From assembly GCF_033095865.1 (NCBI RefSeq), contig NZ_AP019365.1, positions 651,001 to 715,000 on the forward strand: 64,000 nt of DNA, read 5' to 3'. The translations under genes and the position numbers were made by a program. Position 1 is the stretch's first letter. The number at the start of each line of letters is the position of its first letter. The DNA is from Pseudomonas sp. KU43P. Lineage in GTDB: Bacteria; Pseudomonadota; Gammaproteobacteria; Pseudomonadales; Pseudomonadaceae. Below, one piece after another: positions 1 to 64,000 of the stretch. The notes under the pieces are model-generated. The model ran no database searches. It saw nothing but the letters and a program-made list of their open reading frames with translations, and was not told where the DNA came from.

Positions 1-1139
1 TGATCGAGGCGACCAACCGCGGCAACCTGCAGATTCGCGGCATCGGCAGTGACCATGCGGGGTTGATCGAGACTTTGCTGGCCGCCGGCCTCGGCCCGCG
101 TGAAGCGGCCAGCGACGATGTGCGCAACCTGATGCTCAGCCCCTTGGCCGGGCATGACCCGGCGATGCTGCTGGATGTGCGGCCTCTGGCCGGGCAGATT
201 CTGGACCTGTTGCAAGGCACGCCACGCTTCCATCAGCTGTCGGCCAAGTTCGCCGTGCAACTGGATGGCGGCGAGCGCCTGGCGATGCTCGAACACCCTC
301 ACGACCTGTGGCTCTCGGCCTTGCGTCTTGAACAACAGACCTGGCTGGCATTCGGCTTGGCCGGTAGCCCGTCTAGCCGCGCGCTCGGGGCTGTGCCGCT
401 GGCGCAGGGCCTGGCGCTGGTGCGTGCAGTCCTTGAGCGCTTTCTCGACCTCGCGACGCCCGAACAAGTACGCATGCGCCAGTTGCTCGAAGCATGCTCC
501 GCCGAGCATTTCATCGATGGCCTGGGCATGCAGATTCGCCGCGACGCTGCGCTACTCGGCTGGCGTCGTGCGCCGGCCGATAGCCCGTGGCTCGGCGCTC
601 TCGACCAGTACCAGGGCATGGCCCTGGGCGTGGCGCCACCGCTTGGCAGGTTCAACCCCGCGATGCTGCGCGGTATCGCCCAGGTCGCCCGTGAACAGGG
701 CGACGGCAGCGTGCGCTTGAGCCCATGGCAAAGCCTGGTACTGACCAACGTCGATCCAGCCGGTATCCAGCAGGCTCAGCGAACGCTGTCGGCCCTGGGC
801 CTGCTGTGTCACAACCACGAACCACTGGCGCGCATCGTTGCCTGTACCGGCGCCAGCGGCTGCGCCAAGGCGCACGGCGAGACCAAGGCCGATGCGCTGG
901 CGCTGTCGGGCCTGCTGCCCATGGGCGCCCCTGCCAGCGTGCACCTGTCGGGCTGCAGCCGCTCCTGTGCCATGGCCCATACCGCGCCTGCCACATTGCT
1001 GGCCCGCTCGCCGGGCCGCTACGACCTCTATCTGCGTGACGCGCGCCAACCGGGCTTCGGAGCCCTGCGCGCCACCGACCTCACCTTGAATGAAGCAGGC
1101 GCCATGCTCGCCCTGCCGACGGAGCACCTTGATGATTGA
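1..1139 (+). CDS. cobG: Precorrin-3B synthase CobG, 5'-truncated by the window edge
   Basis: The reading frame is open from base 3, so the start lies upstream of the window. CobG is the siroheme/4Fe-4S oxygenase-type enzyme that converts precorrin-3A to precorrin-3B in aerobic cobalamin synthesis. The first visible residues, TNRGNLQIRGI, match the half-domain motif of the sulfite/nitrite reductase fold. The second half carries the cluster and siroheme cysteines as CTGASGC and later SGCSRSC (C-x5-C and C-x3-C). The stop overlaps the ATG of cobH (ATGATTGA), so the two are probably translationally coupled at the head of the cobG-H-I-J operon. CobG marks the oxygen-dependent rather than the anaerobic (cbi) route. 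Confidence 0.93.
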   Translation, partial: IEATNRGNLQIRGIGSDHAGLIETLLAAGLGPREAASDDVRNLMLSPLAGHDPAMLLDVRPLAGQILDLLQGTPRFHQLSAKFAVQLDGGERLAMLEHPHDLWLSALRLEQQTWLAFGLAGSPSSRALGAVPLAQGLALVRAVLERFLDLATPEQVRMRQLLEACSAEHFIDGLGMQIRRDAALLGWRRAPADSPWLGALDQYQGMALGVAPPLGRFNPAMLRGIAQVAREQGDGSVRLSPWQSLVLTNVDPAGIQQAQRTLSALGLLCHNHEPLARIVACTGASGCAKAHGETKADALALSGLLPMGAPASVHLSGCSRSCAMAHTAPATLLARSPGRYDLYLRDARQPGFGALRATDLTLNEAGAMLALPTEHLDD

Positions 1140-1758
1140 CTACATCCGCGATGGTCAGGAGATCTATCGCAATTCCTTCCGGATCATCCGTGAGGAAGCC
1201 CGGCTCGAGCGGATTCCCGCCGACCTGGAGAAACTTGCCGTACGGGTGATTCACGCCTGTGGCATGGTCGAGGCGATCGACGGCCTGCAGTTCTCCGAAG
1301 GTGCTGGCCGCGCAGGGCGCGAAGCCCTGGCCAACGGCGCACCGATCCTGTGCGATGCGCACATGGTCGCCGAGGGCATCACCCGCGCGCGCCTGCCGGC
1401 AAATAATCAGGTGATCTGCACGCTACGCGACCCCAGCGTCCCGGGCCTGGCCAAGGATGCTGGCAACACGCGCTCGGCCGTGGCGTTGGAGTTGTGGCGT
1501 CCGCACCTGGAGGGCAGCGTGGTGGTTATCGGTAATGCGCCGACCGCGCTGTTCTACCTGTTGGAAATGATCGATGCCGGCGCACCCAAGCCGGCGCTGA
1601 TTCTCGGCTTCCCGGTCGGTTTCGTTGGCGCGGCCGAATCCAAGGCCATGCTTGCCGCCGACAGCCGTGGCGTACCGTTCGTGATCATGCAAGGCCGCCT
1701 GGGCGGCAGTGCGATGGCTGCCGCCGCAGTCAACGCCCTTGCCACGGAGGTGGAATGA
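1132..1758 (+). CDS. cobH: Precorrin-8X methylmutase CobH (CbiC family)
   Basis: Moves the C-11 methyl of precorrin-8X to C-12, giving hydrogenobyrinic acid. At 208 residues it has the usual family length. It begins [12 protein letters not shown], and the mutase histidine lies in the segment [11 protein letters not shown], the typical catalytic region of CbiC/CobH. An in-frame start exists upstream inside cobG, but the ATG at 1132 overlapping the cobG stop fits homologues and operon coupling. Its own stop overlaps the start of cobI by 4 bp. Cytoplasmic. Confidence 0.95.
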
Positions 1759-2489
1759 TGGCACCGCGCGGACGTCTGCTGGGCCTGGGCGTGGGCCCTG
1801 GCGACCCTGAGCTGATCACCGTGAAGGCCCTGCGCCTGCTGCGCGAGGCGCCGGTCGTGGCCTATTTCGTGGCCAAGGGCAAGCGTGGCAATGCCTTCGG
1901 CATCATCGAAGCGCACCTGCAAGCCGAACAGACCCTGCTGCCGCTGGTGTACCCGGTGACCACCGAGGCCTTGCCGGCGCCGCTGTCCTACGAACAGGTG
2001 ATCAGCGACTTCTACGACGAAGCCAGCGTCCAGGTGGCCGAACACCTGGATGCTGGCCGCGATGTGGCGGTGATCTGCGAAGGCGACCCGTTCTTCTACG
2101 GTTCCTACATGTACTTGCATGACCGGTTGGCACAGCGCTTCGAGGCCGAGGTGATTCCGGGGGTCTGCTCGATGCTCGGCGGTGCTTCGGTACTGGGTGC
2201 TCCGCTGGTCTACCGCAACCAGAGCCTGTCGGTATTGTCGGGTGTGCTGCCTGCCGATGAGCTCAAGCGCCGCCTCGCCGATGCCGATGCGGCAGTTATC
2301 ATGAAGCTTGGCCGCAACTTCCCCAAAGTGCGCCAGGTGCTGGTCGAACTGGGCCTGGATGGGCGAGCGCTGTATGTCGAACGTGCAACCATGGCCAACC
2401 AGAAGATCGTCCCGTTGGACGAGGTCGACCCGCAATCCTCGCCTTATTTCTCGCTGATCATCGTGCCGGGTGAAAAATGGCAGGGATGA
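1755..2489 (+). CDS. cobI: Precorrin-2 C(20)-methyltransferase CobI
   Basis: SAM-dependent methyltransferase that makes precorrin-3A from precorrin-2, a 244-residue protein of the tetrapyrrole methylase superfamily. The N-terminal loop [16 protein letters not shown] and the later [18 protein letters not shown] and VIPGVCSM segments are characteristic of the family's SAM and substrate sites. A GGAGG ribosome site lies 4 bases before the ATG at 1755, and the start overlaps the cobH stop in ATGA. In pathway order it precedes CobG, so the operon order is not the reaction order. Confidence 0.95.
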
Positions 2490-4183
2490 GCATGCATACC
2501 GCCCCGGCAATCATTGTGCTCGGCCCTGGCAGCCTGGCCACGGCGCAACGTATTCAGCAGCGCTATCCAGCGGCGACGATCCATGGCCTGAGTGGTCGGG
2601 TCGAAGGCGCCGATCAGTACTACGAGGCGTTCGGCGACACCTTGCGTGCGCTTTACCAGCAAGGTACCCCGATCGTGGCACTGTGCGCGGCGGGCATCGT
2701 GATCCGCAGCCTGGCCAGCCTGCTCGGTGAGAAGGGCGAAGAACCGCCAGTGCTGGCGGTGGCCGAAGATGGCAGTGCCGTGGTGCCGTTGCTGGGGGGG
2801 TTGAGTGGCGTCAACGTCATGGCCCGCGAGTTGGGCGAGGCGCTGGGTGTGGCTGCGGCCATCACTACCAGCGGTGAGCTGCGCTTTGGTACCTGCCTGC
2901 TGAACCCTCCAGAGGGGTATGCATTGGCGGATGTCGAGCAGGGCAAGCGTTTTGTCTCCGACCTGCTGGCGGGTGAAGCGGTGCGTGTAGAAGGCGATGC
3001 ACCCTGGTTGCAGCAGGTTCAGTTGCCGGCCAGCGACAGCGCGCAGCGCACTATCCACGTGGGGTGTGAAGCGCGCCCAGCCAGCCGTGACGAGTTGCTG
3101 ATCCACCGCCGCTCGCTGGTGGTGGCGGTCGATGATGCTGGGCCCGGATTGCTCGTGCGGGTTCGCAGCGCCTTGCGTGAGGCTGGCCTGGCGGAGCAGG
3201 CGCTGGCCTGCCTGCTGGCGATCGATACCTTGATGGCCGAGCCCGCTTTGCATGAAGCGGCCGAGGCACTTGGGGTCGGCCTGCGCTTTGCTCCGGCGGC
3301 GGGCAGCCTGGCCGACCTGCTGGCCGAGTACGTGCCTGGCGCGGCATTGGTCGAACAGGCGGGTGTGGCCATTGCCGTAGCGCCGGCACCTGTCGATGCG
3401 ACCCAAGTCGGTCGCCGACGCGGTCGCCTGGCAGTGATCGGGCTTGGCCCGGGCGCCGCCGAATTGATGGTGCCTGCGGTCAAGGCGGAACTGGCGCGCG
3501 CTGAAGATGTGCTGGGCTATGAGACCTACGTGCGCATGGCCGGCCCGTTCCGCGATGATCAGCAATTGCATTGCACCGACAACCGAGAAGAGATGCAGCG
3601 CGCGCGCCACGCCTTCGAGCTGGCTGCCACGGGCCGTTCGGTGGTGGTGGTGTCGTCAGGCGACCCCGGCGTGTTCGCCATGGCCGCCGCAGTGCTCGAA
3701 GCACTGCACGCGTCCGACGACCCTGCCTGGCACCGCGTCGACCTCGAGATTTTGCCGGGGGTTTCGGCCTCGCTGGCAACCGCTGCCCAGGCAGGTGCGC
3801 CGCTGGGGCATGACTTCTGCGTGATGTCGCTGTCGGACAACCTCAAGCCCTGGTCGGTCATCGAGCAGCGTCTGGACCTGGCGGCCCAGGCCGATCTCGT
3901 CCTGGCCTTCTACAACCCGATTTCCCGGTCGCGGCCTTGGCAACTGGGGCGCGCCATCGAAATCGTGCGACAACACCGCAATGGCAGCACGCCGGTGGTA
4001 CTCGGGCGAGATATCGGCAGGCCCGGGCAGAGTCTCAAGGTCGTGTCACTGGCCGAGCTGGTACCAGACATGGTCGACATGCGCACCATGGTCTTGCTGG
4101 GGTCATCGACGACCTGCCAGTTCCCAAAAGCCGATGGCACCCAATGGGTGTATACGCCGCGCTGGTACCCGAGCGCGGGTTGA
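2486..4183 (+). CDS. cobJ: CbiG/CobE-CobJ fusion: precorrin-3B C(17)-methyltransferase with an N-terminal CbiG-like part
   Basis: A fusion of about 565 residues. Residues ~1-140 resemble the CbiG N domain ([17 protein letters not shown], then [18 protein letters not shown]). Residues ~190-310 resemble the CbiG C/CobE domain ([16 protein letters not shown]). Residues ~320 to the end are the CobJ/CbiH methylase ([48 protein letters not shown]). CobJ performs C-17 methylation with ring contraction. The CbiG part handles the delta-lactone in the anaerobic route, and its role in an aerobic operon is less clear. Three in-frame ATGs occur (2477, 2486, 2492). I chose 2486 because its ATGA overlaps the cobI stop exactly as at the other operon junctions. 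Last gene of the operon, followed by a terminator. Confidence 0.9.
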
Positions 4184-4216
4184 GGCTCTGAGCGCAACGG
4201 GCCACAGCTGACAGGG

Positions 4217-4242
4217 AACGGGGCCTCGTGGCCCCGTTTTTT
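4217..4242 (+). terminator. Rho-independent terminator after cobJ
   Basis: A 9-bp perfect stem (AACGGGGCC / GGCCCCGTT) with a TCGT loop is followed by six T. It sits 34 bp after the cobJ stop and just before the convergent stop of the MarC-family gene. The A residues at the other side are too few for a strong reverse terminator. Confidence 0.85.
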
Positions 4243-4263
4243 CACGCGCGCCTTGCTGTCCGG

Positions 4264-4860
4264 TCAGGGCAGCAGATAGCCCTTGATCCCGGTAAAGATA
4301 ATCTGCGCAGCAAGGGCGCAGACGAACAGCCCCATCAGCCGGCTGACGATCTGCAGGCCCTGGTCGCCGAGTATCCGCTCGATGCCGTGCGAGAGATACA
4401 GCACCAGCCCTACAGTGAAACTGGCAAGGGCGATACTGACGATGGCCAGGGCCTTGTCGTCCCAATGCGGCTGGCCCACTCCCATTACCAGTAGTGCGCC
4501 GATGGTGCCGGGGCCGACCGTGAGCGGGATGGTCAACGGCACGATGGTCACATCCTGCTGCACATTGTCGGCCTGCACGGCAGGCTTGCCCTGGGCCATG
4601 CTCAGGGCCGAGATGAACAGCACGCTGCCGGCGCCAATGCGAAAGGCGTCGGCAGTGATGCCGAAGATGCCGAAAATCGCCCGTCCGAACAGGTACAGCA
4701 GGACACTGGCGACCAGTGCAGCGAAGGCCACCTTCCAGGCCAGTTGCTTGCGCTCCTTGCTGGAGTGGCCACGGGTCAGGCTGATGAAGCATGACAGCAC
4801 GAAGAACGGGCTGTAGAGCACGAGCATCTTGAGGTAGACACTGAACAACTCATGGAGCAT
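4264..4860 (-). CDS. MarC/UPF0056-family inner-membrane protein
   Basis: A 198-residue protein with about six hydrophobic segments (e.g. MLVLYSPFFVLSCFISLTRG, FAALVASVLLYLFG, VPLTIPLTVGPGTIGALLV). The PLTIPLTVGPGTI segment is the MarC-family signature. Function of the family is unsettled: despite the name it is no longer thought to confer multiple antibiotic resistance. It lies 70 bp downstream of retS on the same strand and may be co-transcribed. Convergent with the cobalamin operon. Confidence 0.85.
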   Translation of the reverse strand: MLHELFSVYLKMLVLYSPFFVLSCFISLTRGHSSKERKQLAWKVAFAALVASVLLYLFGRAIFGIFGITADAFRIGAGSVLFISALSMAQGKPAVQADNVQQDVTIVPLTIPLTVGPGTIGALLVMGVGQPHWDDKALAIVSIALASFTVGLVLYLSHGIERILGDQGLQIVSRLMGLFVCALAAQIIFTGIKGYLLP

Positions 4861-4930
4861 GAGTGCGATTCCTGGCTGGGCCGCCGAGGGCGGGACTTGC
4901 CCGTGAGGCGGTGGATGCAGCCACTATAGT

Positions 4931-7705
4931 TCAGGAGGTGTGCAGCGGATCATCAGCTTTTGCTTCCCGTTGTTTCGCCCAGTAATGGATCAGCTCACGC
5001 AGTTGCGACAGCTCGACGGGCTTGGCCATGTGCCCATCCATGCCGGCCAGGCGTGCGCGCTCCTTGTGCTCGGCGAGGATATGCGCAGTCAGGGCCACGA
5101 CGGGCGTGCGCTGACGCTGGTTGGCCACTTCCCAGTCGCGAAGCTGCCGGGTCGCGGAAAAACCATCGAGTATCGGCATTTCGCAATCCATCAGCACCAG
5201 GTCGTAGCGCTGCGCCTTCATCGCCTGCAGGGCCTCTTCTCCGTTGCTGGCGGTGTCCGGTTCGAGGTTCAGCTTGCCCAGCATGCCGCGGATCACCTTG
5301 GTCGAGATGCTGTTGTCTTCTGCCACCAGTACACGGAAATCACCGGGCAGCTCCGGTGCCGAGGGCCCGCTCTGCGCGGTAGCCGGTACCGCCTGCTCGC
5401 GGCCGCGCTGGGCCAGCTCTTCGGCCAGGGTGGTTTTCAGGGTATAGCCGGCGACCGGTTTGGCAAGGATGCGCTTGATCCCGGCGTTGCGCGCGATAAC
5501 CTTGCTCGGCGCATTGCTGATACCGGTGAGCATCACCACCAGGATGTCGTGGTTGAGGCTCGGGTCTTCCTTGATCTTGGCCGCCAGTTGCATACCCGTC
5601 ATGCCGGGCATGTTCTGGTCCAGCAGCACCGCGTCGAAGTAGTCGCGCAGGTGGGCCTTGGTTCGCAACAGGGCCAGGGCTTCCTTGCCAGACGGCACGG
5701 CGCTGACGTTCATGCCCCAGGCACTGCACTGTTGCACCAGCACCTTGCGGCAGGTGTCGTTGTCGTCCACCACCAGCACCCTGGCATCGCGCAACGGGCC
5801 ATCCAGGTCGGCCGGCGGTTGTTCCAGGCACGAAGGGTCGAGCGGCAGGGTCAGCCACAGGGTATTACCCATGCTGGTGCTGCTCTTGATGCCGAACTCG
5901 CCCTGCATGAGGCCAATGAGCTGTTTGGCAATCACCAGGCCCAGGTGGCCGCCGAGCTTGTTGCTGGAAAGGAAGTGGTGGCTGTGCAGCTCGGCCTGCA
6001 GCAGGGCTTCGCGCTCGGCGGCAGGAAGCGGCTCGCCACTGTCCTGCACGGCGATGCGCAGGCGTGGAACCTCGCCGCGCTGGTCCAGCGCCACCACCAG
6101 CAGGATCTCGCCCTGGTCGGTGTTCTTCAGCGCGTTCTCCAGCAGGCTCGACAGGGCCTGGCGCAGGCGTGTCGGGTCGCCGCTGATCACGCGCGGCACC
6201 TGGGGCTGGGTAAAGCTGATCAGCTCGATGTTCTGCTGTTCGGCCTTGGCCCGGAAGATGTTCAGGCAATCTTCGATCAGAGCATTGAGGTCGAACTGCA
6301 CATCATCCAGTTCGATCTGCCGCGATTCGAGCTTGGAGATGTCGAGGATCTCGTTGATCAGCGTGAGCAGTTCGTTACCGGCACTGTGGATGGTTTGCAC
6401 GTAGTCGCGCTGCTTGACCGACAGTGGGGTGCCCAGTAGCAGCTCGGTCATGCCCAGCACACCGTTCATGGGGGTGCGGATCTCGTGGCTGATCTTGGCC
6501 AGAAACTCGGCCTTGGCATTGATTTCGGCATCACTGGCGGCCAGTGCACGGCTGGCACTGAAGCGTTCTTCACTCATGCGCCGCAAGCGCTCGCTGACGG
6601 CCAGGTTGAGCAACAGCCCGCAAACCACCGTCAGCCCCATGAGGATGCACAGCAGCCACGGTGTGGAAGTGCGCGTCAGGCCAAGGAGTGCCGGCAGCAA
6701 CACCAGCCCACCGAGGTTGTAGACCAGCATGGCGATGCTGAACAGCCGTGCCGGGCCGTAGCCCTTGTACCAGTGATAGCTGCTGACCAGCAGCATGGTC
6801 ATGCTGCCCAGGGCCAGCAGGGCGTAGGTCATCAGGTTGAGTGGCAGGGTGTCGACGAACAGCAGGATCAACCCGCTGACTGCGGTGATCAGCATCTCGC
6901 CTTGCAGCAGGCGGTTGAGCCGCAGCGAATGGCAGGGCGCAAAGAAGTGCTGGGTGAAATACAGCCCCGACAAGCCCGCCAGTACCAGGGTCAGGTAGGC
7001 GGCCGGGGTTTGCGCGCTGTGCCACAAGTGCCACCAGGGGCCGCTGAGGTTGAGCAGGATCAGGCCACTGAGCAGCATCAGGCCGTGGTACAGGGCAAGA
7101 ACCAGGGTGGTGGTGGAGCGGGTGTAGAGGAAGCGGATCAGGTTGTGCAGGATCAGCATCACCAAACCGCCGAAAAGCATGCCGAACAGCAATGGCAGGC
7201 TATGGTCGGAGGCAGCCTCGGCCGCAGGCTCCAGGCTGATGGCCGGGCGCAGTTGGTGCTCGGAGACCAGGCGCAGGTAGATGTCCAGGGGGTGCGTACT
7301 GATGGGCAGCGGCAATACATGGTCGCTGCCGCGCAGGGTCGGGCTGGCGTTGCCGGCCTGGCGGCCATGGCGAAGCTGGCGCAACAGCTTGTCGCCATCG
7401 AGGGCGTACAGGTCAAGGTGGGAGAGGTCGGGAGCGAATACCCGCAGCAGTTGCTCCTTGTCACCCGGGTCCAGGTGATAATGCAGCCACAGGGCCTGTT
7501 CGGCGGGGGCCGCATCGAGCTCGCCCAGGGTGGTCGGGCTGAACTGGCTGCGATAGCGATCGGAGCGAACATCGCTCAACTGCAGGTTGGCCTGTTCATC
7601 GAGCAGAACGGACCAGCCACCGCCTTGCTCGGCCGAAGCCGGGAGCAGGCAGAGCAGGGTCAGCAAGCTGACGATCAGAGCTGTGGCAATCCGAAGCCGA
7701 CGCAC
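4931..7705 (-). CDS. retS: RetS-type hybrid sensor kinase (7TMR-DISM, HisKA, HATPase, REC, REC)
   Basis: 924 residues. Signal segment ~1-26, periplasmic 7TMR-DISM sugar-binding-like domain ~30-165, seven membrane helices ~172-370, HisKA with His407 ([10 protein letters not shown]), HATPase ~505-625, REC1 with Asp696 (VLLDQNMP), REC2 with Asp840 (LVLMDCEMP). In P. aeruginosa, RetS binds and inhibits GacS, lowering RsmY/RsmZ and favouring the planktonic, acute programme. The same neighbour (purD) and domain order support orthology. The ATP-binding G1 box reads DSGEPLP instead of the usual DTGxGI form and G2 reads KLGGHLGL, in line with a protein that acts more by binding GacS than as a robust kinase. 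All of the GacS-RsmA link here is inference from orthology. Confidence 0.88.
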
Positions 7706-7771
7706 TACGAGATCCCTTCCTAGCCGATGTGCCGGGTATTAACTATGCGCGGCGCGCCAAGTCGAAGGCAA

Positions 7772-7786
7772 GGCCCCATCGGGGCC
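7772..7786. other. Short GC hairpin between purD and retS
   Basis: A perfect 6-bp stem GGCCCC/GGGGCC with a 3-base loop lies between the purD stop and the retS start. It lacks a T run on either strand, so it is at best a weak terminator for purD. Confidence 0.3.
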
Positions 7787-7840
7787 CTGTCGACGAGCCG
7801 AATGCCGCACGCGCAAGGCGCTGCGGCAATTCGGTGAAGA

Positions 7841-9136
7841 TTACTGCTGGTGTTCACCGCGCTCGCGGGCGATGGCCCGGTAGCCGATGTCGGTACGGTA
7901 GAAGCTACCGTTCCACGACACTTCCTTGGCCAGGCGGTAGGCCTGCTGCTGGGCATCGGCAACGCTGGCGCCCATGGCAGTGGCGCAAAGCACGCGGCCG
8001 CCGTTGGTGACCACTTGGCCGTCCTTGAGCGAAGTACCGGCGTGGAACACCTTGCCTTCGATCTTGGCTGCTGCGTCCAGGCCGCTGATCACATCGCCCT
8101 TGGCGTAGTCGCCTGGGTAGCCACCGGCTGCCAGTACCACGCCCAGGCTCGGGCGCGGGTCCCACTGGGCTTCGACTTTGTCCAGGGCCTTGGCGAACGC
8201 CGCTTCGATCAGCAGCACCAAGCTCGACTCCAGGCGCAGCATGACCGGTTGGGTTTCAGGGTCGCCGAAACGGCAGTTGAACTCGATGACCTTGGGGTTG
8301 CCCGCCTTGTCGATCATCAGGCCGGCATACAGGAAGCCGGTGTACACGTTGCCTTCTTCGGCCATGCCGCGCACGGTCGGCCAGATCACCTGGTCCATCA
8401 CGCGCTGGTGCACGTCGGCGGTGACCACCGGGGCAGGGGAGTAGGCACCCATGCCGCCAGTGTTCGGGCCGGTGTCCTGATCGCCAACGCGCTTGTGGTC
8501 CTGGCTGGTGGCCATCGGCAGCACATTGTGGCCGTCGACCATGACGATGAAGCTGGCTTCCTCACCGTCGAGGAACTCCTCGATTACCACGCGCGAGCCC
8601 GCGTCACCGAAGGCGTTGCCCGCGAGCATGTCACGCACGGCGTCTTCGGCTTCCTGCAGGGTCATGGCGACGATCACGCCCTTGCCTGCGGCCAGGCCAT
8701 CGGCCTTGATCACGATGGGCGCACCCTTTTCCTTCAGGTAGGCCAGGGCCGGCTCGATCTCGGTGAAATTCTGGTAGTCGGCGGTCGGGATCTTGTGGCG
8801 CGCCAGGAAATCCTTGGTAAAGGCCTTGGAGCCTTCGAGCTGGGCTGCGCCCTTGGTTGGGCCGAAGCAGTCCAGGCCGCGGCTGCGGAACAGGTCGACG
8901 ACGCCGATGACCAGCGGCGCTTCAGGGCCTACGATGGTCAGGTCGACGTTCTTCTCGGCGAAGTCGGCCAGTTGCTCCAAAGCGGTGACGTCGATGGCGA
9001 CGTTCTCGCACTTGGCTTCGATGGCGGTGCCGGCGTTGCCTGGGGCGACGAAGACTTTCTCGACGCGTGGGTCTTGGGCGACTTTCCAGGCCAGGGCGTG
9101 CTCACGGCCGCCGCTGCCGATGATCAAAACTTTCAT
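7841..9136 (-). CDS. purD: Phosphoribosylamine-glycine ligase PurD (GAR synthetase)
   Basis: ATP-grasp enzyme that joins phosphoribosylamine and glycine in step 2 of purine synthesis. 431 residues, starting MKVLIIGSGGREHALAWK, the standard N-terminus, followed by GPEAPLVIGVVDLF, GPTKGAAQLEGSKAF and the family signature RFGDPETQ. The frame stays open upstream for 75 codons, but the ATG at 9136 matches homologues. Same strand as purH, 133 bp downstream of it, with a REP-like palindrome in the gap. Probably a purH-purD transcript. Confidence 0.97.
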   Translation of the reverse strand: MKVLIIGSGGREHALAWKVAQDPRVEKVFVAPGNAGTAIEAKCENVAIDVTALEQLADFAEKNVDLTIVGPEAPLVIGVVDLFRSRGLDCFGPTKGAAQLEGSKAFTKDFLARHKIPTADYQNFTEIEPALAYLKEKGAPIVIKADGLAAGKGVIVAMTLQEAEDAVRDMLAGNAFGDAGSRVVIEEFLDGEEASFIVMVDGHNVLPMATSQDHKRVGDQDTGPNTGGMGAYSPAPVVTADVHQRVMDQVIWPTVRGMAEEGNVYTGFLYAGLMIDKAGNPKVIEFNCRFGDPETQPVMLRLESSLVLLIEAAFAKALDKVEAQWDPRPSLGVVLAAGGYPGDYAKGDVISGLDAAAKIEGKVFHAGTSLKDGQVVTNGGRVLCATAMGASVADAQQQAYRLAKEVSWNGSFYRTDIGYRAIARERGEHQQ

Positions 9137-9155
9137 GTCAAAACCTCTGTTTGGC

Positions 9156-9257
9156 GGCGATCCTCGGCCTTGTAGCAGCGGATTTATCCGCGATTGCGCT
9201 GGTGAATCCAGCATCGCAATCGCGGGTAAATCCGCACCTACAAGGCCGAGGATCGCC
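9156..9257. repeat. Long REP-like palindrome between purH and purD
   Basis: Two 20-bp arms (GGCGATCCTCGGCCTTGTAG and its exact complement at 9238-9257) enclose two inner copies of a GCGGATTTATCCGCGATTGCG-type motif in opposite orientation. The whole 102 bp can form a near-perfect cruciform. The core differs from the CGCCGGCAAGCCGG REP class found elsewhere in the window. No T run follows, so it is more likely a REP pair affecting mRNA stability than a terminator. Confidence 0.75.
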
Positions 9258-9269
9258 CGGCCATCTTGA

Positions 9270-10877
9270 TTAGTGGCGGAAGTGGCGCATTCCGGTGAAA
9301 ACCATCGCAATGCCAGCTTCGTCGGCAGCGGCGATGACTTCAGCGTCACGCATCGAACCACCTGGCTGGATCACGGCGCTGATACCCACTTTAGCCGCAT
9401 TGTCGATGCCGTCACGGAACGGGAAGAACGCATCCGACGCCATGACCGCACCCTGTACCTGCAGGCCGGCATGCTCGGCCTTGATGGCCGCGATGCGAGC
9501 GGAGTTGACGCGGCTCATCTGGCCGGCGCCAACGCCGATGGTCTGGCGCTGCTTGGCGTAGACGATGGCGTTGGACTTGACGAACTTGGCCACTTTCCAG
9601 GCGAATACCAGGTCGTGGATCTCCTGCTCGGTCGGCGCGCGCTTGGTAACGATCTTCAGGTCTTCGGCAGTGATCATGCCGTTGTCGCGGCTCTGCACCA
9701 GCAGGCCACCGTTGACGCGCTTGAAGTCCCAACCGGCAGCGCGCTCGGCTGGCCACTCGCCGCACTCCAGCAGACGCACGTTCTGCTTGGCAGCCACCAC
9801 GTCGCGGGCAGCCTGGGAGATTTTCGGGGCGATGATCACTTCGACGAACTGGCGGTCGACGATGGCCTTGGCGGTTTCACCGTCCAGCTCGCGGTTGAAG
9901 GCGATGATGCCGCCGAACGCCGACTCGGTGTCGGTGGCGTAGGCCAAGTCGTAGGCCTTGCGGATGCCGCCTTCTTCTTCAGGTACCACGGCCACGCCGC
10001 ATGGGTTGGCGTGCTTGACGATGACGCAGGCCGGCTTGACGAAGCTCTTCACGCACTCCAGCGCGGCGTCGGTGTCGGCCACGTTGTTGAACGACAGCTC
10101 CTTGCCCTGCAGCTGAACGGCGGTGGAAACGCTGGCTTCGCCTTTCTTGGCTTCAACGTAGAACGCCGCGCTCTGATGCGGGTTCTCGCCGTAGCGCATT
10201 TCCTGGGCCTTGACGAACTGGCTGTTGAAGGTGCGCGGGAATTCGCTGCGGTCTTCGGTGGACAGGGTGTCCTTGGCCTGGTCGATGGTGCCCATGTAGT
10301 TGGCGATCATGCCGTCGTAGGCGGCGGTGTGCTCGAACGCCTTGAGCATCAGGTCGAAACGCTGGGCGTAGGTCAGGCCACCGGCCTTGAGGCCTTCGAG
10401 GACGCTGGCGTAGTCGCTGGCATTGACCACGATGGCCACGTCCTTGTGGTTCTTGGCAGCCGAGCGGACCATGGTCGGGCCACCGATGTCGATGTTCTCG
10501 ATGGCGGTCGGCAGGTCACAGCCAGGCTTGGCGATGGTGGCTTCGAACGGGTAAAGGTTGACGGCGACCAGGTCGATCGGCTTGATGCCGTGCTCGTTCA
10601 TGATGGCATCGTCGACACCGCGACGGCCCAGGATGCCGCCGTGAATCTTCGGGTGCAGGGTCTTGACCCGGCCATCCATCATTTCGGCGAAGCCAGTGTA
10701 GTCGGCCACTTCCACCGCGTTGACGCCGTTGTCCTTGAGCAGCTTGTAGGTGCCGCCGGTGGACAGGATCTCGACACCGAGCTGTTGCAGCTCACGAGCG
10801 AATTCGAGGATACCGGTCTTGTCGGAGACGCTGATCAGGGCGCGGCGGACTGGCAGGCGGGTAGTCTGGTCGGTCAT
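9270..10877 (-). CDS. purH: Bifunctional AICAR transformylase/IMP cyclohydrolase PurH
   Basis: Catalyses the last two steps of IMP synthesis. 535 residues. An N-terminal MGS-like cyclohydrolase domain (~1-150: [34 protein letters not shown]) is followed by the transformylase domain with the [12 protein letters not shown] catalytic Lys-His segment, and ends in MRHFRH. An in-frame ATG 12 bases earlier exists, but [12 protein letters not shown] at 10877 is the usual start. Upstream lies fis, separated by a terminator. Confidence 0.97.
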
Positions 10878-10907
10878 TTCGGATTCCAATAACGCGGTGG
10901 AGTCAGC

Positions 10908-10941
10908 AAAAAAGGCGCCTCTGTTCAGGGAGCCGCCTTTT
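10908..10941 (-). terminator. Bidirectional terminator between fis and purH
   Basis: Arms AAGGCGCCTC (10912-10921) and GAGCCGCCTT (10930-10939) pair at 9 of 10 positions around an 8-base loop. There is a T6 run for leftward transcription (A6 at 10908-10913) and TTTT to the right. It ends the dusB-fis transcript before purH. Confidence 0.8.
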
Positions 10942-10958
10942 CTGATTGGGATTCTGGC

Positions 10959-11279
10959 TTACAACAAGTCGTACTGCTTGAGCTTCTTGCGCAGGGTACC
11001 TCGGTTGAGTCCGAGCATCTCGCTGGCCTTGGTCTGGTTGCCCTTGACGTAATTCATCACGCTTTCGAGCAGGGGCGCCTCGACTTCGGAGAGCACCAGG
11101 TTGTACACGTCAGTGACGGTAGCGCCTTCCAGGTGTGCGAAGTAGTTGTGCAGCGCCTTCTCGACGCTGTCGCGAAGGGTCTGGCCCTCTTCGCTCGGCG
11201 TGTTGAGGTGCTGTTTGAGGTTGGCGTTGTCGCTCACGGGCGTTGTTCCACTCACTAATGTCTCGGTCATCATCGTCAT
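10959..11279 (-). CDS. fis: DNA-binding protein Fis
   Basis: Nucleoid protein and transcription factor of 106 residues. The C-terminal half contains the HTH ([29 protein letters not shown]), nearly identical to Fis in general. The N-terminal extension, rich in T, S and N, is the Pseudomonas form. The start at 11279 overlaps the dusB stop (ATGA), as in the conserved dusB-fis operon; the internal ATG at 11270 is a possible alternative. Ends at the bidirectional terminator. Confidence 0.95.
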
Positions 11280-12289
11280 GCGGCCACCCCTTGTTCGTCC
11301 TCTGTCTCAAGGCTCTGTCGACGTTCGCTGAAATACTCGCGAACGTTGGCGCACTGCGCTTGTGTGTCTTCCAAAGCGTTGAACCGGGAGCGAAACTCCT
11401 TGCCGCCGGGTCGTGTTGCCAGGTACCAGCCAACGTGCTTGCGGGCGATACGAACGCCCATCACATCACCATAGAAGGCGTGCAGCGCGGCCAGATGCTC
11501 CAGCAGGATACGTTCCACTTCGTCCAGCTTGGCGGCTGGCAAATGCTCGCCGGTCGCCAGGTAATGCGCGATCTCGCGAAAGATCCAGGGACGCCCTTGG
11601 GCAGCCCGGCCGATCAGCAGACCGTCGACCCCGGTGGCGTCCAGCACCGCCCGGGCCTTTTCTGGCGAAGTGATATCGCCATTGGCAAAAACCGGGATAG
11701 ACACCGCTTGCTTGATGGCAGCGATGGTGTCGTATTCGGCTTCGCCGGTGTACAGGTCGGCGCGTGTGCGGCCATGCACCGCCAGCGCCTGGATGCCGGC
11801 CTGTTCGGCGATCTTCGCCACGTTCAGGCCGTTCTTGTTCGCCCGGTCCCAGCCGGTGCGAATCTTCAGGGTCACCGGGACGTCCACCGCGCCAACCACG
11901 GCGTGGAGGATCTCGCTGACCAAAGCTTCATCTCTCAATAAAGCAGAGCCTGCGGCTTTGTTGCAGACTTTTTTTGCCGGGCAGCCCATGTTGATATCGA
12001 TGATCTGAGCACCCGCTTCGACGTTGGCCCGTGCCGCCGCTGCCATCATCTGCGCGTCGCCACCGGCGATCTGTACCGAGCGGGGCTCGGGATCACCTTC
12101 GTGGATGCGGCGCAGGCTCGACTTGCGGCTGTTCCACAGGCTCATGTCGCTGCTGACCATTTCCGACACCACCATGCCTGCGCCCAGGCGCTTGCAAAGT
12201 GTACGGAAAGGCTGGTCCGTGACCCCGGCCATGGGCGCGAGGATCAGGTTGTTGCGTAGTGTGTATGGGCCGATGCGTACCGCCGACAT
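11276..12289 (-). CDS. dusB: tRNA-dihydrouridine synthase DusB
   Basis: FMN-dependent enzyme that reduces uridine in the D-loop of tRNA. 337 residues with a TIM barrel: [13 protein letters not shown] at the start, [18 protein letters not shown] with the active-site cysteine, [20 protein letters not shown] and [13 protein letters not shown] for FMN phosphate. First gene of the dusB-fis operon, overlapping fis by 4 bp, an arrangement long known in gamma-proteobacteria where fis expression is driven from the dusB promoter. Confidence 0.95.
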
Positions 12290-12439
12290 AGGTGTTCCCT
12301 GTTGTGGGGCCGAATCATTGGAGTCGAAAAAGGGTTGGCATGATACCCGCTCTCGGTGACCGGATAAAGATGGATTTGGATAAATTCTGAACAGTTGTCG
12401 GCTTATGCCTTAACGGATAACGGGCACCTTTGCCGCGCC

Positions 12440-12464
12440 ATCGCCGGCAAGCCGGCTCCCACAG
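12440..12464. repeat. Single REP element
   Basis: A TCGCCGGCAAGCCGGCTCCC core followed by ACAG, in the gap between the DUF3426 gene and dusB. A solitary copy; no inverted partner lies nearby. Confidence 0.7.
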
Positions 12465-12485
12465 AGCAGGGCCTGAGGTGCCGGG

Positions 12486-13811
12486 TTACTCGGGGGAGCG
12501 GAAGCTGAGGCTGTAGTTCACGGCCTTGGGGCCCGGGTCGAGGATATCCAGGGCGATGTGGATCGGCGTCTGGCTTGGCATCTCGCCACGGCCGGCCAGC
12601 TCGCCGGAGAGGTACTCGCTGGGTTTGAAGCGACGGCTGGCGATCAGCTGGCCGTTGAGGTCGGCGAATCGCAGTTCCAGCAGCGGGAACGGCTGGGCGA
12701 ACGGAGCGCGGTTGTAGATGATCGCGTCGACGATCAGTGCACCCTTGAAGTCCGGGTGGCTGCGCACCACCAGGTTGCTGCTCTTGATCCGGCCGATGTC
12801 GACGCGGCTCGGCACCTGGCAGCCGAGCACTGGGCACAATTGCTGGAAGATCGGCCGGTACTGGTCCTGGCGGGCCATTTCGTCGAAATGGAACCACACG
12901 TACTGGAAGGCCAGCAGGCCTGCGGCGAGCAGGGTCAGAAAGCCCCACAGCAGGCGCTTGCCCCAGTTGGCCTCGGGCTTTTCCCAGCCCAGTTGCAGCG
13001 GGTCATCCACCACATCGACCAGCGGCTCCTTGCGCGAAGGGCGCTCGGCCTTGGCGGCGAAAGCGGGCTCCAGCCGCTCGCCCGGCAGCGGCGAGACAGG
13101 GTCGTCATCGCGCGCCGACAAATGGATATCCACTTCGTCGTCATCACGAGCGCTCAGGCCTTTTTCGTGGATGACTTCATCCTCATCGATCGCATGCGGT
13201 TCGTCGAAACGCTCGGCTTCGACCGGCTCGGCACGTTCGTCTTCGAGGTCGAGGCCAAGGTTGGTACCCAGGGTCGGCTCGGTGCGATCTCCGGGGGCCG
13301 GCTCCAGGTCCAGTGGTTCCTGCTCCAGCAGCACAGGGGCGGGCTCATCAAGCGTTTGCGGCTCTGCGCGATCGCCGGTAGCGGTGCCGAACAGCTGGTC
13401 ATCATGATCATCGATGGCAGGCTCGTCACGGCGCGCCTGCAAGGCCCCGGAAGTTGCAGCGGGGCCAGGCTCGGCAGGCTTGCCGCGACGCTCCAGGCGA
13501 GCCAGCTCCTGGTCCAGGTCCAGCTCGTCCAGGGCTTGCGCGGTCGCCGCCCAGTCCTCTGGTTCGACCGGCGGGCGCGTAACAGGTGCAGGCTCGGGCG
13601 CCACGATGGGCTCGACAACGGGGGCTGGTGCCACCGCAGCGGCCTCGGCCGCCGGTTGTGCACGGTTCTGCTCCAGCAGCTGCTTGGCCGCATTGAACAC
13701 CTGCAGGCAGTGGCCGCAGCGCACCACGCCGCGCGCTACGCTCAGCTGGTGATGAGTGACGCGAAAGCTGGTCTGGCAATGCGGGCACTGGGTGACGAAA
13801 CTGTCGGTCAT
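12486..13811 (-). CDS. Zinc-ribbon/DUF3426 membrane protein
   Basis: 441 residues. The N-terminus is an MJ0042-type zinc ribbon: CPHC at ~9-12 and CGHC at ~32-35. A long acidic, low-complexity region (~50-280, rich in E, D, P and A) follows, then one membrane helix (~290: LLWGFLTLLAAGLLAFQYVW) and a C-terminal DUF3426 domain probably outside the membrane (VPSRVDIGRIKSSNLVV, LLELRFADLNGQLIASRRF). Function unknown. The family commonly sits next to prmA, as here. 42 bp separate it from the prmA stop on the same strand. Confidence 0.8.
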   Translation of the reverse strand: MTDSFVTQCPHCQTSFRVTHHQLSVARGVVRCGHCLQVFNAAKQLLEQNRAQPAAEAAAVAPAPVVEPIVAPEPAPVTRPPVEPEDWAATAQALDELDLDQELARLERRGKPAEPGPAATSGALQARRDEPAIDDHDDQLFGTATGDRAEPQTLDEPAPVLLEQEPLDLEPAPGDRTEPTLGTNLGLDLEDERAEPVEAERFDEPHAIDEDEVIHEKGLSARDDDEVDIHLSARDDDPVSPLPGERLEPAFAAKAERPSRKEPLVDVVDDPLQLGWEKPEANWGKRLLWGFLTLLAAGLLAFQYVWFHFDEMARQDQYRPIFQQLCPVLGCQVPSRVDIGRIKSSNLVVRSHPDFKGALIVDAIIYNRAPFAQPFPLLELRFADLNGQLIASRRFKPSEYLSGELAGRGEMPSQTPIHIALDILDPGPKAVNYSLSFRSPE

Positions 13812-13853
13812 GCGGCGATCCGGGAGCTGTGCAGAGGTTAATTCTAGGCCCGC

Positions 13854-14732
13854 TTAGCGGCGGCGACCACTGATGCGCACCCAGCCGTCGCGCACGACGA
13901 TCGGGTCCAGCTCGAAGTCGGCGGCGTAGGCTGCAGCCACTTCCTCACCCTGTTCGGCGAGGATGCCCGACAGCGCCAGCAGGCCACCCGGGCGAACCAG
14001 ACCGGACAGTTGCGGCGCCAGGGAAACCAGCGGGCCGGCGAGGATGTTGGCGACCAGCACGTCGGCCTGCATCGCCGGCATGTGCTCGGGCAGGTACAGG
14101 GCGAACGCGTCATCGGCGATGCCGTTGCGCTGGGCGTTGTCGCGCGAGGCTTCCAGGGCCTGCACGTCGATGTCGGTACCGACCGCTTCACGGGCGCCGA
14201 GCAGCAGCGAGGCGATGGCCAGAATGCCCGAACCGCAGCCGAAATCGAGCACCTGGGTGCCTTGCAACTGTTGGCCGTCGAGCCATTCCAGGCACAGCGC
14301 GGTGGTCGGGTGTGTGCCGGTACCGAAGGCCAGGCCAGGGTCGAGCAGCAGGTTGACCGCGTCCTTTTCCGGCGCTTCGTGCCAGCTCGGCACGATCCAC
14401 AGGCGCTGGCCGAAGCGCATCGGCTGGAAGTTGTCCATCCAGCTGCGTTCCCAGTCCTGATCCTCGATCACTTCGGCCTGGTGTTCCGGCAGCTCGGCGC
14501 CGGTCAGCAGGCGCAGGTGGGCGAACACGGCGTCAGGCTCGGCGTCGGCTTCGAACAGCGCCAGCAGGTGCGTGTGCGACCACAGCGGAGTGGTATTGAG
14601 GTCAGGCTCGAAGATCGGCTGATCTTCGGCGTCCATGAACGTGACCGAGACGGCGCCGACTTCGAGCAGGGCGTCTTCGTAGGTTTCGGCTTGTTCCGGG
14701 CTGATGGCCAGGCGTACTTGCAGCCAGGGCAT
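13854..14732 (-). CDS. prmA: Ribosomal protein L11 methyltransferase PrmA
   Basis: Trimethylates ribosomal protein L11. 292 residues starting [11 protein letters not shown]; a GTG three codons earlier is in frame, but homologues begin at this ATG. N-terminal substrate-recognition domain (~1-100), then a Rossmann methyltransferase with [16 protein letters not shown], the SAM loop [14 protein letters not shown] and the VANILAGPL catalytic segment. Same strand as the DUF3426 gene. A REP pair and the accC terminator separate it from accC. Confidence 0.95.
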
Positions 14733-14842
14733 GGCGGGCACCTTTGTAAATCGACAGGGGCAGCCCGAGGCTGCGCGAAGGCTGGCAGTTTACGCGAGTG
14801 CGGGGGTTTGTGCATGAATTGAGGGGGCTGCTTTGCAGCCCA

Positions 14843-14924
14843 ATCGCCGGCAAGCAGGCTTCCACAGGTATTGCACCGACCTTGAAAGCGATGGGCCACT
14901 TGTGGGAGCCGGCTTGCCGGCGAT
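14843..14924. repeat. REP pair (BIME)
   Basis: Two inverted REP copies, ATCGCCGGCAAGCAGGCTTCC and TGTGGGAGCCGGCTTGCC, lie about 40 bp apart between accC and prmA. The first copy has drifted from consensus (GCAGG for GCCGG). Confidence 0.8.
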
Positions 14925-14942
14925 GAGGCCCTGGCAGGCCAT

Positions 14943-14971
14943 AAAAAACCCCGGCACAGGGCCGGGGTTTT
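14943..14971 (-). terminator. Terminator of the aroQ-accB-accC transcript
   Basis: A perfect 11-bp stem AAAACCCCGGC / GCCGGGGTTTT with a 5-base loop begins 21 bp after the accC stop. Flanking A and T runs make it work in either direction. Confidence 0.85.
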
Positions 14972-14991
14972 CATGCATCACGCTAACGCGA

Positions 14992-16347
14992 TCACTCCTG
15001 GCTAGCCAGTTTGTGCTCGAGGTAGTGGATGTTGACGCCGCCTTTGCAGAAGCCTTCATCACGCACCAGGTCGCGGTGCAGCGGGATGTTGGTCTTGATG
15101 CCGTCGACGACGATCTCGTCCAGGGCATTGCGCATGCGCGCCATGGCTTCGTCGCGGTCCTTGCCGTAGGTGATCAGCTTGCCGATCAGCGAGTCGTAGT
15201 TCGGCGGAACCGAGTAGCCGCTGTACAGGTGCGAATCGACGCGAACGCCGTTGCCGCCTGGCGCGTGGAAGTGCTTCACCTTGCCTGGGCTCGGGATAAA
15301 CTTCTTCGGGTCTTCGGCGTTGATACGGCACTCCAGCGAATGGCCACGGATGACCACGTCTTCCTGGCGGATCGACAGCTTGTTGCCAGCGGCGATGCTG
15401 AGCATCTCCTTGACGATGTCGATACCGGTGACCATTTCCGACACCGGGTGCTCAACCTGCACACGGGTGTTCATCTCGATGAAGTAGAAACGGCCGTTCT
15501 CGTACAGGAACTCGAAGGTGCCGGCACCGCGGTAGCCGATCTCGACGCACGCATCGACGCAACGCTTGAAGACTTCCTGGCGGGCCTTCTCGTCGATGCC
15601 CGGGGCAGGTGCTTCTTCCAGTACTTTCTGGTGACGGCGCTGCAGCGAGCAGTCGCGGTCGCCCAGGTGGATGGCGTTGCCTTGGCCGTCGGACAGCACC
15701 TGAACTTCCACGTGACGTGGGTTGGTCAGGAACTTCTCCAGGTAGACCATCGGGTTGCCGAAGGCAGCACCGGCTTCGGTGCGGGTGAGCTTGGCCGAGG
15801 CGATCAGGTCCTCTTCCTTGTGCACCACGCGCATACCGCGACCACCACCGCCACCGGCGGCCTTGATGATCACCGGGTAGCCGACGTCACGGGCGATCGC
15901 CAGGGCGACCTCTTCGTCTTCCGGCAGCGGGCCATCGGAGCCCGGTACGGTCGGTACGCCCGACTTGATCATCGCGTCCTTGGCCGAAACCTTGTCGCCC
16001 ATCAGGCGAATGGTGTCGGCTTTCGGGCCGATGAAGGCGAAACCGGACTTCTCCACCTGTTCGGCGAAGTCGGCGTTTTCCGCCAGGAAGCCGTAACCGG
16101 GGTGAATGGCGGTAGCGCCTGTCACTTCAGCCGCGGCGATGATCGCCGGGATGTGCAGGTACGAATCTTTGGACGAAGCAGGACCAATGCAGACCGACTC
16201 GTCTGCCAGGCCCAGGTGCATCAGTTCGCGGTCGGCCGTGGAGTGCACGGCGACGGTCTTGATGCCCAGCTCTTTGCAGGCACGCAGGATCCGCAGGGCA
16301 ATTTCCCCACGGTTGGCGATCAGGACTTTTTCCAGCTTCCCAGACAT
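14992..16347 (-). CDS. accC: Acetyl-CoA carboxylase, biotin carboxylase subunit AccC
   Basis: Carboxylates biotin on AccB with ATP and bicarbonate, the first half of the malonyl-CoA reaction. 451 residues: [20 protein letters not shown] at the start, ATP-grasp loop [13 protein letters not shown], and [18 protein letters not shown], the biotin carboxylase signature. The frame extends seven codons upstream, but MSGKLEKV matches homologues. 17 bp downstream of accB, so they form an operon. Confidence 0.97.
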
Positions 16348-16364
16348 CGTTGGCTCTCCGCGAA

Positions 16365-16826
16365 TCAAACGATGGTGAACAGCGGCTGGTCGAACTCAAC
16401 CGGCTGACCGTCTTCCACCAGGATTTGGTCGATGACACCGCCAACATCGGCTTCGATGTGGTTCATCATCTTCATCGCTTCGACGATGCACAGCACCTGG
16501 CCTGCCTTGATGGTCTGGCCAACTTCAGCGAAGTTCGGCGAGGTCGGCGCAGGCTTGCGGTAGAAGGTACCGACCATTGGCGACTTGATCACGGTGCCAC
16601 GCAGGGCTGGAGCAGCGGCGGCTTCGGCGGCCGGGGCGGCAGCGGCAGCGACCGGGGCGGCAGCAGGAGCGGCAGCCATCGGAGCAGGTGCGAAGTACTG
16701 CTGGGCAGCTGGGGTCTTGCTGTGACGGCTGATACGGACCGACTCTTCGCCTTCCTTGATCTCCAGCTCGTCGATGCCAGACTCTTCCAGCAGCTCGATC
16801 AGTTTCTTGACTTTACGGATATCCAT
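16365..16826 (-). CDS. accB: Acetyl-CoA carboxylase, biotin carboxyl carrier protein AccB
   Basis: 153 residues. N-terminal [20 protein letters not shown], an Ala/Pro-rich linker (~38-75), and the biotinyl domain with EAMKMM, where Lys119 is the biotin site. Upstream is a 100-bp gap from aroQ carrying an AT-rich stretch (16862-16885), so accB may have its own promoter besides aroQ read-through. Confidence 0.97.
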
Positions 16827-16926
16827 TAATCATCAACTCCCAAAGGTTCGGTCAGGGGGCGTAATTTAAAAACGTATCTGAACGTTTCTCTCGAACCCCG
16901 GCCCACAAAGGCCAGGGTCTCAATCA

Positions 16927-17379
16927 TCAGGGCTGTGCGTTGGCAGCCAGTTGTTCCAGCGCGGACTCCAGGGCCAGGCGATAACCGCTGGCGCCCAGAC
17001 CGCAGATCACTCCTACGGCGACATCGGAGAAGTAGGAGTGGTGACGGAACGGTTCGCGTTTGTGCACGTTGGACAGGTGCACTTCGATGAATGGGATGCT
17101 CACCGCGAGCAATGCGTCACGTAATGCGACGCTTGTGTGGGTGAAAGCAGCCGGATTGATCAGGATGAAGTCCACACCCTCGTTGCGTGCGGCGTGAATA
17201 CGGTCGATCAGTTCGTACTCGGCATTGCTCTGCAGGTACTGCAGATGATGGCCAGCGGCGCGGGCGCGCTGCTCCAGGTCCTGGTTGATCTGGGCCAGGG
17301 TCACGGCGCCGTAGTGGCCCGGTTCGCGAGTACCGAGCAGGTTCAGGTTGGGGCCGTGAAGCACCAGTAGGGTTGCCAT
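16927..17379 (-). CDS. aroQ: Type II 3-dehydroquinate dehydratase AroQ
   Basis: Shikimate-pathway enzyme of 150 residues, the family's usual size, forming dodecamers. It starts [20 protein letters not shown]; the active-site loop contains the tyrosine of GHYGAVTL, then [16 protein letters not shown] and [18 protein letters not shown] with the catalytic histidine. The frame is open 49 codons further upstream, but with no homology. The aroQ-accB-accC order is conserved in Pseudomonas. Confidence 0.96.
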
Positions 17380-17558
17380 CTGCTGATTCCTTGGATTTGT
17401 AGGGCAATTCGACACAGCGCGGCGAGTGTGCCGTAAAGCGACGGCAAGTGTCCAGTTCCCGGCAATAGCCAGCACGATGTCCGAGATTCGCGCGAAATAT
17501 GTGACCAAATAATTAAATCTGGTCACTCATTGGCAGAAAATTCCCGGCACGCGGGAAG

Positions 17559-19331
17559 TTATAGACCGAGTTTGCCGCGCACGCGCGCAATAACTTCGGC
17601 GAAATCGCCGGCGTTTATCTCGCCAACCACCCGATCAGTGGTCATTTCGCTGCCGTTCGCCCCAAAGAACAGCAGTGCGGGTGGGCCGAACAGGTGATAG
17701 CGGTCGAGCAGGGTACGCTGCTCGGCGTTGCTCTGAGTGATATCGAAACGCAGCAGTTTGAAGACGCCCAGCTGGGATTGGACCTGAGGCGCATTGAGGA
17801 CTTCGTGCTCGATCACCTTGCAGCTGATGCACCAGTCGGCGTACCAGTCGAGCAGCACGGGCTGGCCGCTGGCCTTGGCTTGGGCCAGTGCGGCGTCCAG
17901 GGCAGCAGGCGTGGTGACGGTTTGCCAGGCACTCTGCTGGACGATGGCGCCGCTGCTGGCGCCGACGAGGGTGGGCGTCGGCAATGGCCGTAGCGGGTCG
18001 CCCTGGCCACTCAGTGCCCCGTACCAGCAGGCCAGGGCATACACCAGCAAGGCCAGACCGAGCAGTTGCGCCAGGCGTTGGCGGGGCGACTTGACCACGA
18101 ATTCCAGCGCACCGAGGAACAGCGCCACGCCAGCGGCCAGCAAGCCCACCAGCAACAGGGTCGCCGGCCCCGGCAACACGCGGCTGAGCAGGCCGATGGC
18201 CAGGCCCAGCAGCAGTACGCCGATGGCATTTTTCACGGTGTTCAGCCACGGGCCGCTCTTCGGCAACCAGGCCGCACCGCCGGTAGCTACCAGCAACAGT
18301 GGCGCACCCATGCCCAGGCCCAGGGCGAACAGCTTGAGTGCACCGCCCAGGGCATCACCGCTGGCGCTGATGTACAGCAGGGCGCCGGCCAGGGGCGCCG
18401 AGACGCAGGGCGATACCAGCAGGCTCGACAGCACGCCGAGCACCGCAGCCCCCAGCAGCGAGCCGCCTTTGGTGCGGTTGGCCACCTTGTCCAGGCGATT
18501 GCTCAGGGCTTGCGGGAGTTTCAGTTCGAACAGGCCAAACATGGCCAGGGCGAACAGCACGAAGAACAGCGCGAACGGCACCAGCACCCAGGCCGATTGC
18601 AACCGCGCTTGCAGGTTCAGGCCGGCGCCGAACAGGCCCATCAGTGCGCCCAGCACGGCGAAGCTGACGGCCATCGGCAGGATATAAGCCAGCGACAGGG
18701 CCAAGCCGCGCAGGCCGCCGACCTGGCCGCGCAGCACCACGCCGGAGAGAATCGGCAGCATCGGCAGCACGCAGGGGGTGAAAGTCAGGCCGACTCCGGC
18801 GAGGAAGAACAGCAGCAGCGATTTCCAGCTCCAGGCGTGTTCGCCGCTTGCCGGCAATGCGCCACCGCCTTCCCCGTCGATGCTCAGCCGTTCGGTTTCC
18901 GGTGGGTAGCACAGGCCTTTGTCGGCGCAGCCCTGGTAGCCCACGAGCAGGGTGAAGGCGCGGGCGTCGGTGCGTGGCAGCTCGATGTCGAGCACGCCGT
19001 GATAGACCTCGACGTCGCCGAAGAACTCGTCGTGCTTGGCCTCGCCTTTGGGGATGTTGGGCGTGCCCAGGGCGATGTCCGCCGGTTCCGTGCGGAACTG
19101 GAAGCGGTGGCGGTAGAGGTAGTAGCCGTCGGTGGCGACCAAGCGCAGCTTGATTGTTTGCGCGTCGGCTTGGACCAGGCTGAGCTTGAAGGCCTCGTGC
19201 ACCGGCAGAAAGTCGGCGCCGTTGGACAGCGAGGCGGCGCCGAGGGTGGCGCTGGGGCGGTTGTCGAGCAGGCCCGTGGCGAAGGTAGGGCTGGCCAGCA
19301 GCAGGAACAGCAGGAAAAACAGGCGGCGCAT
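17559..19331 (-). CDS. dsbD: Thiol:disulfide interchange protein DsbD
   Basis: Carries electrons from cytoplasmic thioredoxin to the periplasm for DsbC/DsbG and CcmG. 590 residues: signal peptide ~1-19 (LFFLLFLLLASPTFA), periplasmic alpha domain with C-x5-C (GCADKGLC), eight-helix beta domain with cysteines in LTFTPCVLPMLPIL and LLVSPCVSAPLAG, and gamma thioredoxin domain with CISC in DWYADWCISCKVIE. ATG at 19331 chosen by the signal peptide; the open frame upstream translates repeat DNA. The IS256 element lies 215 bp upstream, so its promoter region is probably intact. Confidence 0.95.
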   Translation of the reverse strand: MRRLFFLLFLLLASPTFATGLLDNRPSATLGAASLSNGADFLPVHEAFKLSLVQADAQTIKLRLVATDGYYLYRHRFQFRTEPADIALGTPNIPKGEAKHDEFFGDVEVYHGVLDIELPRTDARAFTLLVGYQGCADKGLCYPPETERLSIDGEGGGALPASGEHAWSWKSLLLFFLAGVGLTFTPCVLPMLPILSGVVLRGQVGGLRGLALSLAYILPMAVSFAVLGALMGLFGAGLNLQARLQSAWVLVPFALFFVLFALAMFGLFELKLPQALSNRLDKVANRTKGGSLLGAAVLGVLSSLLVSPCVSAPLAGALLYISASGDALGGALKLFALGLGMGAPLLLVATGGAAWLPKSGPWLNTVKNAIGVLLLGLAIGLLSRVLPGPATLLLVGLLAAGVALFLGALEFVVKSPRQRLAQLLGLALLVYALACWYGALSGQGDPLRPLPTPTLVGASSGAIVQQSAWQTVTTPAALDAALAQAKASGQPVLLDWYADWCISCKVIEHEVLNAPQVQSQLGVFKLLRFDITQSNAEQRTLLDRYHLFGPPALLFFGANGSEMTTDRVVGEINAGDFAEVIARVRGKLGL

Positions 19332-19448
19332 GGCGGACTCGCGAGGTGGAACGTGCCGGGCATGATAGCGGAGTTGCCGGGGGTTGGCAGGGGGGTGTCT
19401 TTGGCAGCGACACATGGTCGCTGGTTGTGATGGGCCATTACTGGCCCT

Positions 19449-19530
19449 ATCGCCGGCAAGCCGGCTCCTACAGGTAGCCCACAGCACTTGAGATCTGTGG
19501 CGTGTCTGTGGGAGCCGGCTTGCCGGTGAT
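19449..19530. repeat. REP pair upstream of dsbD, adjacent to the IS
   Basis: Inverted REP copies ATCGCCGGCAAGCCGGCTCC and GGAGCCGGCTTGCCGGTGAT, about 40 bp apart. The second ends 7 bp before the target-site duplication of the IS256 element. Confidence 0.85.
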
Positions 19531-19537
19531 GGGGCCG

Positions 19538-19545
19538 AACCTGTC
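19538..19545. other. Left copy of the IS target-site duplication
   Basis: AACCTGTC, repeated exactly at 20907-20914 on the other side of the IS. Eight bp is typical of IS256-family insertion. Confidence 0.85.
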
Positions 19546-20906
19546 GAGGGTGTCAGAAATTTTGTGTTCGGGCATAACATGAGTAAGAGGTGCATGTATG
19601 CCAACCAAAAAGAAACCCCTGCGTGACCTGCCCAAAATCCCCAAAGAGCTGCTGGAGCAGTTCGGTGAGGGCCTGATGACCGCAGAAGCTATCGAGGATG
19701 CCTCTGCGGCGTTCAAAAAGGCCTTGATCGAGCGTGCTCTGCATGCCGAGCTTGGTCACCACCTGGGTTATCCGCCGGGCGCGCAGCGCCCAGAGGATGA
19801 AACCAACCAGCGTAACGGCAAGAGTGGCAAGACGGTTTTGACCGGCGATGGCCCGCTGCGGCTGGAAATTCCTCGTGATCGAGACGGCAGTTTTGCGCCC
19901 ATTCTGATCCCTAAGCACGAACGGCGGTACACCGGTTTCGATGACAAGATCATCGCCATGTACGCCCGTGGCATGACGGTCAGAGAGATCCGAGCGTTTC
20001 TGTCCGAGCAGTATGGAACCGACGTTTCGCCCGATTTCATCAGCTCTGTGACAGACGAGGTCATGGAAGAGATTGGCGCGTGGCAACAGCGGCCATTGGA
20101 GCCGATGTACCCGGTCATTTTCTTTGATGCGCTGCGGGTGAAAATTCGCGAAGAAGGCCTGGTGCGCAACAAGGCCATTTACCTGGCTTTGGGCGTTCTA
20201 CCCGACGGGACGCGCGATATCTTAGGCATCTGGATCGAGAACACCGAGGGTGCGAAGTTCTGGATGAAGGTTTTTAACGATCTCAAGACGCGTGGTGTCG
20301 AGGATGTGCTGATTGCCGTGACCGATGGCCTCAAAGGCATGCCAGAGGCTCTCAGCGCCGTGTTTCCAGAAACGACGCTGCAGACGTGCATCGTGCACCT
20401 GATCCGCAACAGCCTCGACTACGTGGCTTGGGACAAGCGCCGGGCACTGGCCAAGGCGTTGAAACCGATTTACCAGGCCATCAATGCAGAAGCGGCTGAG
20501 CAGGCATTGGATGAGTTTGAAAACGGACCCTGGGGCAAACAGTATCCAACGGTCGTGGCAGCCTGGAGACGCGCCTGGGATCGAGTGATTCCCTTCTTTG
20601 TCTTCCCACCTGCCATCCGCAAAGTGATCTACACCACCAACGCTATTGAGAGCATCAACGCCCAGCTACGCAAAATCATTAAAACTCGGGGGCATTTCCC
20701 GAACGATGAAGCAGCCACCAAGCTGATCTGGCTGGGGCTGCGGAACATCACGGCAAACTGGGGCTCGGCGGCGCATGATTGGAAAAGTGCGATGAATCAA
20801 TTCGCGATTCTGTACGGGGATCGGTTCATCAGGCCGACGTGGTGAAAATCGGGCCTGCCTAACGGCAGGCCATTACCGGCCCGAACACAAAAAAACTGAC
20901 AGTCCC
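19546..20906 (+). mobile_element. Complete IS256-family insertion sequence, 1361 bp
   Basis: Bounded by imperfect inverted repeats of about 28 bp (19546-19573 and 20879-20906) that share TGTCAG, then AAA or TTT, then TTTTGTGTTCGGGC. Flanked by the 8-bp direct repeat AACCTGTC. One intact transposase, no passenger gene. The direct repeats show no decay, so the insertion is probably recent and the element potentially active. It landed between a REP pair and the end of a chemoreceptor gene. Confidence 0.92.
19598..20845 (+). CDS. IS256-family transposase
   Basis: DDE transposase (Transposase_mut family) of 415 residues that fills the element. The catalytic triad is visible: Asp177 in IFFDALRVKI, Asp243 in VTDGLKGMPE and Glu351 in TNAIESINAQLRK. 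The family's C-x2-H motif is in QTCIVHLIRNSL (Cys264, His267). Starts 52 bp inside the left end. No frameshift or stop, so it should be functional. Its base composition is lower in GC than the neighbours, as expected for a mobile gene. Confidence 0.95.
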   Translation: MPTKKKPLRDLPKIPKELLEQFGEGLMTAEAIEDASAAFKKALIERALHAELGHHLGYPPGAQRPEDETNQRNGKSGKTVLTGDGPLRLEIPRDRDGSFAPILIPKHERRYTGFDDKIIAMYARGMTVREIRAFLSEQYGTDVSPDFISSVTDEVMEEIGAWQQRPLEPMYPVIFFDALRVKIREEGLVRNKAIYLALGVLPDGTRDILGIWIENTEGAKFWMKVFNDLKTRGVEDVLIAVTDGLKGMPEALSAVFPETTLQTCIVHLIRNSLDYVAWDKRRALAKALKPIYQAINAEAAEQALDEFENGPWGKQYPTVVAAWRRAWDRVIPFFVFPPAIRKVIYTTNAIESINAQLRKIIKTRGHFPNDEAATKLIWLGLRNITANWGSAAHDWKSAMNQFAILYGDRFIRPTW

Positions 20907-20914
20907 AACCTGTC
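20907..20914. other. Right copy of the IS target-site duplication
   Basis: AACCTGTC again. Its last two bases are the first two of TCA, the complement of the TGA stop of the chemoreceptor at 20913-20915, so this copy preserves that stop codon. Confidence 0.85.
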
Positions 20915-22874
20915 AGACCCTGAATGCCCGGACGGCGCGGTTCAATTCACCGCCCAGGCTCAACAGTTGCTCCCCCTGCTCGCGCCCTTCGCCAATGCGC
21001 TGCAGGTTGTCCTCCCCCAGCGCATGAATACGCTCGCTGTGGTCGCGAATTTCGCTCACCGCGCCGCTCTGCTGCGCTGTGATATCGGCGATGCGCACTG
21101 CCGTGTCGGCAATGGTGCGAATCGCGCAGACAATCTCATCCAGTGCCCCATCCGCAGCCTGTGCCTGGTTAGCAGTAGCCTCGGCATGTTCAAGCTGGGC
21201 GCGCATGCCCGTCACCGACTCCCGCGCCGCCTGCTGCAGGCGGTCGATCAGGGCCTGGATCTCGCCCGTTGCCCCGGTGGTGCGTTGCGCCAGCGAGCGC
21301 ACCTCATCAGCCACCACGGCAAAACCACGGCCCATTTCGCCAGCGCGTGCAGCTTCGATGGCAGCGTTCAAGGCCAGCAGATTGGTCTGTTCGGCAATCG
21401 AGCGGATCACCGTCAGCACCCCGCCAATGGTCGCCGACTCCTCGGCCAGCTGCTCGATCATGCGCGCATTGCCCTGCACCTCGTCGACCAGCGCCCGCAG
21501 GCCCGACAGGCTCTGGCCGATCACCGCCTGCCCCTGTTCCACGGCGCGGCCGGCATCACGGCTGGCATCGGCGGCGGAACTGGCATCGCCGGCCACTTGT
21601 TGGATGGTCGCTTCCAGCTCGCCCAGGGCATCACGAATCTGCCCGGTGTCACCTGCCTGGCGTTCGGCACCGTCATGCAGGGCGGCACTCATGCCGGCCA
21701 GGGCATGGCTGCTGCCGGCGACCTGTTCGGCGTTGTGGCGAATGGTGCCGACCAGCGCCACCAGGTACTGGCGCAGACGGTTCAGCGATTCCTGGATATC
21801 GTGCAGTTCGCGGTTGGTTCGGCCCAGGGCGATGGCCTCGGCGAAGTCGCCTTCGGCCCAACGCGACAGGGCTGGAGCCAGGCCAGTCAGGGTGCGCGCC
21901 AGGCGCCGCTGCAAGGTGTCGATGAGCAATGCAATCAGCAGGATCAGGCCGATCATCAGCCCCTGTATAAGGCGTACTTCGCTGGCGATCCTGGCGTGCT
22001 GGCCACGCACCTCCGGCTCAAGGCCAGCGATGGCCTGCTGCACGGCATCCAGGCGTTCATGGGTGCTGGCAGCCAGGGTACTGCGCCGCTCGATCTGCTC
22101 GCGGGTGCGTTGCAGTTCGGCCGGGTAGCGGTTGAGCAGGCTCTGCAGGTCGCGCTTGAGCGTCACCGCCACATCTTCCTGTTGGGTATCTGCCTGGGTT
22201 TCCAGGCCCATCATGGCGGCGAAGTCGTCGGCGCCGGACTCGGCTGCGCGGGTCACGCCCAGCAGGGGCAGGCTGTCGATGACCTGAGCCTGGGCGCGGA
22301 TCAGTTGCAGCTCGCGTTCCACTTCGTCTGCCAGTTCGGCACGGCCGCTGCTGACCAGCTTGTCTCGGGCCAGCGACAGGCGGCCCAGGTGCACGCTGGC
22401 ATCGAGCAGCGGCAACAGGTAACGGCTGGCATCCGCATTGCCGCTGTCGCGGGCATAGGTGGTCAGTTGTTCGAAGTTGGCGCCCAGTTCCCGGTCGGCC
22501 TGCAGCAGCAAGGCCTGTGGGTCACCGGCAAGCTTGCCGGCCGCCAGCAGTTCGTTAGCGGTGAAGGTGTTCAGGGTGTCCAGGCTGGGCCGCATCTGGC
22601 TGGCCAGTGTTTCGGGCAGCTCGGCCAATGCTGCCTGCAACTGCTGGTTGGCCTCCATGGCTGCGGCATGGCGCACGGCATCGCCAGTGCCCAGGTAAGC
22701 CTGGATATTGCTGGCAGCCTGGTTCTGGAACTGCTGCGACAGGCTCAGGTAGCGTTCCATCAGTTGATAGGGGCGTTCCAGCGCGCGCTGCGACCACCAC
22801 AGGGTTGCGCCCAGGGCAATACACACGGTCACCAGCAACAGGGTGTTGAAATTGGTCAGCCACTTCAGGCGCAT
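20913..22874 (-). CDS. ctpL: Methyl-accepting chemotaxis protein, CtpL-like
   Basis: 653 residues: membrane helix ~9-28, a large all-helical periplasmic region (~30-300, HBM-like by length and helicity), second helix ~305-325 ([14 protein letters not shown]), HAMP, and a cytoplasmic domain with the conserved tip [19 protein letters not shown] followed by [12 protein letters not shown]. Position between dsbD and a GcbA-like gene matches P. aeruginosa ctpL, a receptor for chemotaxis to low inorganic phosphate; ligand here is inferred from synteny only. A PHO-box-like sequence lies upstream. An IS256 element sits at its stop codon without altering the protein. Confidence 0.8.
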
Positions 22875-22930
22875 AGCCGCGAACTTCCTGCGGGGGAGTG
22901 GGGGTAGGCGCCTGAAGTTATTGCTAATTT

Positions 22931-22948
22931 GTGACGAGGTGATGACGG
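22931..22948 (-). promoter_or_regulatory. Candidate PHO box before the CtpL-like receptor gene
   Basis: Read on the minus strand this is CCGTCAT-CACC-TCGTCAC, two half-sites 11 bp apart, against the PHO-box form CTGTCAT-N4-CTGTCAC: 6 of 7 and 5 of 7 matches. It ends 57 bp before the start codon. Spacing fits PhoB binding, but with this many mismatches chance cannot be excluded. Confidence 0.35.
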
Positions 22949-22975
22949 TGGTGGCTCGATGCCATATCTGCAGAG

Positions 22976-24355
22976 CTAAGGCTCTACGCGCACTACGCAG
23001 TTGCGCCCTGCGTGCTTGGCCCGGTACAGCGCCTCGTCCGCCGCACTGGCCATGGTCAGCGCATCCAGCCCGTCATCGAGTTGCACCACGCCGGCACTGA
23101 AGGTGCATTGCAGGTCATGGGGTTGGGCGGGGTAGAGAATTTCGGCAAAACGCCGGCGGATTTCGTCCAGCACCTTGTGTGCTGCATCCAGCGCGGTGTT
23201 GGGCATGACGATGGCGAACTCCTCGCCACCGTAGCGGCCAATGAAGTCGGTCTTGCGCAGGCGCTGCTTGAGAAACAGCGCCAGGCTCTTGATCACCCGG
23301 TCGCCCATGGGGTGGCCGTGGCGGTCGTTGATCTTCTTGAAGTGGTCGATGTCGAGCATCGCGAAGCTCAGTGGCTGGCCTTCACGGCGGGCGCGGAAGC
23401 TGCAGTCTTCGAGCAGTTGCAGGATGTGGGTGTGGTTGTACAACCCGGTAAGGCTGTCACGCACCATGCGTGATTTCAGGTGCCGGGCCCGTGCTGCGCG
23501 GTTGCGCACAGTGGTGATCAGGTGCCGCGAGCGAATCGGCTTGGTGAGGAAGTCATCACCACCTTCGCTCATGGCATCGAGCTGCTTGTCGAGGTCGTCT
23601 TCGGCAGACAGGAAGATGATCGGCACGCTGACGTAACGGTCATTGTGGCGAATCACCTTGGCCAGCTCCGGTCCGGAGCAGGTGGGCATGTACAGGTCGA
23701 GAATGATCAGGTCGGGCTGGAAGTCGGCGAGCTCGGCCATGGCGCGGATCGGGTCGCTGAGGCTGCGGGTGACCATGCCGGCGTAGCCCAGTACCCGCTC
23801 GGTATGCAGGGCCTGGGTGCGGGAGTCATCGATGATCAGCACGCGCAGCGGGTCGAACAGGGCGGTGCTGGTCATGATCTCGAGCTTTTCCAGCAGGCTG
23901 GAGGCTTCCAGCGTACCGGTAAGAAACGCCTGGCCCCCGGCGCGCACGGCAGCCAGGCGGGTGGGCGTGTCGGTTTCGTGGAGGCTGAAGAACAACAGTG
24001 GGATAGCCCTGTCCAGGCCTTGCTGCACCTGCGTGGCCAGGGCCAGGCCGCGATCGGGGCCACCGAAGTCGACGTCCATGACCATGGCCGCGGGCATCTG
24101 CTCAGCCAGTGCCGCCATCAGTGCCTGCGCCGAGAACAGTGGCAGTGCGCTCAGGCCGAAGAATTCCAGTTGCTGCGCCAGGCGCTCGGCAGGCTCGGGG
24201 TCTTGCAGCAGCAAGTACACCGGCTTGCGCGCAGGTGGCAGTGCCAACTGATCGAGTTGGTCGCCCTTGCGCAGGCTGGTGCGCGAAAGGCGTTGCAGCA
24301 AATGGTCGAGCTCCTGCTCTAGGCGCTCGGGGATCGGCTCCGCGGCGTGGGTCAT
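22976..24355 (-). CDS. gcbA: GcbA-like response regulator/diguanylate cyclase (REC-REC-GGDEF)
   Basis: 459 residues. The first REC-like domain (~20-135) is divergent; the second (~145-260) has the DDS acidic pair and Asp in [13 protein letters not shown]. The C-terminal cyclase has the active [14 protein letters not shown] motif, and RKTD five residues before it is an intact inhibitory I-site. It should make c-di-GMP under product control. In P. aeruginosa and P. fluorescens, GcbA at this position promotes early surface attachment and acts in dispersion. Start: ATG at 24355; a TTG 12 codons upstream is also open. Ends 101 bp before the receptor gene on the same strand. Confidence 0.83.
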
Positions 24356-24601
24356 GTCCTGGCTACTTATTGGAGGGATATGCAGGTGCAATGATGGCTC
24401 TATGCTAGCACCACTTTTCTTGTGCGTGAGTGCGCTGAGTCAACAAAGAGCTTGGAACGCATATTCAGTTAATGACTCATTGGTCGCTTATGCGTAAGGC
24501 GGTGTCTGCTTTATAGTGCAGCGACACGGGCTTGCCGTGGCACCCTGGCGCAGGCCTGTGGTCCAAGCCCTGAACCGTCGTGACTGATTAAGGACAAAGC
24601 C

Positions 24602-25669
24602 ATGCTGGATTGGAAAAACCGTGAGGCCAAAGCCGAGCCCCGCGAGCGAGTCGACGGCCGCGGCGCTGCCGCCCGTAGCTACCTTGGCGGCCTCTGGAGC
24701 CGTGCCTTGGGGACGCTGATCGGCCTGTACCTGCTGGTCTGCATCGGCCTGGGCTGGTACTGGAGCCAGGAACCGGACCTGTTCCCGGTGCAGCAGAATG
24801 CCCAGGCTGCGGCCGAGCGCACCGGCCAGCAGATGGTGGTCGGCTACACCACTGTGGAAACCCTCAAGACCGTGGCCGCTACCCTGCTGAACAAGCCGGG
24901 CGGCTATATTTCCAACGACCGATTCCCGCCGGGGTTGTGGATGGACAACATGCCGAGCTGGGAGTATGGCGTGCTGGTGCAGGTGCGTGACCTTTCCCGT
25001 GCCCTGCGCAAGGACTTCGCGCGCTCGCAATCGCAGTCCACCGAGGACGCCGACCTGGCCAAGGCCGAGCCGCGCTTCAACTTCGATAACAAGAGCTGGA
25101 TCCTGCCATCGAGCGAATCGGAGTTCGAAGAGGGCATCAAGTCGCTGTCGCGCTACCAGACCCGCCTGGCCGCCGGCGACAAGGGCGCGATCTTCTATAC
25201 CCGCGCCGACAACCTGAACAACTGGCTGGGCGATGTCGCCACTCGCCTGGGCTCGCTGTCTCAGCGGCTGTCGGCCAGCGTTGGCCGGGTCAAGCTCAAC
25301 ACCACCCTGAAGACCGAGTCGGTCGTGGCCGGCCAGGCGCCGCAAGTGGATGAAGAGATGGTGGAAACGCCGTGGCTGCAGATCGACAACGTGTTCTACG
25401 AGGCACGTGGCCAGGCATGGGCGCTGTCGCACCTGCTGCGTGCCATCGAGGTCGATTTCGCCGATGTGCTGGCGAAGAAGAACGCCACGGTCAGCGTGCG
25501 CCAGATCATCCGTGAGCTGGAAGCTTCGCAAGAGCCGCTTTGGAGCCCGATGGTGCTGAACGGCAGCGGCTTCGGTATGTGGGCCAACCACTCGCTGGTC
25601 ATGGCCAACTACATTTCCCGGGCCAACGCCGCAGTCATCGACCTGCGCCAGCTGCTGTCGCAGGGTTGA
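24602..25669 (+). CDS. DUF2333 family inner-membrane-anchored protein
   Basis: 355 residues with one N-terminal helix (~36-56: ALGTLIGLYLLVCIGLGWYW) and a periplasmic remainder of unknown role. Motifs seen: GGYISNDRFPPGLWMDNMPS and WGPMVLNGSGFGMWANHS-like C-terminal segment (actual text WSPMVLNGSGFGMWANHSLV). A -10-like TATAGT occurs at 24512-24517. The 246-bp gap upstream is shared with the divergent gcbA. Two bases separate its stop from the NUDIX ATG, so the two are an operon. Confidence 0.8.
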   Translation: MLDWKNREAKAEPRERVDGRGAAARSYLGGLWSRALGTLIGLYLLVCIGLGWYWSQEPDLFPVQQNAQAAAERTGQQMVVGYTTVETLKTVAATLLNKPGGYISNDRFPPGLWMDNMPSWEYGVLVQVRDLSRALRKDFARSQSQSTEDADLAKAEPRFNFDNKSWILPSSESEFEEGIKSLSRYQTRLAAGDKGAIFYTRADNLNNWLGDVATRLGSLSQRLSASVGRVKLNTTLKTESVVAGQAPQVDEEMVETPWLQIDNVFYEARGQAWALSHLLRAIEVDFADVLAKKNATVSVRQIIRELEASQEPLWSPMVLNGSGFGMWANHSLVMANYISRANAAVIDLRQLLSQG

Positions 25670-25671
25670 GC

Positions 25672-26205
25672 ATGGCCATCAGCCCCCACGAGGCCGCCCA
25701 CCGGGCGGCTTCCGACCGCGAACTGGTTGCCTGGGTGGACGAAGCCGACCAGGTGCTGGGTGCATTGCCCAGGGCTGAGCTGCGCGAGCGTGGCCTGATC
25801 GGCCGCTGCACCTTCATCCTGTTGTTCAACAGCGCCGGGGAACTGTGCGTACACCGGCGAACCTTGAGCAAGGCGCTGTACCCTGGCTATTGGGATGTGG
25901 CGGCCGGTGGAATGGTGGCGGCGGGGGAGGCCTATACCGACTCGGCAGCCCGGGAGCTGGCCGAGGAGCTGGGTATCGCAGGCGTGCCGTTGACCTTTCA
26001 CGAGCGCTTCTATTTCGACCAACCGGACAATCGCCTGTGGTGCGCGGTGTATTCGGCGGTGTCGGATGCGCCGCTGCAGTTGCAGCCGGAAGAGGTGATC
26101 GAGGCAAAGTTCGTCCCAATCGAACAGGCTGAAGCAGAAAGCCTGGTCAAGCCGTATTGCCCGGACTCTCTGGCTGCGTTGCAGCGCTACAAGGCCAGTC
26201 TGTGA
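25672..26205 (+). CDS. NUDIX hydrolase, YfcD-like
   Basis: 177 residues with a full Nudix box, GMVAAGEAYTDSAAREL then AEELGI, matching G-x5-E-x7-REU-x-EE-x-GU at ~82-104. The fold and the N-terminal LVAWVDEADQVLGALPRAEL stretch resemble YfcD and isopentenyl-diphosphate isomerase-like hydrolases. Substrate unknown. The start at 25672 directly follows the DUF2333 stop. Confidence 0.85.
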   Translation: MAISPHEAAHRAASDRELVAWVDEADQVLGALPRAELRERGLIGRCTFILLFNSAGELCVHRRTLSKALYPGYWDVAAGGMVAAGEAYTDSAARELAEELGIAGVPLTFHERFYFDQPDNRLWCAVYSAVSDAPLQLQPEEVIEAKFVPIEQAEAESLVKPYCPDSLAALQRYKASL

Positions 26206-26229
26206 AAGGTTGGATGGCGGGGTGGACCC

Positions 26230-26300
26230 ATCGCCGGCAAGCCGGCTCCCACCACTCACTGATGCAGCGGGATCATTGTGAGAGCCGGCTTGCCGGCGAT
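26230..26300. repeat. REP pair
   Basis: Inverted copies ATCGCCGGCAAGCCGGCTCC and AGAGCCGGCTTGCCGGCGAT about 30 bp apart, in the gap between the NUDIX and SUI1 genes. Confidence 0.85.
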
Positions 26301-26338
26301 GGGTCGCAAATCATTCGCAAAATGGCGCATTCCAGTAC

Positions 26339-26367
26339 TTAGCAACGGCGAGATTTATCGTTAAACT
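26339..26367 (+). promoter_or_regulatory. Predicted sigma-70 promoter of the SUI1 leader
   Basis: TTAGCA (26339-26344) and TAAACT (26362-26367) are separated by exactly 17 bp, each matching 4 of 6 consensus bases. Transcription would start near 26374. Confidence 0.45.
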
Positions 26368-26373
26368 GCGCGC

Positions 26374-26461
26374 CCTTTTCGGGCTGCCGCAAGTCTTGCA
26401 GCAGTAGCGCCGCCCCTGCCAGAGTGGGGCTTCGCGGTCGGCTCCCGCCGACCAGTTTTTG
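26374..26461 (+). ncRNA. Candidate structured leader RNA or attenuator before SUI1
   Basis: About 88 nt between the predicted promoter and the gene can form three hairpins: GCCC-TTTTC-GGGC near 26372-26384, GCCCC/GGGGC at 26412-26416 and 26426-26430, and a perfect GGTCGGC/GCCGACC stem with a 4-base loop at 26436-26453. AG and five T follow, a standard intrinsic terminator. It ends 22 bases before the GTG start of the gene. It could be a small RNA or a leader whose terminator is conditionally bypassed. I recognise no known riboswitch class. Confidence 0.4.
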
Positions 26462-26483
26462 TCCTCTGCACCGAGGAACAAAA

Positions 26484-26855
26484 GTGGCCAAGAAAGCTTC
26501 TTCCTTCGCCGCCCTAGGCGGTCTCGTTTACTCCACCGATGCCGGTCGGCACTGCCCCGACTGTGGCCAGCCGGTGGATGCCTGTACCTGCAAGCAGCAG
26601 CTCATCCCCGAAGGGGATGGCATTGCCCGTGTGCGCCGTGAAAGCAAAGGCCGCGGCGGCAAGACGGTGACTACCGTCACTGGCGTGCCGCTGCCACTCG
26701 ATCAGCTCAAGGAGCTGGCCACCACCCTCAAGCGCCGCTGTGGTACTGGCGGCGCCCTGAAGGATGGGGTCATCGAGATCCAGGGCGACCATGTCGAACT
26801 GCTGATCGGTGAGCTGACCAAACAGGGCTTCAAGGCAAAAAAATCCGGCGGCTGA
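26484..26855 (+). CDS. SUI1/YciH-family translation initiation factor
   Basis: 123 residues. N-terminal part has cysteines CPDCGQPVDACTC that may bind metal; the C-terminal SUI1/eIF1 domain (~50-120) includes GRGGKTVTTVTGVPL and KRRCGTGGALKDGVIEIQGDH. Bacterial YciH is thought to affect start-site fidelity on the 30S subunit. GTG start chosen because GAGGA lies about 7 bases upstream and homologues begin (M)AKKASSFAALGGLVYS; the open frame upstream runs through the leader terminator. Upstream of speA, as in other pseudomonads. Confidence 0.9.
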   Translation: MAKKASSFAALGGLVYSTDAGRHCPDCGQPVDACTCKQQLIPEGDGIARVRRESKGRGGKTVTTVTGVPLPLDQLKELATTLKRRCGTGGALKDGVIEIQGDHVELLIGELTKQGFKAKKSGG

Positions 26856-26950
26856 TGCCGGCACGCGATTTTTTGCCCAGCGCTTTCTAAACTCGTTGCC
26901 GTGGCCAGGGTCTATCCCAGGACACGGACGAATCGTCATTTTCAGCTTTT

Positions 26951-26981
26951 ACACTGCGCCCGCCTCCTTGCGGGGCAGTGT
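26951..26981 (+). promoter_or_regulatory. Hairpin in the speA leader
   Basis: ACACTGC-G-CCCGC pairs with GCGGGGCAGTGT, leaving one bulged G, 27 bp before speA. A -10-like TACACT (26950-26955) overlaps its left arm, so it may be either a promoter feature or an mRNA structure of the preceding gene. No adjacent T run. Confidence 0.3.
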
Positions 26982-27007
26982 CTTCGACTTTTCTATAGGG
27001 GACTTGA

Positions 27008-28921
27008 ATGTCCGTACGACGCACACGCAAAGACGATGGTAGCCAGTGGACCGTGGCCGACAGCCGCAGTGTTTATGGCATCCGCCATTGGGGCGCTGGT
27101 TATTTCGCCATCAATGAAGCCGGGCGCGTCGAAGTGCGCCCCAACGGCCCGCAGAGCGCACCGATCGACCTGTTCGAACAGGTCGACGAACTGCGCCAGA
27201 GCGGCCTGTCGTTGCCGCTGCTGGTGCGCTTCCCCGATATCCTGCAGGACCGCGTGCGTCAGCTGACCGGTGCCTTCGACGCCAACATCGCGCGCCTGGA
27301 ATACCAGAGCCAGTACACCGCGCTGTACCCGATCAAGGTCAACCAGCAAGAAGCGGTGGTGGAGAACATCATCGCCACGCAGAACGTTTCCATCGGCCTG
27401 GAAGCCGGCTCCAAGCCCGAGCTGCTGGCCGTGCTGGCGCTGGCGCCGAAAGGCGGCACTATCGTCTGCAACGGCTACAAGGACCGCGAGTTCATCCGCC
27501 TGGCACTGATGGGCCAGAAGCTTGGCCACAATGTGTTCATCGTCATCGAGAAAGAATCCGAAGTGGCGCTGGTGATCGAAGAGGCCGCTGACCTCAAGGT
27601 CAAACCGCAGGTCGGTCTGCGTGTGCGCCTGTCGTCGCTGGCGTCGAGCAAGTGGGCCGACACCGGTGGCGAGAAGTCCAAGTTTGGCCTGTCGGCTGCC
27701 CAGCTGATCTCGGTGGTGCAGCGCTTCCGCGATGCCGGCCTGGACCAGGGCATCCGCCTGCTGCACTTCCATATGGGCTCGCAGATCGCCAACCTGGCCG
27801 ACTACCAGCACGGCTTCAAGGAAGCCATCCGCTACTACGGCGAACTGCGCGCGCTGGGCCTGCCGGTCGACCATATCGACGTGGGCGGTGGCCTGGGCGT
27901 GGACTACGACGGTACCCACTCGCGTAATGCCAGTTCGATCAACTACGACATGGACGACTACGCCGGCGTGGTGGTGGGCATGCTCAAGGAGTTCTGCGAC
28001 GCGCAGGGCCTGCCGCACCCGCACATCTTCTCCGAGAGCGGCCGTTCGCTGACCGCGCACCATGCCATGCTGGTGATCCAGGTGACCGACGTCGAAAGCC
28101 ACAACGACGAAGTGCCGCTGATCGAGAACAAGGAAAGCCTGCCCGAAACCGTGCAGTGGCTGGCCGACCTGTTGGGCCCGACCGACATCGAGATGGTCAC
28201 CGAGACCTACTGGCGCGCCACCCACTACATGGGCGACGTGGCCGCCCAGTACGCCGATGGCAAGATCAGCCTGGCCGAAAAGGCTCTGGCCGAGCAGTGC
28301 TACTTCGCCGTGTGCCGGCGCCTGCACAACTCGCTGAAGGCCCGCCAGCGCTCGCACCGCCAGGTGCTGGACGAGCTGAACGACAAGCTGGCCGACAAGT
28401 ACATCTGCAACTTCTCGGTGTTCCAGAGCTTGCCGGATACCTGGGCCATCGGCCAGGTGCTGCCGATCATCCCGCTGCACCGCCTGGACGAAGAGCCGAT
28501 GCGCCGCGCGGTGCTGCAGGACCTGACCTGCGACTCCGACGGCAAGATCAACCAGTACGTCGACGAGCAGAGCATCGAGACCAGCATGCCGGTGCATGCG
28601 GTGAAGGAAGGCGAAGACTACTTGCTGGGCGTGTTCCTGGTGGGCGCCTACCAGGAGATTCTCGGCGACATGCACAACCTGTTCGGTGACACCGACTCGG
28701 TGAACATCTACCAGAACGCTGATGGCAGCGTGTACCACGCGGGTATCGAGACCCACGACACCATCGAGGACATGCTGCGCTACGTGCACCTGTCGCCGGA
28801 GGAGTTGATGACCCACTACCGCGACAAGGTGGCCAGCGCCAAGATCAGCGCCCGCGAGCGTACCCAGTTCCTCGACGCCCTGCGCCTGGGCCTGACCCGC
28901 TCTTCGTACCTGTCGTCGTAA
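27008..28921 (+). CDS. speA: Biosynthetic arginine decarboxylase SpeA
   Basis: PLP-dependent fold-III decarboxylase that makes agmatine from arginine, feeding putrescine and spermidine. 637 residues. The PLP lysine is in [13 protein letters not shown] (~residue 99), with the glycine loop [27 protein letters not shown], and [10 protein letters not shown] near the substrate site. Start at 27008 gives [16 protein letters not shown]. It has the same SUI1-speA neighbourhood as P. aeruginosa. A REP pair follows its stop. Confidence 0.97.
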
Positions 28922-28943
28922 TCACGGGGCCGCCCTGCGGCCC

Positions 28944-29024
28944 ATCGCCGGCAAGCCGGCTCCCACAGGTACTCCGCCGCTACAAGGATCTGCGCGGTAC
29001 CTGTGGGGGCCGGCTTGCCGGCGA
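28944..29024. repeat. REP pair
   Basis: ATCGCCGGCAAGCCGGCTCC and GGGGCCGGCTTGCCGGCGAA in inverted orientation between the convergent ends of speA and the MATE gene. Confidence 0.85.
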
Positions 29025-29046
29025 AAGGGGCTCAAAGCGCCCCGCA

Positions 29047-30384
29047 TCATCCAACCCACAGCTTCTTGCGCTGCAACCCCCAGCCAACCCACCCCAACGT
29101 CACTGCCCGCAACGCCATGAACGCAAGAAAAGCCAACCACAACCCGTGGTTGCCAAACCCTCTCATGAGCCACGCCAGCGGCAGCGCGATCAGCACCGAC
29201 AGCAGCATCGCATTGCGCATCTCCCGCGCCCGCGTCGCGCCGATGAACAGCCCGTCGAGCAAGTAACTCCACACCGCGATCAGCGGCAGCACCGCCAGAT
29301 AGGGCAGGTAGGGATACGCCGCCGCCCGCACGCTGACGATGTCGGTCTGCAGGTCGATGAACAGGTGCCCGCCCAGCAGGAACAGGCCTGCGAACCCGAG
29401 GCTGGTTATCAGCGACCAACCACAGGCCACCACCAACGAGCGGCGCAAGGTGTCGCCATCGCGTGCGCCGATGGCATGCCCACACAGGGCTTCCACCGCA
29501 TGCGCCAGGCCGTCGAGAGCATAGGCGGTGAGCAGCAGGCCGTTGAGCAGCAGTGCGTTGGCCGCCACCGTGGCCTCGCCCAGGCGCGCGCCCTGCACGG
29601 TAATCAGCAGGAACACCAGCTGCAGTGCCAGGCTGCGCAGGAAGATATCGCGGTTGACCGCCAGCAACGGCCGCCAGGCCTGCCAGCGTTTGAGTGCGGC
29701 CCAGGCGATTTGCCCGGGGTAGGCGCGCAGGGCGGGGCGGGTCAAGGCCAAGCCGAGCAAGGCGGCGCTCCATTCGGCAATCACCGAGGCCCTCGCCGAC
29801 CCCAGCACACCCCAGTTCAGGCCAAGTACGAACCACAAGTTGAGCGCGATGTTCAGCAGGTTGGTAGTCAGCAGGATGGCCAGCGGCGCGCGTGCATTCT
29901 GTGTGCCGAGGAACCACCCCACCAGCGCGTAGCTGGCCAACGCCGCCGGCAGGCCGAGCAGGCGAGTATGAAAGAAGGCTTCGGTGGACTGCTGCAACTC
30001 CGCGCTCGGCTGCATGACATGCAGTGCCAGCTGGCTGAACGGCAGGGCGAGCAGGCCGACAAGCAGTGCCAGGCCCAAGGCCAGCAACAGGCCCTGTATC
30101 AGCACCTGGCGCAGCGCCGCGCCATCGGCACGCCCTGCCGCCTGCGCGGCGAAGCCGGTGGAACCCATGCGCAAGAAGCCCATCAGGCCGACCATGAAGG
30201 TGAACAGCGTGCCGCCCACGGCAACTGCGCCGAGCTGGTGGGCGTGGGGCAGGTGGCCGATGACCGTGCTGTCGACCAGGGCGACCAGTGGCACCGAGAT
30301 GTTGGAAAGGATCATCGGCGCAGCCAGGGCCCAGACTTTGCGGTGGGTGAGGCGGTGGCGCCAGTCGCTGGCAATTCGAGACAT
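29047..30384 (-). CDS. MATE-family efflux protein, DinF-like
   Basis: 445 residues with about twelve hydrophobic helices. Begins after the start with KVWALAAPMILSNISVPLVALVDSTVIG, the MATE opening motif, and contains GFLRMGSTGFAAQAAGR typical of the DinF branch. Likely a cation-coupled exporter of toxic organics; in E. coli DinF is linked to oxidative stress and bile-salt protection, but no substrate can be inferred here. ATG at 30384 chosen over an open frame that runs on through a REP pair. Convergent with speA, divergent from the macroglobulin gene. Confidence 0.88.
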   Translation of the reverse strand: MSRIASDWRHRLTHRKVWALAAPMILSNISVPLVALVDSTVIGHLPHAHQLGAVAVGGTLFTFMVGLMGFLRMGSTGFAAQAAGRADGAALRQVLIQGLLLALGLALLVGLLALPFSQLALHVMQPSAELQQSTEAFFHTRLLGLPAALASYALVGWFLGTQNARAPLAILLTTNLLNIALNLWFVLGLNWGVLGSARASVIAEWSAALLGLALTRPALRAYPGQIAWAALKRWQAWRPLLAVNRDIFLRSLALQLVFLLITVQGARLGEATVAANALLLNGLLLTAYALDGLAHAVEALCGHAIGARDGDTLRRSLVVACGWSLITSLGFAGLFLLGGHLFIDLQTDIVSVRAAAYPYLPYLAVLPLIAVWSYLLDGLFIGATRAREMRNAMLLSVLIALPLAWLMRGFGNHGLWLAFLAFMALRAVTLGWVGWGLQRKKLWVG

Positions 30385-30422
30385 GTGAGTTCCTGGGAAA
30401 AGCAGGGGTCGCCACGCGCCCC

Positions 30423-30492
30423 GATCGCTGGCAAGCCAGCTCCCACAGGGGCCCTGCCGAGCTTGAAATGTGGGAGCCGGCTTGCCGGCGAT
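30423..30492. repeat. REP pair
   Basis: GATCGCTGGCAAGCCAGCTCC (compensated C-to-T change that keeps the stem) and GGAGCCGGCTTGCCGGCGAT inverted, between the divergent MATE and macroglobulin genes. Unusually, this one lies between promoters rather than after a gene. Confidence 0.8.
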
Positions 30493-30608
30493 TGGGGTGC
30501 GAAGCGCCCCCTTTCTGGTTCCATTTGACCGCATTGTAACGGCCAGCCACCTGCTGTTGCGCTATAGTTGCTGCCCTCACGTACCTGCTGCCAAAGAGTT
30601 CCCACTCC

Positions 30609-33600
30609 ATGTTCAACAAAGGATTGTTGCTGGCCTGCGCGCTGGCCTTGCTCAGTGCCTGTGACTCCTCGACACCGGACAAGCCCGCACCCGCCGAGAA
30701 ACCTCAGGCGAGCGTGCCGGCCGAGGTGCCGGCTGCCCGGCGCGAAGACCCCGCCGTGCTCGCCAAACGCTACGAAGGCCGCGAGCTGAGCGTACTGGAT
30801 GCCTCGGAAGTACAGATCGACGGGGCCAGTACCCTGTCGGTCAGTTTCTCGGTGCCGCTGGATGCCAAGCAGGACTTCGCCAGCAAAGTGCACCTGGTCG
30901 ACACCGTGAAAGGCAAGGTCGACGGCGCCTGGGAACTCTCCGACAACCAGATGGAACTGTGCCTTCGCCACCTGGAGCCCCAGCGCAAGCTGGTGCTGAC
31001 GGTCGACAAGAGCCTGCTGGCGGTCAATGGCCAGCAGCTTGCCAGCGAATCGGTGACGCACCTTGAAACCCGCGACATGCAGCCCACCGTAGGCTTCGCC
31101 AGCCGTGGCTCGCTGCTGCCCACACGCCTGGCCGAAGGCCTGCCGGTGATCGCCCTGAACGTCGACAAGGTCGATGTCGAGTTCTTCCGCGTCAAGCCTG
31201 AAAGCCTTTCGGCGTTCCTGGTCAGCTGGGGCCGCAACAGCAGTCTGTACTACTACCAGTCCAAGGAAACCCTGGACATGGCCGACCTGGTGTACAGCGG
31301 CCGCTTCGACCTCAACCCCGCGCGCAACACCCGCGAAACCGTGCTGCTGCCCATTGCCGGGATCAAGCCGCTGCAGGCGCCGGGCGTGTATCTGGCGGTG
31401 ATGCGTGCCTCCGGCACCTACGACTACTCGCAGCCCGCGACCCTGTTCACCCTGAGCGACATCGGCGTGTCTGCCCACCGCTACCGCGACCGCCTGGACG
31501 TGTTCGCCCAGGCCCTGGAAGGCGGCAAGGCGCTCAACGGCGTCAACCTCGAACTGCACGACGACAAGGGCAAGCTGCTGGCCCAGGCCAGCACCGATGG
31601 CGCGGGCCACGCGCAGCTACCGATCACCGCCAAGGCCGACACGCTGATCGCCACCCAAGGCGTGCACACTACCTTGCTGCGTCTGAATACAGCCGCCCTG
31701 GACCTGGCCGAGTTCGACATCACCGGCCCCCAAGCCAACCCTTTGCAGTTCTTCATCTTCGGCCCGCGCGACTTGTATCGCCCTGGCGAAACCGTGCTGC
31801 TCAACGGCCTGCTGCGTGACCAGGATGGCAAGCCGGTCAAGGCCCAGCCGGTGAGCGTGGAAGTGCGCCGCCCCGACGAGCAGGTCAGCCGCAAGTTCGT
31901 CTGGGAGGCCGATGGCAACGGCCTCTACCAGTATCAGCTGCAACTGGCAACGGAGGCCCCGACCGGTCGTTGGCAGCTGTTGCTCGACCTGGGCGGTGGG
32001 CGCAAGCAGGTGTACGAGTTTCTCGTCGAAGACTTCCTGCCCGAGCGCCTGGCGCTGGAGCTCAAGGGCAGCGGCACGCCGCTTGCGCCCGAAGACGATG
32101 CGCGCATCCAGGTCAATGGCCGTTACCTCTATGGCGCACCGGCCGCAGGCAATCGCCTGAGCGGCCAGGCTTATCTGCGACCTCTGCGCGAAGCAGTGCC
32201 GGCGCTGCCGGGCTACCAGTTCGGCTCGGTCACCGAGGCCGACCTCAACCAGGACCTGGAGCTGGATGAAGTCACCCTCGACCAGGCCGGCAAGGCGGTG
32301 GTCGATATCGAAAGCCGCTGGGCCGAGGCCCGCTCGCCGCTGCAGCTGACCGTGCAGGCCAGCTTGCAGGAGTCTGGCGGGCGCCCGATTACCCGTCGCC
32401 TGGAACAACCCATCTGGCCCGCCGAGCGCCTGCCAGGCTTGCGCGGTCTGTTCGAGGGCGAGGAAACCGACAGCGACGGCCCAGTGCAATTCGAATTCCT
32501 GGTGGCCGACCGCGATGGCCACAAACTCGCCGCCGAAGGCCTCAAGGTGCGCCTGATTCGCGAGCGTCGCGATTACTACTGGAACTACTCGCAGAGCGAT
32601 GGCTGGAGCTACGCCTACAACGAGAAGTTCCTCACCCAGGATGAGCAGACCCTCAACGTTGAGGCCGGTGCGACCGCCAAACTCAACTTCCTGGTGGAGT
32701 GGGGCCCTTACCGTGTCGAAGTGGAAGACCCGCAGACGGGCCTGGTTTCCAGCGAGCGCTTCTGGGCCGGCTACCGCGCCCAGGACAACGCCGAAGGCGG
32801 CGCGGTGCGCCCTGACCAGGTGAAACTGGCGCTGGACCAGCCGGCCTACGCCGAGGGTGCCAGCGCCAAGGTGACCGTGACCCCGCCTGCGGCCGGCAGC
32901 GGCTACCTGATGGTCGAATCCAGCGATGGCCCGCTGTGGTGGCAGGAAATCGAAGTGCCTGCAGAAGGCAAGACCTTCGAGGTGCAACTAGACAAGCACT
33001 GGGCCCGCCACGACCTGTACCTCAGCGCCCTGGTGATTCGCCCGGGCGAGCGCAAGGCCAATGCCACGCCCAAACGTGCCGTGGGCGTTCTGCACCTGCC
33101 GCTGGCCCGTGCCGAGCGCAAGCTGGCGCTGAGCCTGCAGGCACCGGAGAAGATGCGGCCCAAGCAACCCCTGACAGTCAGCTTCAAGGCCGCCAATGCT
33201 GACGGCAGCATTCCCAAGCAGGTGCACGTGCTGCTGTCCGCGGTCGACGTGGGCATCCTCAACATCACCGACTTCAAGACGCCAGACCCATTCGCCAGCC
33301 TGTTCGGTCGCAAGGCCTACGGTGCCGACCAGCTGGACATCTATGGCCAGCTCATCGAAGCCGGCCAGGGCCGCCTGGCCAGCCTGGCGTTCGGTGGCGA
33401 CGCAGCGATGGCCAAGGGCGGCAAGCGCCCGAACACCACGGTGACAATCGTCGCCCAGCAGAGCGTGCCAGTGACCCTGGACGACAAGGGCGAAGGCCAG
33501 GCAACCGTGGATATTCCGGACTTCAACGGTGAGCTGCGCTTGATGGCCCAGGCCTGGACCGACGAGCATTTCGGCATGGCTGAAGGCAAGACCGTGGTGG

Positions 33601-35510
33601 CCGCGCCGCTGATCGCCGAACTGTCGGCACCACGTTTCCTAGCCGGCGGCGATCAGACTCGCCTGGCACTGGACCTGGCCAACCTCTCGGGGCGGGCCCA
33701 GCAACTGACGGTGCAGATCAGCACCGAAGGCCCGTTGAACCTAACGGCGAGCGCCCAGCAGAGCGTCGCCCTGGCCGAGGGCCAGCGCAGCACGCTGATG
33801 ATTCCGGTGCAGGCCCAGGGCGGGCTGGGGCAGGGCAAGGTGCAGGTGCGGGTCAATGGCCTGCAGCTGCCGGGTGAGCCGGCCACTGCCTTCACCCGCG
33901 AGTGGACCCTGGGCATCCGCCCGGCCTACCCGGCAATGCTCAAGCACTACCGCGTAGCGCTCAAGGAGCAGCCCTGGATCCTGCCGGAAGCTGACCTTGC
34001 GGCTTTCGAACCCGCCGGTCTTGAGGCCAGCCTGGCCCTGTCGAGCCGCCCGCCATTGAACCTGGCCGAGCAGATCCGTGCCCTTGAAGCCTACCCCTAC
34101 GGCTGCCTGGAACAGACCACCAGCGGCCTTTACCCCTCGCTATACGCCGATGCCGACAGCCTCAAGCGCCTGGGCATCACGGGCGAGCCGGCAGACGTGC
34201 GCAAGCGCAAGATCGAAATGGGCATCGAGCACCTGCTGGGGATGCAGCGCTACAACGGCAGCTTTGGCCTGTGGAGCTCCGACAGCGAAGAAGAGTACTG
34301 GTTGACCGCCTACGTCACCGACTTCCTCCTGCGCGCCCGCGACCAGGGCTACGGCGTGCCTGCCGAGGCGCTGAAGAAGGCCAATGAGCGCCTGCTGCGT
34401 TACCTGCAGGAGCGCAACCTGATCGAGGTGGACTACAGCGAGAACGCCGAGCACACCCGTTTTGCCGTGCAGGCCTATGCCGCGCTGGTGCTTGCGCGCA
34501 ACCAGCAGGCGCCGCTGGGCGCCCTGCGCAGCCTGTTCGAACGGCGTGCCGACGCCCGTTCTGGGCTGCCGCTGGTGCAGCTGGCCGTGGCGTTGGACAA
34601 GATGGGTGACAAGCCACGTTCGCAGCAGGCCCTGCAAGCCGGCCTGGGCATCAGCCGCAGCAAAGGTTGGATGGCCGATTACGGCAGCAGCCTACGTGAC
34701 CAGGCGCTGATTCTGGCGTTGTTGCAGGAAAGCAGCCTGGCCGGCGATCAGGTCGACCAGCGCCTGTTTGCCTTGTCGGATGAGCTGGCGGCCAATCGCT
34801 GGCTGTCGACCCAGGAACGCAACGCCCTGTACCTGGCGGGCCGCGGCCTGCTTGGCAAGCCGCAAGCGCAGTGGAAGGCGCGTCTGGACAGTGCCGGTGA
34901 AGTGCGCGAGTTCAACAATGACGACACCGGCATGAAGCTCGAAGGCCCATTGCTTGCTTCGCCGTTGAGCGTGCAGAACGAAGGCAGCGCAACGGTCTAT
35001 CAGCAGTTGACCCTTTCCGGCTACCCGCGCCAGGCACCTGCAGCCGGTGGCAATGGCCTGGAGATCCGCCGCGAGTACCTGGGCATGAATGGCCAGCCGC
35101 TGGACCTGCGCAACCTGCGCAGTGGCGACCTGGTATTGGTGCACCTGGCACTCAAGGCCCAGGAGCGTGTGCCGGATGCCCTGGTGGTCGACCTGCTGCC
35201 GGCGGGCCTGGAGCTGGAAAACCAGAACCTGGCGCAGAGCGCTGCCAGCCTGGACAACGCCAGCAGTGCGGTGAAGGAGTGGCGAGAGTCGATGCAGAAC
35301 GCCAGCGTGGTGCATCAGGAGTATCGCGATGACCGCTATGTGGCGGCGCTCAAGCTGGACGGCTATGGCACCACCCATTTGCTGTATCTGGCGCGGGCGG
35401 TGACGCCGGGGACCTATCGTGTGCCGCCGGCGCAGGTGGAGTCGATGTATCGGCCGAACCTGCAGGCGGTGGGGGATGGGCAGGGGGAGATGACGGTCAA
35501 GGCCAGATAG
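30609..35510 (+). CDS. Alpha-2-macroglobulin family lipoprotein with thioester (YfhM type)
   Basis: 1633 residues. Lipoprotein signal ~1-18 with lipobox LLSAC (Cys19), then a long chain of MG domains. The thioester is intact: YPYGCLEQTTSG with Cys1166 in a helical TED domain that runs to ~1440. Bacterial A2Ms trap proteases and are proposed to guard the periplasm when the outer membrane is breached, working with PBP1C for wall repair. Length and thioester position match E. coli YfhM (about 1650). pbpC follows on the same strand, but a small reverse gene lies between. The remaining putative parts (bait region ~940-960) cannot be placed reliably. Confidence 0.93.
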   Translation: MFNKGLLLACALALLSACDSSTPDKPAPAEKPQASVPAEVPAARREDPAVLAKRYEGRELSVLDASEVQIDGASTLSVSFSVPLDAKQDFASKVHLVDTVKGKVDGAWELSDNQMELCLRHLEPQRKLVLTVDKSLLAVNGQQLASESVTHLETRDMQPTVGFASRGSLLPTRLAEGLPVIALNVDKVDVEFFRVKPESLSAFLVSWGRNSSLYYYQSKETLDMADLVYSGRFDLNPARNTRETVLLPIAGIKPLQAPGVYLAVMRASGTYDYSQPATLFTLSDIGVSAHRYRDRLDVFAQALEGGKALNGVNLELHDDKGKLLAQASTDGAGHAQLPITAKADTLIATQGVHTTLLRLNTAALDLAEFDITGPQANPLQFFIFGPRDLYRPGETVLLNGLLRDQDGKPVKAQPVSVEVRRPDEQVSRKFVWEADGNGLYQYQLQLATEAPTGRWQLLLDLGGGRKQVYEFLVEDFLPERLALELKGSGTPLAPEDDARIQVNGRYLYGAPAAGNRLSGQAYLRPLREAVPALPGYQFGSVTEADLNQDLELDEVTLDQAGKAVVDIESRWAEARSPLQLTVQASLQESGGRPITRRLEQPIWPAERLPGLRGLFEGEETDSDGPVQFEFLVADRDGHKLAAEGLKVRLIRERRDYYWNYSQSDGWSYAYNEKFLTQDEQTLNVEAGATAKLNFLVEWGPYRVEVEDPQTGLVSSERFWAGYRAQDNAEGGAVRPDQVKLALDQPAYAEGASAKVTVTPPAAGSGYLMVESSDGPLWWQEIEVPAEGKTFEVQLDKHWARHDLYLSALVIRPGERKANATPKRAVGVLHLPLARAERKLALSLQAPEKMRPKQPLTVSFKAANADGSIPKQVHVLLSAVDVGILNITDFKTPDPFASLFGRKAYGADQLDIYGQLIEAGQGRLASLAFGGDAAMAKGGKRPNTTVTIVAQQSVPVTLDDKGEGQATVDIPDFNGELRLMAQAWTDEHFGMAEGKTVVAAPLIAELSAPRFLAGGDQTRLALDLANLSGRAQQLTVQISTEGPLNLTASAQQSVALAEGQRSTLMIPVQAQGGLGQGKVQVRVNGLQLPGEPATAFTREWTLGIRPAYPAMLKHYRVALKEQPWILPEADLAAFEPAGLEASLALSSRPPLNLAEQIRALEAYPYGCLEQTTSGLYPSLYADADSLKRLGITGEPADVRKRKIEMGIEHLLGMQRYNGSFGLWSSDSEEEYWLTAYVTDFLLRARDQGYGVPAEALKKANERLLRYLQERNLIEVDYSENAEHTRFAVQAYAALVLARNQQAPLGALRSLFERRADARSGLPLVQLAVALDKMGDKPRSQQALQAGLGISRSKGWMADYGSSLRDQALILALLQESSLAGDQVDQRLFALSDELAANRWLSTQERNALYLAGRGLLGKPQAQWKARLDSAGEVREFNNDDTGMKLEGPLLASPLSVQNEGSATVYQQLTLSGYPRQAPAAGGNGLEIRREYLGMNGQPLDLRNLRSGDLVLVHLALKAQERVPDALVVDLLPAGLELENQNLAQSAASLDNASSAVKEWRESMQNASVVHQEYRDDRYVAALKLDGYGTTHLLYLARAVTPGTYRVPPAQVESMYRPNLQAVGDGQGEMTVKAR

Positions 35511-35526
35511 TGCCGCTACTGGCCTC

Positions 35527-35609
35527 ATCGCCGGCAAGCCGGCTCCTACAGGGATTGCGCATGTCTCGAGGCTGGCGCTTTACCTGTAGGAGCCGGCTTG
35601 CCGGCGATG
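35527..35609. repeat. REP pair
   Basis: ATCGCCGGCAAGCCGGCTCC and GGAGCCGGCTTGCCGGCGAT inverted, between the convergent ends of the macroglobulin gene and the 97-residue membrane protein gene. Confidence 0.85.
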
Positions 35610-35630
35610 GGCTGCCAGGCAGCCCCAGGC

Positions 35631-35924
35631 TCAGTGAATCACCCAGCTCATTACCCACAACCCCAGCACCAACCAGATGATCCCGAGAATGATCGAAGCC
35701 CGCATGAAGGCGCGGATCGCCGAGTACAGCAGCATCAGGCCAACGATCAGGGCGAGGATGCTGACCAGCGAAGTGTCCATGCCCAGGGTGCGAGCCAGGC
35801 CATCGATGAAGTTGCCGCCGGCATTGGCCAGCAGGTTGAACAGGCCGCTCAGCGCATCGACGACAAAGCGGATCAGCGCACCCAGTGCCTGGCCAAGCCA
35901 CTCGAAAAAACCTTCTACTTGCAT
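35631..35924 (-). CDS. Small membrane protein of unknown function, 97 residues
   Basis: Starts MQVEGFFEWLGQALGALIRF, an amphipathic stretch, with hydrophobic segments SLVSILALIVGLMLLYSAI and RASIILGIIWLVLGLWVMSW. I do not recognise a family. It is divergent from pbpC with only 76 bp between start codons, so the two may share a control region. The start at 35924 was chosen because the open frame before it overlaps the pbpC start and lacks membrane-protein character. Confidence 0.65.
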   Translation of the reverse strand: MQVEGFFEWLGQALGALIRFVVDALSGLFNLLANAGGNFIDGLARTLGMDTSLVSILALIVGLMLLYSAIRAFMRASIILGIIWLVLGLWVMSWVIH

Positions 35925-36000
35925 AGTTGCTTCCTGATGAACGATTCGGCGTGTTGCCGCTTCCAAGCCTTTGGCCACTACCAGGCCAGGTCGGTTCCCG

Positions 36001-38355
36001 ATGCCTAGCTTAGCTCGACTGCGCACCCGTGCGGGCAGGTTCCTGCGCGCCAGTGCCATCGCATTGCTGGTGCTGTGCGGCCTGCTGTGGCTGGCTGATC
36101 GCCTGTGGCCCCTGCCCATGCCGGCAGATGACCTGGCGCGGGTGGTGCTGGCGGAGGATGGCACGCCCCTGTGGCGTTTCGCCGATGCCGACGGGGTATG
36201 GCGCTACCCGGTCAGCCCGGAAGAAGTTTCACCGTACTATCTGCAGGCGCTGCTCACCTACGAAGACCGTTGGTTCTACCATCACCCGGGAGTCAACCCG
36301 CTGGCGCTGGCGCGGGCAGCGTGGCTGAACTTGCGGGGTGGACGCGTGGTGTCGGGTGGCAGCACGTTGTCGATGCAGGTGGCGCGCCTGCTCGACCCCC
36401 ACGACCGCACCTTGGCCGGCAAGCTGCGACAACTGTGGCGCACGGCGCAACTGGAATGGCACCTGTCCAAGCGCGAGATTCTCCAGCTGTACCTCAACCG
36501 TGCCCCGTTCGGGGGGACCTTGCAGGGTGTGGCAGCAGCCAGTTGGGCCTACCTGGGCAAGTCGCCCCGGCACCTGACTGCTTCGGAGGCGGCGCTGCTG
36601 GCCGTACTGCCCCAGGCCCCGAGCCGCTTGCGCCCGGACCGCCACCCGGCACGTGCCCAGCGCGCCCGAGACAAGGTGCTGCAACGCCTGGCCGAGTATC
36701 AGGTTTGGCCCGCCCAGCAGATCAGCGAAGCCATCGAAGAGCCGCTGCTGCTGGCACCTCGTCAGGAGCCTGCCCTGGCCCCGCTGTTGGCACGGCGGCT
36801 GAATACTCCCGGTAGCCCGGCGCTGATCCGCACCACCCTGGACGCCGCCTTGCAGCGGCGCCTCGAAGACCTGCTGCTGGGGTGGCGCGCTCGCCTGCCG
36901 GAACGAACCTCGGCGGCGATTCTGGTGGTGGATTCACAGACCATGGCGACGCGCGCCTACCTGGGCTCGATCGACCTCGCCGATGAGCGACGCTTCGGCC
37001 ATGTCGACATGGTTCGCTCACTGCGCTCACCTGGCTCGACCCTCAAGCCGTTTCTCTATGGCATGGCCCTGGACGACGGCCTGATCCATTCCGAGTCGTT
37101 GCTGCAGGATGTGCCCCGCCGCTATGGCGACTATCGCCCCGGCAACTTCTCGATGGGCTTCAGCGGCCCGGTGTCGGCTAGCTCGGCGCTGGCACTGTCG
37201 CTCAACCTACCGGCGGTGCAATTGCTTGAGGCATACGGGCCCAAGCGCTTTGCCGCGCAACTGCGAATGGCCGGCGTGCCCTTGGCGCTTCCACCACTGG
37301 CCGAGCCCAACCTGTCACTGATTCTGGGGGGCGCCGGCAGCCGCCTGGAGGATCTGGTCGGCGGTTATGCCGCGCTGGCCCGGGCCGGCAACAGTGCGCA
37401 GGTTCGCCTGCAGCCCCAGGACCCGCTGCTGGAACGGCGCCTGCTGTCGCCGGGGGCGGCGTGGATCATCCGGCGCATCCTCAGCGGCCAGGCACGGCCA
37501 GACCGCGACCCGCATGCCGAGCTGGTGCAGCGCCCGCAGCTGGCCTGGAAGACCGGCACCAGCTATGGCTTTCGCGACGCCTGGTCGATTGGCGTCGGCC
37601 CGCGCTACCTGATCGGTGTATGGATCGGTCGGCCCGATGGCACACCGGTGCCTGGGCAGTTCGGGCTGGCGTCGGCGGCGCCCTTGATGCTGCAGGTGCA
37701 CGACTTGCTGAGCAACCGCGACAGCCAGCGCGGGATAAGCGTGCCGGCCGAGCGGGTGCCCGACAGCGTGGGCGTGGCCGCGATCTGCTGGCCGCTCGGG
37801 CAGCCCATGTCGCGCCTGGACCCGAACTGCCGGCGCCAGCGCTTCGCCTGGACCCTCGACGGCACCACGCCCCCGACCCTGCAGGCGGCCGATCAGCCGC
37901 TGGGGCTGGGGTTGCGCGAACCGGTATGGGTCAATGCCCAGGGGCTGCGGGTGGACGGCAGTTGCCCTGGCGCCGTGCAGCGCGACATCGCCCTGTGGCC
38001 GGCGCCGCTGGAACCCTGGTTGCCACGTGCCGAGCAGAGGGCAGCGCGGCTGCCAGCGGTGGACCCTGGCTGCCCGCCGCAGGTGCCGGCCAGTGCGCCG
38101 CCGCTGTCGATCGTCGGCGTGCGCCCTGGGGATAATCTGCGCCGCCCGGCCAGCAGCAGCGAACCGTTGCAACTGCAGGTGTCGGCCTTGGGCGGGGGCG
38201 GCCGGCGCTGGTGGTTCCTCAACGGCCAGCCGTTGGGTGAGACCGAAGGGCAAGGCAGCTTGCAGGTGCGCTTCGAGCAGGCCGGGCAGCACGAGCTCAG
38301 TGCGCTGGACGAAAGCGGCACCACCGCGAGGGTGAGCTTTCAGGTCAGCGAGTAG
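36001..38355 (+). CDS. pbpC: Penicillin-binding protein 1C
   Basis: Bifunctional peptidoglycan glycosyltransferase/transpeptidase of 784 residues. Membrane helix ~12-32. Glycosyltransferase motifs EDRWFYHHPGVNPLALARA, GGSTLSMQVARLL and EILQLYLNRAPFGGTLQG. Transpeptidase motifs: SxxK as SPGSTLKPF, SxN as LSLNLP, KTG as WKTGTSYGFRDAW. A C-terminal BiPBP_C domain follows from ~680. PBP1C pairs with A2M in many bacteria. Start at 36001 (MPSLARLRTRAG) is the best fit, but the ribosome site is weak. Confidence 0.92.
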   Translation: MPSLARLRTRAGRFLRASAIALLVLCGLLWLADRLWPLPMPADDLARVVLAEDGTPLWRFADADGVWRYPVSPEEVSPYYLQALLTYEDRWFYHHPGVNPLALARAAWLNLRGGRVVSGGSTLSMQVARLLDPHDRTLAGKLRQLWRTAQLEWHLSKREILQLYLNRAPFGGTLQGVAAASWAYLGKSPRHLTASEAALLAVLPQAPSRLRPDRHPARAQRARDKVLQRLAEYQVWPAQQISEAIEEPLLLAPRQEPALAPLLARRLNTPGSPALIRTTLDAALQRRLEDLLLGWRARLPERTSAAILVVDSQTMATRAYLGSIDLADERRFGHVDMVRSLRSPGSTLKPFLYGMALDDGLIHSESLLQDVPRRYGDYRPGNFSMGFSGPVSASSALALSLNLPAVQLLEAYGPKRFAAQLRMAGVPLALPPLAEPNLSLILGGAGSRLEDLVGGYAALARAGNSAQVRLQPQDPLLERRLLSPGAAWIIRRILSGQARPDRDPHAELVQRPQLAWKTGTSYGFRDAWSIGVGPRYLIGVWIGRPDGTPVPGQFGLASAAPLMLQVHDLLSNRDSQRGISVPAERVPDSVGVAAICWPLGQPMSRLDPNCRRQRFAWTLDGTTPPTLQAADQPLGLGLREPVWVNAQGLRVDGSCPGAVQRDIALWPAPLEPWLPRAEQRAARLPAVDPGCPPQVPASAPPLSIVGVRPGDNLRRPASSSEPLQLQVSALGGGGRRWWFLNGQPLGETEGQGSLQVRFEQAGQHELSALDESGTTARVSFQVSE

Positions 38356-38446
38356 CCGTTCGACGTATGCCGGGGCAGCACCTACGCTTGCTGGTGAGGG
38401 GTGTGACCGGCGCAGCCCCGGTACCCAAGGGATTCTGGAGCACCCT

Positions 38447-40108
38447 ATGCGTCCTCTGGCCGTGCCCCTGATATTGGTGTCCTGGGCCAACTCGGCTCTT
38501 GCCGACCCATTGCCGGTATTTCTCGACAGCCACGAATATGAACGCCGCCTACCCAGCGCGAACGTGCCGCTGGATGCCTACTTACCCGCTGCCCTGCCAC
38601 TGCAAAGAACGCTTGCTGCTGGCCAGCCAACCGCGTTGCCGAGCGATCAGCGACTGGTGTTGCACAAGGTGCGTTTCGAAGGCGGCACGGTCTATCCCTT
38701 GAGTGAGCTGCGTGAGCATTACCAGCCGCTGATTGGCCGAACGATAACCGTGGCTGAACTGCAGCAGTTCACCGATCGCCTGACCCAACGCTACCGCCAT
38801 GACGGGTTTCCACTGTCTTATGCCTACCTGCCACAGCAGGATCTGGCCGATGGCCGGGCCCAGGTGGAATTGGTAGAAGGCTACGTCCATGACTACCAGT
38901 TGCAGGGCGATATCGGCGCCGCTGCGGCCTATTTCATGCAGTTGATGGAGCGGCTCAAGGCCGAGCGACCGCTGACGGACGCAGCACTCCAGCGCACCCT
39001 GGGCTTGATGCAACGTGTTCCCGGTATCACCGTGCAGGCAGAAATGGCCGCTGCTGAAGGCGCTGATGGCGCGGCGCGGCTTACCCTGCGCGCATCGCGC
39101 AAGCCCTTTGCCGCCGCGGTGACCGTGAACGACGGGAGCCGGGACGATGCGCAGGCGCTGCTGACGGTCTCCAGCAATGCCCAGACGCAGCTGGCAGAAC
39201 AATTGACTGCACGCTTTCTGCTGCCGCCGGGTGATGACCGCGCGCATTACCAACGCCTGGATTACAGCCAGTATCTGGACGCTCAGGGCAGCCAGCTGCT
39301 GCTCTCGGTTGCGCGTTATCGCAGTGAGCCGGGCACCCGCGTTCGCCTGGATGACGGTAGCGACTTCACCCAGCGCATCGAGAGCGAGCGTTATGCAATG
39401 GGTTTCGCTCAGCCGTTGATCATTGCACCGAATGAATCGATGAGCGTTGCCGGGCATTTCTATTCGGTCAGCGAGCACATCGACGACCGGCGCGGTGGCC
39501 AACGTGAATATGACACCTACGTCCGCGCCCTCTCTTTCGAAGGCAATTGGCGCAAGGCCGAGCCACAGCGCCTGCGCATGGTCAGTGCCGGGGTCTACCA
39601 GGGCCTGGATTATCTGGATGCGCGTAGCGATGCCCGCTACGACATGGATTTCCTGCGCTTTCGGCTGGCGGCGCTGCAGGGCGACAATTGGTTCGACAAC
39701 TGGCAGGGCGTGGCCTCGGGTGCACTCTACTGGAGCGATGACCGCCTGCCCGACAGTGAGCGTGCAGTTTTTGGTGGGCAGCAGTTCGGCCATGGTTACC
39801 CGCGCGATCAGGCGGCAGGAGACAAGGGCTGGGGCGCGGCCTATGAACTCAACTACAGCATCCGGCCAGGCACGGGTTGGCTGCGCTTGCTGCAGCCTTA
39901 CGCGCTGCTCGATGCCGCACAGGCCTGGTACAACGGTGGGCCCATCGCGGATGCCAGGATGAGCTCGCTGGCACTGGGAGTGCGGTTGTCGGACGGGCAC
40001 GATGCCGACGTCTCACTGGAATTGGCCAAACCGCTGGCAGATGAGGCGCTGGACAGCATGAGCCGAGCGCCACGATTGATGATGAGCCTGACCTACCGGG
40101 TCGACTGA
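38447..40108 (+). CDS. TpsB-type outer-membrane transporter (ShlB/FhaC/HecB family)
   Basis: 553 residues. Signal peptide ~1-19 ending ANSALA; POTRA-2-like region ~65-145 (HKVRFEGGTVYPLSELREHY; VELVEGYVHDYQL); then a beta-barrel with many alternating aromatic strands. Two-partner secretion proteins move a large TpsA partner across the outer membrane. The normally VRGY/F loop-6 motif is here QFGHGYPRD, with His449 in place of the Arg. The later DAAQAWYNGG segment keeps the conserved Asp but has Ala where Gly is usual. No TpsA gene is in the window. It is convergent with the PprB-like regulator, 12 bp apart. Confidence 0.8.
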   Translation: MRPLAVPLILVSWANSALADPLPVFLDSHEYERRLPSANVPLDAYLPAALPLQRTLAAGQPTALPSDQRLVLHKVRFEGGTVYPLSELREHYQPLIGRTITVAELQQFTDRLTQRYRHDGFPLSYAYLPQQDLADGRAQVELVEGYVHDYQLQGDIGAAAAYFMQLMERLKAERPLTDAALQRTLGLMQRVPGITVQAEMAAAEGADGAARLTLRASRKPFAAAVTVNDGSRDDAQALLTVSSNAQTQLAEQLTARFLLPPGDDRAHYQRLDYSQYLDAQGSQLLLSVARYRSEPGTRVRLDDGSDFTQRIESERYAMGFAQPLIIAPNESMSVAGHFYSVSEHIDDRRGGQREYDTYVRALSFEGNWRKAEPQRLRMVSAGVYQGLDYLDARSDARYDMDFLRFRLAALQGDNWFDNWQGVASGALYWSDDRLPDSERAVFGGQQFGHGYPRDQAAGDKGWGAAYELNYSIRPGTGWLRLLQPYALLDAAQAWYNGGPIADARMSSLALGVRLSDGHDADVSLELAKPLADEALDSMSRAPRLMMSLTYRVD

Positions 40109-40120
40109 TATTGATGATCG

Positions 40121-40903
40121 TCAGTGCGTGGTAAAGCGCTGATGCACCGGCGATGAACTGGGCGTCAACGCCAGCGCCAGTTGCGTACGGTTGTGCATGT
40201 GGGTCAGGCGCAGCACCTGCGAAACATAAAGTTTGACCGTGTTCTCGGTGATCCCCAGTTCGCAGGCGATCTGGTAGTTGGTCTTGCCCTTGCTCACCAG
40301 GCGAGCCACCTCCAACTGGCGCGGCGACAGTTTCTCGAAGGCTGCCGGCAACTCGCCTTCAGCCTCTTCGGCATCGGTGGCGCGCCTGTGCACCCCTTGG
40401 CCGCGAGCTTTCTCCAGATCCTGGTAGAGCTCATCGATGGAGCCCGCCAGGTCCTGCAGGCGCTGGTTGAGGTTGCCCAGATCGCGGTAGTTGGCCTTGC
40501 GCTCGAGCAGCACCTGTTCCTGGCGACGCAGGCCTTCGAGCAGCTCGTCGAGGTCCATGGGTTTCTGGTAGTAGTCGGCAAAGCCCTCGCGCAGGGCGCG
40601 GATCACGTCCTGTTTGTCGGCGCGGCCGGTGAGCATGATTGCCTCGAACATGCGGTTGCGCCCGGCAATTTCCTTCAAGGCACGAACCAACTCGATACCA
40701 TCACGATCGGGCATATGCAGGTCGCATAGCACCAGGCCGATGGCTTCATCGCCGATATAGCACTCGATGGCCTGGTCGGTGGAGAAAGCGGCCACGCAGG
40801 GGTGCCCGTGGCTTTCGAGAAACTCGCACAACTGTTCGACAATCACTTCCTGGTCATCGACCACCAGGACTTTCACCTCACTGACTGACTTGTTCACGAT
40901 CAA
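40121..40903 (-). CDS. pprB: PprB-like response regulator (REC-LuxR)
   Basis: 260 residues: REC domain with Asp61 in LVLCDLHMPDRDG and acidic pair DD at 16-17, a helical linker with coiled-coil character (~135-175: LLERKANYRDLGNLNQRLQDLA), and a LuxR/GerE HTH at ~190-245 (LSPRQLEVARLVSKGKTNYQIA). In P. aeruginosa PprB controls Tad/Flp pili, CupE fimbriae and the BapA adhesin, and its gene lies beside fppA, as here. No partner kinase (PprA) is in the window. Symbol by domain match and neighbour, not proof. Confidence 0.68.
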   Translation of the reverse strand: MIVNKSVSEVKVLVVDDQEVIVEQLCEFLESHGHPCVAAFSTDQAIECYIGDEAIGLVLCDLHMPDRDGIELVRALKEIAGRNRMFEAIMLTGRADKQDVIRALREGFADYYQKPMDLDELLEGLRRQEQVLLERKANYRDLGNLNQRLQDLAGSIDELYQDLEKARGQGVHRRATDAEEAEGELPAAFEKLSPRQLEVARLVSKGKTNYQIACELGITENTVKLYVSQVLRLTHMHNRTQLALALTPSSSPVHQRFTTH

Positions 40904-41016
40904 CTCCCTGTTCGTATATGGCCCAGCTCCCGGACCAGACGCTCTGGCAGCTTAAAAGTAGACGCTGCTGGCGATTCTGTACAAGGCATGTACAAGCTAT
41001 CGGACCGCAGGGATGA

Positions 41017-41487
41017 TTATTGGATCCATACAGCAGTCAAAAGAAAGCCGGTCAGCACATAGGGTACGAAGGCCTGTTTGTCGCCCATCTGCTCGGTCAG
41101 GGCCTGCAGGCGCTTCTTCACTTTCGGGTTGAGCAGGGTCCACAGACGCCTGCGGGTGAGTAGCCACAACACCACGCTGACACCCGCGCCAATGAAGGTG
41201 CCGAGCACATATTGCGGGCTCGTGGCCAAGGCCAGGGCGCCCATCAGCTTGACGTCATCAGCGCCGAAGCGCCCGAGCATGTAGCCGGGCAGTGTCAGCA
41301 GCATGACGATCGCCAGGGCCCAGCCGGCATCGCTGGCCTCGGCGCCGATCCAGCTATGGCCGGTGACGAACAGCCAGACCAGTGCGCATGCCGCGACCCC
41401 CAGGGTGAGGAAGTTGGCGATCTGGCGTTCGCGGATATCTTGTTCAGTGCACAAGGCAAGCCACATCAGGAGAACAATGCTTTGCAT
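41017..41487 (-). CDS. fppA: A24 prepilin peptidase, FppA-like
   Basis: 156 residues with about five membrane helices. The two aspartates of the aspartic prepilin peptidases are present: EQDIRERQIAN and the GRFGADDVKLMGAL motif (GxFGxxDxK). Short, without the N-methylase domain of PilD, as in Flp-type peptidases. It sits upstream of the PprB-like gene, separated by 113 bp. The Flp prepilin and tad assembly genes it should serve are not in this window. Confidence 0.75.
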   Translation of the reverse strand: MQSIVLLMWLALCTEQDIRERQIANFLTLGVAACALVWLFVTGHSWIGAEASDAGWALAIVMLLTLPGYMLGRFGADDVKLMGALALATSPQYVLGTFIGAGVSVVLWLLTRRRLWTLLNPKVKKRLQALTEQMGDKQAFVPYVLTGFLLTAVWIQ

Positions 41488-41577
41488 TGGCAGTCCTTAA
41501 TCGTTGAACACGGCTACCCGTTCAGTCAGGTTTCCTAAACAGGGTAGACGCGATCTGACGAACGGGCTATGTCGTGG

Positions 41578-42147
41578 CTATTTCTTGCTCCCGGGTGGGT
41601 AATGGCTAAGCACTTCGGCCACGGTTTTCTGGATTGCGCTGTTGCGCTCCTCCGGGCTTGGCGGGTAGTTGTTCATGATCTGTTCGGCGCTGCCGCGCCA
41701 TACCAGCTTGCCGTCGTGGCCGTCGAACAGATCGACCTGGATGGTCGCCACCTTGTAGTCGACGCTACGGGTTTCGTTGTACATCGGCCCGCCCCAGTAG
41801 CCGTTCCAGTAACCGCCCCAGCCGCCACCGTAGTTGGTGGTGATCTGTTGCTGGCGCTGTTCGACGATCAGATAGGCACGCACCTTGAGATCGGCCGGGC
41901 TGTTTCCCTGGGCCGGGCGCAGGCCGCGCTGGTCGAGCTGGTCGTCCACGGCCTGGCGGATGCGCTGCTCGGTCAGGTCGCTCTTGATGCGCGGGTCATC
42001 CGGGCGGTATTGCAGGCCAGGCTCCTGCCATGCCCAGCTGCGGTAGGCGGCAAAATCGCGGCTGGCATCGAAATCCTGCTGAACGTTGTTGCTCGAGCAA
42101 GCCGTGAGCAGCAGCGCGAACGACAGTAGAACGAGGCGGCGCAACAT
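41578..42147 (-). CDS. DUF4136 lipoprotein, copy 2
   Basis: 189 residues with a lipoprotein signal (LLLTAC, Cys17). DUF4136 features: DFAAYRSWAWQEPGL, QLDQRGLRP, DLKVRAYLIVEQ, a glycine/tyrosine-rich insert (YGGGWGGYWNGYWGG) and a closing DLFDGHDGKLVWRGSAEQ. Function unknown. 19 bp downstream of its paralogue. Confidence 0.8.
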   Translation of the reverse strand: MLRRLVLLSFALLLTACSSNNVQQDFDASRDFAAYRSWAWQEPGLQYRPDDPRIKSDLTEQRIRQAVDDQLDQRGLRPAQGNSPADLKVRAYLIVEQRQQQITTNYGGGWGGYWNGYWGGPMYNETRSVDYKVATIQVDLFDGHDGKLVWRGSAEQIMNNYPPSPEERNSAIQKTVAEVLSHYPPGSKK

Positions 42148-42166
42148 GATGGTTCTCCGTTAAGCG

Positions 42167-42802
42167 TTAACTGGGAGGATAGCCGCTGAGCGCCTTGTGC
42201 ACCGATTCACGCAAGGCGCTCTCGCGATCGCGTGGCGAGCTCTGGTCGCTGCCGCTCTCGGCACTCGCGCTCCATACCGGCTCGCCGTTGCGGGCATCGA
42301 ACAGGTCGATGCGCACCACCATCACTTCGACCTCGTAGGTGCGCACGATCGGCACGCTGGCGTAGCCGCCATAACCATTGCGGTAGCCACCGACACCAAC
42401 ACCACCGTATGGATAGGGGCCGTAATAGGGGTCGTAATAGTCGTAATCGCGAACCTGGCGCAGGCGCCGCTCCAGGCGTATGTCAGCACTCACCAGCAGG
42501 TCGCCCGCACTGCCCCTGGCGGGGCGCAGGCCATGCTGGTCGAGGGCGCCACTGACCGCATCGGCCAGTTGCCCGGGGTCGGCGTTGGCAGTGGCAGTGG
42601 GCAACTGCCCGTTGCGCCAGCTCCAGCTGCGGTAATGCCCATAGTCACGCTCCGGAGCCGGGTAGGCACTGGCGTCGAACGTATTGGCCGCTTGCGGAGG
42701 GGCCGGTGGTAGCGGGCGGCTGCTGGCAACGTAGGGGTTGCTGGCCTGGCAAGCGGCCAGGGCGAGCGGCAGCAAGGCCAGACACAACGGACGGTACGGC
42801 AT
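42167..42802 (-). CDS. DUF4136 lipoprotein, copy 1
   Basis: 211 residues; lipobox LALAAC (Cys18). Shares with its neighbour the pattern [37 protein letters not shown], a Gly/Tyr-rich segment ([19 protein letters not shown]) and [18 protein letters not shown]. The two probably arose by tandem duplication and form an operon. Outer-membrane attachment is likely (no Asp at +2). Confidence 0.8.
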
Positions 42803-42823
42803 GTATTCCTCCCGGCGGGCGGG

Positions 42824-43573
42824 TTAGCGTGGGCGGCACATCCAGTGCAGGTAGCGGCCGAGCCCGGCAAAGCTTGGGTGACGGCGGTGGGCCAGTTCCA
42901 TTTCCAGCAGGTCGAGCAACTCGGCCTTGTCCTGGAATTCCTTGGGCATGTAGTCGTGGAATACCCTTACACCGCTCTCGCTTTCGACATGCCACATGGC
43001 TTCAAGTTGCGCCTTGAGTTCACGGGGATCAAGCGGTTTTTGCGGGGTCAGGCTCTGCTTTTCGCCCTGCAGGCGATTGCTGCGCAATTTGCGGAAGTGG
43101 CCCTTTAGCAGGTTGCGATAGACCAGCGCATCACGGTTGTAAAAGGCCAGCGACAGCCAACCCCCCGGGGCCGTCAGCTGGTGCAGCACCGGCAGGATGC
43201 TTTCCGGCTCGGCCAGCCATTCGAGTACGGCGTGGCACAGCACCAGGTCGTAAGGTTCGGTGAGTTGGCCGAGCAGGTCTTGCCACGGTGCCTGGATGAA
43301 GGTGGCTTGCTGGCCTGCTTCGGTAAAGCGTGCGCGGGCGCCTTCGAGCATCGGCGCGGCCGGTTCGGCAAGGGTCAGGTGGTGGCCGCGCTCAGCCAGC
43401 CAGAGGGCCATGTGGCCGAGCCCTGCACCGATATCCAGTACCCGCAGCGGGCGGTCGGGAAGGGCCTCGGCCAGGTCGGCCTGGAGCACGGCCAGGCGGA
43501 TGGCGCCCTTGGCACCGCCGTAGATCTTCTCGGCGAAACGGGTGGCCAGTTCATCGAAGTGACGGTCGTTCAT
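42824..43573 (-). CDS. cmoM: tRNA 5-carboxymethoxyuridine methyltransferase CmoM
   Basis: 249 residues. Resembles E. coli CmoM (SmtA), which methylates cmo5U34 in certain tRNAs: begins NDRHFDELATRFAEKIYGG..KG, SAM loop VLDIGAGLGHMALWLAERGH, then CHAVLEWLAEPESILPVLH, GGWLSLAFYNRDALVYRNLL and SGVRVFHDYMP near the end with LGRYLHW. ATG at 43573 chosen over an open frame upstream because it overlaps the MazG-like stop (4 bp) and matches homologues. Confidence 0.9.
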   Translation of the reverse strand: MNDRHFDELATRFAEKIYGGAKGAIRLAVLQADLAEALPDRPLRVLDIGAGLGHMALWLAERGHHLTLAEPAAPMLEGARARFTEAGQQATFIQAPWQDLLGQLTEPYDLVLCHAVLEWLAEPESILPVLHQLTAPGGWLSLAFYNRDALVYRNLLKGHFRKLRSNRLQGEKQSLTPQKPLDPRELKAQLEAMWHVESESGVRVFHDYMPKEFQDKAELLDLLEMELAHRRHPSFAGLGRYLHWMCRPR

Positions 43574-43875
43574 CGGGCGAAGCGCCTTTCGCTGTCGGCC
43601 AGTTTGGCGCGTACCACCTGCTCCATGTCCAGGCCCAATTCGCTGCACAGTAGCAACAGGTAGAGCACCACGTCGCCGACCTCCTGGCCGGCGTGGGCGA
43701 GCTGGTCCGCAGGGAGCTGGCGCGATTGGTCTTCGCTCAGCCACTGGAAGATTTCCACCAGCTCGGCCATTTCCACGCTGGCGGCCATGGCCAGGTTCTT
43801 CGGGCTGTGGAAGCCGCGCCAGTCGTTGTTGTCGCGGATTCTGTGCAGGCGTTCGGTGAGTTCTTGCAGGTTCAT
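43570..43875 (-). CDS. MazG-like nucleotide pyrophosphohydrolase
   Basis: 101 residues, an all-alpha NTP-PPase of the DCTPP1/RS21-C6 type. Metal-binding acidic residues lie in AASVEMAELVEIFQWL (ExxE) and AGQEVGDVVLYLLLL (ExxD). Probably hydrolyses non-canonical dNTPs as house-cleaning. Overlaps cmoM by 4 bp. Confidence 0.85.
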   Translation of the reverse strand: MNLQELTERLHRIRDNNDWRGFHSPKNLAMAASVEMAELVEIFQWLSEDQSRQLPADQLAHAGQEVGDVVLYLLLLCSELGLDMEQVVRAKLADSERRFAR

Positions 43876-43940
43876 CGGGGGTCTCCTAATGCTGCATAGC
43901 TTCACGGGAGGCCCGATGCAAAGCAAGTGGATTCGGGACG

Positions 43941-44795
43941 CTAGAGCGGCGCCCAGCGCCCGACCATGTGCACCAGATCTCCATGGCCATCCAGGCGCAG
44001 TTCACCGGCAGGCCCAGGCTCGTGGGCACTGAGCACCACCTCCGAAGGCAGGCGCACCGGTTTGCGGAAGTCCACCTCGAAGCTGTAGCCGCTGCCGTTG
44101 GGCATGTGGGTGCGTAGCGCCGCCAGCGCCATGGCCTTGCTCCACATGCCATGGGCGATCGCCTTTGGGAAGCCGAACAGCCGTGCGCTGGCGGCGCTCA
44201 GGTGGATCGGGTTGTAGTCGCCGCACACCTTGGCGTAGCGCCGGCCGATATCGCTGTCGGCATACCAGCGCGTAGCTTCTGGCAACGGCTTGGGCTCGTC
44301 GTCTTCGCTGGCCTCGGGCTGGCCATCGAGGTGCAGGCCGCGTACCAGCATGCGGCTGGTCTCGCGCCAGAGCAGGCCGATTGCGTCCTCGGCTTCGGTG
44401 ACCAGGTCGAAGGTGCCGCCCTTGGGATGCGCCTGCAGGTTGTCGGCATAGACCGCGAAGCGCAGCCCGTCGATGCCACCCAGTGGGCGCAGCATCTCGA
44501 TGCGGTTGTGCAGGTGAACCATGCCCAGCAGCGGGAAGGGAAAGTCGTGGCTCGTCAGCAGTTGCAACTGCAGGGTGAAGGCCATCACGTGGGGATAAGT
44601 GCCCGGCAGCCGGCCGTCGTCAGTGAAGTGGCAGAGCCGCCGGTACGCCGCAAGGTTGCCGGCTTCCACGCGAATGAAGCAGCGCTGGCCAGTGGTGGGT
44701 AGCGTGGTACCGCTGATCTTGCGCTTGCTCGCCGCACGCAAGTACAGGCTGGCGCGGGCGTCGGGGCTGTGCAGGTCGTGCCATTGGCGGTTCAT
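43941..44795 (-). CDS. MaoC-like acyl dehydratase
   Basis: 284 residues with two hot-dog folds; the C-terminal one has the hydratase motif region YAKVCGDYNPIHLSAASARLFGFPKAIAHGMW (D and H in the usual D-x4-H pattern: DYNPIH). Likely hydrates or dehydrates an acyl-CoA or acyl-ACP. ATG at 44795 lies 2 bp after the stop of the FabG-like gene, so the two are one operon; 65 bp separate it from the MazG-like gene. Confidence 0.85.
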   Translation of the reverse strand: MNRQWHDLHSPDARASLYLRAASKRKISGTTLPTTGQRCFIRVEAGNLAAYRRLCHFTDDGRLPGTYPHVMAFTLQLQLLTSHDFPFPLLGMVHLHNRIEMLRPLGGIDGLRFAVYADNLQAHPKGGTFDLVTEAEDAIGLLWRETSRMLVRGLHLDGQPEASEDDEPKPLPEATRWYADSDIGRRYAKVCGDYNPIHLSAASARLFGFPKAIAHGMWSKAMALAALRTHMPNGSGYSFEVDFRKPVRLPSEVVLSAHEPGPAGELRLDGHGDLVHMVGRWAPL

Positions 44796-44797
44796 GT

Positions 44798-46150
44798 TCA
44801 CGCTCCCATCAGTGCCTGGCCGCACACCCGCAGCACTTGGCCGCTGACCGCACCAGAACCCGGCTGGCTGAGCCAGGCGATGGTTTCGGCGACATCCTGT
44901 GGGCGCCCGCCCTGGCCCAGCGAACTCAAGCGCCGCCCGGCTTCGCGCAAGCCCATGGGCATGGCGGCGGTCATGTGGGTCTCGATGAAACCTGGCGCCA
45001 CGGCGTTGATGCTGCCGCCGCGCTCGGCGAGCCTTGGCGCCCAGGCTTGGGCGAAGCCGATCAGGCCGGCCTTGCTGGCCGCGTAGTTGGACTGGCCGCG
45101 GTTACCGGCGATGCCGCTGACCGAGGCCAGCAGGGTGATGCGCGCATCCTCGCCCAGCGCACCCGCATCAAAGAGTGCCTTGGTCAGAACCTGCGGGGCC
45201 TTGAGGTTGACCGCCAGCACCGCATCCCAGTATTCCGGGGTCATGTTGGCAAGGGTCTTGTCACGGGTGATGCCAGCGTTGTGCACGATGATGTCGATAC
45301 CGCCGGGCAGGGCTTCGAGCAACTGGGCGGCAGCATCGCCGGCGCAGATGTCCAGGCCCAGGGCCTTGCCACCCAGGCGGGCGGCCAGAGCGTCGAGATC
45401 CTGCTGGGCTTGCGGCACATCCAGCAGCATGACCTCGGCACCGTCGCGGGCCAGGGTTTCGGCGATGGCTGCGCCGATGCCCCGCGCCGCGCCAGTGACC
45501 AGCGCCCGCTTGCCGGCCAGTGGCCGTGTCCAGTCCTGCACCTGCCGGGCACAAGGCTCAAGGCGCAGAACTTGGCCGGAAATGAACGCACTCTTGGGTG
45601 ACAGGAAGAACCGCAGGGCACCTTCGAGCTGGTCTTCGGCCCCCTCAGCGACGTACAGCAGTTGCGCCGTGGCGCCGTTGCGCAGCTCCTTGGCCAGTGA
45701 GCGGCTGAAACCCTCCAGAGCACGCTGGGCAACGCTGGCCAGCGGATCGTCGAGCTGCTCCGGCGCACGCCCCAGGATCACCACATGGGCACAGGCAGCC
45801 AGGCTACGCAGCAATGGTTGGAAAAACTCACGCAACTGCTTCAGGTCATCGCTGTCGGACAAGTGACTGGCATCGAACACCACGGCCTTGAGCTTCGGCC
45901 CCAGGCCGGCTACCCAGGCGGGTGCCTGCAGGCCCTGGCCATTGAAGCTGTAGCATTCGTCGGTGAGGCACGGGGCGATGGCTTCGACGGCATTGGCCAA
46001 AGGGCCGCCACCCAGCACCAGGGCGCCCTCCACCGGGCGCAGGCGGCCGGCTTGCCAGCGTTCCAGCGGCGCCGGGCGCGGCAGCCCTATGGCATCGACC
46101 AGGCGGCGGCCGAGGTTGGAGTTGGCAAAGCCGAGATAGCGGTCGCTCAT
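44798..46150 (-). CDS. Two-domain 3-oxoacyl-ACP reductase (FabG4-like SDR)
   Basis: 450 residues. The first half (~1-205) is an SDR-like domain without catalytic residues; the second half has RALVTGAARGIGAAIAETLA for NADP(H), NAGITRDKTLANM, and the catalytic SNYAASKAGLIGFAQAW (Tyr and Lys). Such high-molecular-weight FabG proteins reduce beta-ketoacyl-CoA/ACP. With MaoC downstream and a divergent thiolase, the locus looks like a small fatty-acid or beta-ketoacyl module; direction of flux unknown. Confidence 0.88.
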   Translation of the reverse strand: MSDRYLGFANSNLGRRLVDAIGLPRPAPLERWQAGRLRPVEGALVLGGGPLANAVEAIAPCLTDECYSFNGQGLQAPAWVAGLGPKLKAVVFDASHLSDSDDLKQLREFFQPLLRSLAACAHVVILGRAPEQLDDPLASVAQRALEGFSRSLAKELRNGATAQLLYVAEGAEDQLEGALRFFLSPKSAFISGQVLRLEPCARQVQDWTRPLAGKRALVTGAARGIGAAIAETLARDGAEVMLLDVPQAQQDLDALAARLGGKALGLDICAGDAAAQLLEALPGGIDIIVHNAGITRDKTLANMTPEYWDAVLAVNLKAPQVLTKALFDAGALGEDARITLLASVSGIAGNRGQSNYAASKAGLIGFAQAWAPRLAERGGSINAVAPGFIETHMTAAMPMGLREAGRRLSSLGQGGRPQDVAETIAWLSQPGSGAVSGQVLRVCGQALMGA

Positions 46151-46268
46151 GTGCGGGTCTCCCTGAAGGCAAGCTTGCAAGTGTGGACCAACTTTGTGGC
46201 AAGGTCGTTCGAATGCGGCAAAAACACCTAGGCTGTACGGACCTAATTGTTTCAGGAGGAATCCACGC

Positions 46269-47552
46269 ATGCGTTCACTTCGCCAGGTCGCGATCCTGGG
46301 CGGCAACCGAATTCCCTTCGCCCGCTCCAACGGCGCTTATGCCACTGCCAGCAACCAGGCGATGCTCACCGTCACCCTCGAAGGCCTGATCGAGCGCTAC
46401 CGCCTGCACGGGCTGCGCTTGGGCGAAGTGGTGGCGGGCGCGGTGCTCAAGCATTCACGCGACATGAGCCTGGCCCGCGAGTGCGTGCTCGGCTCGCGGC
46501 TGTCGCCGCAGACGCCGGCCTACGACATTCAGCAGGCCTGCGGGACCGGCCTTGAAGCGGCGTTGCTGGTGGCCAACAAGATTGCCCTGGGGCAGATCGA
46601 CTGCGGCATTGCCGGCGGGGTGGACACCACCTCCGACGCACCGATCGCGGTCAGCGAGGGGTTGCGCCGCATCCTGTTGCAGGCCAACCGCGGCAAAACC
46701 TTGACCGAGCGGCTCAAACCCTTCCTGCAATTGCGCCCCGGCCATCTGAAGCCTGAGCTGCCACGCAATGGCGAGCCGCGCACCGGGCTGTCGATGGGCG
46801 AGCATTGCGAGCGCATGGCGCAGGCCTGGCAGATCGGCCGGGCCGAACAGGATGAGCTGGCGCTGCTCAGTCACCAGCGCCTGGCTGCGTCCTATGCCGA
46901 CGGCTGGCAGGACGACCTGCTGACGCCGTTTCTGGGCCTGACGCGTGACAACAACCTGCGCCCGGACCTGGACCTGGACCTGGAACAACTCGGCAAGCTC
47001 AAGCCGGTCTTCGACCACAGCGGCCTGGGCACCCTGACCGCAGGCAACTCCACACCGCTGACCGACGGGGCTTCGCTGGTGCTGCTGGGTACGCCGCAGT
47101 GGGCCGAAGCACAAGGGCTGGAGGTGTTGGCTTACGTGGTTGACGGTGAAACGGCCGCGGTGGATTTCGTCAAAGGCCAGGAAGGGTTGCTGATGGCGCC
47201 GGTGTATGCCGTGCCGCGGCTGTTGGCGCGCCATGGGTTGACGTTGCAGGACTTCGATTATTACGAGATCCACGAAGCCTTCGCAGCCCAGGTGCTGTGT
47301 ACGCTCAAGGCCTGGGAAGACGCCGAGTACTGCCGCACGCGCCTGGGGCTGGAGGCGCCGCTGGGTGCGATCGACCGCGGCAAGCTCAACGTGAAGGGGA
47401 GCTCGTTGGCGGCGGGGCATCCGTTTGCTGCTACCGGTGGGCGGATTCTGGCCAATATGGCCAAGTTGCTGGCGACGGCGGGCAAGGGGCGTGGGTTGAT
47501 CTCGATCTGCGCGGCGGGGGGGCAGGGTGTGACGATGATTGTCGAGCGTTGA
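46269..47552 (+). CDS. Acetyl-CoA acetyltransferase / FadI-like thiolase
   Basis: 427 residues. Nucleophilic cysteine in DIQQACGTGLEAAL, second site residues in DYYEIHEAFAAQVLC, VKGSSLAAGHPFAATGG and catalytic cysteine in LISICAAGGQGVTMIVE. FadI/trifunctional-beta-like rather than PhaA-like by its length. Divergent from the FabG-like gene with a 118-bp shared promoter region, probably co-regulated. Confidence 0.9.
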   Translation: MRSLRQVAILGGNRIPFARSNGAYATASNQAMLTVTLEGLIERYRLHGLRLGEVVAGAVLKHSRDMSLARECVLGSRLSPQTPAYDIQQACGTGLEAALLVANKIALGQIDCGIAGGVDTTSDAPIAVSEGLRRILLQANRGKTLTERLKPFLQLRPGHLKPELPRNGEPRTGLSMGEHCERMAQAWQIGRAEQDELALLSHQRLAASYADGWQDDLLTPFLGLTRDNNLRPDLDLDLEQLGKLKPVFDHSGLGTLTAGNSTPLTDGASLVLLGTPQWAEAQGLEVLAYVVDGETAAVDFVKGQEGLLMAPVYAVPRLLARHGLTLQDFDYYEIHEAFAAQVLCTLKAWEDAEYCRTRLGLEAPLGAIDRGKLNVKGSSLAAGHPFAATGGRILANMAKLLATAGKGRGLISICAAGGQGVTMIVER

Positions 47553-47568
47553 GCGCGCGTCGCCTCTT

Positions 47569-47592
47569 TCGCCGGCAAGCCGGCTCACACAG
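47569..47592. repeat. Single REP element
   Basis: TCGCCGGCAAGCCGGCTC-type core just after the thiolase stop, without an inverted partner before the AraC gene. Confidence 0.7.
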
Positions 47593-47708
47593 ATGCAGCG
47601 CAGGCCTCAAGGCCTGTTAGTCACTTTTTGGATCGGGTATGCCGGTGAAGGGGCGACAGGGCGATTACAGGTGTTAGGCTTGTCTGGTCGGAACTATAAG
47701 AAACCACT

Positions 47709-48488
47709 ATGCCGAGCATCGGACACCCCCGCGCTATCCCTGCCCTGGACCATCTGCCCAGGCCTCTCTACGCCCGCGCCGAGAGCCTCGGCGCCGGCTC
47801 CTGGACCACCTGCCACAGCCACGACTGGGTGCAGTTTTCCTACGCCATAAGCGGCGTGCTAGGCGTGTACACCCACGAGGGCAGCTACTTCGCTCCACCA
47901 CAATGGGGCGTGTGGATCCCGGCCGATGCCGAACACGAAGTAGTGACGACCGGGCAGGCCGAAATGCGCAGCCTGTACATCCGCCGCGACGCCTGCCCCT
48001 GGGCTTCGGCGCAGTGCCGGGTGCTGGAGGTGACCCCTTTGGCGCGGGAACTGATCAAGCAGTTCTGCCTGTACCCGGCACATTACCCGGAAGGTGACAG
48101 CGCTGAAGCGCGGCTGGTGGCGGTGTTGCTCGACCAGCTGCGTACGCTGCCCGAAGTGGGCTTCTCGCTGCCGCTACCTCGCCATACGGGGTTGCTGGCC
48201 TTGTGCAACGGCCTGATCGCCGCGCCGGATCAGGTGCAGACCCTGCAGCAGTGGGCGTTGCAGTTGGGGTGTTCGGAGAAGACCTTGATGCGGCTGTTCC
48301 AGCGGGAAACCGGGTTGAGCTTCCGCAACTGGCGCCAGCGTATGCGGTTGTTGTCGTCGCTGGCCTTGCTGGAGGCGGGGGAGAGTGTGACCGAGGCGGC
48401 GCTGGGGTGTGGCTACGACTCGACCTCGGCTTATATCGCTGCTTTCAAGCAGCTGTTTGGCGCTACGCCTGGGGAATTGAAGTTGTAG
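47709..48488 (+). CDS. AraC-family transcriptional regulator
   Basis: 259 residues: N-terminal cupin-like sensor (~1-140: GAGSWTTCHSHDWVQFSYAISG, WGVWIPADAEHEV) and C-terminal AraC HTH (TLQQWALQLGCSEKTLMRLFQRETG, VTEAALGCGYDSTSAYIAAFKQLFG). Targets unknown. A REP element lies in the 156-bp gap from the thiolase. Confidence 0.88.
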   Translation: MPSIGHPRAIPALDHLPRPLYARAESLGAGSWTTCHSHDWVQFSYAISGVLGVYTHEGSYFAPPQWGVWIPADAEHEVVTTGQAEMRSLYIRRDACPWASAQCRVLEVTPLARELIKQFCLYPAHYPEGDSAEARLVAVLLDQLRTLPEVGFSLPLPRHTGLLALCNGLIAAPDQVQTLQQWALQLGCSEKTLMRLFQRETGLSFRNWRQRMRLLSSLALLEAGESVTEAALGCGYDSTSAYIAAFKQLFGATPGELKL

Positions 48489-48507
48489 GGGAGCTTGTAC
48501 GGGCCCT

Positions 48508-48589
48508 ATCGCCGGCAAGCCGGCTCCCACAGGTACAGCGCAAGCCTTGAGGCTTATGGGGTAGCTGTGGGAGCCGGCTTGCCGGCGAA
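48508..48589. repeat. REP pair
   Basis: ATCGCCGGCAAGCCGGCTCC and GGAGCCGGCTTGCCGGCGAA inverted, between the convergent ends of the AraC and chemoreceptor genes. Confidence 0.85.
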
Positions 48590-48609
48590 AGGGCCCTACA
48601 GTTAGCCAA

Positions 48610-50556
48610 TCAGGTGCGGAACCGCCGTACCAGGGTATCCAGCTCGTTGGACAACCCCGCCAGGCTCTCCGAATCCTGCCGCGCCGCCTGGGCCAGTTCG
48701 GCCACCAGCTGTGCATCGCCATGAATCTGGCTGATATGGCGGTTGATGTCTTCGGCCACCTGGTGCTGTTCCTCTGCGGCCGTGGCGATCTGCGTGTTCA
48801 TGTCGCGAATGATGTCCACCGATTCGCGGATCTGGCCAAAGCTGTCGCGGGCCAGGCCGATGCGGCTGACCGACTGCTGCGACACCTCAAGGCTTGCATG
48901 CATCTGCTCGGCCACTTCGGCGGTGCGGCTGGCCAGGTTGCCGAGCAGGCCGTCGATTTCAGCGGTGGAGTCGGCAGTACGCTTGGCCAAGGCTCGCACC
49001 TCGTCGGCGACCACGGCGAAACCACGGCCTTGTTCGCCCGCCCGAGCGGCCTCGATCGCGGCGTTCAGCGCCAGCAGGTTGGTCTGCTCGGCAATCGAGC
49101 GGATGGTGCCGAGGATCGACTGGATGGCGTTGCTGTCGCGCTCCAGTTGCTGGATCGACTGGGCCGATTGTTCGATTTCCTGGCTCAGGCGGTCGACGCT
49201 GTGCACAGCCGCATCGATTTGCTGCTGGCCTTCACGGGCCTGCTGCTGGCCACTGTCGGCCGATTGCGCGGCCTGGCTGCAGGAGCGCGCCACCTCGTTG
49301 GCGGTGGCGACCATTTCGTGGAACGCGGTGGACACCATGTCAACGGCTTCACGCTGGCGCCCGGCGGCCTCGGCCATGTCGCTGGACACCTGGGTCGAGC
49401 TGGTGGAGGTGCTGAGGATCTTGCTGGCTGCCGAGCCGATGTGCTGGATCAGGCTGCGAATGGCGCCGAGGAACTGGTTGAACCAGCTGGCCAGTTGCGC
49501 GGTTTCATCGCGGCCACGTACATCGAGGTTACGGGTCAGGTCGCCTTCGCCTTGGGCGATGTCTTCCAGGCCGCTGGTGACGCTGTTGATCGGGCGCACG
49601 ATGAGCTTGGCGAAGGTCGTGCCGACCACGGCGAACAAGGCTGCAAGCACCAGCGCGATGCTGCCGATGAGCCAGGTCAGGCGGGTGGTGGTCTGCATCA
49701 CTTCGCCTTGCTGGATCAGGCCGATGAAGGTCCAGCCGAGTTTCTCGTCCGGGTAGACGTTGGCCATGTAGCGCACGCCGCCCAGGTCGACTTCGACCAG
49801 GCCCTTGCCGGCCTTGGCCAACTCGGCATAGCCATCGCCGAAGCTCGCCAGTTGCTTGAAGTTGTGGCTGGCGTCGCGGGGGTCGACCATCACGTTGCCG
49901 TTGTTTTCCATGAGGATCAGGTAGCCGCTCTCGCCCAGCTTGATCTGCTGCACGATCTCGGTCAGGCCCTTGAGCGATACGTCGATGTTGACCACGCCAC
50001 CTGGGTTACCGAGCTGGTTGGCGACGGCGCGCACGGTACTGACCAGCACCGCGTCATCGCCTGCCCAGTAATAGGGGGCGGTGCGCAGGGTCTTGCCTGG
50101 GTTGGCCATGGCCGTCTGGTACCAGGGGCGGGTACGCGGGTCGTAGTTGCTCATGCTCGGATCGCCCGGCCAGAACGCGTAGCCGCCGTCTTTCAGGCCA
50201 TAGGACACGTAGGCGTAGTCCGGGTGGCTGTTGGCCAGACGGGTGAACAGTTCGAACAGTGCCTTGTCGTGTTCGCCGGGGGCGATTTGCGCGGCGTCGG
50301 CGCTGATGTGCTTCTTGATGTTGTCGCCCGCGCCCGTGACCTGCGGCAGGCTGGCCAGGTAGTCGACGTTCTGGGTGATGCCCTGGAAGAACAGGTTCAT
50401 GGCATTGCTGACCTGGCGGATCTCGCGGCTGCTGCTGTCGAGGAATCCATCGCGGGCTTCGCCGCGCAGGTTGATGACCACCAGAGTGGCCACGAGGACG
50501 ATGGGCAGCGCGGCGATGACCGCGAATGCCCAGGTCAGTTTCTGTTTGATGTTCAT
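48610..50556 (-). CDS. Methyl-accepting chemotaxis protein with dCache sensor
   Basis: 648 residues: helix ~8-30, periplasmic dCache_1 (~35-285), second helix ~292-315 ([17 protein letters not shown]), HAMP, and a signalling domain with [19 protein letters not shown]. The membrane-distal pocket reads [16 protein letters not shown] and then [14 protein letters not shown]. The RxWY part of the amino-acid motif is kept, but the PYxD aspartate is not, so an amino acid is not the obvious ligand. By position next to cueR-copA it may correspond to the cytosine/nicotinate receptor McpC of P. putida F1; that is recall, not shown by the sequence. A FliA-type promoter precedes it. Confidence 0.88.
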
Positions 50557-50601
50557 CGACGCTCCCGGAGTTTGTTTTTATCGACACGCGATGCTCAGTG
50601 C

Positions 50602-50626
50602 ATCGGCAGCGTCCGGGATTTTTTGA
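50602..50626 (-). promoter_or_regulatory. FliA (sigma-28) type promoter of the dCache chemoreceptor
   Basis: On the minus strand: TCAA (50623-50626), 15-base spacer, GCCGAT (50602-50607), against TCAAG-N14-16-GCCGATAA. About 45 bp before the start codon. Would tie the receptor to the motility regulon. Confidence 0.5.
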
Positions 50627-50729
50627 GCGAAAATGCCCGTATTTATTGGGCGAAGCCGCATTTGGCGACTATTCGGTCGGCTCTAGGCTAATATGGCATA
50701 CCAAATAGCTGACGATCTGGTCAGAAGCC

Positions 50730-51134
50730 TCAATGACAGCACTCGCCGCCATTGGCCAGGTCCTTGAGAATCGGGCAATCGGGCCGGTCGTTGCCCTGGC
50801 AATGGGCGGCCAGTTCACTCAACGTGTCGCGCAGGCTCACCAACTCTTCGATACGCCGGTTCAGCTCGTCGATGTGCTGCACGGCCAGTGCTTTGACGTC
50901 GGCGCTGGCGCGTTGCCGGTCCTGCCACAGGGTCAGCAGCTTGCCCACTTCTTCCAGGGAAAACCCCAGATCGCGGGAGCGCTTGATGAACGCCAGGCTG
51001 TGCAGGTCCTGCGGCTGATACAGGCGATAGCCGCTGTCGCTTCGGGTGGCCGGCTTGAGCAGGCCGATGGACTCGTAGTAGCGGATCATCTTGGTGCTGA
51101 GCCCGCTGCGGCGGGCGGCTTGGCCGATGTTCAT
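50730..51134 (-). CDS. cueR: Copper-sensing MerR regulator CueR
   Basis: 134 residues. HTH at the N-terminus ([26 protein letters not shown]), dimer helix, and the monovalent-metal loop: Cys112 and Cys120 around QGNDRPD, with Ser77 as in Cu(I) sensors; two extra cysteines end the protein (ECCH). Binds Cu(I) and activates promoters with overlong 19-bp spacers. The start overlaps the copA stop in ATGA, so copA-cueR is an operon and cueR is autoregulated through the copA promoter. Confidence 0.93.
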
Positions 51135-53530
51135 GAGGCCTCCTGCGAAGTGCTGGTAGGTTTCCAGGTTTTCAGCCACAGGGCATTGCTGACCACGCTG
51201 ACGCTGGACAGTGCCATGGCGGCCCCTGCCAGCACCGGGTTGAGGTAACCCAAGGCGGCCAGGGGGATGCCGATCAGGTTGTAGATGAACGCCCAGAACA
51301 GGTTCTGGCGGATTTTCGCGTAGGTCTTGCGGCTGATTTCCAGGGCGGCGGGCACCAGCCTTGGGTCGCCGCGCATGAGGGTGATGCCTGCGGCCTGCAT
51401 GGCCACATCGGTACCTCCGCCCATGGCGATGCCAATGTCGGCGGCAGCCAGGGCCGGTGCATCGTTGATGCCATCGCCGACCATTGCCACCACTCCATCT
51501 TTCTTCAGCGCTGTTACCGTGGCGGCCTTGTCGGCAGGCAGCACTTCAGCGTAGACGTCGTCGATGCCGAGGCGGTCGGCCACGACCTTGGCGCTGCCGC
51601 GGTTGTCGCCGGTCAGAAGGTGGCTGCTGATGTGTTGTTCATGCAGGGTACTGATCGCCTGCTCGGCACCGGGCTTGAGGCTGTCGCCAAAGGCGAACAG
51701 GCCCAGTACGCGCGGTTGCGCACCTTGTTCGATCAACCATGACAAGGTACGGCCTTCGGCTTCCCAGGCTTGCGCCATCGGCGCCAGGGCGCCGGGATGC
51801 AGGCCGCTCTCGTCGAGCAGTCGACGGTTGCCCAGGGCCAGCTCGCGGCCTTCCACAACCCCGGCAATGCCGCGGCCGGTGAGCGATTGGCTGTCGGTTA
51901 CCGGTGGAACGTCCAGGCCTTTTTCGGCACAGGCTTTCAGTACCGCCTTGGCCAAGGGATGCTCGCTGCCCCGTTGCAAGGCCCCGGCCAGGCGGTGCAG
52001 CTCGGCGCCGTCGCCAGCCAGTGCCTTGCTATGCACCACCCGTGGGCTGCCCGAGGTAAGGGTGCCGGTCTTGTCGAACACCACACGGTTCACCGCATGG
52101 GCTCGCTCCAGGGCTTCGGCGTCCTTGATCAGGATGCCGTGGCGCGCAGCAACGCCGGTGCCGGCCATGATCGCGGCGGGCGTGGCCAGGCCAAGGGCGC
52201 AGGGGCAGGCAATCACCAGCACGGCGACGGCGTTGATCAGCGCGGTTTCCAGCGGCGCTCCGGCCAGCCACCAGCCGACCAGTGTGACCAGCGCCAAAAC
52301 CAGCACCGCGGGGACGAACACCTGGCTGACCCGGTCCACCAGCTTCTGGATCGGCGCCTTGGCTGCCTGGGCGTCTTCGACCAGGCGAATGATGCGGGCC
52401 AGCACGGTTTCCGTGCCCATGGCCTGTGTACGCACCAGCAACCGGCCCTCGCCATTGATGGCGCCACCGGTGACGTTGTCACCCGGTTGCTTGGGTACTG
52501 GCAGGCTTTCACCACTGATCAGGGCTTCATCGGCGTGGCTGCTGCCTTCCACCACTTCACCGTCCACCGGGAAGCGTTCGCCCGGCTTGACCAGCACCAG
52601 GTCGCCGAGGCGCAACTGGGCGATCGCCACGTCCTCTTCGCGGCCATTGACCAGGCGCACGGCCCGCTCGGGCCTCAGGGCTTCGAGCGCGCGTATGGCG
52701 CTGGCGGTTTGGCGCTTGGCACGGCTTTCCAGGTATTTGCCCAGCAGCACCAGGGCGATCACCACTGCCGATGCCTCGAAGTAAAGGTGAGGTTCCATGC
52801 CAGCAGGGGCTTGCGCCCACTGATACAGGCTCAGGCCGTAACCTGCGCTGGTGCCCAAGGCCACCAGCAGGTCCATGTTGCCGGAGCCGGCCCGCACTGC
52901 CTTGTAGGCCGCCACGTAAAAGCGTGCGCCAAGGATGAACTGCACCGGCGTCGCCAGCAGGAACTGCGCCCAGGCGGGTAGCATCCAGTGCAGGCCGAAG
53001 GGTTGAACGAGCATCGGCAGTACCAGGGGCAGCGCCAGCAGCAGGGCGGCGCCGACGGCCAGGCGTTCGTTGCGCAGCCGGCGCTGGGCGGCCTGCTGAT
53101 CATCCTGGCGTGCCTGGGGCAGGCTGGCGCTGTAGCCGGCCTTTTCGACAGCTGCGATCAGCAGCTGGTCGTCGAGTGCCTGAAGCACTTGGAGGTGGGC
53201 GCGTTCGCTGGCCAGGTTGACGCTGACCTGCTCGACTCCCGGCAACTTGCCAAGGGCCCGCTCTACGCGGCCCACGCAACTGGCGCAGGTCATGCCGCCA
53301 ATTTGCAGTTCCAGGGTGCGGGTAGGGACGCTGTAACCGGCACCGCGCACGGCGTCCACCAGAGCCGGCAGGCTGCCGGCCGGTGCCTGGACGCGGGCCT
53401 GTTCGGTGGCGAGGTTGACGCTGACCTGTTCGGTGCCGCTGACCTTGCGCAGGGCGCGCTCGACACGGCCAGCACAACTGGCGCAGGTCATGCCGGAGAT
53501 CGGCAGGTCGAAAGTGGTGGATGCGGGCAT
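51131..53530 (-). CDS. copA: Cu(I)-exporting P1B-type ATPase CopA/CueA
   Basis: 799 residues. Two N-terminal HMA domains each with GMTCASC (~13 and ~80), eight membrane helices, CPC in [15 protein letters not shown], phosphorylation [18 protein letters not shown] and [14 protein letters not shown]. Pumps Cu(I) from cytoplasm to periplasm. ATG at 53530 gives [16 protein letters not shown] and follows GGAGG by about 6 bases. Driven by a CueR promoter 26-56 bp upstream. Confidence 0.95.
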
Positions 53531-53555
53531 GGCTTTCCTCCGTGGACAGGCCTGC

Positions 53556-53586
53556 AGCATCAACCTTGCCATGCAGGGAAGGTCAA
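53556..53586 (-). promoter_or_regulatory. CueR-type promoter of copA-cueR
   Basis: Minus strand: TTGACC (53581-53586), a 19-bp spacer holding the dyad CCTTCCC-TGCA-TGGCAAGG, then GATGCT (53556-53561). The layout closely resembles the E. coli copA promoter. It overlaps the stop of the neighbouring secreted-protein gene. Confidence 0.82.
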
Positions 53587-53969
53587 TAGCCCAGGGCGGC
53601 TCGCTTCAACTCAAGCCCATTGTGGCCCATGGCAATGCGATATTTGCTGATCTGGCCCACCTGCAGGTTCAGGCGCGTGCTGCGCTGGTCCTCGATGCCA
53701 GGAGCGCAGCCGGGCATCTGCCCTGGCAGCTGGCGCAGGCGCACATCAACCGGGCCTGGCGGCAGGTTGAAGGAGACCGATTGCTCCTGGAATACCCGCC
53801 CGGAGAGTTGATCGTTGAGGTAGATGCCGATTTCACAGCTCGTGGCCACTTCCAGGCGCTCCCGGGAAATGATCAGTACGCTGTAGTCCGAGTTGCCCTC
53901 GGCGCTGGCCGGCGGCACTGCGGCTAGCGCACCCAGTAGCCCGACAACGCTCACTGCTGCCCTGAACAT
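53583..53969 (-). CDS. Secreted protein of unknown function in the copper island
   Basis: 128 residues with a signal peptide (~1-22, [16 protein letters not shown]). The mature part is short and beta-rich with two cysteines ([12 protein letters not shown] and [11 protein letters not shown]) that could pair. No copper-ligand cluster (His/Met-rich) is visible. It lies between copA and copZ, on the copA strand, so it could read into copA; copA still has its own promoter. Family not recognised. Confidence 0.7.
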
Positions 53970-54056
53970 GAAAAATCTCCTGCTTGCTTGAATCGTCAAA
54001 GCCGCAGCTTGGCCGAGGTCCGCGTGGATTTCCAGCCCGGCCGTTCGCCGCAGAAC

Positions 54057-54087
54057 TTGACCTTGCCCCGATGGCAAGCTTGAAACT
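54057..54087 (+). promoter_or_regulatory. CueR-type promoter of copZ
   Basis: TTGACC (54057-54062), 19-bp spacer with perfect dyad CTTGCC-CCGAT-GGCAAG, then GAAACT. Sister of the copA promoter. 29 bp before the copZ ATG. Confidence 0.82.
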
Positions 54088-54115
54088 CGGCAAAACCCAC
54101 AAGGAGGCAACACCC

Positions 54116-54313
54116 ATGCAAGTATTCAACGTACAGGGCATGACCTGCGGCCATTGCGTTAAAGCGGTGACCCGCGCGGTGCAAGAGCAGGATGCGCAGG
54201 CGCAGGTGGAAGTTGATCTGGCCGCCAAACAGGTGCGAGTGCAAAGCGCATTGGCGGTCGAGCAGGTGCTGGAGGCGATTCGTGAAGAGGGTTACCAGGC
54301 CGAGGTTGCCTGA
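54116..54313 (+). CDS. copZ: Copper chaperone CopZ
   Basis: 65 residues, one HMA domain with GMTCGHCVKAV. Carries Cu(I) to CopA and helps buffer it. ATG at 54116 preceded by AAGGAGG 8 bases upstream; an open frame upstream is not a better start. Behind its own CueR promoter, divergent from the secreted-protein gene. Confidence 0.93.
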   Translation: MQVFNVQGMTCGHCVKAVTRAVQEQDAQAQVEVDLAAKQVRVQSALAVEQVLEAIREEGYQAEVA

Positions 54314-54405
54314 GCCCAAGGGCTGTTTTGTTGCAAATGTTTTCATACTGAAAGGGTCCACTGCAGGTAGACTTACGCGCTTGCTTAGCCTGCTATGGAT
54401 TCCTG

Positions 54406-55587
54406 ATGAACTTGCGAATGGTGCTGATCCTGGGCGCATTGAGTGCGTTCGGGCCCCTGGCGATCGACTTCTACCTGCCCGCCTTCCCGGCCATGGCACA
54501 GGCGTTCGCCACCGACGAGAAACATGTACAGACCACCCTGGCCGCGTACTTCCTCGGCTTGTCGCTCGGCCAGTTGGCCTACGGCCCGGTGGCCGATCGC
54601 TTTGGGCGGCGCAAGCCGCTGCTGTTCGGTGTGGGGCTGTTCACCTTGGCCTCGCTGGCCTGCGCCTATGCGCCCAACCTTGATACGCTGATCCTGGCGC
54701 GTTTCGTCCAGGCCCTGGGCGGCTGTGCCGGCATGGTGTTGTCACGGGCCATCGTCAGTGACAAATGCGACCCGGTGGCCTCGGCCAAGGTGTTCTCGCA
54801 ACTGATGCTGGTGATGGGGTTGGCGCCAATCCTTGCGCCGATGCTTGGCGGGGTACTGGTGAACGTGGCGGGCTGGCAGTCGATCTTCCTCGCCTTGAGC
54901 CTCTTCAGCGCCTGCTGCCTGCTGGCCGTGAGCTTGGGCCTGCCGGAGAGCTTGCCCGCGCATATCGCGCGCCAGCCGCTGTCTGGGGCGCTGCGTCAGT
55001 ATTTGCGGTTGTTGTCCGATCGCGTATTCATTGGCCATGCGTTGACCGGTGGCATTGCCATCGCCGGTATGTTTGCCTACATCGCCGGTTCACCGTTCGT
55101 ATTTATCAAGCTCTACGGCGTGCCTGCGGAGCATTACGGCTGGCTGTTCGGCACCAACGCGGCAGGCTTCATTCTGGTCGCGCAGGTCAATGCTCGCCTT
55201 TTGGCCAAGCGGGGCCCTGCATTCCTGCTGGTGCGGGCAGTATGGATGTACCTTGCGGCGGGGCTGGTATTGCTCGGGGTGGCCGCGATGCGCCCGGCGC
55301 AATTGTGGCCACTGCTGGTGCCCTTGTTCGTCTGCATCGCCAGCCTGGGTTGCATCATTCCCAACGCATCGGCCTGCGCCATGAGTGGCCAGGGCGCCCG
55401 GGCAGGTAGTGCCTCGGCACTGATGGGCTGCCTGCAGTTCAGCGTCGCTGCAGCGGCGGCAGCGTTGGTCGGCCTGCTGCACGATGGCAGTGCGGTGCCT
55501 ATGACCTTGGTTATCAGCCTGTGCGGGGCACTGGTGGTCAGTGTCGCGCTATTGACCCGGGGTTTGCAGGCCAAGCGTCCTGCATGA
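54406..55587 (+). CDS. Bcr/CflA-family MFS exporter
   Basis: 393 residues, twelve membrane helices. Opening GALSAFGPLAIDFYLPAFPAM, MFS motif A GPVADRFGRRKPLL and the antiporter region VLSRAIVSDKCD are Bcr/CflA hallmarks. Substrate range in relatives includes bicyclomycin, sulfonamides and chloramphenicol; here only drug/H+ antiport is inferred. The stop is 93 bp after copZ in the same direction at its head, and its 3' end overlaps the convergent small gene by 50 bp. Confidence 0.9.
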   Translation: MNLRMVLILGALSAFGPLAIDFYLPAFPAMAQAFATDEKHVQTTLAAYFLGLSLGQLAYGPVADRFGRRKPLLFGVGLFTLASLACAYAPNLDTLILARFVQALGGCAGMVLSRAIVSDKCDPVASAKVFSQLMLVMGLAPILAPMLGGVLVNVAGWQSIFLALSLFSACCLLAVSLGLPESLPAHIARQPLSGALRQYLRLLSDRVFIGHALTGGIAIAGMFAYIAGSPFVFIKLYGVPAEHYGWLFGTNAAGFILVAQVNARLLAKRGPAFLLVRAVWMYLAAGLVLLGVAAMRPAQLWPLLVPLFVCIASLGCIIPNASACAMSGQGARAGSASALMGCLQFSVAAAAAALVGLLHDGSAVPMTLVISLCGALVVSVALLTRGLQAKRPA

Positions 55588-55735
55588 GCTGATGAGGGGC
55601 CTGCAGACGGGTTTCGAGGGTAGCGACGAAGGCGCGTGCTTCGGCCTCGCTGCGAAAGCTCACCACATGCTGGTCGAGCTTCACCTGCCAGGGGCAGTTG
55701 GGGTTACGGTTCGACGCACTGACGACAATCTTCAT
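55538..55735 (-). CDS. Small protein of unknown function, 65 residues
   Basis: Starts MKIVVSASNRNPNCPWQVKL with a GGAGG ribosome site 9 bases upstream; DQHVVSFRSEAEARAFVATLE suggests a small alpha/beta fold. Its last 50 bp overlap the 3' end of the exporter gene on the other strand. The good ribosome site and normal codon use favour a real gene. Family not recognised. Confidence 0.65.
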   Translation of the reverse strand: MKIVVSASNRNPNCPWQVKLDQHVVSFRSEAEARAFVATLETRLQAPHQLMQDAWPANPGSIARH

Positions 55736-56232
55736 CGCGGCATACCTCCGAAAAGAGGGGAGAGCGGATCCAGTGTAGCGCTGCGGTGACCCCACGCCAT
55801 GGCTAGCCCGGTTGTTCTGACTGACGGTCAATGAACGGGCCCCTTCAATGTTTGGAAGCGTGTAGAAGGTTCGCTTTAGTTCGCGTTATTTGAGGAAGTG
55901 TGTTGTCGGCAGAGTCCCTTGGGGGCCTAGGGCCATTCTTCCTCATGCGCTGCTTCTTCCCTGTCAGCCGGCGGCTTCCTTCACCTCAAGCGCCTCAATG
56001 CCCCGGCCAGGGCGGGATGCGTGATTCTCAAGGGTTCCCCTACCCAAACTCACTTTGCCAGTTTTGCCCACGGCACGCCTGCGGGGGCCGGGCCGCGCGC
56101 GGCTTATACTGCGAGCGGAGCTGGCGTCGGCGATGCGTTTGCTTGTTGCAACTGGCACCTGCCGAGAGGCGATCGGCGTTGCCACGGTTGGCCATTGGAA
56201 ATCAGATGTGATTTTGCAGGGAGTTACAGGAC
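55736..56232. other. Non-coding stretch before the ArsR gene
   Basis: No convincing gene. A 104-codon open frame at 55900-56211 has Cys/Arg-rich, membrane-unlike, random composition and no ribosome site. Features seen: a 10-bp tandem repeat TTCGCTTTAG/TTCGCGTTAT at 55870-55889, and a -10-like TATACT at 56105-56110 without a matching -35. Confidence 0.5.
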
Positions 56233-56940
56233 ATGAATGCAGTCAGCAGTATCAGTCAGATTGCCGGCCTGATGGCCGACCCCAAGCGAAGTGCAATGTT
56301 GTGGGCACTGATCGATGGCACGCCGCGGCCGACCGACGAATTGGCGATGATGGCTGGCTTGACCTCATCCTCTGCCTGCGCGCACTTGTCGCTGTTGTCT
56401 TCGGCAGGCTTGCTCCGGCTCGAAGCCCGTGGCCGCAAGCGCTACTTCAGGCTTGCAACGCCCCAGGTGGGTGCGGCGGTGGAGGCGCTGGCCAGCGTGC
56501 AGCTTGGCTGTGATGGGCAACAGCGACCGAGGCCGGCACAGATGCCCATGTCGATGCGCAGGGCTCGCCGTTGTGGCGATCACCTGGGGGGCGAACTGGC
56601 CGGTGAGCTATACCATCGCCTCGCGATCGCTGGCTGGCTGGAAGGTAGTGAGCGGCAGTTGATGGTCAGTGACGAGGGGCGATTGGAGTTGGCGCGCATA
56701 GGTGTCTTCATCGACGCCCTGGCGCCGCGCCAGCAGCATGGCTGCGTGATCTGCCATTGCAACGAATGGAGCGACCAGGGCCCGCACCTGGGCGGTAGCC
56801 TCGGGCGGGCATTGCTCACGTTGTTTCTTCAGTCAGGCTGGCTACGTGAGCCGGAAGGTATGCGGGCGATGCAGATTTCTGCCGAAGGTATCCAGCAGAT
56901 CAATCTCATTGCCCGCGTCACCACGCTGCAGGTGGGCTGA
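56233..56940 (+). CDS. ArsR-family regulator with a duplicated C-terminal HLGG motif
   Basis: 235 residues, twice the ArsR norm. Winged HTH at ~10-75 (DPKRSAMLWALIDGTPRPTDELA). The C-terminal half has an internal repeat: CGDHLGGELAGELYHRLAIAGWL (114-136) and HLGGSLGRALLTLFLQSGWL (186-205). CVICHC (171-176) gives C-x2-C-x-C, a plausible metal or redox site. This longer ArsR subgroup usually controls adjacent transporters, but here no same-strand gene follows; the neighbour is convergent adenine deaminase 8 bp away. Targets unknown. Confidence 0.82.
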   Translation: MNAVSSISQIAGLMADPKRSAMLWALIDGTPRPTDELAMMAGLTSSSACAHLSLLSSAGLLRLEARGRKRYFRLATPQVGAAVEALASVQLGCDGQQRPRPAQMPMSMRRARRCGDHLGGELAGELYHRLAIAGWLEGSERQLMVSDEGRLELARIGVFIDALAPRQQHGCVICHCNEWSDQGPHLGGSLGRALLTLFLQSGWLREPEGMRAMQISAEGIQQINLIARVTTLQVG

Positions 56941-56948
56941 GCAGCCCG

Positions 56949-57905
<957 letters not shown>

Positions 57906-57998
57906 TCAATCAGGTACGGTTGCCGCCATTCTACAGGCCCTGGCCAGGCATTGCGCTTGGCCAGGGCTGCATTGCGCCAACCATTGATCAGCGGCGGC

Positions 57999-58685
57999 TT
58001 ACCAGGTGAGGGTTTCACCTTTGTAGTTGATGAAGCGCAGGCCGCCATGGCCGCTCTGCGCCTTGACCTGTTCGAGCATGCCACGGGTGCTGGTGAGTAC
58101 GTCGATGTCGGCGTTCTCTCCACCCATGTCGGTTTTCACCCAACCCGGGTGCATTGCCAGCACACAGAGATCCGGGCGCTGCAGGTCGACCACGAAGCTG
58201 TTGATCATCGAATTCAGGGCGGCCTTGCTGGCTTTGTACAGGCAAACCTCGCCGCCGTCCGGGATGGTGACACTGCCCAGAATCGAGCTCATGAACGCCA
58301 GTACGCCACTGCCTTGGCGTACCTGGGCGGCCAGGCGACGTGCAACGCGGATCGGTGCCACCGCGTTGGTCATGAACAGTGCGCCGATGTCCTGTTGCTG
58401 CACGGTTTCCAGGTCCTGCGGCAGGGGGCCCATGACGCCGGCGTTGATGAACACCAGGTCGAACACTTCGCCTTGTAGGCGTTGCTTCAGGCCATCGAGT
58501 TGGGCGGTGTCGTTCATCTCCAGCTGTTCGATGCGCACCCCGGGGACTTCGCTCAGCGCGCCGGGTTTTTGGGGGTCACGTACCGTGGCGGTGATGTTCC
58601 AGCCATCTTCGTGCAGCCGCTGCACCAAGCCAAGGCCGAGCCCGCGGGAGGCACCGATGATGAGGGCGGTTCTTGAGTTGGCCAT
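57999..58685 (-). CDS. Short-chain dehydrogenase/reductase
   Basis: 228 residues: NAD(P) loop LIIGASRGLGLGLV, NAG in FINAGVMGP, catalytic Tyr/Lys in CLYKASKAAL. Substrate unknown. 102 bp upstream of the deaminase on the same strand. Its upstream region contains two TGATCA palindromes one helical turn apart (58762-58778). Confidence 0.85.
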   Translation of the reverse strand: MANSRTALIIGASRGLGLGLVQRLHEDGWNITATVRDPQKPGALSEVPGVRIEQLEMNDTAQLDGLKQRLQGEVFDLVFINAGVMGPLPQDLETVQQQDIGALFMTNAVAPIRVARRLAAQVRQGSGVLAFMSSILGSVTIPDGGEVCLYKASKAALNSMINSFVVDLQRPDLCVLAMHPGWVKTDMGGENADIDVLTSTRGMLEQVKAQSGHGGLRFINYKGETLTW

Positions 58686-58827
58686 AGGAACATTCCTTTA
58701 TCGGGGTGGGAAAAGGAATTGAGAATACTGCAGGCACGGACTGTTTGCCCGCAATGAAGGGTGATCAAAAAATGATCAACGACAGATGGACGTGCGGCGG
58801 CGGGCGCTTGGCTTGTTGGCTAACGGG

Positions 58828-58836
58828 TTATCCACA
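58828..58836 (+). promoter_or_regulatory. DnaA box 1 (perfect)
   Basis: TTATCCACA. A one-mismatch copy, TGATCCACA, follows at 58840-58848, 12 bp further on. Confidence 0.75.
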
Positions 58837-58899
58837 GGCTGATCCACAGTTAATGTGCGCAATCACAGCTGACACGATTGCAGGGTGTCGCCGATCCAT

Positions 58900-58908
58900 T
58901 GTGGATAA
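58900..58908 (-). promoter_or_regulatory. DnaA box 2 (perfect, reverse)
   Basis: TGTGGATAA on the plus strand is TTATCCACA in reverse. It lies between the two direct copies. Confidence 0.75.
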
Positions 58909-59013
58909 CACTTGCCGACTCAACAGGTTAGGGCTGTCATCAAACTGTGATCAAAATATGCTCAATGCTCTGCAGGCCTTGTAACGCTTGGGCTGTAGCT
59001 AAATGCCCCAAGC

Positions 59014-59022
59014 TTATCCACA
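59014..59022 (+). promoter_or_regulatory. DnaA box 3 (perfect)
   Basis: TTATCCACA, opening the second 37-bp module, 28 bp before the stop of the IMPACT-family gene. Confidence 0.75.
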
Positions 59023-59050
59023 GGCGGGCCCACAGTTGTTGTGAGCAACC

Positions 59051-59635
59051 TCAGCGTGCTTCCAGGAGGATGCGCCCACGGCTCAGGTCTGCCAGTTGCT
59101 GTTGCAGAACAGGCAGATGGGCTTCGCCAACGGCGATGTGCAGGTCTACGCCATTGGCGGTGAATTGCTCGTCCAGCACCAGGCCATCGACCTCGGCCAG
59201 GCGTAGCTTTACCAGTGCCAGTTCGCTGAAGTTGCAACTGCAGGCATATTCGCTGCGCTGCACCAGCAGCCGCTTTGGCGCCTGCTGCAGGCATTTGTTA
59301 GCGCCACCGCCGTAGGCGCGGGCCAGGCCACCGGTACCCAGTTGGATGCCGCCGTACCAGCGGATGACGAGCACCACGACCTGGTCGCAGTCCTGCGCCT
59401 CGATGGCAGCCAGTATCGGCCGCCCGGCCGTTCCACCGGGCTCGCCATCGTCATTGCTACGGTACTGCGTACCGAGTTTCCAGGCCCAGCAGTTGTGGGT
59501 GGCGGCCAGGTCGCTGTGGCGTTCGATGAAGCTCATCGCCTCGGCGGCACTGTTGATCGGGCCGGCGAGGGTGATGAAGCGGCTCTTGCGGATTTCCTCG
59601 CGAAATTCGCAGAGGTCTAGCAGGGTAGAAGGCAT
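59051..59635 (-). CDS. IMPACT/YigZ-family protein
   Basis: 194 residues. N-terminal UPF0029 domain with SRFITLAGPINSAAEA, ATHNCWAWKLG, SNDDGEPGGTAGRPIL and VIRWYGGIQLGTGGLARAYG, the family hallmark; ferredoxin-like C-terminus (~130-194). Relatives bind nucleic acid or regulate translation factors, but the bacterial role is unclear. Confidence 0.88.
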   Translation of the reverse strand: MPSTLLDLCEFREEIRKSRFITLAGPINSAAEAMSFIERHSDLAATHNCWAWKLGTQYRSNDDGEPGGTAGRPILAAIEAQDCDQVVVLVIRWYGGIQLGTGGLARAYGGGANKCLQQAPKRLLVQRSEYACSCNFSELALVKLRLAEVDGLVLDEQFTANGVDLHIAVGEAHLPVLQQQLADLSRGRILLEAR

Positions 59636-59644
59636 AGGGGGAGG

Positions 59645-60307
59645 TCAGGCGCTCGGCGCGATGCCGCATCCTTTGAGAATGATGTGGATAAGGTTGTTGC
59701 TCGCGTCTTCCATGTCCTGCTTGGTCAGGCGGCTGCGGCCGGTGACCTGGCAGATCTGGGTGGCGAAGTCGGCATAGTGCTGGGTGCTGCCCCAGAGCAG
59801 GAAGATCAGGTGCACCGGGTCGACCTGATCCATCTTGCCCGCATCGATCCAGGCTTGGAACACCGCGGCACGGCCACGGAACCATTCACGGTAGTCGGCG
59901 CTGAAGTACTCGGTCAGGCAGGTGCCGCCGCTGATCACTTCCATGGCGAAGATCCGCGAGGCTTGCGGGTTGCGTCGGGAGAACTCCATCTTGGTGCGGA
60001 TGTAATGGCTGAGCGCTTCTCCAGGGTCGTCCTCGACGCTCAGGGCGTTGAAGGTGCTGTCCCACAATTCGATGATGTTGCTCAATACCGCGATGTATAG
60101 GCCCAGCTTGTTGGTGAAGTAGTAATGCAGGTTCGCCTTGGGCAAGCCGGCCTTCAGCGCGATGGTGTTCATGCTGGTGCCTTTGAAACCATGACGGGCG
60201 AATTCGTCTTCGGCGGCCTGGATGATGGCCTGTTCGTTCTTCTGGCGGATGCGGCCGGCGGGCTTGCCCGAGGCGGAAAGGCGATGCGCTGGGACTTCTA
60301 AGGTCAT
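59645..60307 (-). CDS. TetR-family regulator, RutR-like
   Basis: 220 residues: TetR HTH ~22-68 (IIQAAEDEFARHGFKGTSMNTIALKAGLPKANLHYYF) and a YcdC/RutR-type C-terminal domain (IFAMEVISGGTCLTEYF, WGSTQHYADFATQI). RutR-like proteins sense pyrimidines and control their breakdown; beta-alanine, the substrate of the neighbouring bauA product, is an end product of reductive uracil breakdown, which gives a plausible link. ATG at 60307 preferred over an open frame upstream. Confidence 0.85.
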   Translation of the reverse strand: MTLEVPAHRLSASGKPAGRIRQKNEQAIIQAAEDEFARHGFKGTSMNTIALKAGLPKANLHYYFTNKLGLYIAVLSNIIELWDSTFNALSVEDDPGEALSHYIRTKMEFSRRNPQASRIFAMEVISGGTCLTEYFSADYREWFRGRAAVFQAWIDAGKMDQVDPVHLIFLLWGSTQHYADFATQICQVTGRSRLTKQDMEDASNNLIHIILKGCGIAPSA

Positions 60308-60397
60308 GGACGATTCCGTACGGGTCTGTGGCAACGGATGTCGGACAAGATTACCTGCCTGCGCGCAAGTGACAAGCATTAGCGGCAGAAGCAGGCA

Positions 60398-61315
60398 TCA
60401 GCGTGTCGCAGCCAGGCTTTCGAGGAAGCTTTCCAGGACCAGATTCGGCCGTCGTCCTTTGCGCGTGACCCAGCTCAGGCCCAGGTCGTAGAAGCGTTGG
60501 GCAGGTTTGAGCGCGCGCAGCCGGCCTTGCTGGACCCAGAAGGTGGCGTAATGGTCGGGCAGGTAGCCAATGTAGCGGCCTGTGAGGATCAGGAATGCCA
60601 TGCCTTCGCGGTCGGAAGCGCTGGCCGTGCAGTTCAGTGCCTGGTAATGGGCCTGGATATCGGCAGGCAGCCGGAAGGTGGGGGCGATGGCTTCCTGGCT
60701 GTTGAGGCGCTCGTCGTCGATCTGTTGGTCGTCGGCATAGAACAGCGGGTGGCCGACAGCACAGTAGAGCAGCGAGCGTTCGCTGTACAAAGGTTGGTAT
60801 TCGAGGCCGGAGAGCGGGCTGGTCTGCGGTACTACACCTACATGAAGGCTGCCGTCGAGTACACCTTGTTCGACCTGGCTGGGAGCGATCATGCGGATCT
60901 GGATGCGCACGTCCGGGCCACGGTCCTTGAGTTCGGCCAGGGCATGGGTGATGCGCATGTGCGGCAGGGTCACCAGGTTATCGGTCAGGCCGATGTTGAG
61001 CTCGCCCCGCAGGTGCTGGTGCAGGCCGTTGACCTCGGTGCGGAAGGTTTCCAGCGCGCTGAGCAGTTGCAGCGCGGAGTGGTAGACCTCGCGGCCTTCC
61101 TCGGTCAGCGAGAAACCTGCCCGACCGCGCTGGCACAGGCGCAGGCCCAGGCGCTGTTCGAGGTCGTTCATCTGCTGGCTGATGGCCGAGCGGCCTATGC
61201 CCAGCACGTTCTCGGCAGCCGAAAAGCCACCACATTCAACCACGCTGCGGTAGATTTTCAGCAGGCGGATATCGAAATCGCTGACCTGAGCGAGAGGATC
61301 GGGGCGTCGGCTCAT
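60398..61315 (-). CDS. LysR-family regulator next to bauA
   Basis: 305 residues: HTH ~14-70 (FDIRLLKIYRSVVECGGFSAAENVLGIGRSAISQQM) and a periplasmic-binding-like effector domain. Divergent from bauA over 118 bp, so it probably controls bauA-mmsA in response to an omega-amino acid. A TTAG-N11-CTAA site lies 4 bp before its start codon. Confidence 0.88.
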   Translation of the reverse strand: MSRRPDPLAQVSDFDIRLLKIYRSVVECGGFSAAENVLGIGRSAISQQMNDLEQRLGLRLCQRGRAGFSLTEEGREVYHSALQLLSALETFRTEVNGLHQHLRGELNIGLTDNLVTLPHMRITHALAELKDRGPDVRIQIRMIAPSQVEQGVLDGSLHVGVVPQTSPLSGLEYQPLYSERSLLYCAVGHPLFYADDQQIDDERLNSQEAIAPTFRLPADIQAHYQALNCTASASDREGMAFLILTGRYIGYLPDHYATFWVQQGRLRALKPAQRFYDLGLSWVTRKGRRPNLVLESFLESLAATR

Positions 61316-61319
61316 CAGT

Positions 61320-61338
61320 TTAGTCTTACGCTACCTAA
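61320..61338. promoter_or_regulatory. LysR-type T-N11-A dyad
   Basis: TTAG-TCTTACGCTAC-CTAA, a perfect dyad of the T-N11-A kind that LysR proteins bind, in the divergent lysR-bauA region. Its place beside the lysR start suggests autoregulation. Confidence 0.5.
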
Positions 61339-61433
61339 AGATTAGAAATGTAGGCTTTTTCAGACTTTATCCGCGTGCGAATTTAGCTGCAACAACATCC
61401 ATCGTTGCCTAATCGTCTTTCGAGGAACCGCCG

Positions 61434-62780
61434 ATGAACATGCCCGAAACCGCTACCGTCGGTATCGCCAGCCAGCTCAAGCTGGATGCCCACTGGATGC
61501 CTTACACCGCCAACCGCAACTTCCATCGCGACCCACGCCTGATCGTGGCGGCCGAAGGCAGCTACCTGGTCGACGACAAGGGGCGGAAGATTTTCGATGC
61601 CCTGTCGGGGCTATGGACCTGCGGCGCCGGGCATACCCGCAAGGAGATTGCCGACGCGGTCACGCGCCAGCTCAATACCCTGGACTACTCCCCGGCGTTC
61701 CAGTTCGGCCACCCGCTGTCGTTCCAATTGGCCGAGAAGATCACCGAGCTGACCCCAGGTGACCTGAACCACGTCTTCTATACCAACTCCGGTTCCGAGT
61801 GTGCCGACACCGCGCTGAAGATGGTGCGTGCCTACTGGCGTCTGAAAGGCCAGGCGACCAAGACCAAGATCATTGGCCGTGCCCGTGGTTACCACGGCGT
61901 GAACATCGCCGGCACCAGCCTGGGCGGGGTCAACGGCAACCGCAAGATGTTCGGCCAGTTGCTGGACGTCGACCACCTGCCGCACACCGTACTGCCGGTC
62001 AATGCCTTCTCCAAGGGCATGCCGGAAGAGGGCGGCATCGCCCTGGCCGACGAGATGCTCAAGCTGATCGAGCTGCACGATGCTTCGAACATCGCTGCGG
62101 TGATCGTCGAGCCGCTGGCAGGCTCTGCCGGTGTACTGCCGCCGCCGAAAGGTTATCTGAAGCGTCTTCGTGAAATCTGCACTCAGCACAACATCCTGCT
62201 GATCTTCGACGAAGTGATCACCGGTTTCGGCCGCATGGGTGCCATGACCGGCGCCGAAGCGTTCGGTGTAACTCCGGACCTGATGTGCATCGCCAAGCAG
62301 GTGACCAACGGCGCCATCCCGATGGGCGCAGTGATCGCCAGCAGCGAGATCTACCAGGCCTTCATGAACCAGCCGACGCCGGAATACGCTGTCGAATTCC
62401 CGCACGGCTATACCTACTCGGCTCACCCGGTGGCGTGCGCCGCCGGTATCGCTGCACTCGACTTGCTGCAGAAGGAAAACCTGGTGCAGTCGGCCGCCGA
62501 GTTGGCGCCGCACTTCGAGAAGCTGCTGCACGGGGTAAAGGGCACCAAGAACATCGTCGATATCCGCAACTACGGCCTGGCCGGTGCGATCCAGATTGCG
62601 GCCCGTGATGGCGACGCTATCGTGCGTCCGTATGAAGCCGCGATGAAGCTGTGGCAAGCCGGCTTCTATGTGCGCTTCGGTGGTGACACCCTGCAGTTCG
62701 GCCCAACCTTCAATACCCAGCCGCAGGAACTGGACCGCCTGTTCGACGCGGTCGGTGAAACCCTGAACAAGATCGACTGA
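61434..62780 (+). CDS. bauA: Omega-amino acid (beta-alanine):pyruvate aminotransferase
   Basis: Class-III PLP transaminase of 448 residues, the length of the characterised P. putida enzyme. Lys288 in CIAKQVTNGAI holds PLP; FDEVITGFGRMG has the PLP-N1 aspartate; SGSECADTALKM binds the phosphate. Converts beta-alanine and pyruvate to malonate semialdehyde and alanine, which the next gene's product oxidises. First gene of the bauA-mmsA operon. Confidence 0.95.
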   Translation: MNMPETATVGIASQLKLDAHWMPYTANRNFHRDPRLIVAAEGSYLVDDKGRKIFDALSGLWTCGAGHTRKEIADAVTRQLNTLDYSPAFQFGHPLSFQLAEKITELTPGDLNHVFYTNSGSECADTALKMVRAYWRLKGQATKTKIIGRARGYHGVNIAGTSLGGVNGNRKMFGQLLDVDHLPHTVLPVNAFSKGMPEEGGIALADEMLKLIELHDASNIAAVIVEPLAGSAGVLPPPKGYLKRLREICTQHNILLIFDEVITGFGRMGAMTGAEAFGVTPDLMCIAKQVTNGAIPMGAVIASSEIYQAFMNQPTPEYAVEFPHGYTYSAHPVACAAGIAALDLLQKENLVQSAAELAPHFEKLLHGVKGTKNIVDIRNYGLAGAIQIAARDGDAIVRPYEAAMKLWQAGFYVRFGGDTLQFGPTFNTQPQELDRLFDAVGETLNKID

Positions 62781-62801
62781 TCTTTCCGATTTTGACGCAA
62801 G

Positions 62802-62822
62802 GCGCGCGAGCTGATCGCGCGC
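62802..62822. other. Hairpin between bauA and mmsA
   Basis: A perfect 8-bp stem GCGCGCGA/TCGCGCGC with a 5-base loop. No T run follows, so it is probably a processing or stability element rather than a terminator. Confidence 0.4.
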
Positions 62823-62853
62823 TGGCTTCTACCTTCTTTATCTGGAGTTTTGC

Positions 62854-64000
62854 ATGAGCATTGTTCAGCACCTGATCCACGGCGAGCTGGTTACCAAGGG
62901 TGAGCGCAACGCCGATGTCTTCAACCCGTCCACCGGCCAAGCGGTACGCAAGGTCGAGCTGGCCAGCCGGGCTACCGTTCAGGAAGCGATCGACTCCGCC
63001 AAGGCTGCCTTCCCGGCCTGGCGCAACACCCCGCCGGCCAAGCGGGCCCAGGTGATGTTCCGCTTCAAGCAGTTGCTGGAGCAGAACGAAGCCAAGATCT
63101 CGCAGATGATCAGCGAAGAGCACGGCAAGACCCTGGAAGATGCTGCCGGCGAGCTCAAGCGCGGTATCGAGAACGTCGAGTTCGCTTGCGCCGCACCGGA
63201 AGTGCTGAAGGGCGAATACAGCCGTAACGTCGGCCCGAACATCGATGCCTGGTCGGACTTCCAGCCGCTGGGCGTAGTGGCCGGGATTACCCCGTTCAAC
63301 TTCCCGGCGATGGTTCCGCTATGGATGTACCCGCTGGCTATCGCCTGCGGTAACGCGTTCATCCTGAAGCCGTCCGAGCGTGACCCGAGCTCGACTCTCT
63401 TCATCGCCCAACTGCTGCTCGAAGCCGGCCTGCCGAAAGGCATCCTCAATGTGGTGCACGGTGACAAGGAAGCCGTGGACGCGCTGATCGAAGCGCCGGA
63501 AGTGAAGGCCCTGAGTTTCGTGGGTTCGACGCCGATCGCCGAATACATCTATGCCGAAGGCACCAAGCGCGGCAAGCGTGTACAGGCTCTGGGCGGTGCG
63601 AAGAACCATGCCGTGCTGATGCCTGATGCTGACCTGGACAACGCCGTTAGCGCACTGATGGGCGCAGCCTATGGTTCGTGCGGTGAGCGTTGCATGGCCA
63701 TTTCCGTTGCGGTGTGTGTCGGCGACCAGGTGGCCGACGCGCTGATCGCCAAGCTGGAGCCGCAGATCAAGGCGCTGAAGATCGGCGCGGGTACTTCGTG
63801 TGGCCTGGACATGGGCCCATTGGTGACTGCTGCTGCCCGTGACAAGGTGGTTGGCTACATTGACGATGGCGTTGCCGCTGGCGCCAAGCTGGTGGTGGAT
63901 GGCCGCGGGTTCCGCGTGGCGGGTAATGAAGATGGCTACTTCGTGGGTGGCACCCTCTTCGACAAAGTGACCCCGCAGATGCGTATCTATAAGGAAGAGA
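62854..64000 (+). CDS. mmsA: Methylmalonate/malonate-semialdehyde dehydrogenase (acylating), 3'-truncated by the window edge
   Basis: 382 codons are visible from ATG 62854 (MSIVQHLIHGELVTKGER) and the frame is open at the edge; the family is about 500 residues. ALDH features: GVVAGITPFNFPAMVPLWM, LKPSERDPSS, FVGSTPIAEYIY, LGGAKNHAVLMPDAD and the nucleophilic Cys280 in CGERCMAISVAV. Makes acetyl-CoA from malonate semialdehyde, CoA and NAD. 73 bp after bauA. Confidence 0.95.
   Translation, partial: MSIVQHLIHGELVTKGERNADVFNPSTGQAVRKVELASRATVQEAIDSAKAAFPAWRNTPPAKRAQVMFRFKQLLEQNEAKISQMISEEHGKTLEDAAGELKRGIENVEFACAAPEVLKGEYSRNVGPNIDAWSDFQPLGVVAGITPFNFPAMVPLWMYPLAIACGNAFILKPSERDPSSTLFIAQLLLEAGLPKGILNVVHGDKEAVDALIEAPEVKALSFVGSTPIAEYIYAEGTKRGKRVQALGGAKNHAVLMPDADLDNAVSALMGAAYGSCGERCMAISVAVCVGDQVADALIAKLEPQIKALKIGAGTSCGLDMGPLVTAAARDKVVGYIDDGVAAGAKLVVDGRGFRVAGNEDGYFVGGTLFDKVTPQMRIYKEE

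Follow-up and report, generated by a model that had tools for sequence, protein, structure and literature searches.

The closest described systems are the DARS elements of E. coli, at which DnaA exchanges ADP for ATP. In the accessible parts of this literature, the DARS core is described as three DnaA boxes at fixed spacing with box I opposite in orientation to boxes II and III (PMC5742627), DARS2 is described as using Fis and IHF (PMC4245941), and ADP release at DARS is linked to the DnaA residues D269, L290 and R227. Many proteobacterial species keep DARS-like sequences, according to the available part of PMC10380432, citing Fujimitsu 2009. The consensus sequences used here are also taken from partly accessible sources, GnTYAWWWWWTRAnC for Fis (PMC4278767) and TAAnnnnTTGATW for IHF (PMC4245941). 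A second type of non-origin DnaA-box cluster that tunes the nucleotide state of DnaA is represented by datA, which acts with IHF to promote the hydrolysis of ATP bound to DnaA.

A candidate tandem element of the DARS type occupies an intergenic gap in the window, the whole stretch of 64,000 nucleotides that was analysed (positions 651001-715000 of a single-contig Pseudomonas chromosome of 5,869,691 bp, probably from the putida group). The two genes that flank the gap are both on the minus strand, and it lies upstream of the start of an SDR gene and downstream of a YigZ/IMPACT-type gene (yigZ), which scores above the cut-off of Pfam UPF0029 and below that of NCBIfam YigZ. The GC content of the gap is 51.5%, against 64.0% for the window. 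Its two cores are modules of 35 bp, each consisting of a box, 3 bp, a box, 5 bp and an inverted box. In window coordinates, the features are the following.

57999..58685, minus strand: SDR family oxidoreductase gene, a neighbour not thought to be part of the element
58686..59050, no strand: entire gap between the two genes, candidate tandem DARS-like element, kept as one unit at the 3′ end of yigZ
58763..58777, no strand: Fis-like site 1, GATCAAAAAATGATC, fitting GnTYAWWWWWTRAnC at 15/15 positions and starting 65 bp before core A
58828..58862, plus strand: core A, triple box, TTATCCACA-GGC-TGATCCACA-GTTAA-TGTGCGCAA
58828..58836, plus strand: core A box in position III, perfect
58840..58848, plus strand: core A box in position II, 8/9
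58854..58862, minus strand: core A inverted box in position I, TTGCGCACA, 6/9
58900..58908, minus strand: reverse DnaA box between the cores, perfect here
58918..58930, minus strand: IHF-like word TAACCTGTTGAGT, weakly supported, with one mismatch to TAAnnnnTTGATW
58949..58963, no strand: Fis-like site 2, GATCAAAATATGCTC, full fit to GnnYAnnnnnTRnnC with one mismatch to the stricter consensus, starting 65 bp before core B
59014..59048, plus strand: core B, triple box, TTATCCACA-GGC-GGGCCCACA-GTTGT-TGTGAGCAA
59014..59022, plus strand: core B box in position III, perfect
59026..59034, plus strand: core B box in position II, GGGCCCACA, 5/9
59040..59048, minus strand: core B inverted box in position I, TTGCTCACA, 6/9
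59051..59635, minus strand: YigZ/IMPACT-type gene, with the element at its 3′ end

A sequence-only reading of this DNA had described three perfect and one near-perfect DnaA boxes within 195 bp, a duplicated 37-bp module and three TGATCA palindromes, all of which were recovered on recounting. Perfect copies of TTATCCACA occur at 58828 (+), 58900 (-) and 59014 (+) and the near match TGATCCACA at 58840 (+), the span from 58828 to 59022 being 195 bp; the 37-mers at 58828 and 59014 are identical at 30/37 positions, and the palindromes lie at 58762, 58773 and 58948. The boxes are also denser than random, as had been claimed: the window holds four matches to TTATNCACA, where 100 shuffled windows gave 0.53 on average and never more than 2, and the chance of finding two further boxes within 195 bp of a box is ∼6e-6 at genome-average density, a figure that is too low because box density near the origin is about three times higher, the true value being larger and still small. 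The fourth TTATNCACA match is a lone perfect box at 59683-59691, inside a TetR-type (RutR-like) open reading frame. The whole genome carries 106 copies of TTATCCACA, against 13 of the reversed word, and they crowd around the origin, with 89 of 100 listed places (106 in total) less than 1 Mb from dnaA. Two features go beyond the earlier description: a third, inverted box inside each module, which completes a fixed triple-box layout, and the atypical nature of the perfect reverse box at 58900, where 23 of 25 aligned gaps have TTATCCCCA. A structured RNA was considered and rejected, since no Rfam match at the gathering threshold was found in 58400-59400 and the hairpin-like CCCACA...TGTGGG arises because boxes II and I stand head-to-head.

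Both modules match the published orientation and spacing of the DARS core. The E. coli DARS1 and DARS2 sequences used for comparison were obtained by coordinates. DARS1, in the bioD-uvrB gap, shares with the present element three boxes in equal orientations with 3-bp and 5-bp spacers, and is likewise intergenic and located between origin and terminus; it differs in having a single core, strong boxes at II and I rather than III, and no Fis-like site at -65. The core geometry of DARS2 is equal as well, and the order core A, IHF-like word (+90) and Fis-like site (+121) on the box I side resembles its order of core, IBS and FBS. DARS2 nevertheless has one established core and no Fis-like site at -65; it carries a full Fis-consensus word at +191 on the box I side, which we infer to be FBS2-3. 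A second triple box of 3/5 spacing, matching at 22/27 positions, was seen ∼316 bp from the DARS2 core (E. coli locus L102, 1136-1170, minus strand). Sequence-level kinship with the E. coli DARS beyond the boxes was not found, and the published definition does not demand it. No triple box of 3/5 spacing at ≥20/27 was found in E. coli datA or oriC, and the geometry also stays below 20/27 in the two stretches flanking the organism's own dnaA, scanned separately. The organism's DnaA is identical to that of E. coli at 328/466 aligned residues and keeps R227, D269, L290 and R285.

A DNA search for the element gave matches in 155 of the 199 Pseudomonas genomes in which its conservation was followed, some of these matches being short or at other sites. 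The exact core pattern was found in 160 genomes with 244 matches (summed by hand) and its reversed control in none. Letting both spacers vary from 0 to 12 bp left the per-genome counts, compared by eye, unchanged, and no spacing other than 3/5 appeared in these 199 genomes. The 35-mers are without indels in 25 aligned gaps, out of 30 extracted and after leaving out five longer than 520 bp; the stretches between the 35-mers do have indels. Loss of the boxes or of their spacing in close relatives had been named in advance as grounds for abandoning a DnaA-related role, and both turn out to be kept. Among the 39 genomes that lack the exact core, yigZ is present in 37, and of 30 yigZ loci obtained from such genomes 13 have one or two triple boxes (≥19/27) near the yigZ 3′ end; the other 17, mainly from more distant genomes, have no triple box at this level. 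The tandem pair is found in at least 120 stretches from named genomes. Among 120 such stretches, cores A and B stand 202 bp apart in 96 and 183-203 bp apart in the remainder; a helical-phase rule for this distance was dropped, the values observed being 183-187, 192 and 200-203 in these 120 loci and 175 in one further genome (G065).

The site is intergenic and holds a conserved position between origin and terminus, as do DARS. Its distance from dnaA, on either arm, amounts to 0.21-0.27 of the half chromosome in 19 of the 20 genomes in which it could be placed (19 of 44 searched for dnaA, plus the window's own), the outlier being G029 at 0.73, and the site runs along the fork in 20/20; two of these positions (G171 and G176) rest on a degraded core-B match, with no triple box ≥19/27 at their yigZ. 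In the organism's own genome the site is 0.71 Mb from dnaA.

The core pattern occurs with zero mismatch at three places in this genome, A, B and a site C, and its reversed control at none. Site C is on the other arm, 669 kb from dnaA, between a histone-deacetylase-like gene and a TIGR03862 flavoprotein gene. Site C and core A share a contig in two other genomes, where they are 56-80 kb apart (G190:C1:698448 and 754073; G102:C3:779418 and 859632), unlike the own genome, where the two are on different arms. D-type modules in G032, G168 and G197 run against the fork on the arm opposite the usual A/B place, as judged by eye. A dyad of the kind CAGGCC...GGGCTGCAG is common to the B and C modules between Fis-like site and core (window 58964-59013; L061, the site C flank) and could possibly be a site for another protein.

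A fixed spatial relation to Fis-like sites is a further property of these cores. In 344 distinct cores with full flanks, where 210 strict motifs occur in 186,104 positions, the strict Fis motif stands at -65 in 51/150 A, 60/170 B, 7/12 C and 1/8 D modules (two more D at -66) and in 4/4 unclassified cores, three of which are core B of yigZ loci and one of which comes from another place. Under relaxed scoring, -65 is the position of the best site in ∼107/150 A, ∼132/170 B, 11/12 C and 1/8 D modules (ties shared); these counts are not independent, the loci being related by descent, although the A, B and C modules have different places and flanks. D-type modules are thus mostly without the -65 offset. 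For IHF, 61 of the 95 gaps in which the cores are 202 bp apart have a word with at most one mismatch at +92 of core A; the window's own word is at +90 on the other strand, and these words are suggestive only. By motif, then, the Fis-like half of a DARS2-type arrangement appears clear and the IHF-like half weak. The fis gene was not found within the 400 kb searched (5.02-5.42 Mb), and the presence of Fis therefore rests on P. putida, for which it is documented in the available parts of PMC4278767 and PMC5612765.

Further modules were sought with a sequence-only composite model built from 49 modules. It matches 43/43 Pseudomonas genomes, 39 of which had been selected for absence of the exact core, with 6-21 matches each at E ≤0.01; in the own genome there are 14 matches at E ≤0.01, some of them partial, and 28 at E ≤1. 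Three more clusters of two or three modules each were noticed there (G000:C1:5512410-5512842, 618718-619112 and 5455341-5455537), and the best module of each has a 15/15 Fis-like word at -65. In a sample of the class, 189/274 genomes were matched. The model finds neither DARS1 nor DARS2, its only match in the E. coli loci being one of 11.8 bits in oriC (L302, 919-1001), a weak alignment in which a Fis-like word is followed by a perfect DnaA box.

Because such models are only roughly calibrated, a model-free test of geometry was run. The pattern TNCACA-gap-TTATCCACA-gap-TGTGGATAA with free gaps was found in 134/369 gammaproteobacterial genomes and its control in none, and among 150 listed matches 144 have gaps of exactly 3 and 5 bp. 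Outside Pseudomonas, 27 distinct loci selected on geometry alone have their highest mean Fis score at -66 (12.3; 7.6 overall and 10.0 at the next offset), and -66 is the best Fis-like site in ∼13 of them. A flank matrix derived from non-Pseudomonas loci picks out the flanks of the window, one base off, at 0.009 for B and 0.04 for A, and scores 0.12 at DARS1 with no signal at DARS2, the values being fractions of random E. coli stretches multiplied by seven for shifts. The class-wide flank consensus from -67 to -43 before box III (L390-L419) reads tG..tAaatt.T.acCaaTtT.aca, with a conserved TTTAAC-like word after the Fis-like site. The DARS-like cores of other Gammaproteobacteria (L361-L419) share with the element the 3/5 geometry and often a Fis-like site, at -66, and differ from it in having strong boxes II and I and a variable box III; in 19 of 29 loci read, box II is perfect and box I stands at 8 or 9 of 9, as in E. 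coli. Of 368 other genomes sampled from the class, only one gave the Pseudomonas-type pattern. To see whether the class-wide matches are origins, the genes flanking the own dnaA were looked for near them, with one weak match of 40 residues in L361-L389 and none in L390-L419, a check that origins with other neighbours would escape. The own genome also contains a canonical E. coli-like core, TTCACA-AGG-TTATCCACA-ATAAA-TGTGGATAA, at G000:C1:4466380-4466411 on the minus strand (L080, 2381-2412), on the left arm and 1.40 Mb from dnaA; it scores 0.02 with the same flank matrix.

Of the roles proposed from the sequence alone (titration, reactivation, control of the SDR gene, secondary origin), reactivation is favoured because the E. 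coli DARS cores have the same triple-box geometry. The gap is best explained as a tandem DARS-type element at which DnaA would exchange ADP for ATP with Fis as helper, to which a probability of roughly 0.55 is given. In its favour are the geometry, equal to that of DARS1 and DARS2 and absent from datA and oriC at the level stated, the exact core and unvarying spacing across most of the genus, the Fis-like site at -65 (A, B and C) or -66 (non-Pseudomonas loci) together with the flanks recognized by the matrix of those loci, the relative chromosomal position and the named residues of DnaA. Against it stand the placement of the perfect box at III with a degenerate head-to-head pair, where E. coli-like cores are strong at II and I; the near absence of the Pseudomonas-type pattern from the rest of the class; the lack in DARS1 and DARS2 of a Fis-like site at -65, and their escape from the Pseudomonas model; the D-type modules off -65 and the yigZ loci devoid of a triple box; and the weak IHF-like word and the fis gene, not found in the 400 kb searched.

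The main rival is a datA-like or purely titrating cluster, which would take up DnaA soon after replication and lower free or ATP-bound DnaA by holding or hydrolysis. It suits an origin-proximal place in a box-rich region and perfect boxes that lie outside the head-to-head pairs, and since a canonical DARS-like core is present at 4466380 the tandem site could serve another use. Pure titration, however, needs neither a fixed spacing of degenerate boxes nor a Fis-like site at a fixed offset, and the missing triple box of datA argues against the datA-like variant; this rival is judged unlikely, with a chance that is still appreciable. Another reading is that the gap holds a promoter, of the SDR gene or of yigZ, under the control of DnaA and Fis. 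Both proteins are able to regulate transcription, and the gap lies upstream of the SDR start; Fis of P. putida acts at lapA and lapF (accessible parts of PMC4278767 and PMC5612765). Yet the pair lies downstream of yigZ, not upstream, and keeps to its 3′ end when the SDR gene is ∼1.2 kb off (L047, L053 and L058) or not found in the 2.2-2.5 kb of flank fetched (e.g. L081-L087). With no conserved linkage to the SDR gene, control of that gene was rejected, and a promoter role in general appears improbable. A secondary origin or origin-like element, which clustered boxes and a GC-poor gap might suggest, fares worst and is very improbable: the layout is unlike that of oriC, the triple-box geometry falls below 20/27 in E. 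coli oriC and around the own dnaA, no replication gene is among the named neighbours, and no long AT-rich unwinding element (judged by eye) is apparent in the gap.

If the tandem site acts as a DARS-type element, events can be outlined by analogy with E. coli DARS, as described in the accessible parts of PMC4245941, PMC5742627 and PMC10380432, on which DnaA binding, nucleotide exchange and an effect on initiation are here modelled. DnaA, probably in its ADP form, would occupy each core as a head-to-head pair on boxes II and I, with a third molecule beside it on the strong box III. Bending of the flank by Fis, and possibly by IHF, would allow the DnaA molecules to interact and ADP to be released. 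The departing apo-DnaA would then take up ATP, providing more ATP-DnaA for the next initiation. Such an effect would be greatest in growing cells, where Fis is abundant.

To our knowledge, little is known of how DnaA is reset between rounds of initiation outside the enterics. A literature search, conducted largely on sources short of full text, found no DARS in Pseudomonas; the kind of element is already known, DARS-like sequences having been reported from many proteobacteria (PMC10380432, in the part available), and, as far as this search reaches, three things look new: that the Pseudomonas element is tandem, that its box strengths are swapped and that a Fis-like site stands at a fixed distance on the side of box III. 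A wider proposal is put forward tentatively and is doubtful as a whole. It holds that Pseudomonas may recharge DnaA through distributed DARS-like modules, each made of a Fis-like site and a triple box 50 bp apart and occurring alone or in tandem, origin-proximal on both arms, their box strengths being swapped in comparison with E. coli. It also holds that a Fis-like site 65-66 bp away on the box III side may be the ancestral form of DARS control in Gammaproteobacteria, lost or replaced in E. coli. If the DARS-type reading of the tandem site is right, it would provide testable DARS candidates in P. putida and its relatives, and a search rule for Gammaproteobacteria in which a 3/5 triple box is combined with a Fis-like site at -65/-66. 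It would also offer a natural variant with a moved strong box, which would help to ask which boxes drive ADP release.
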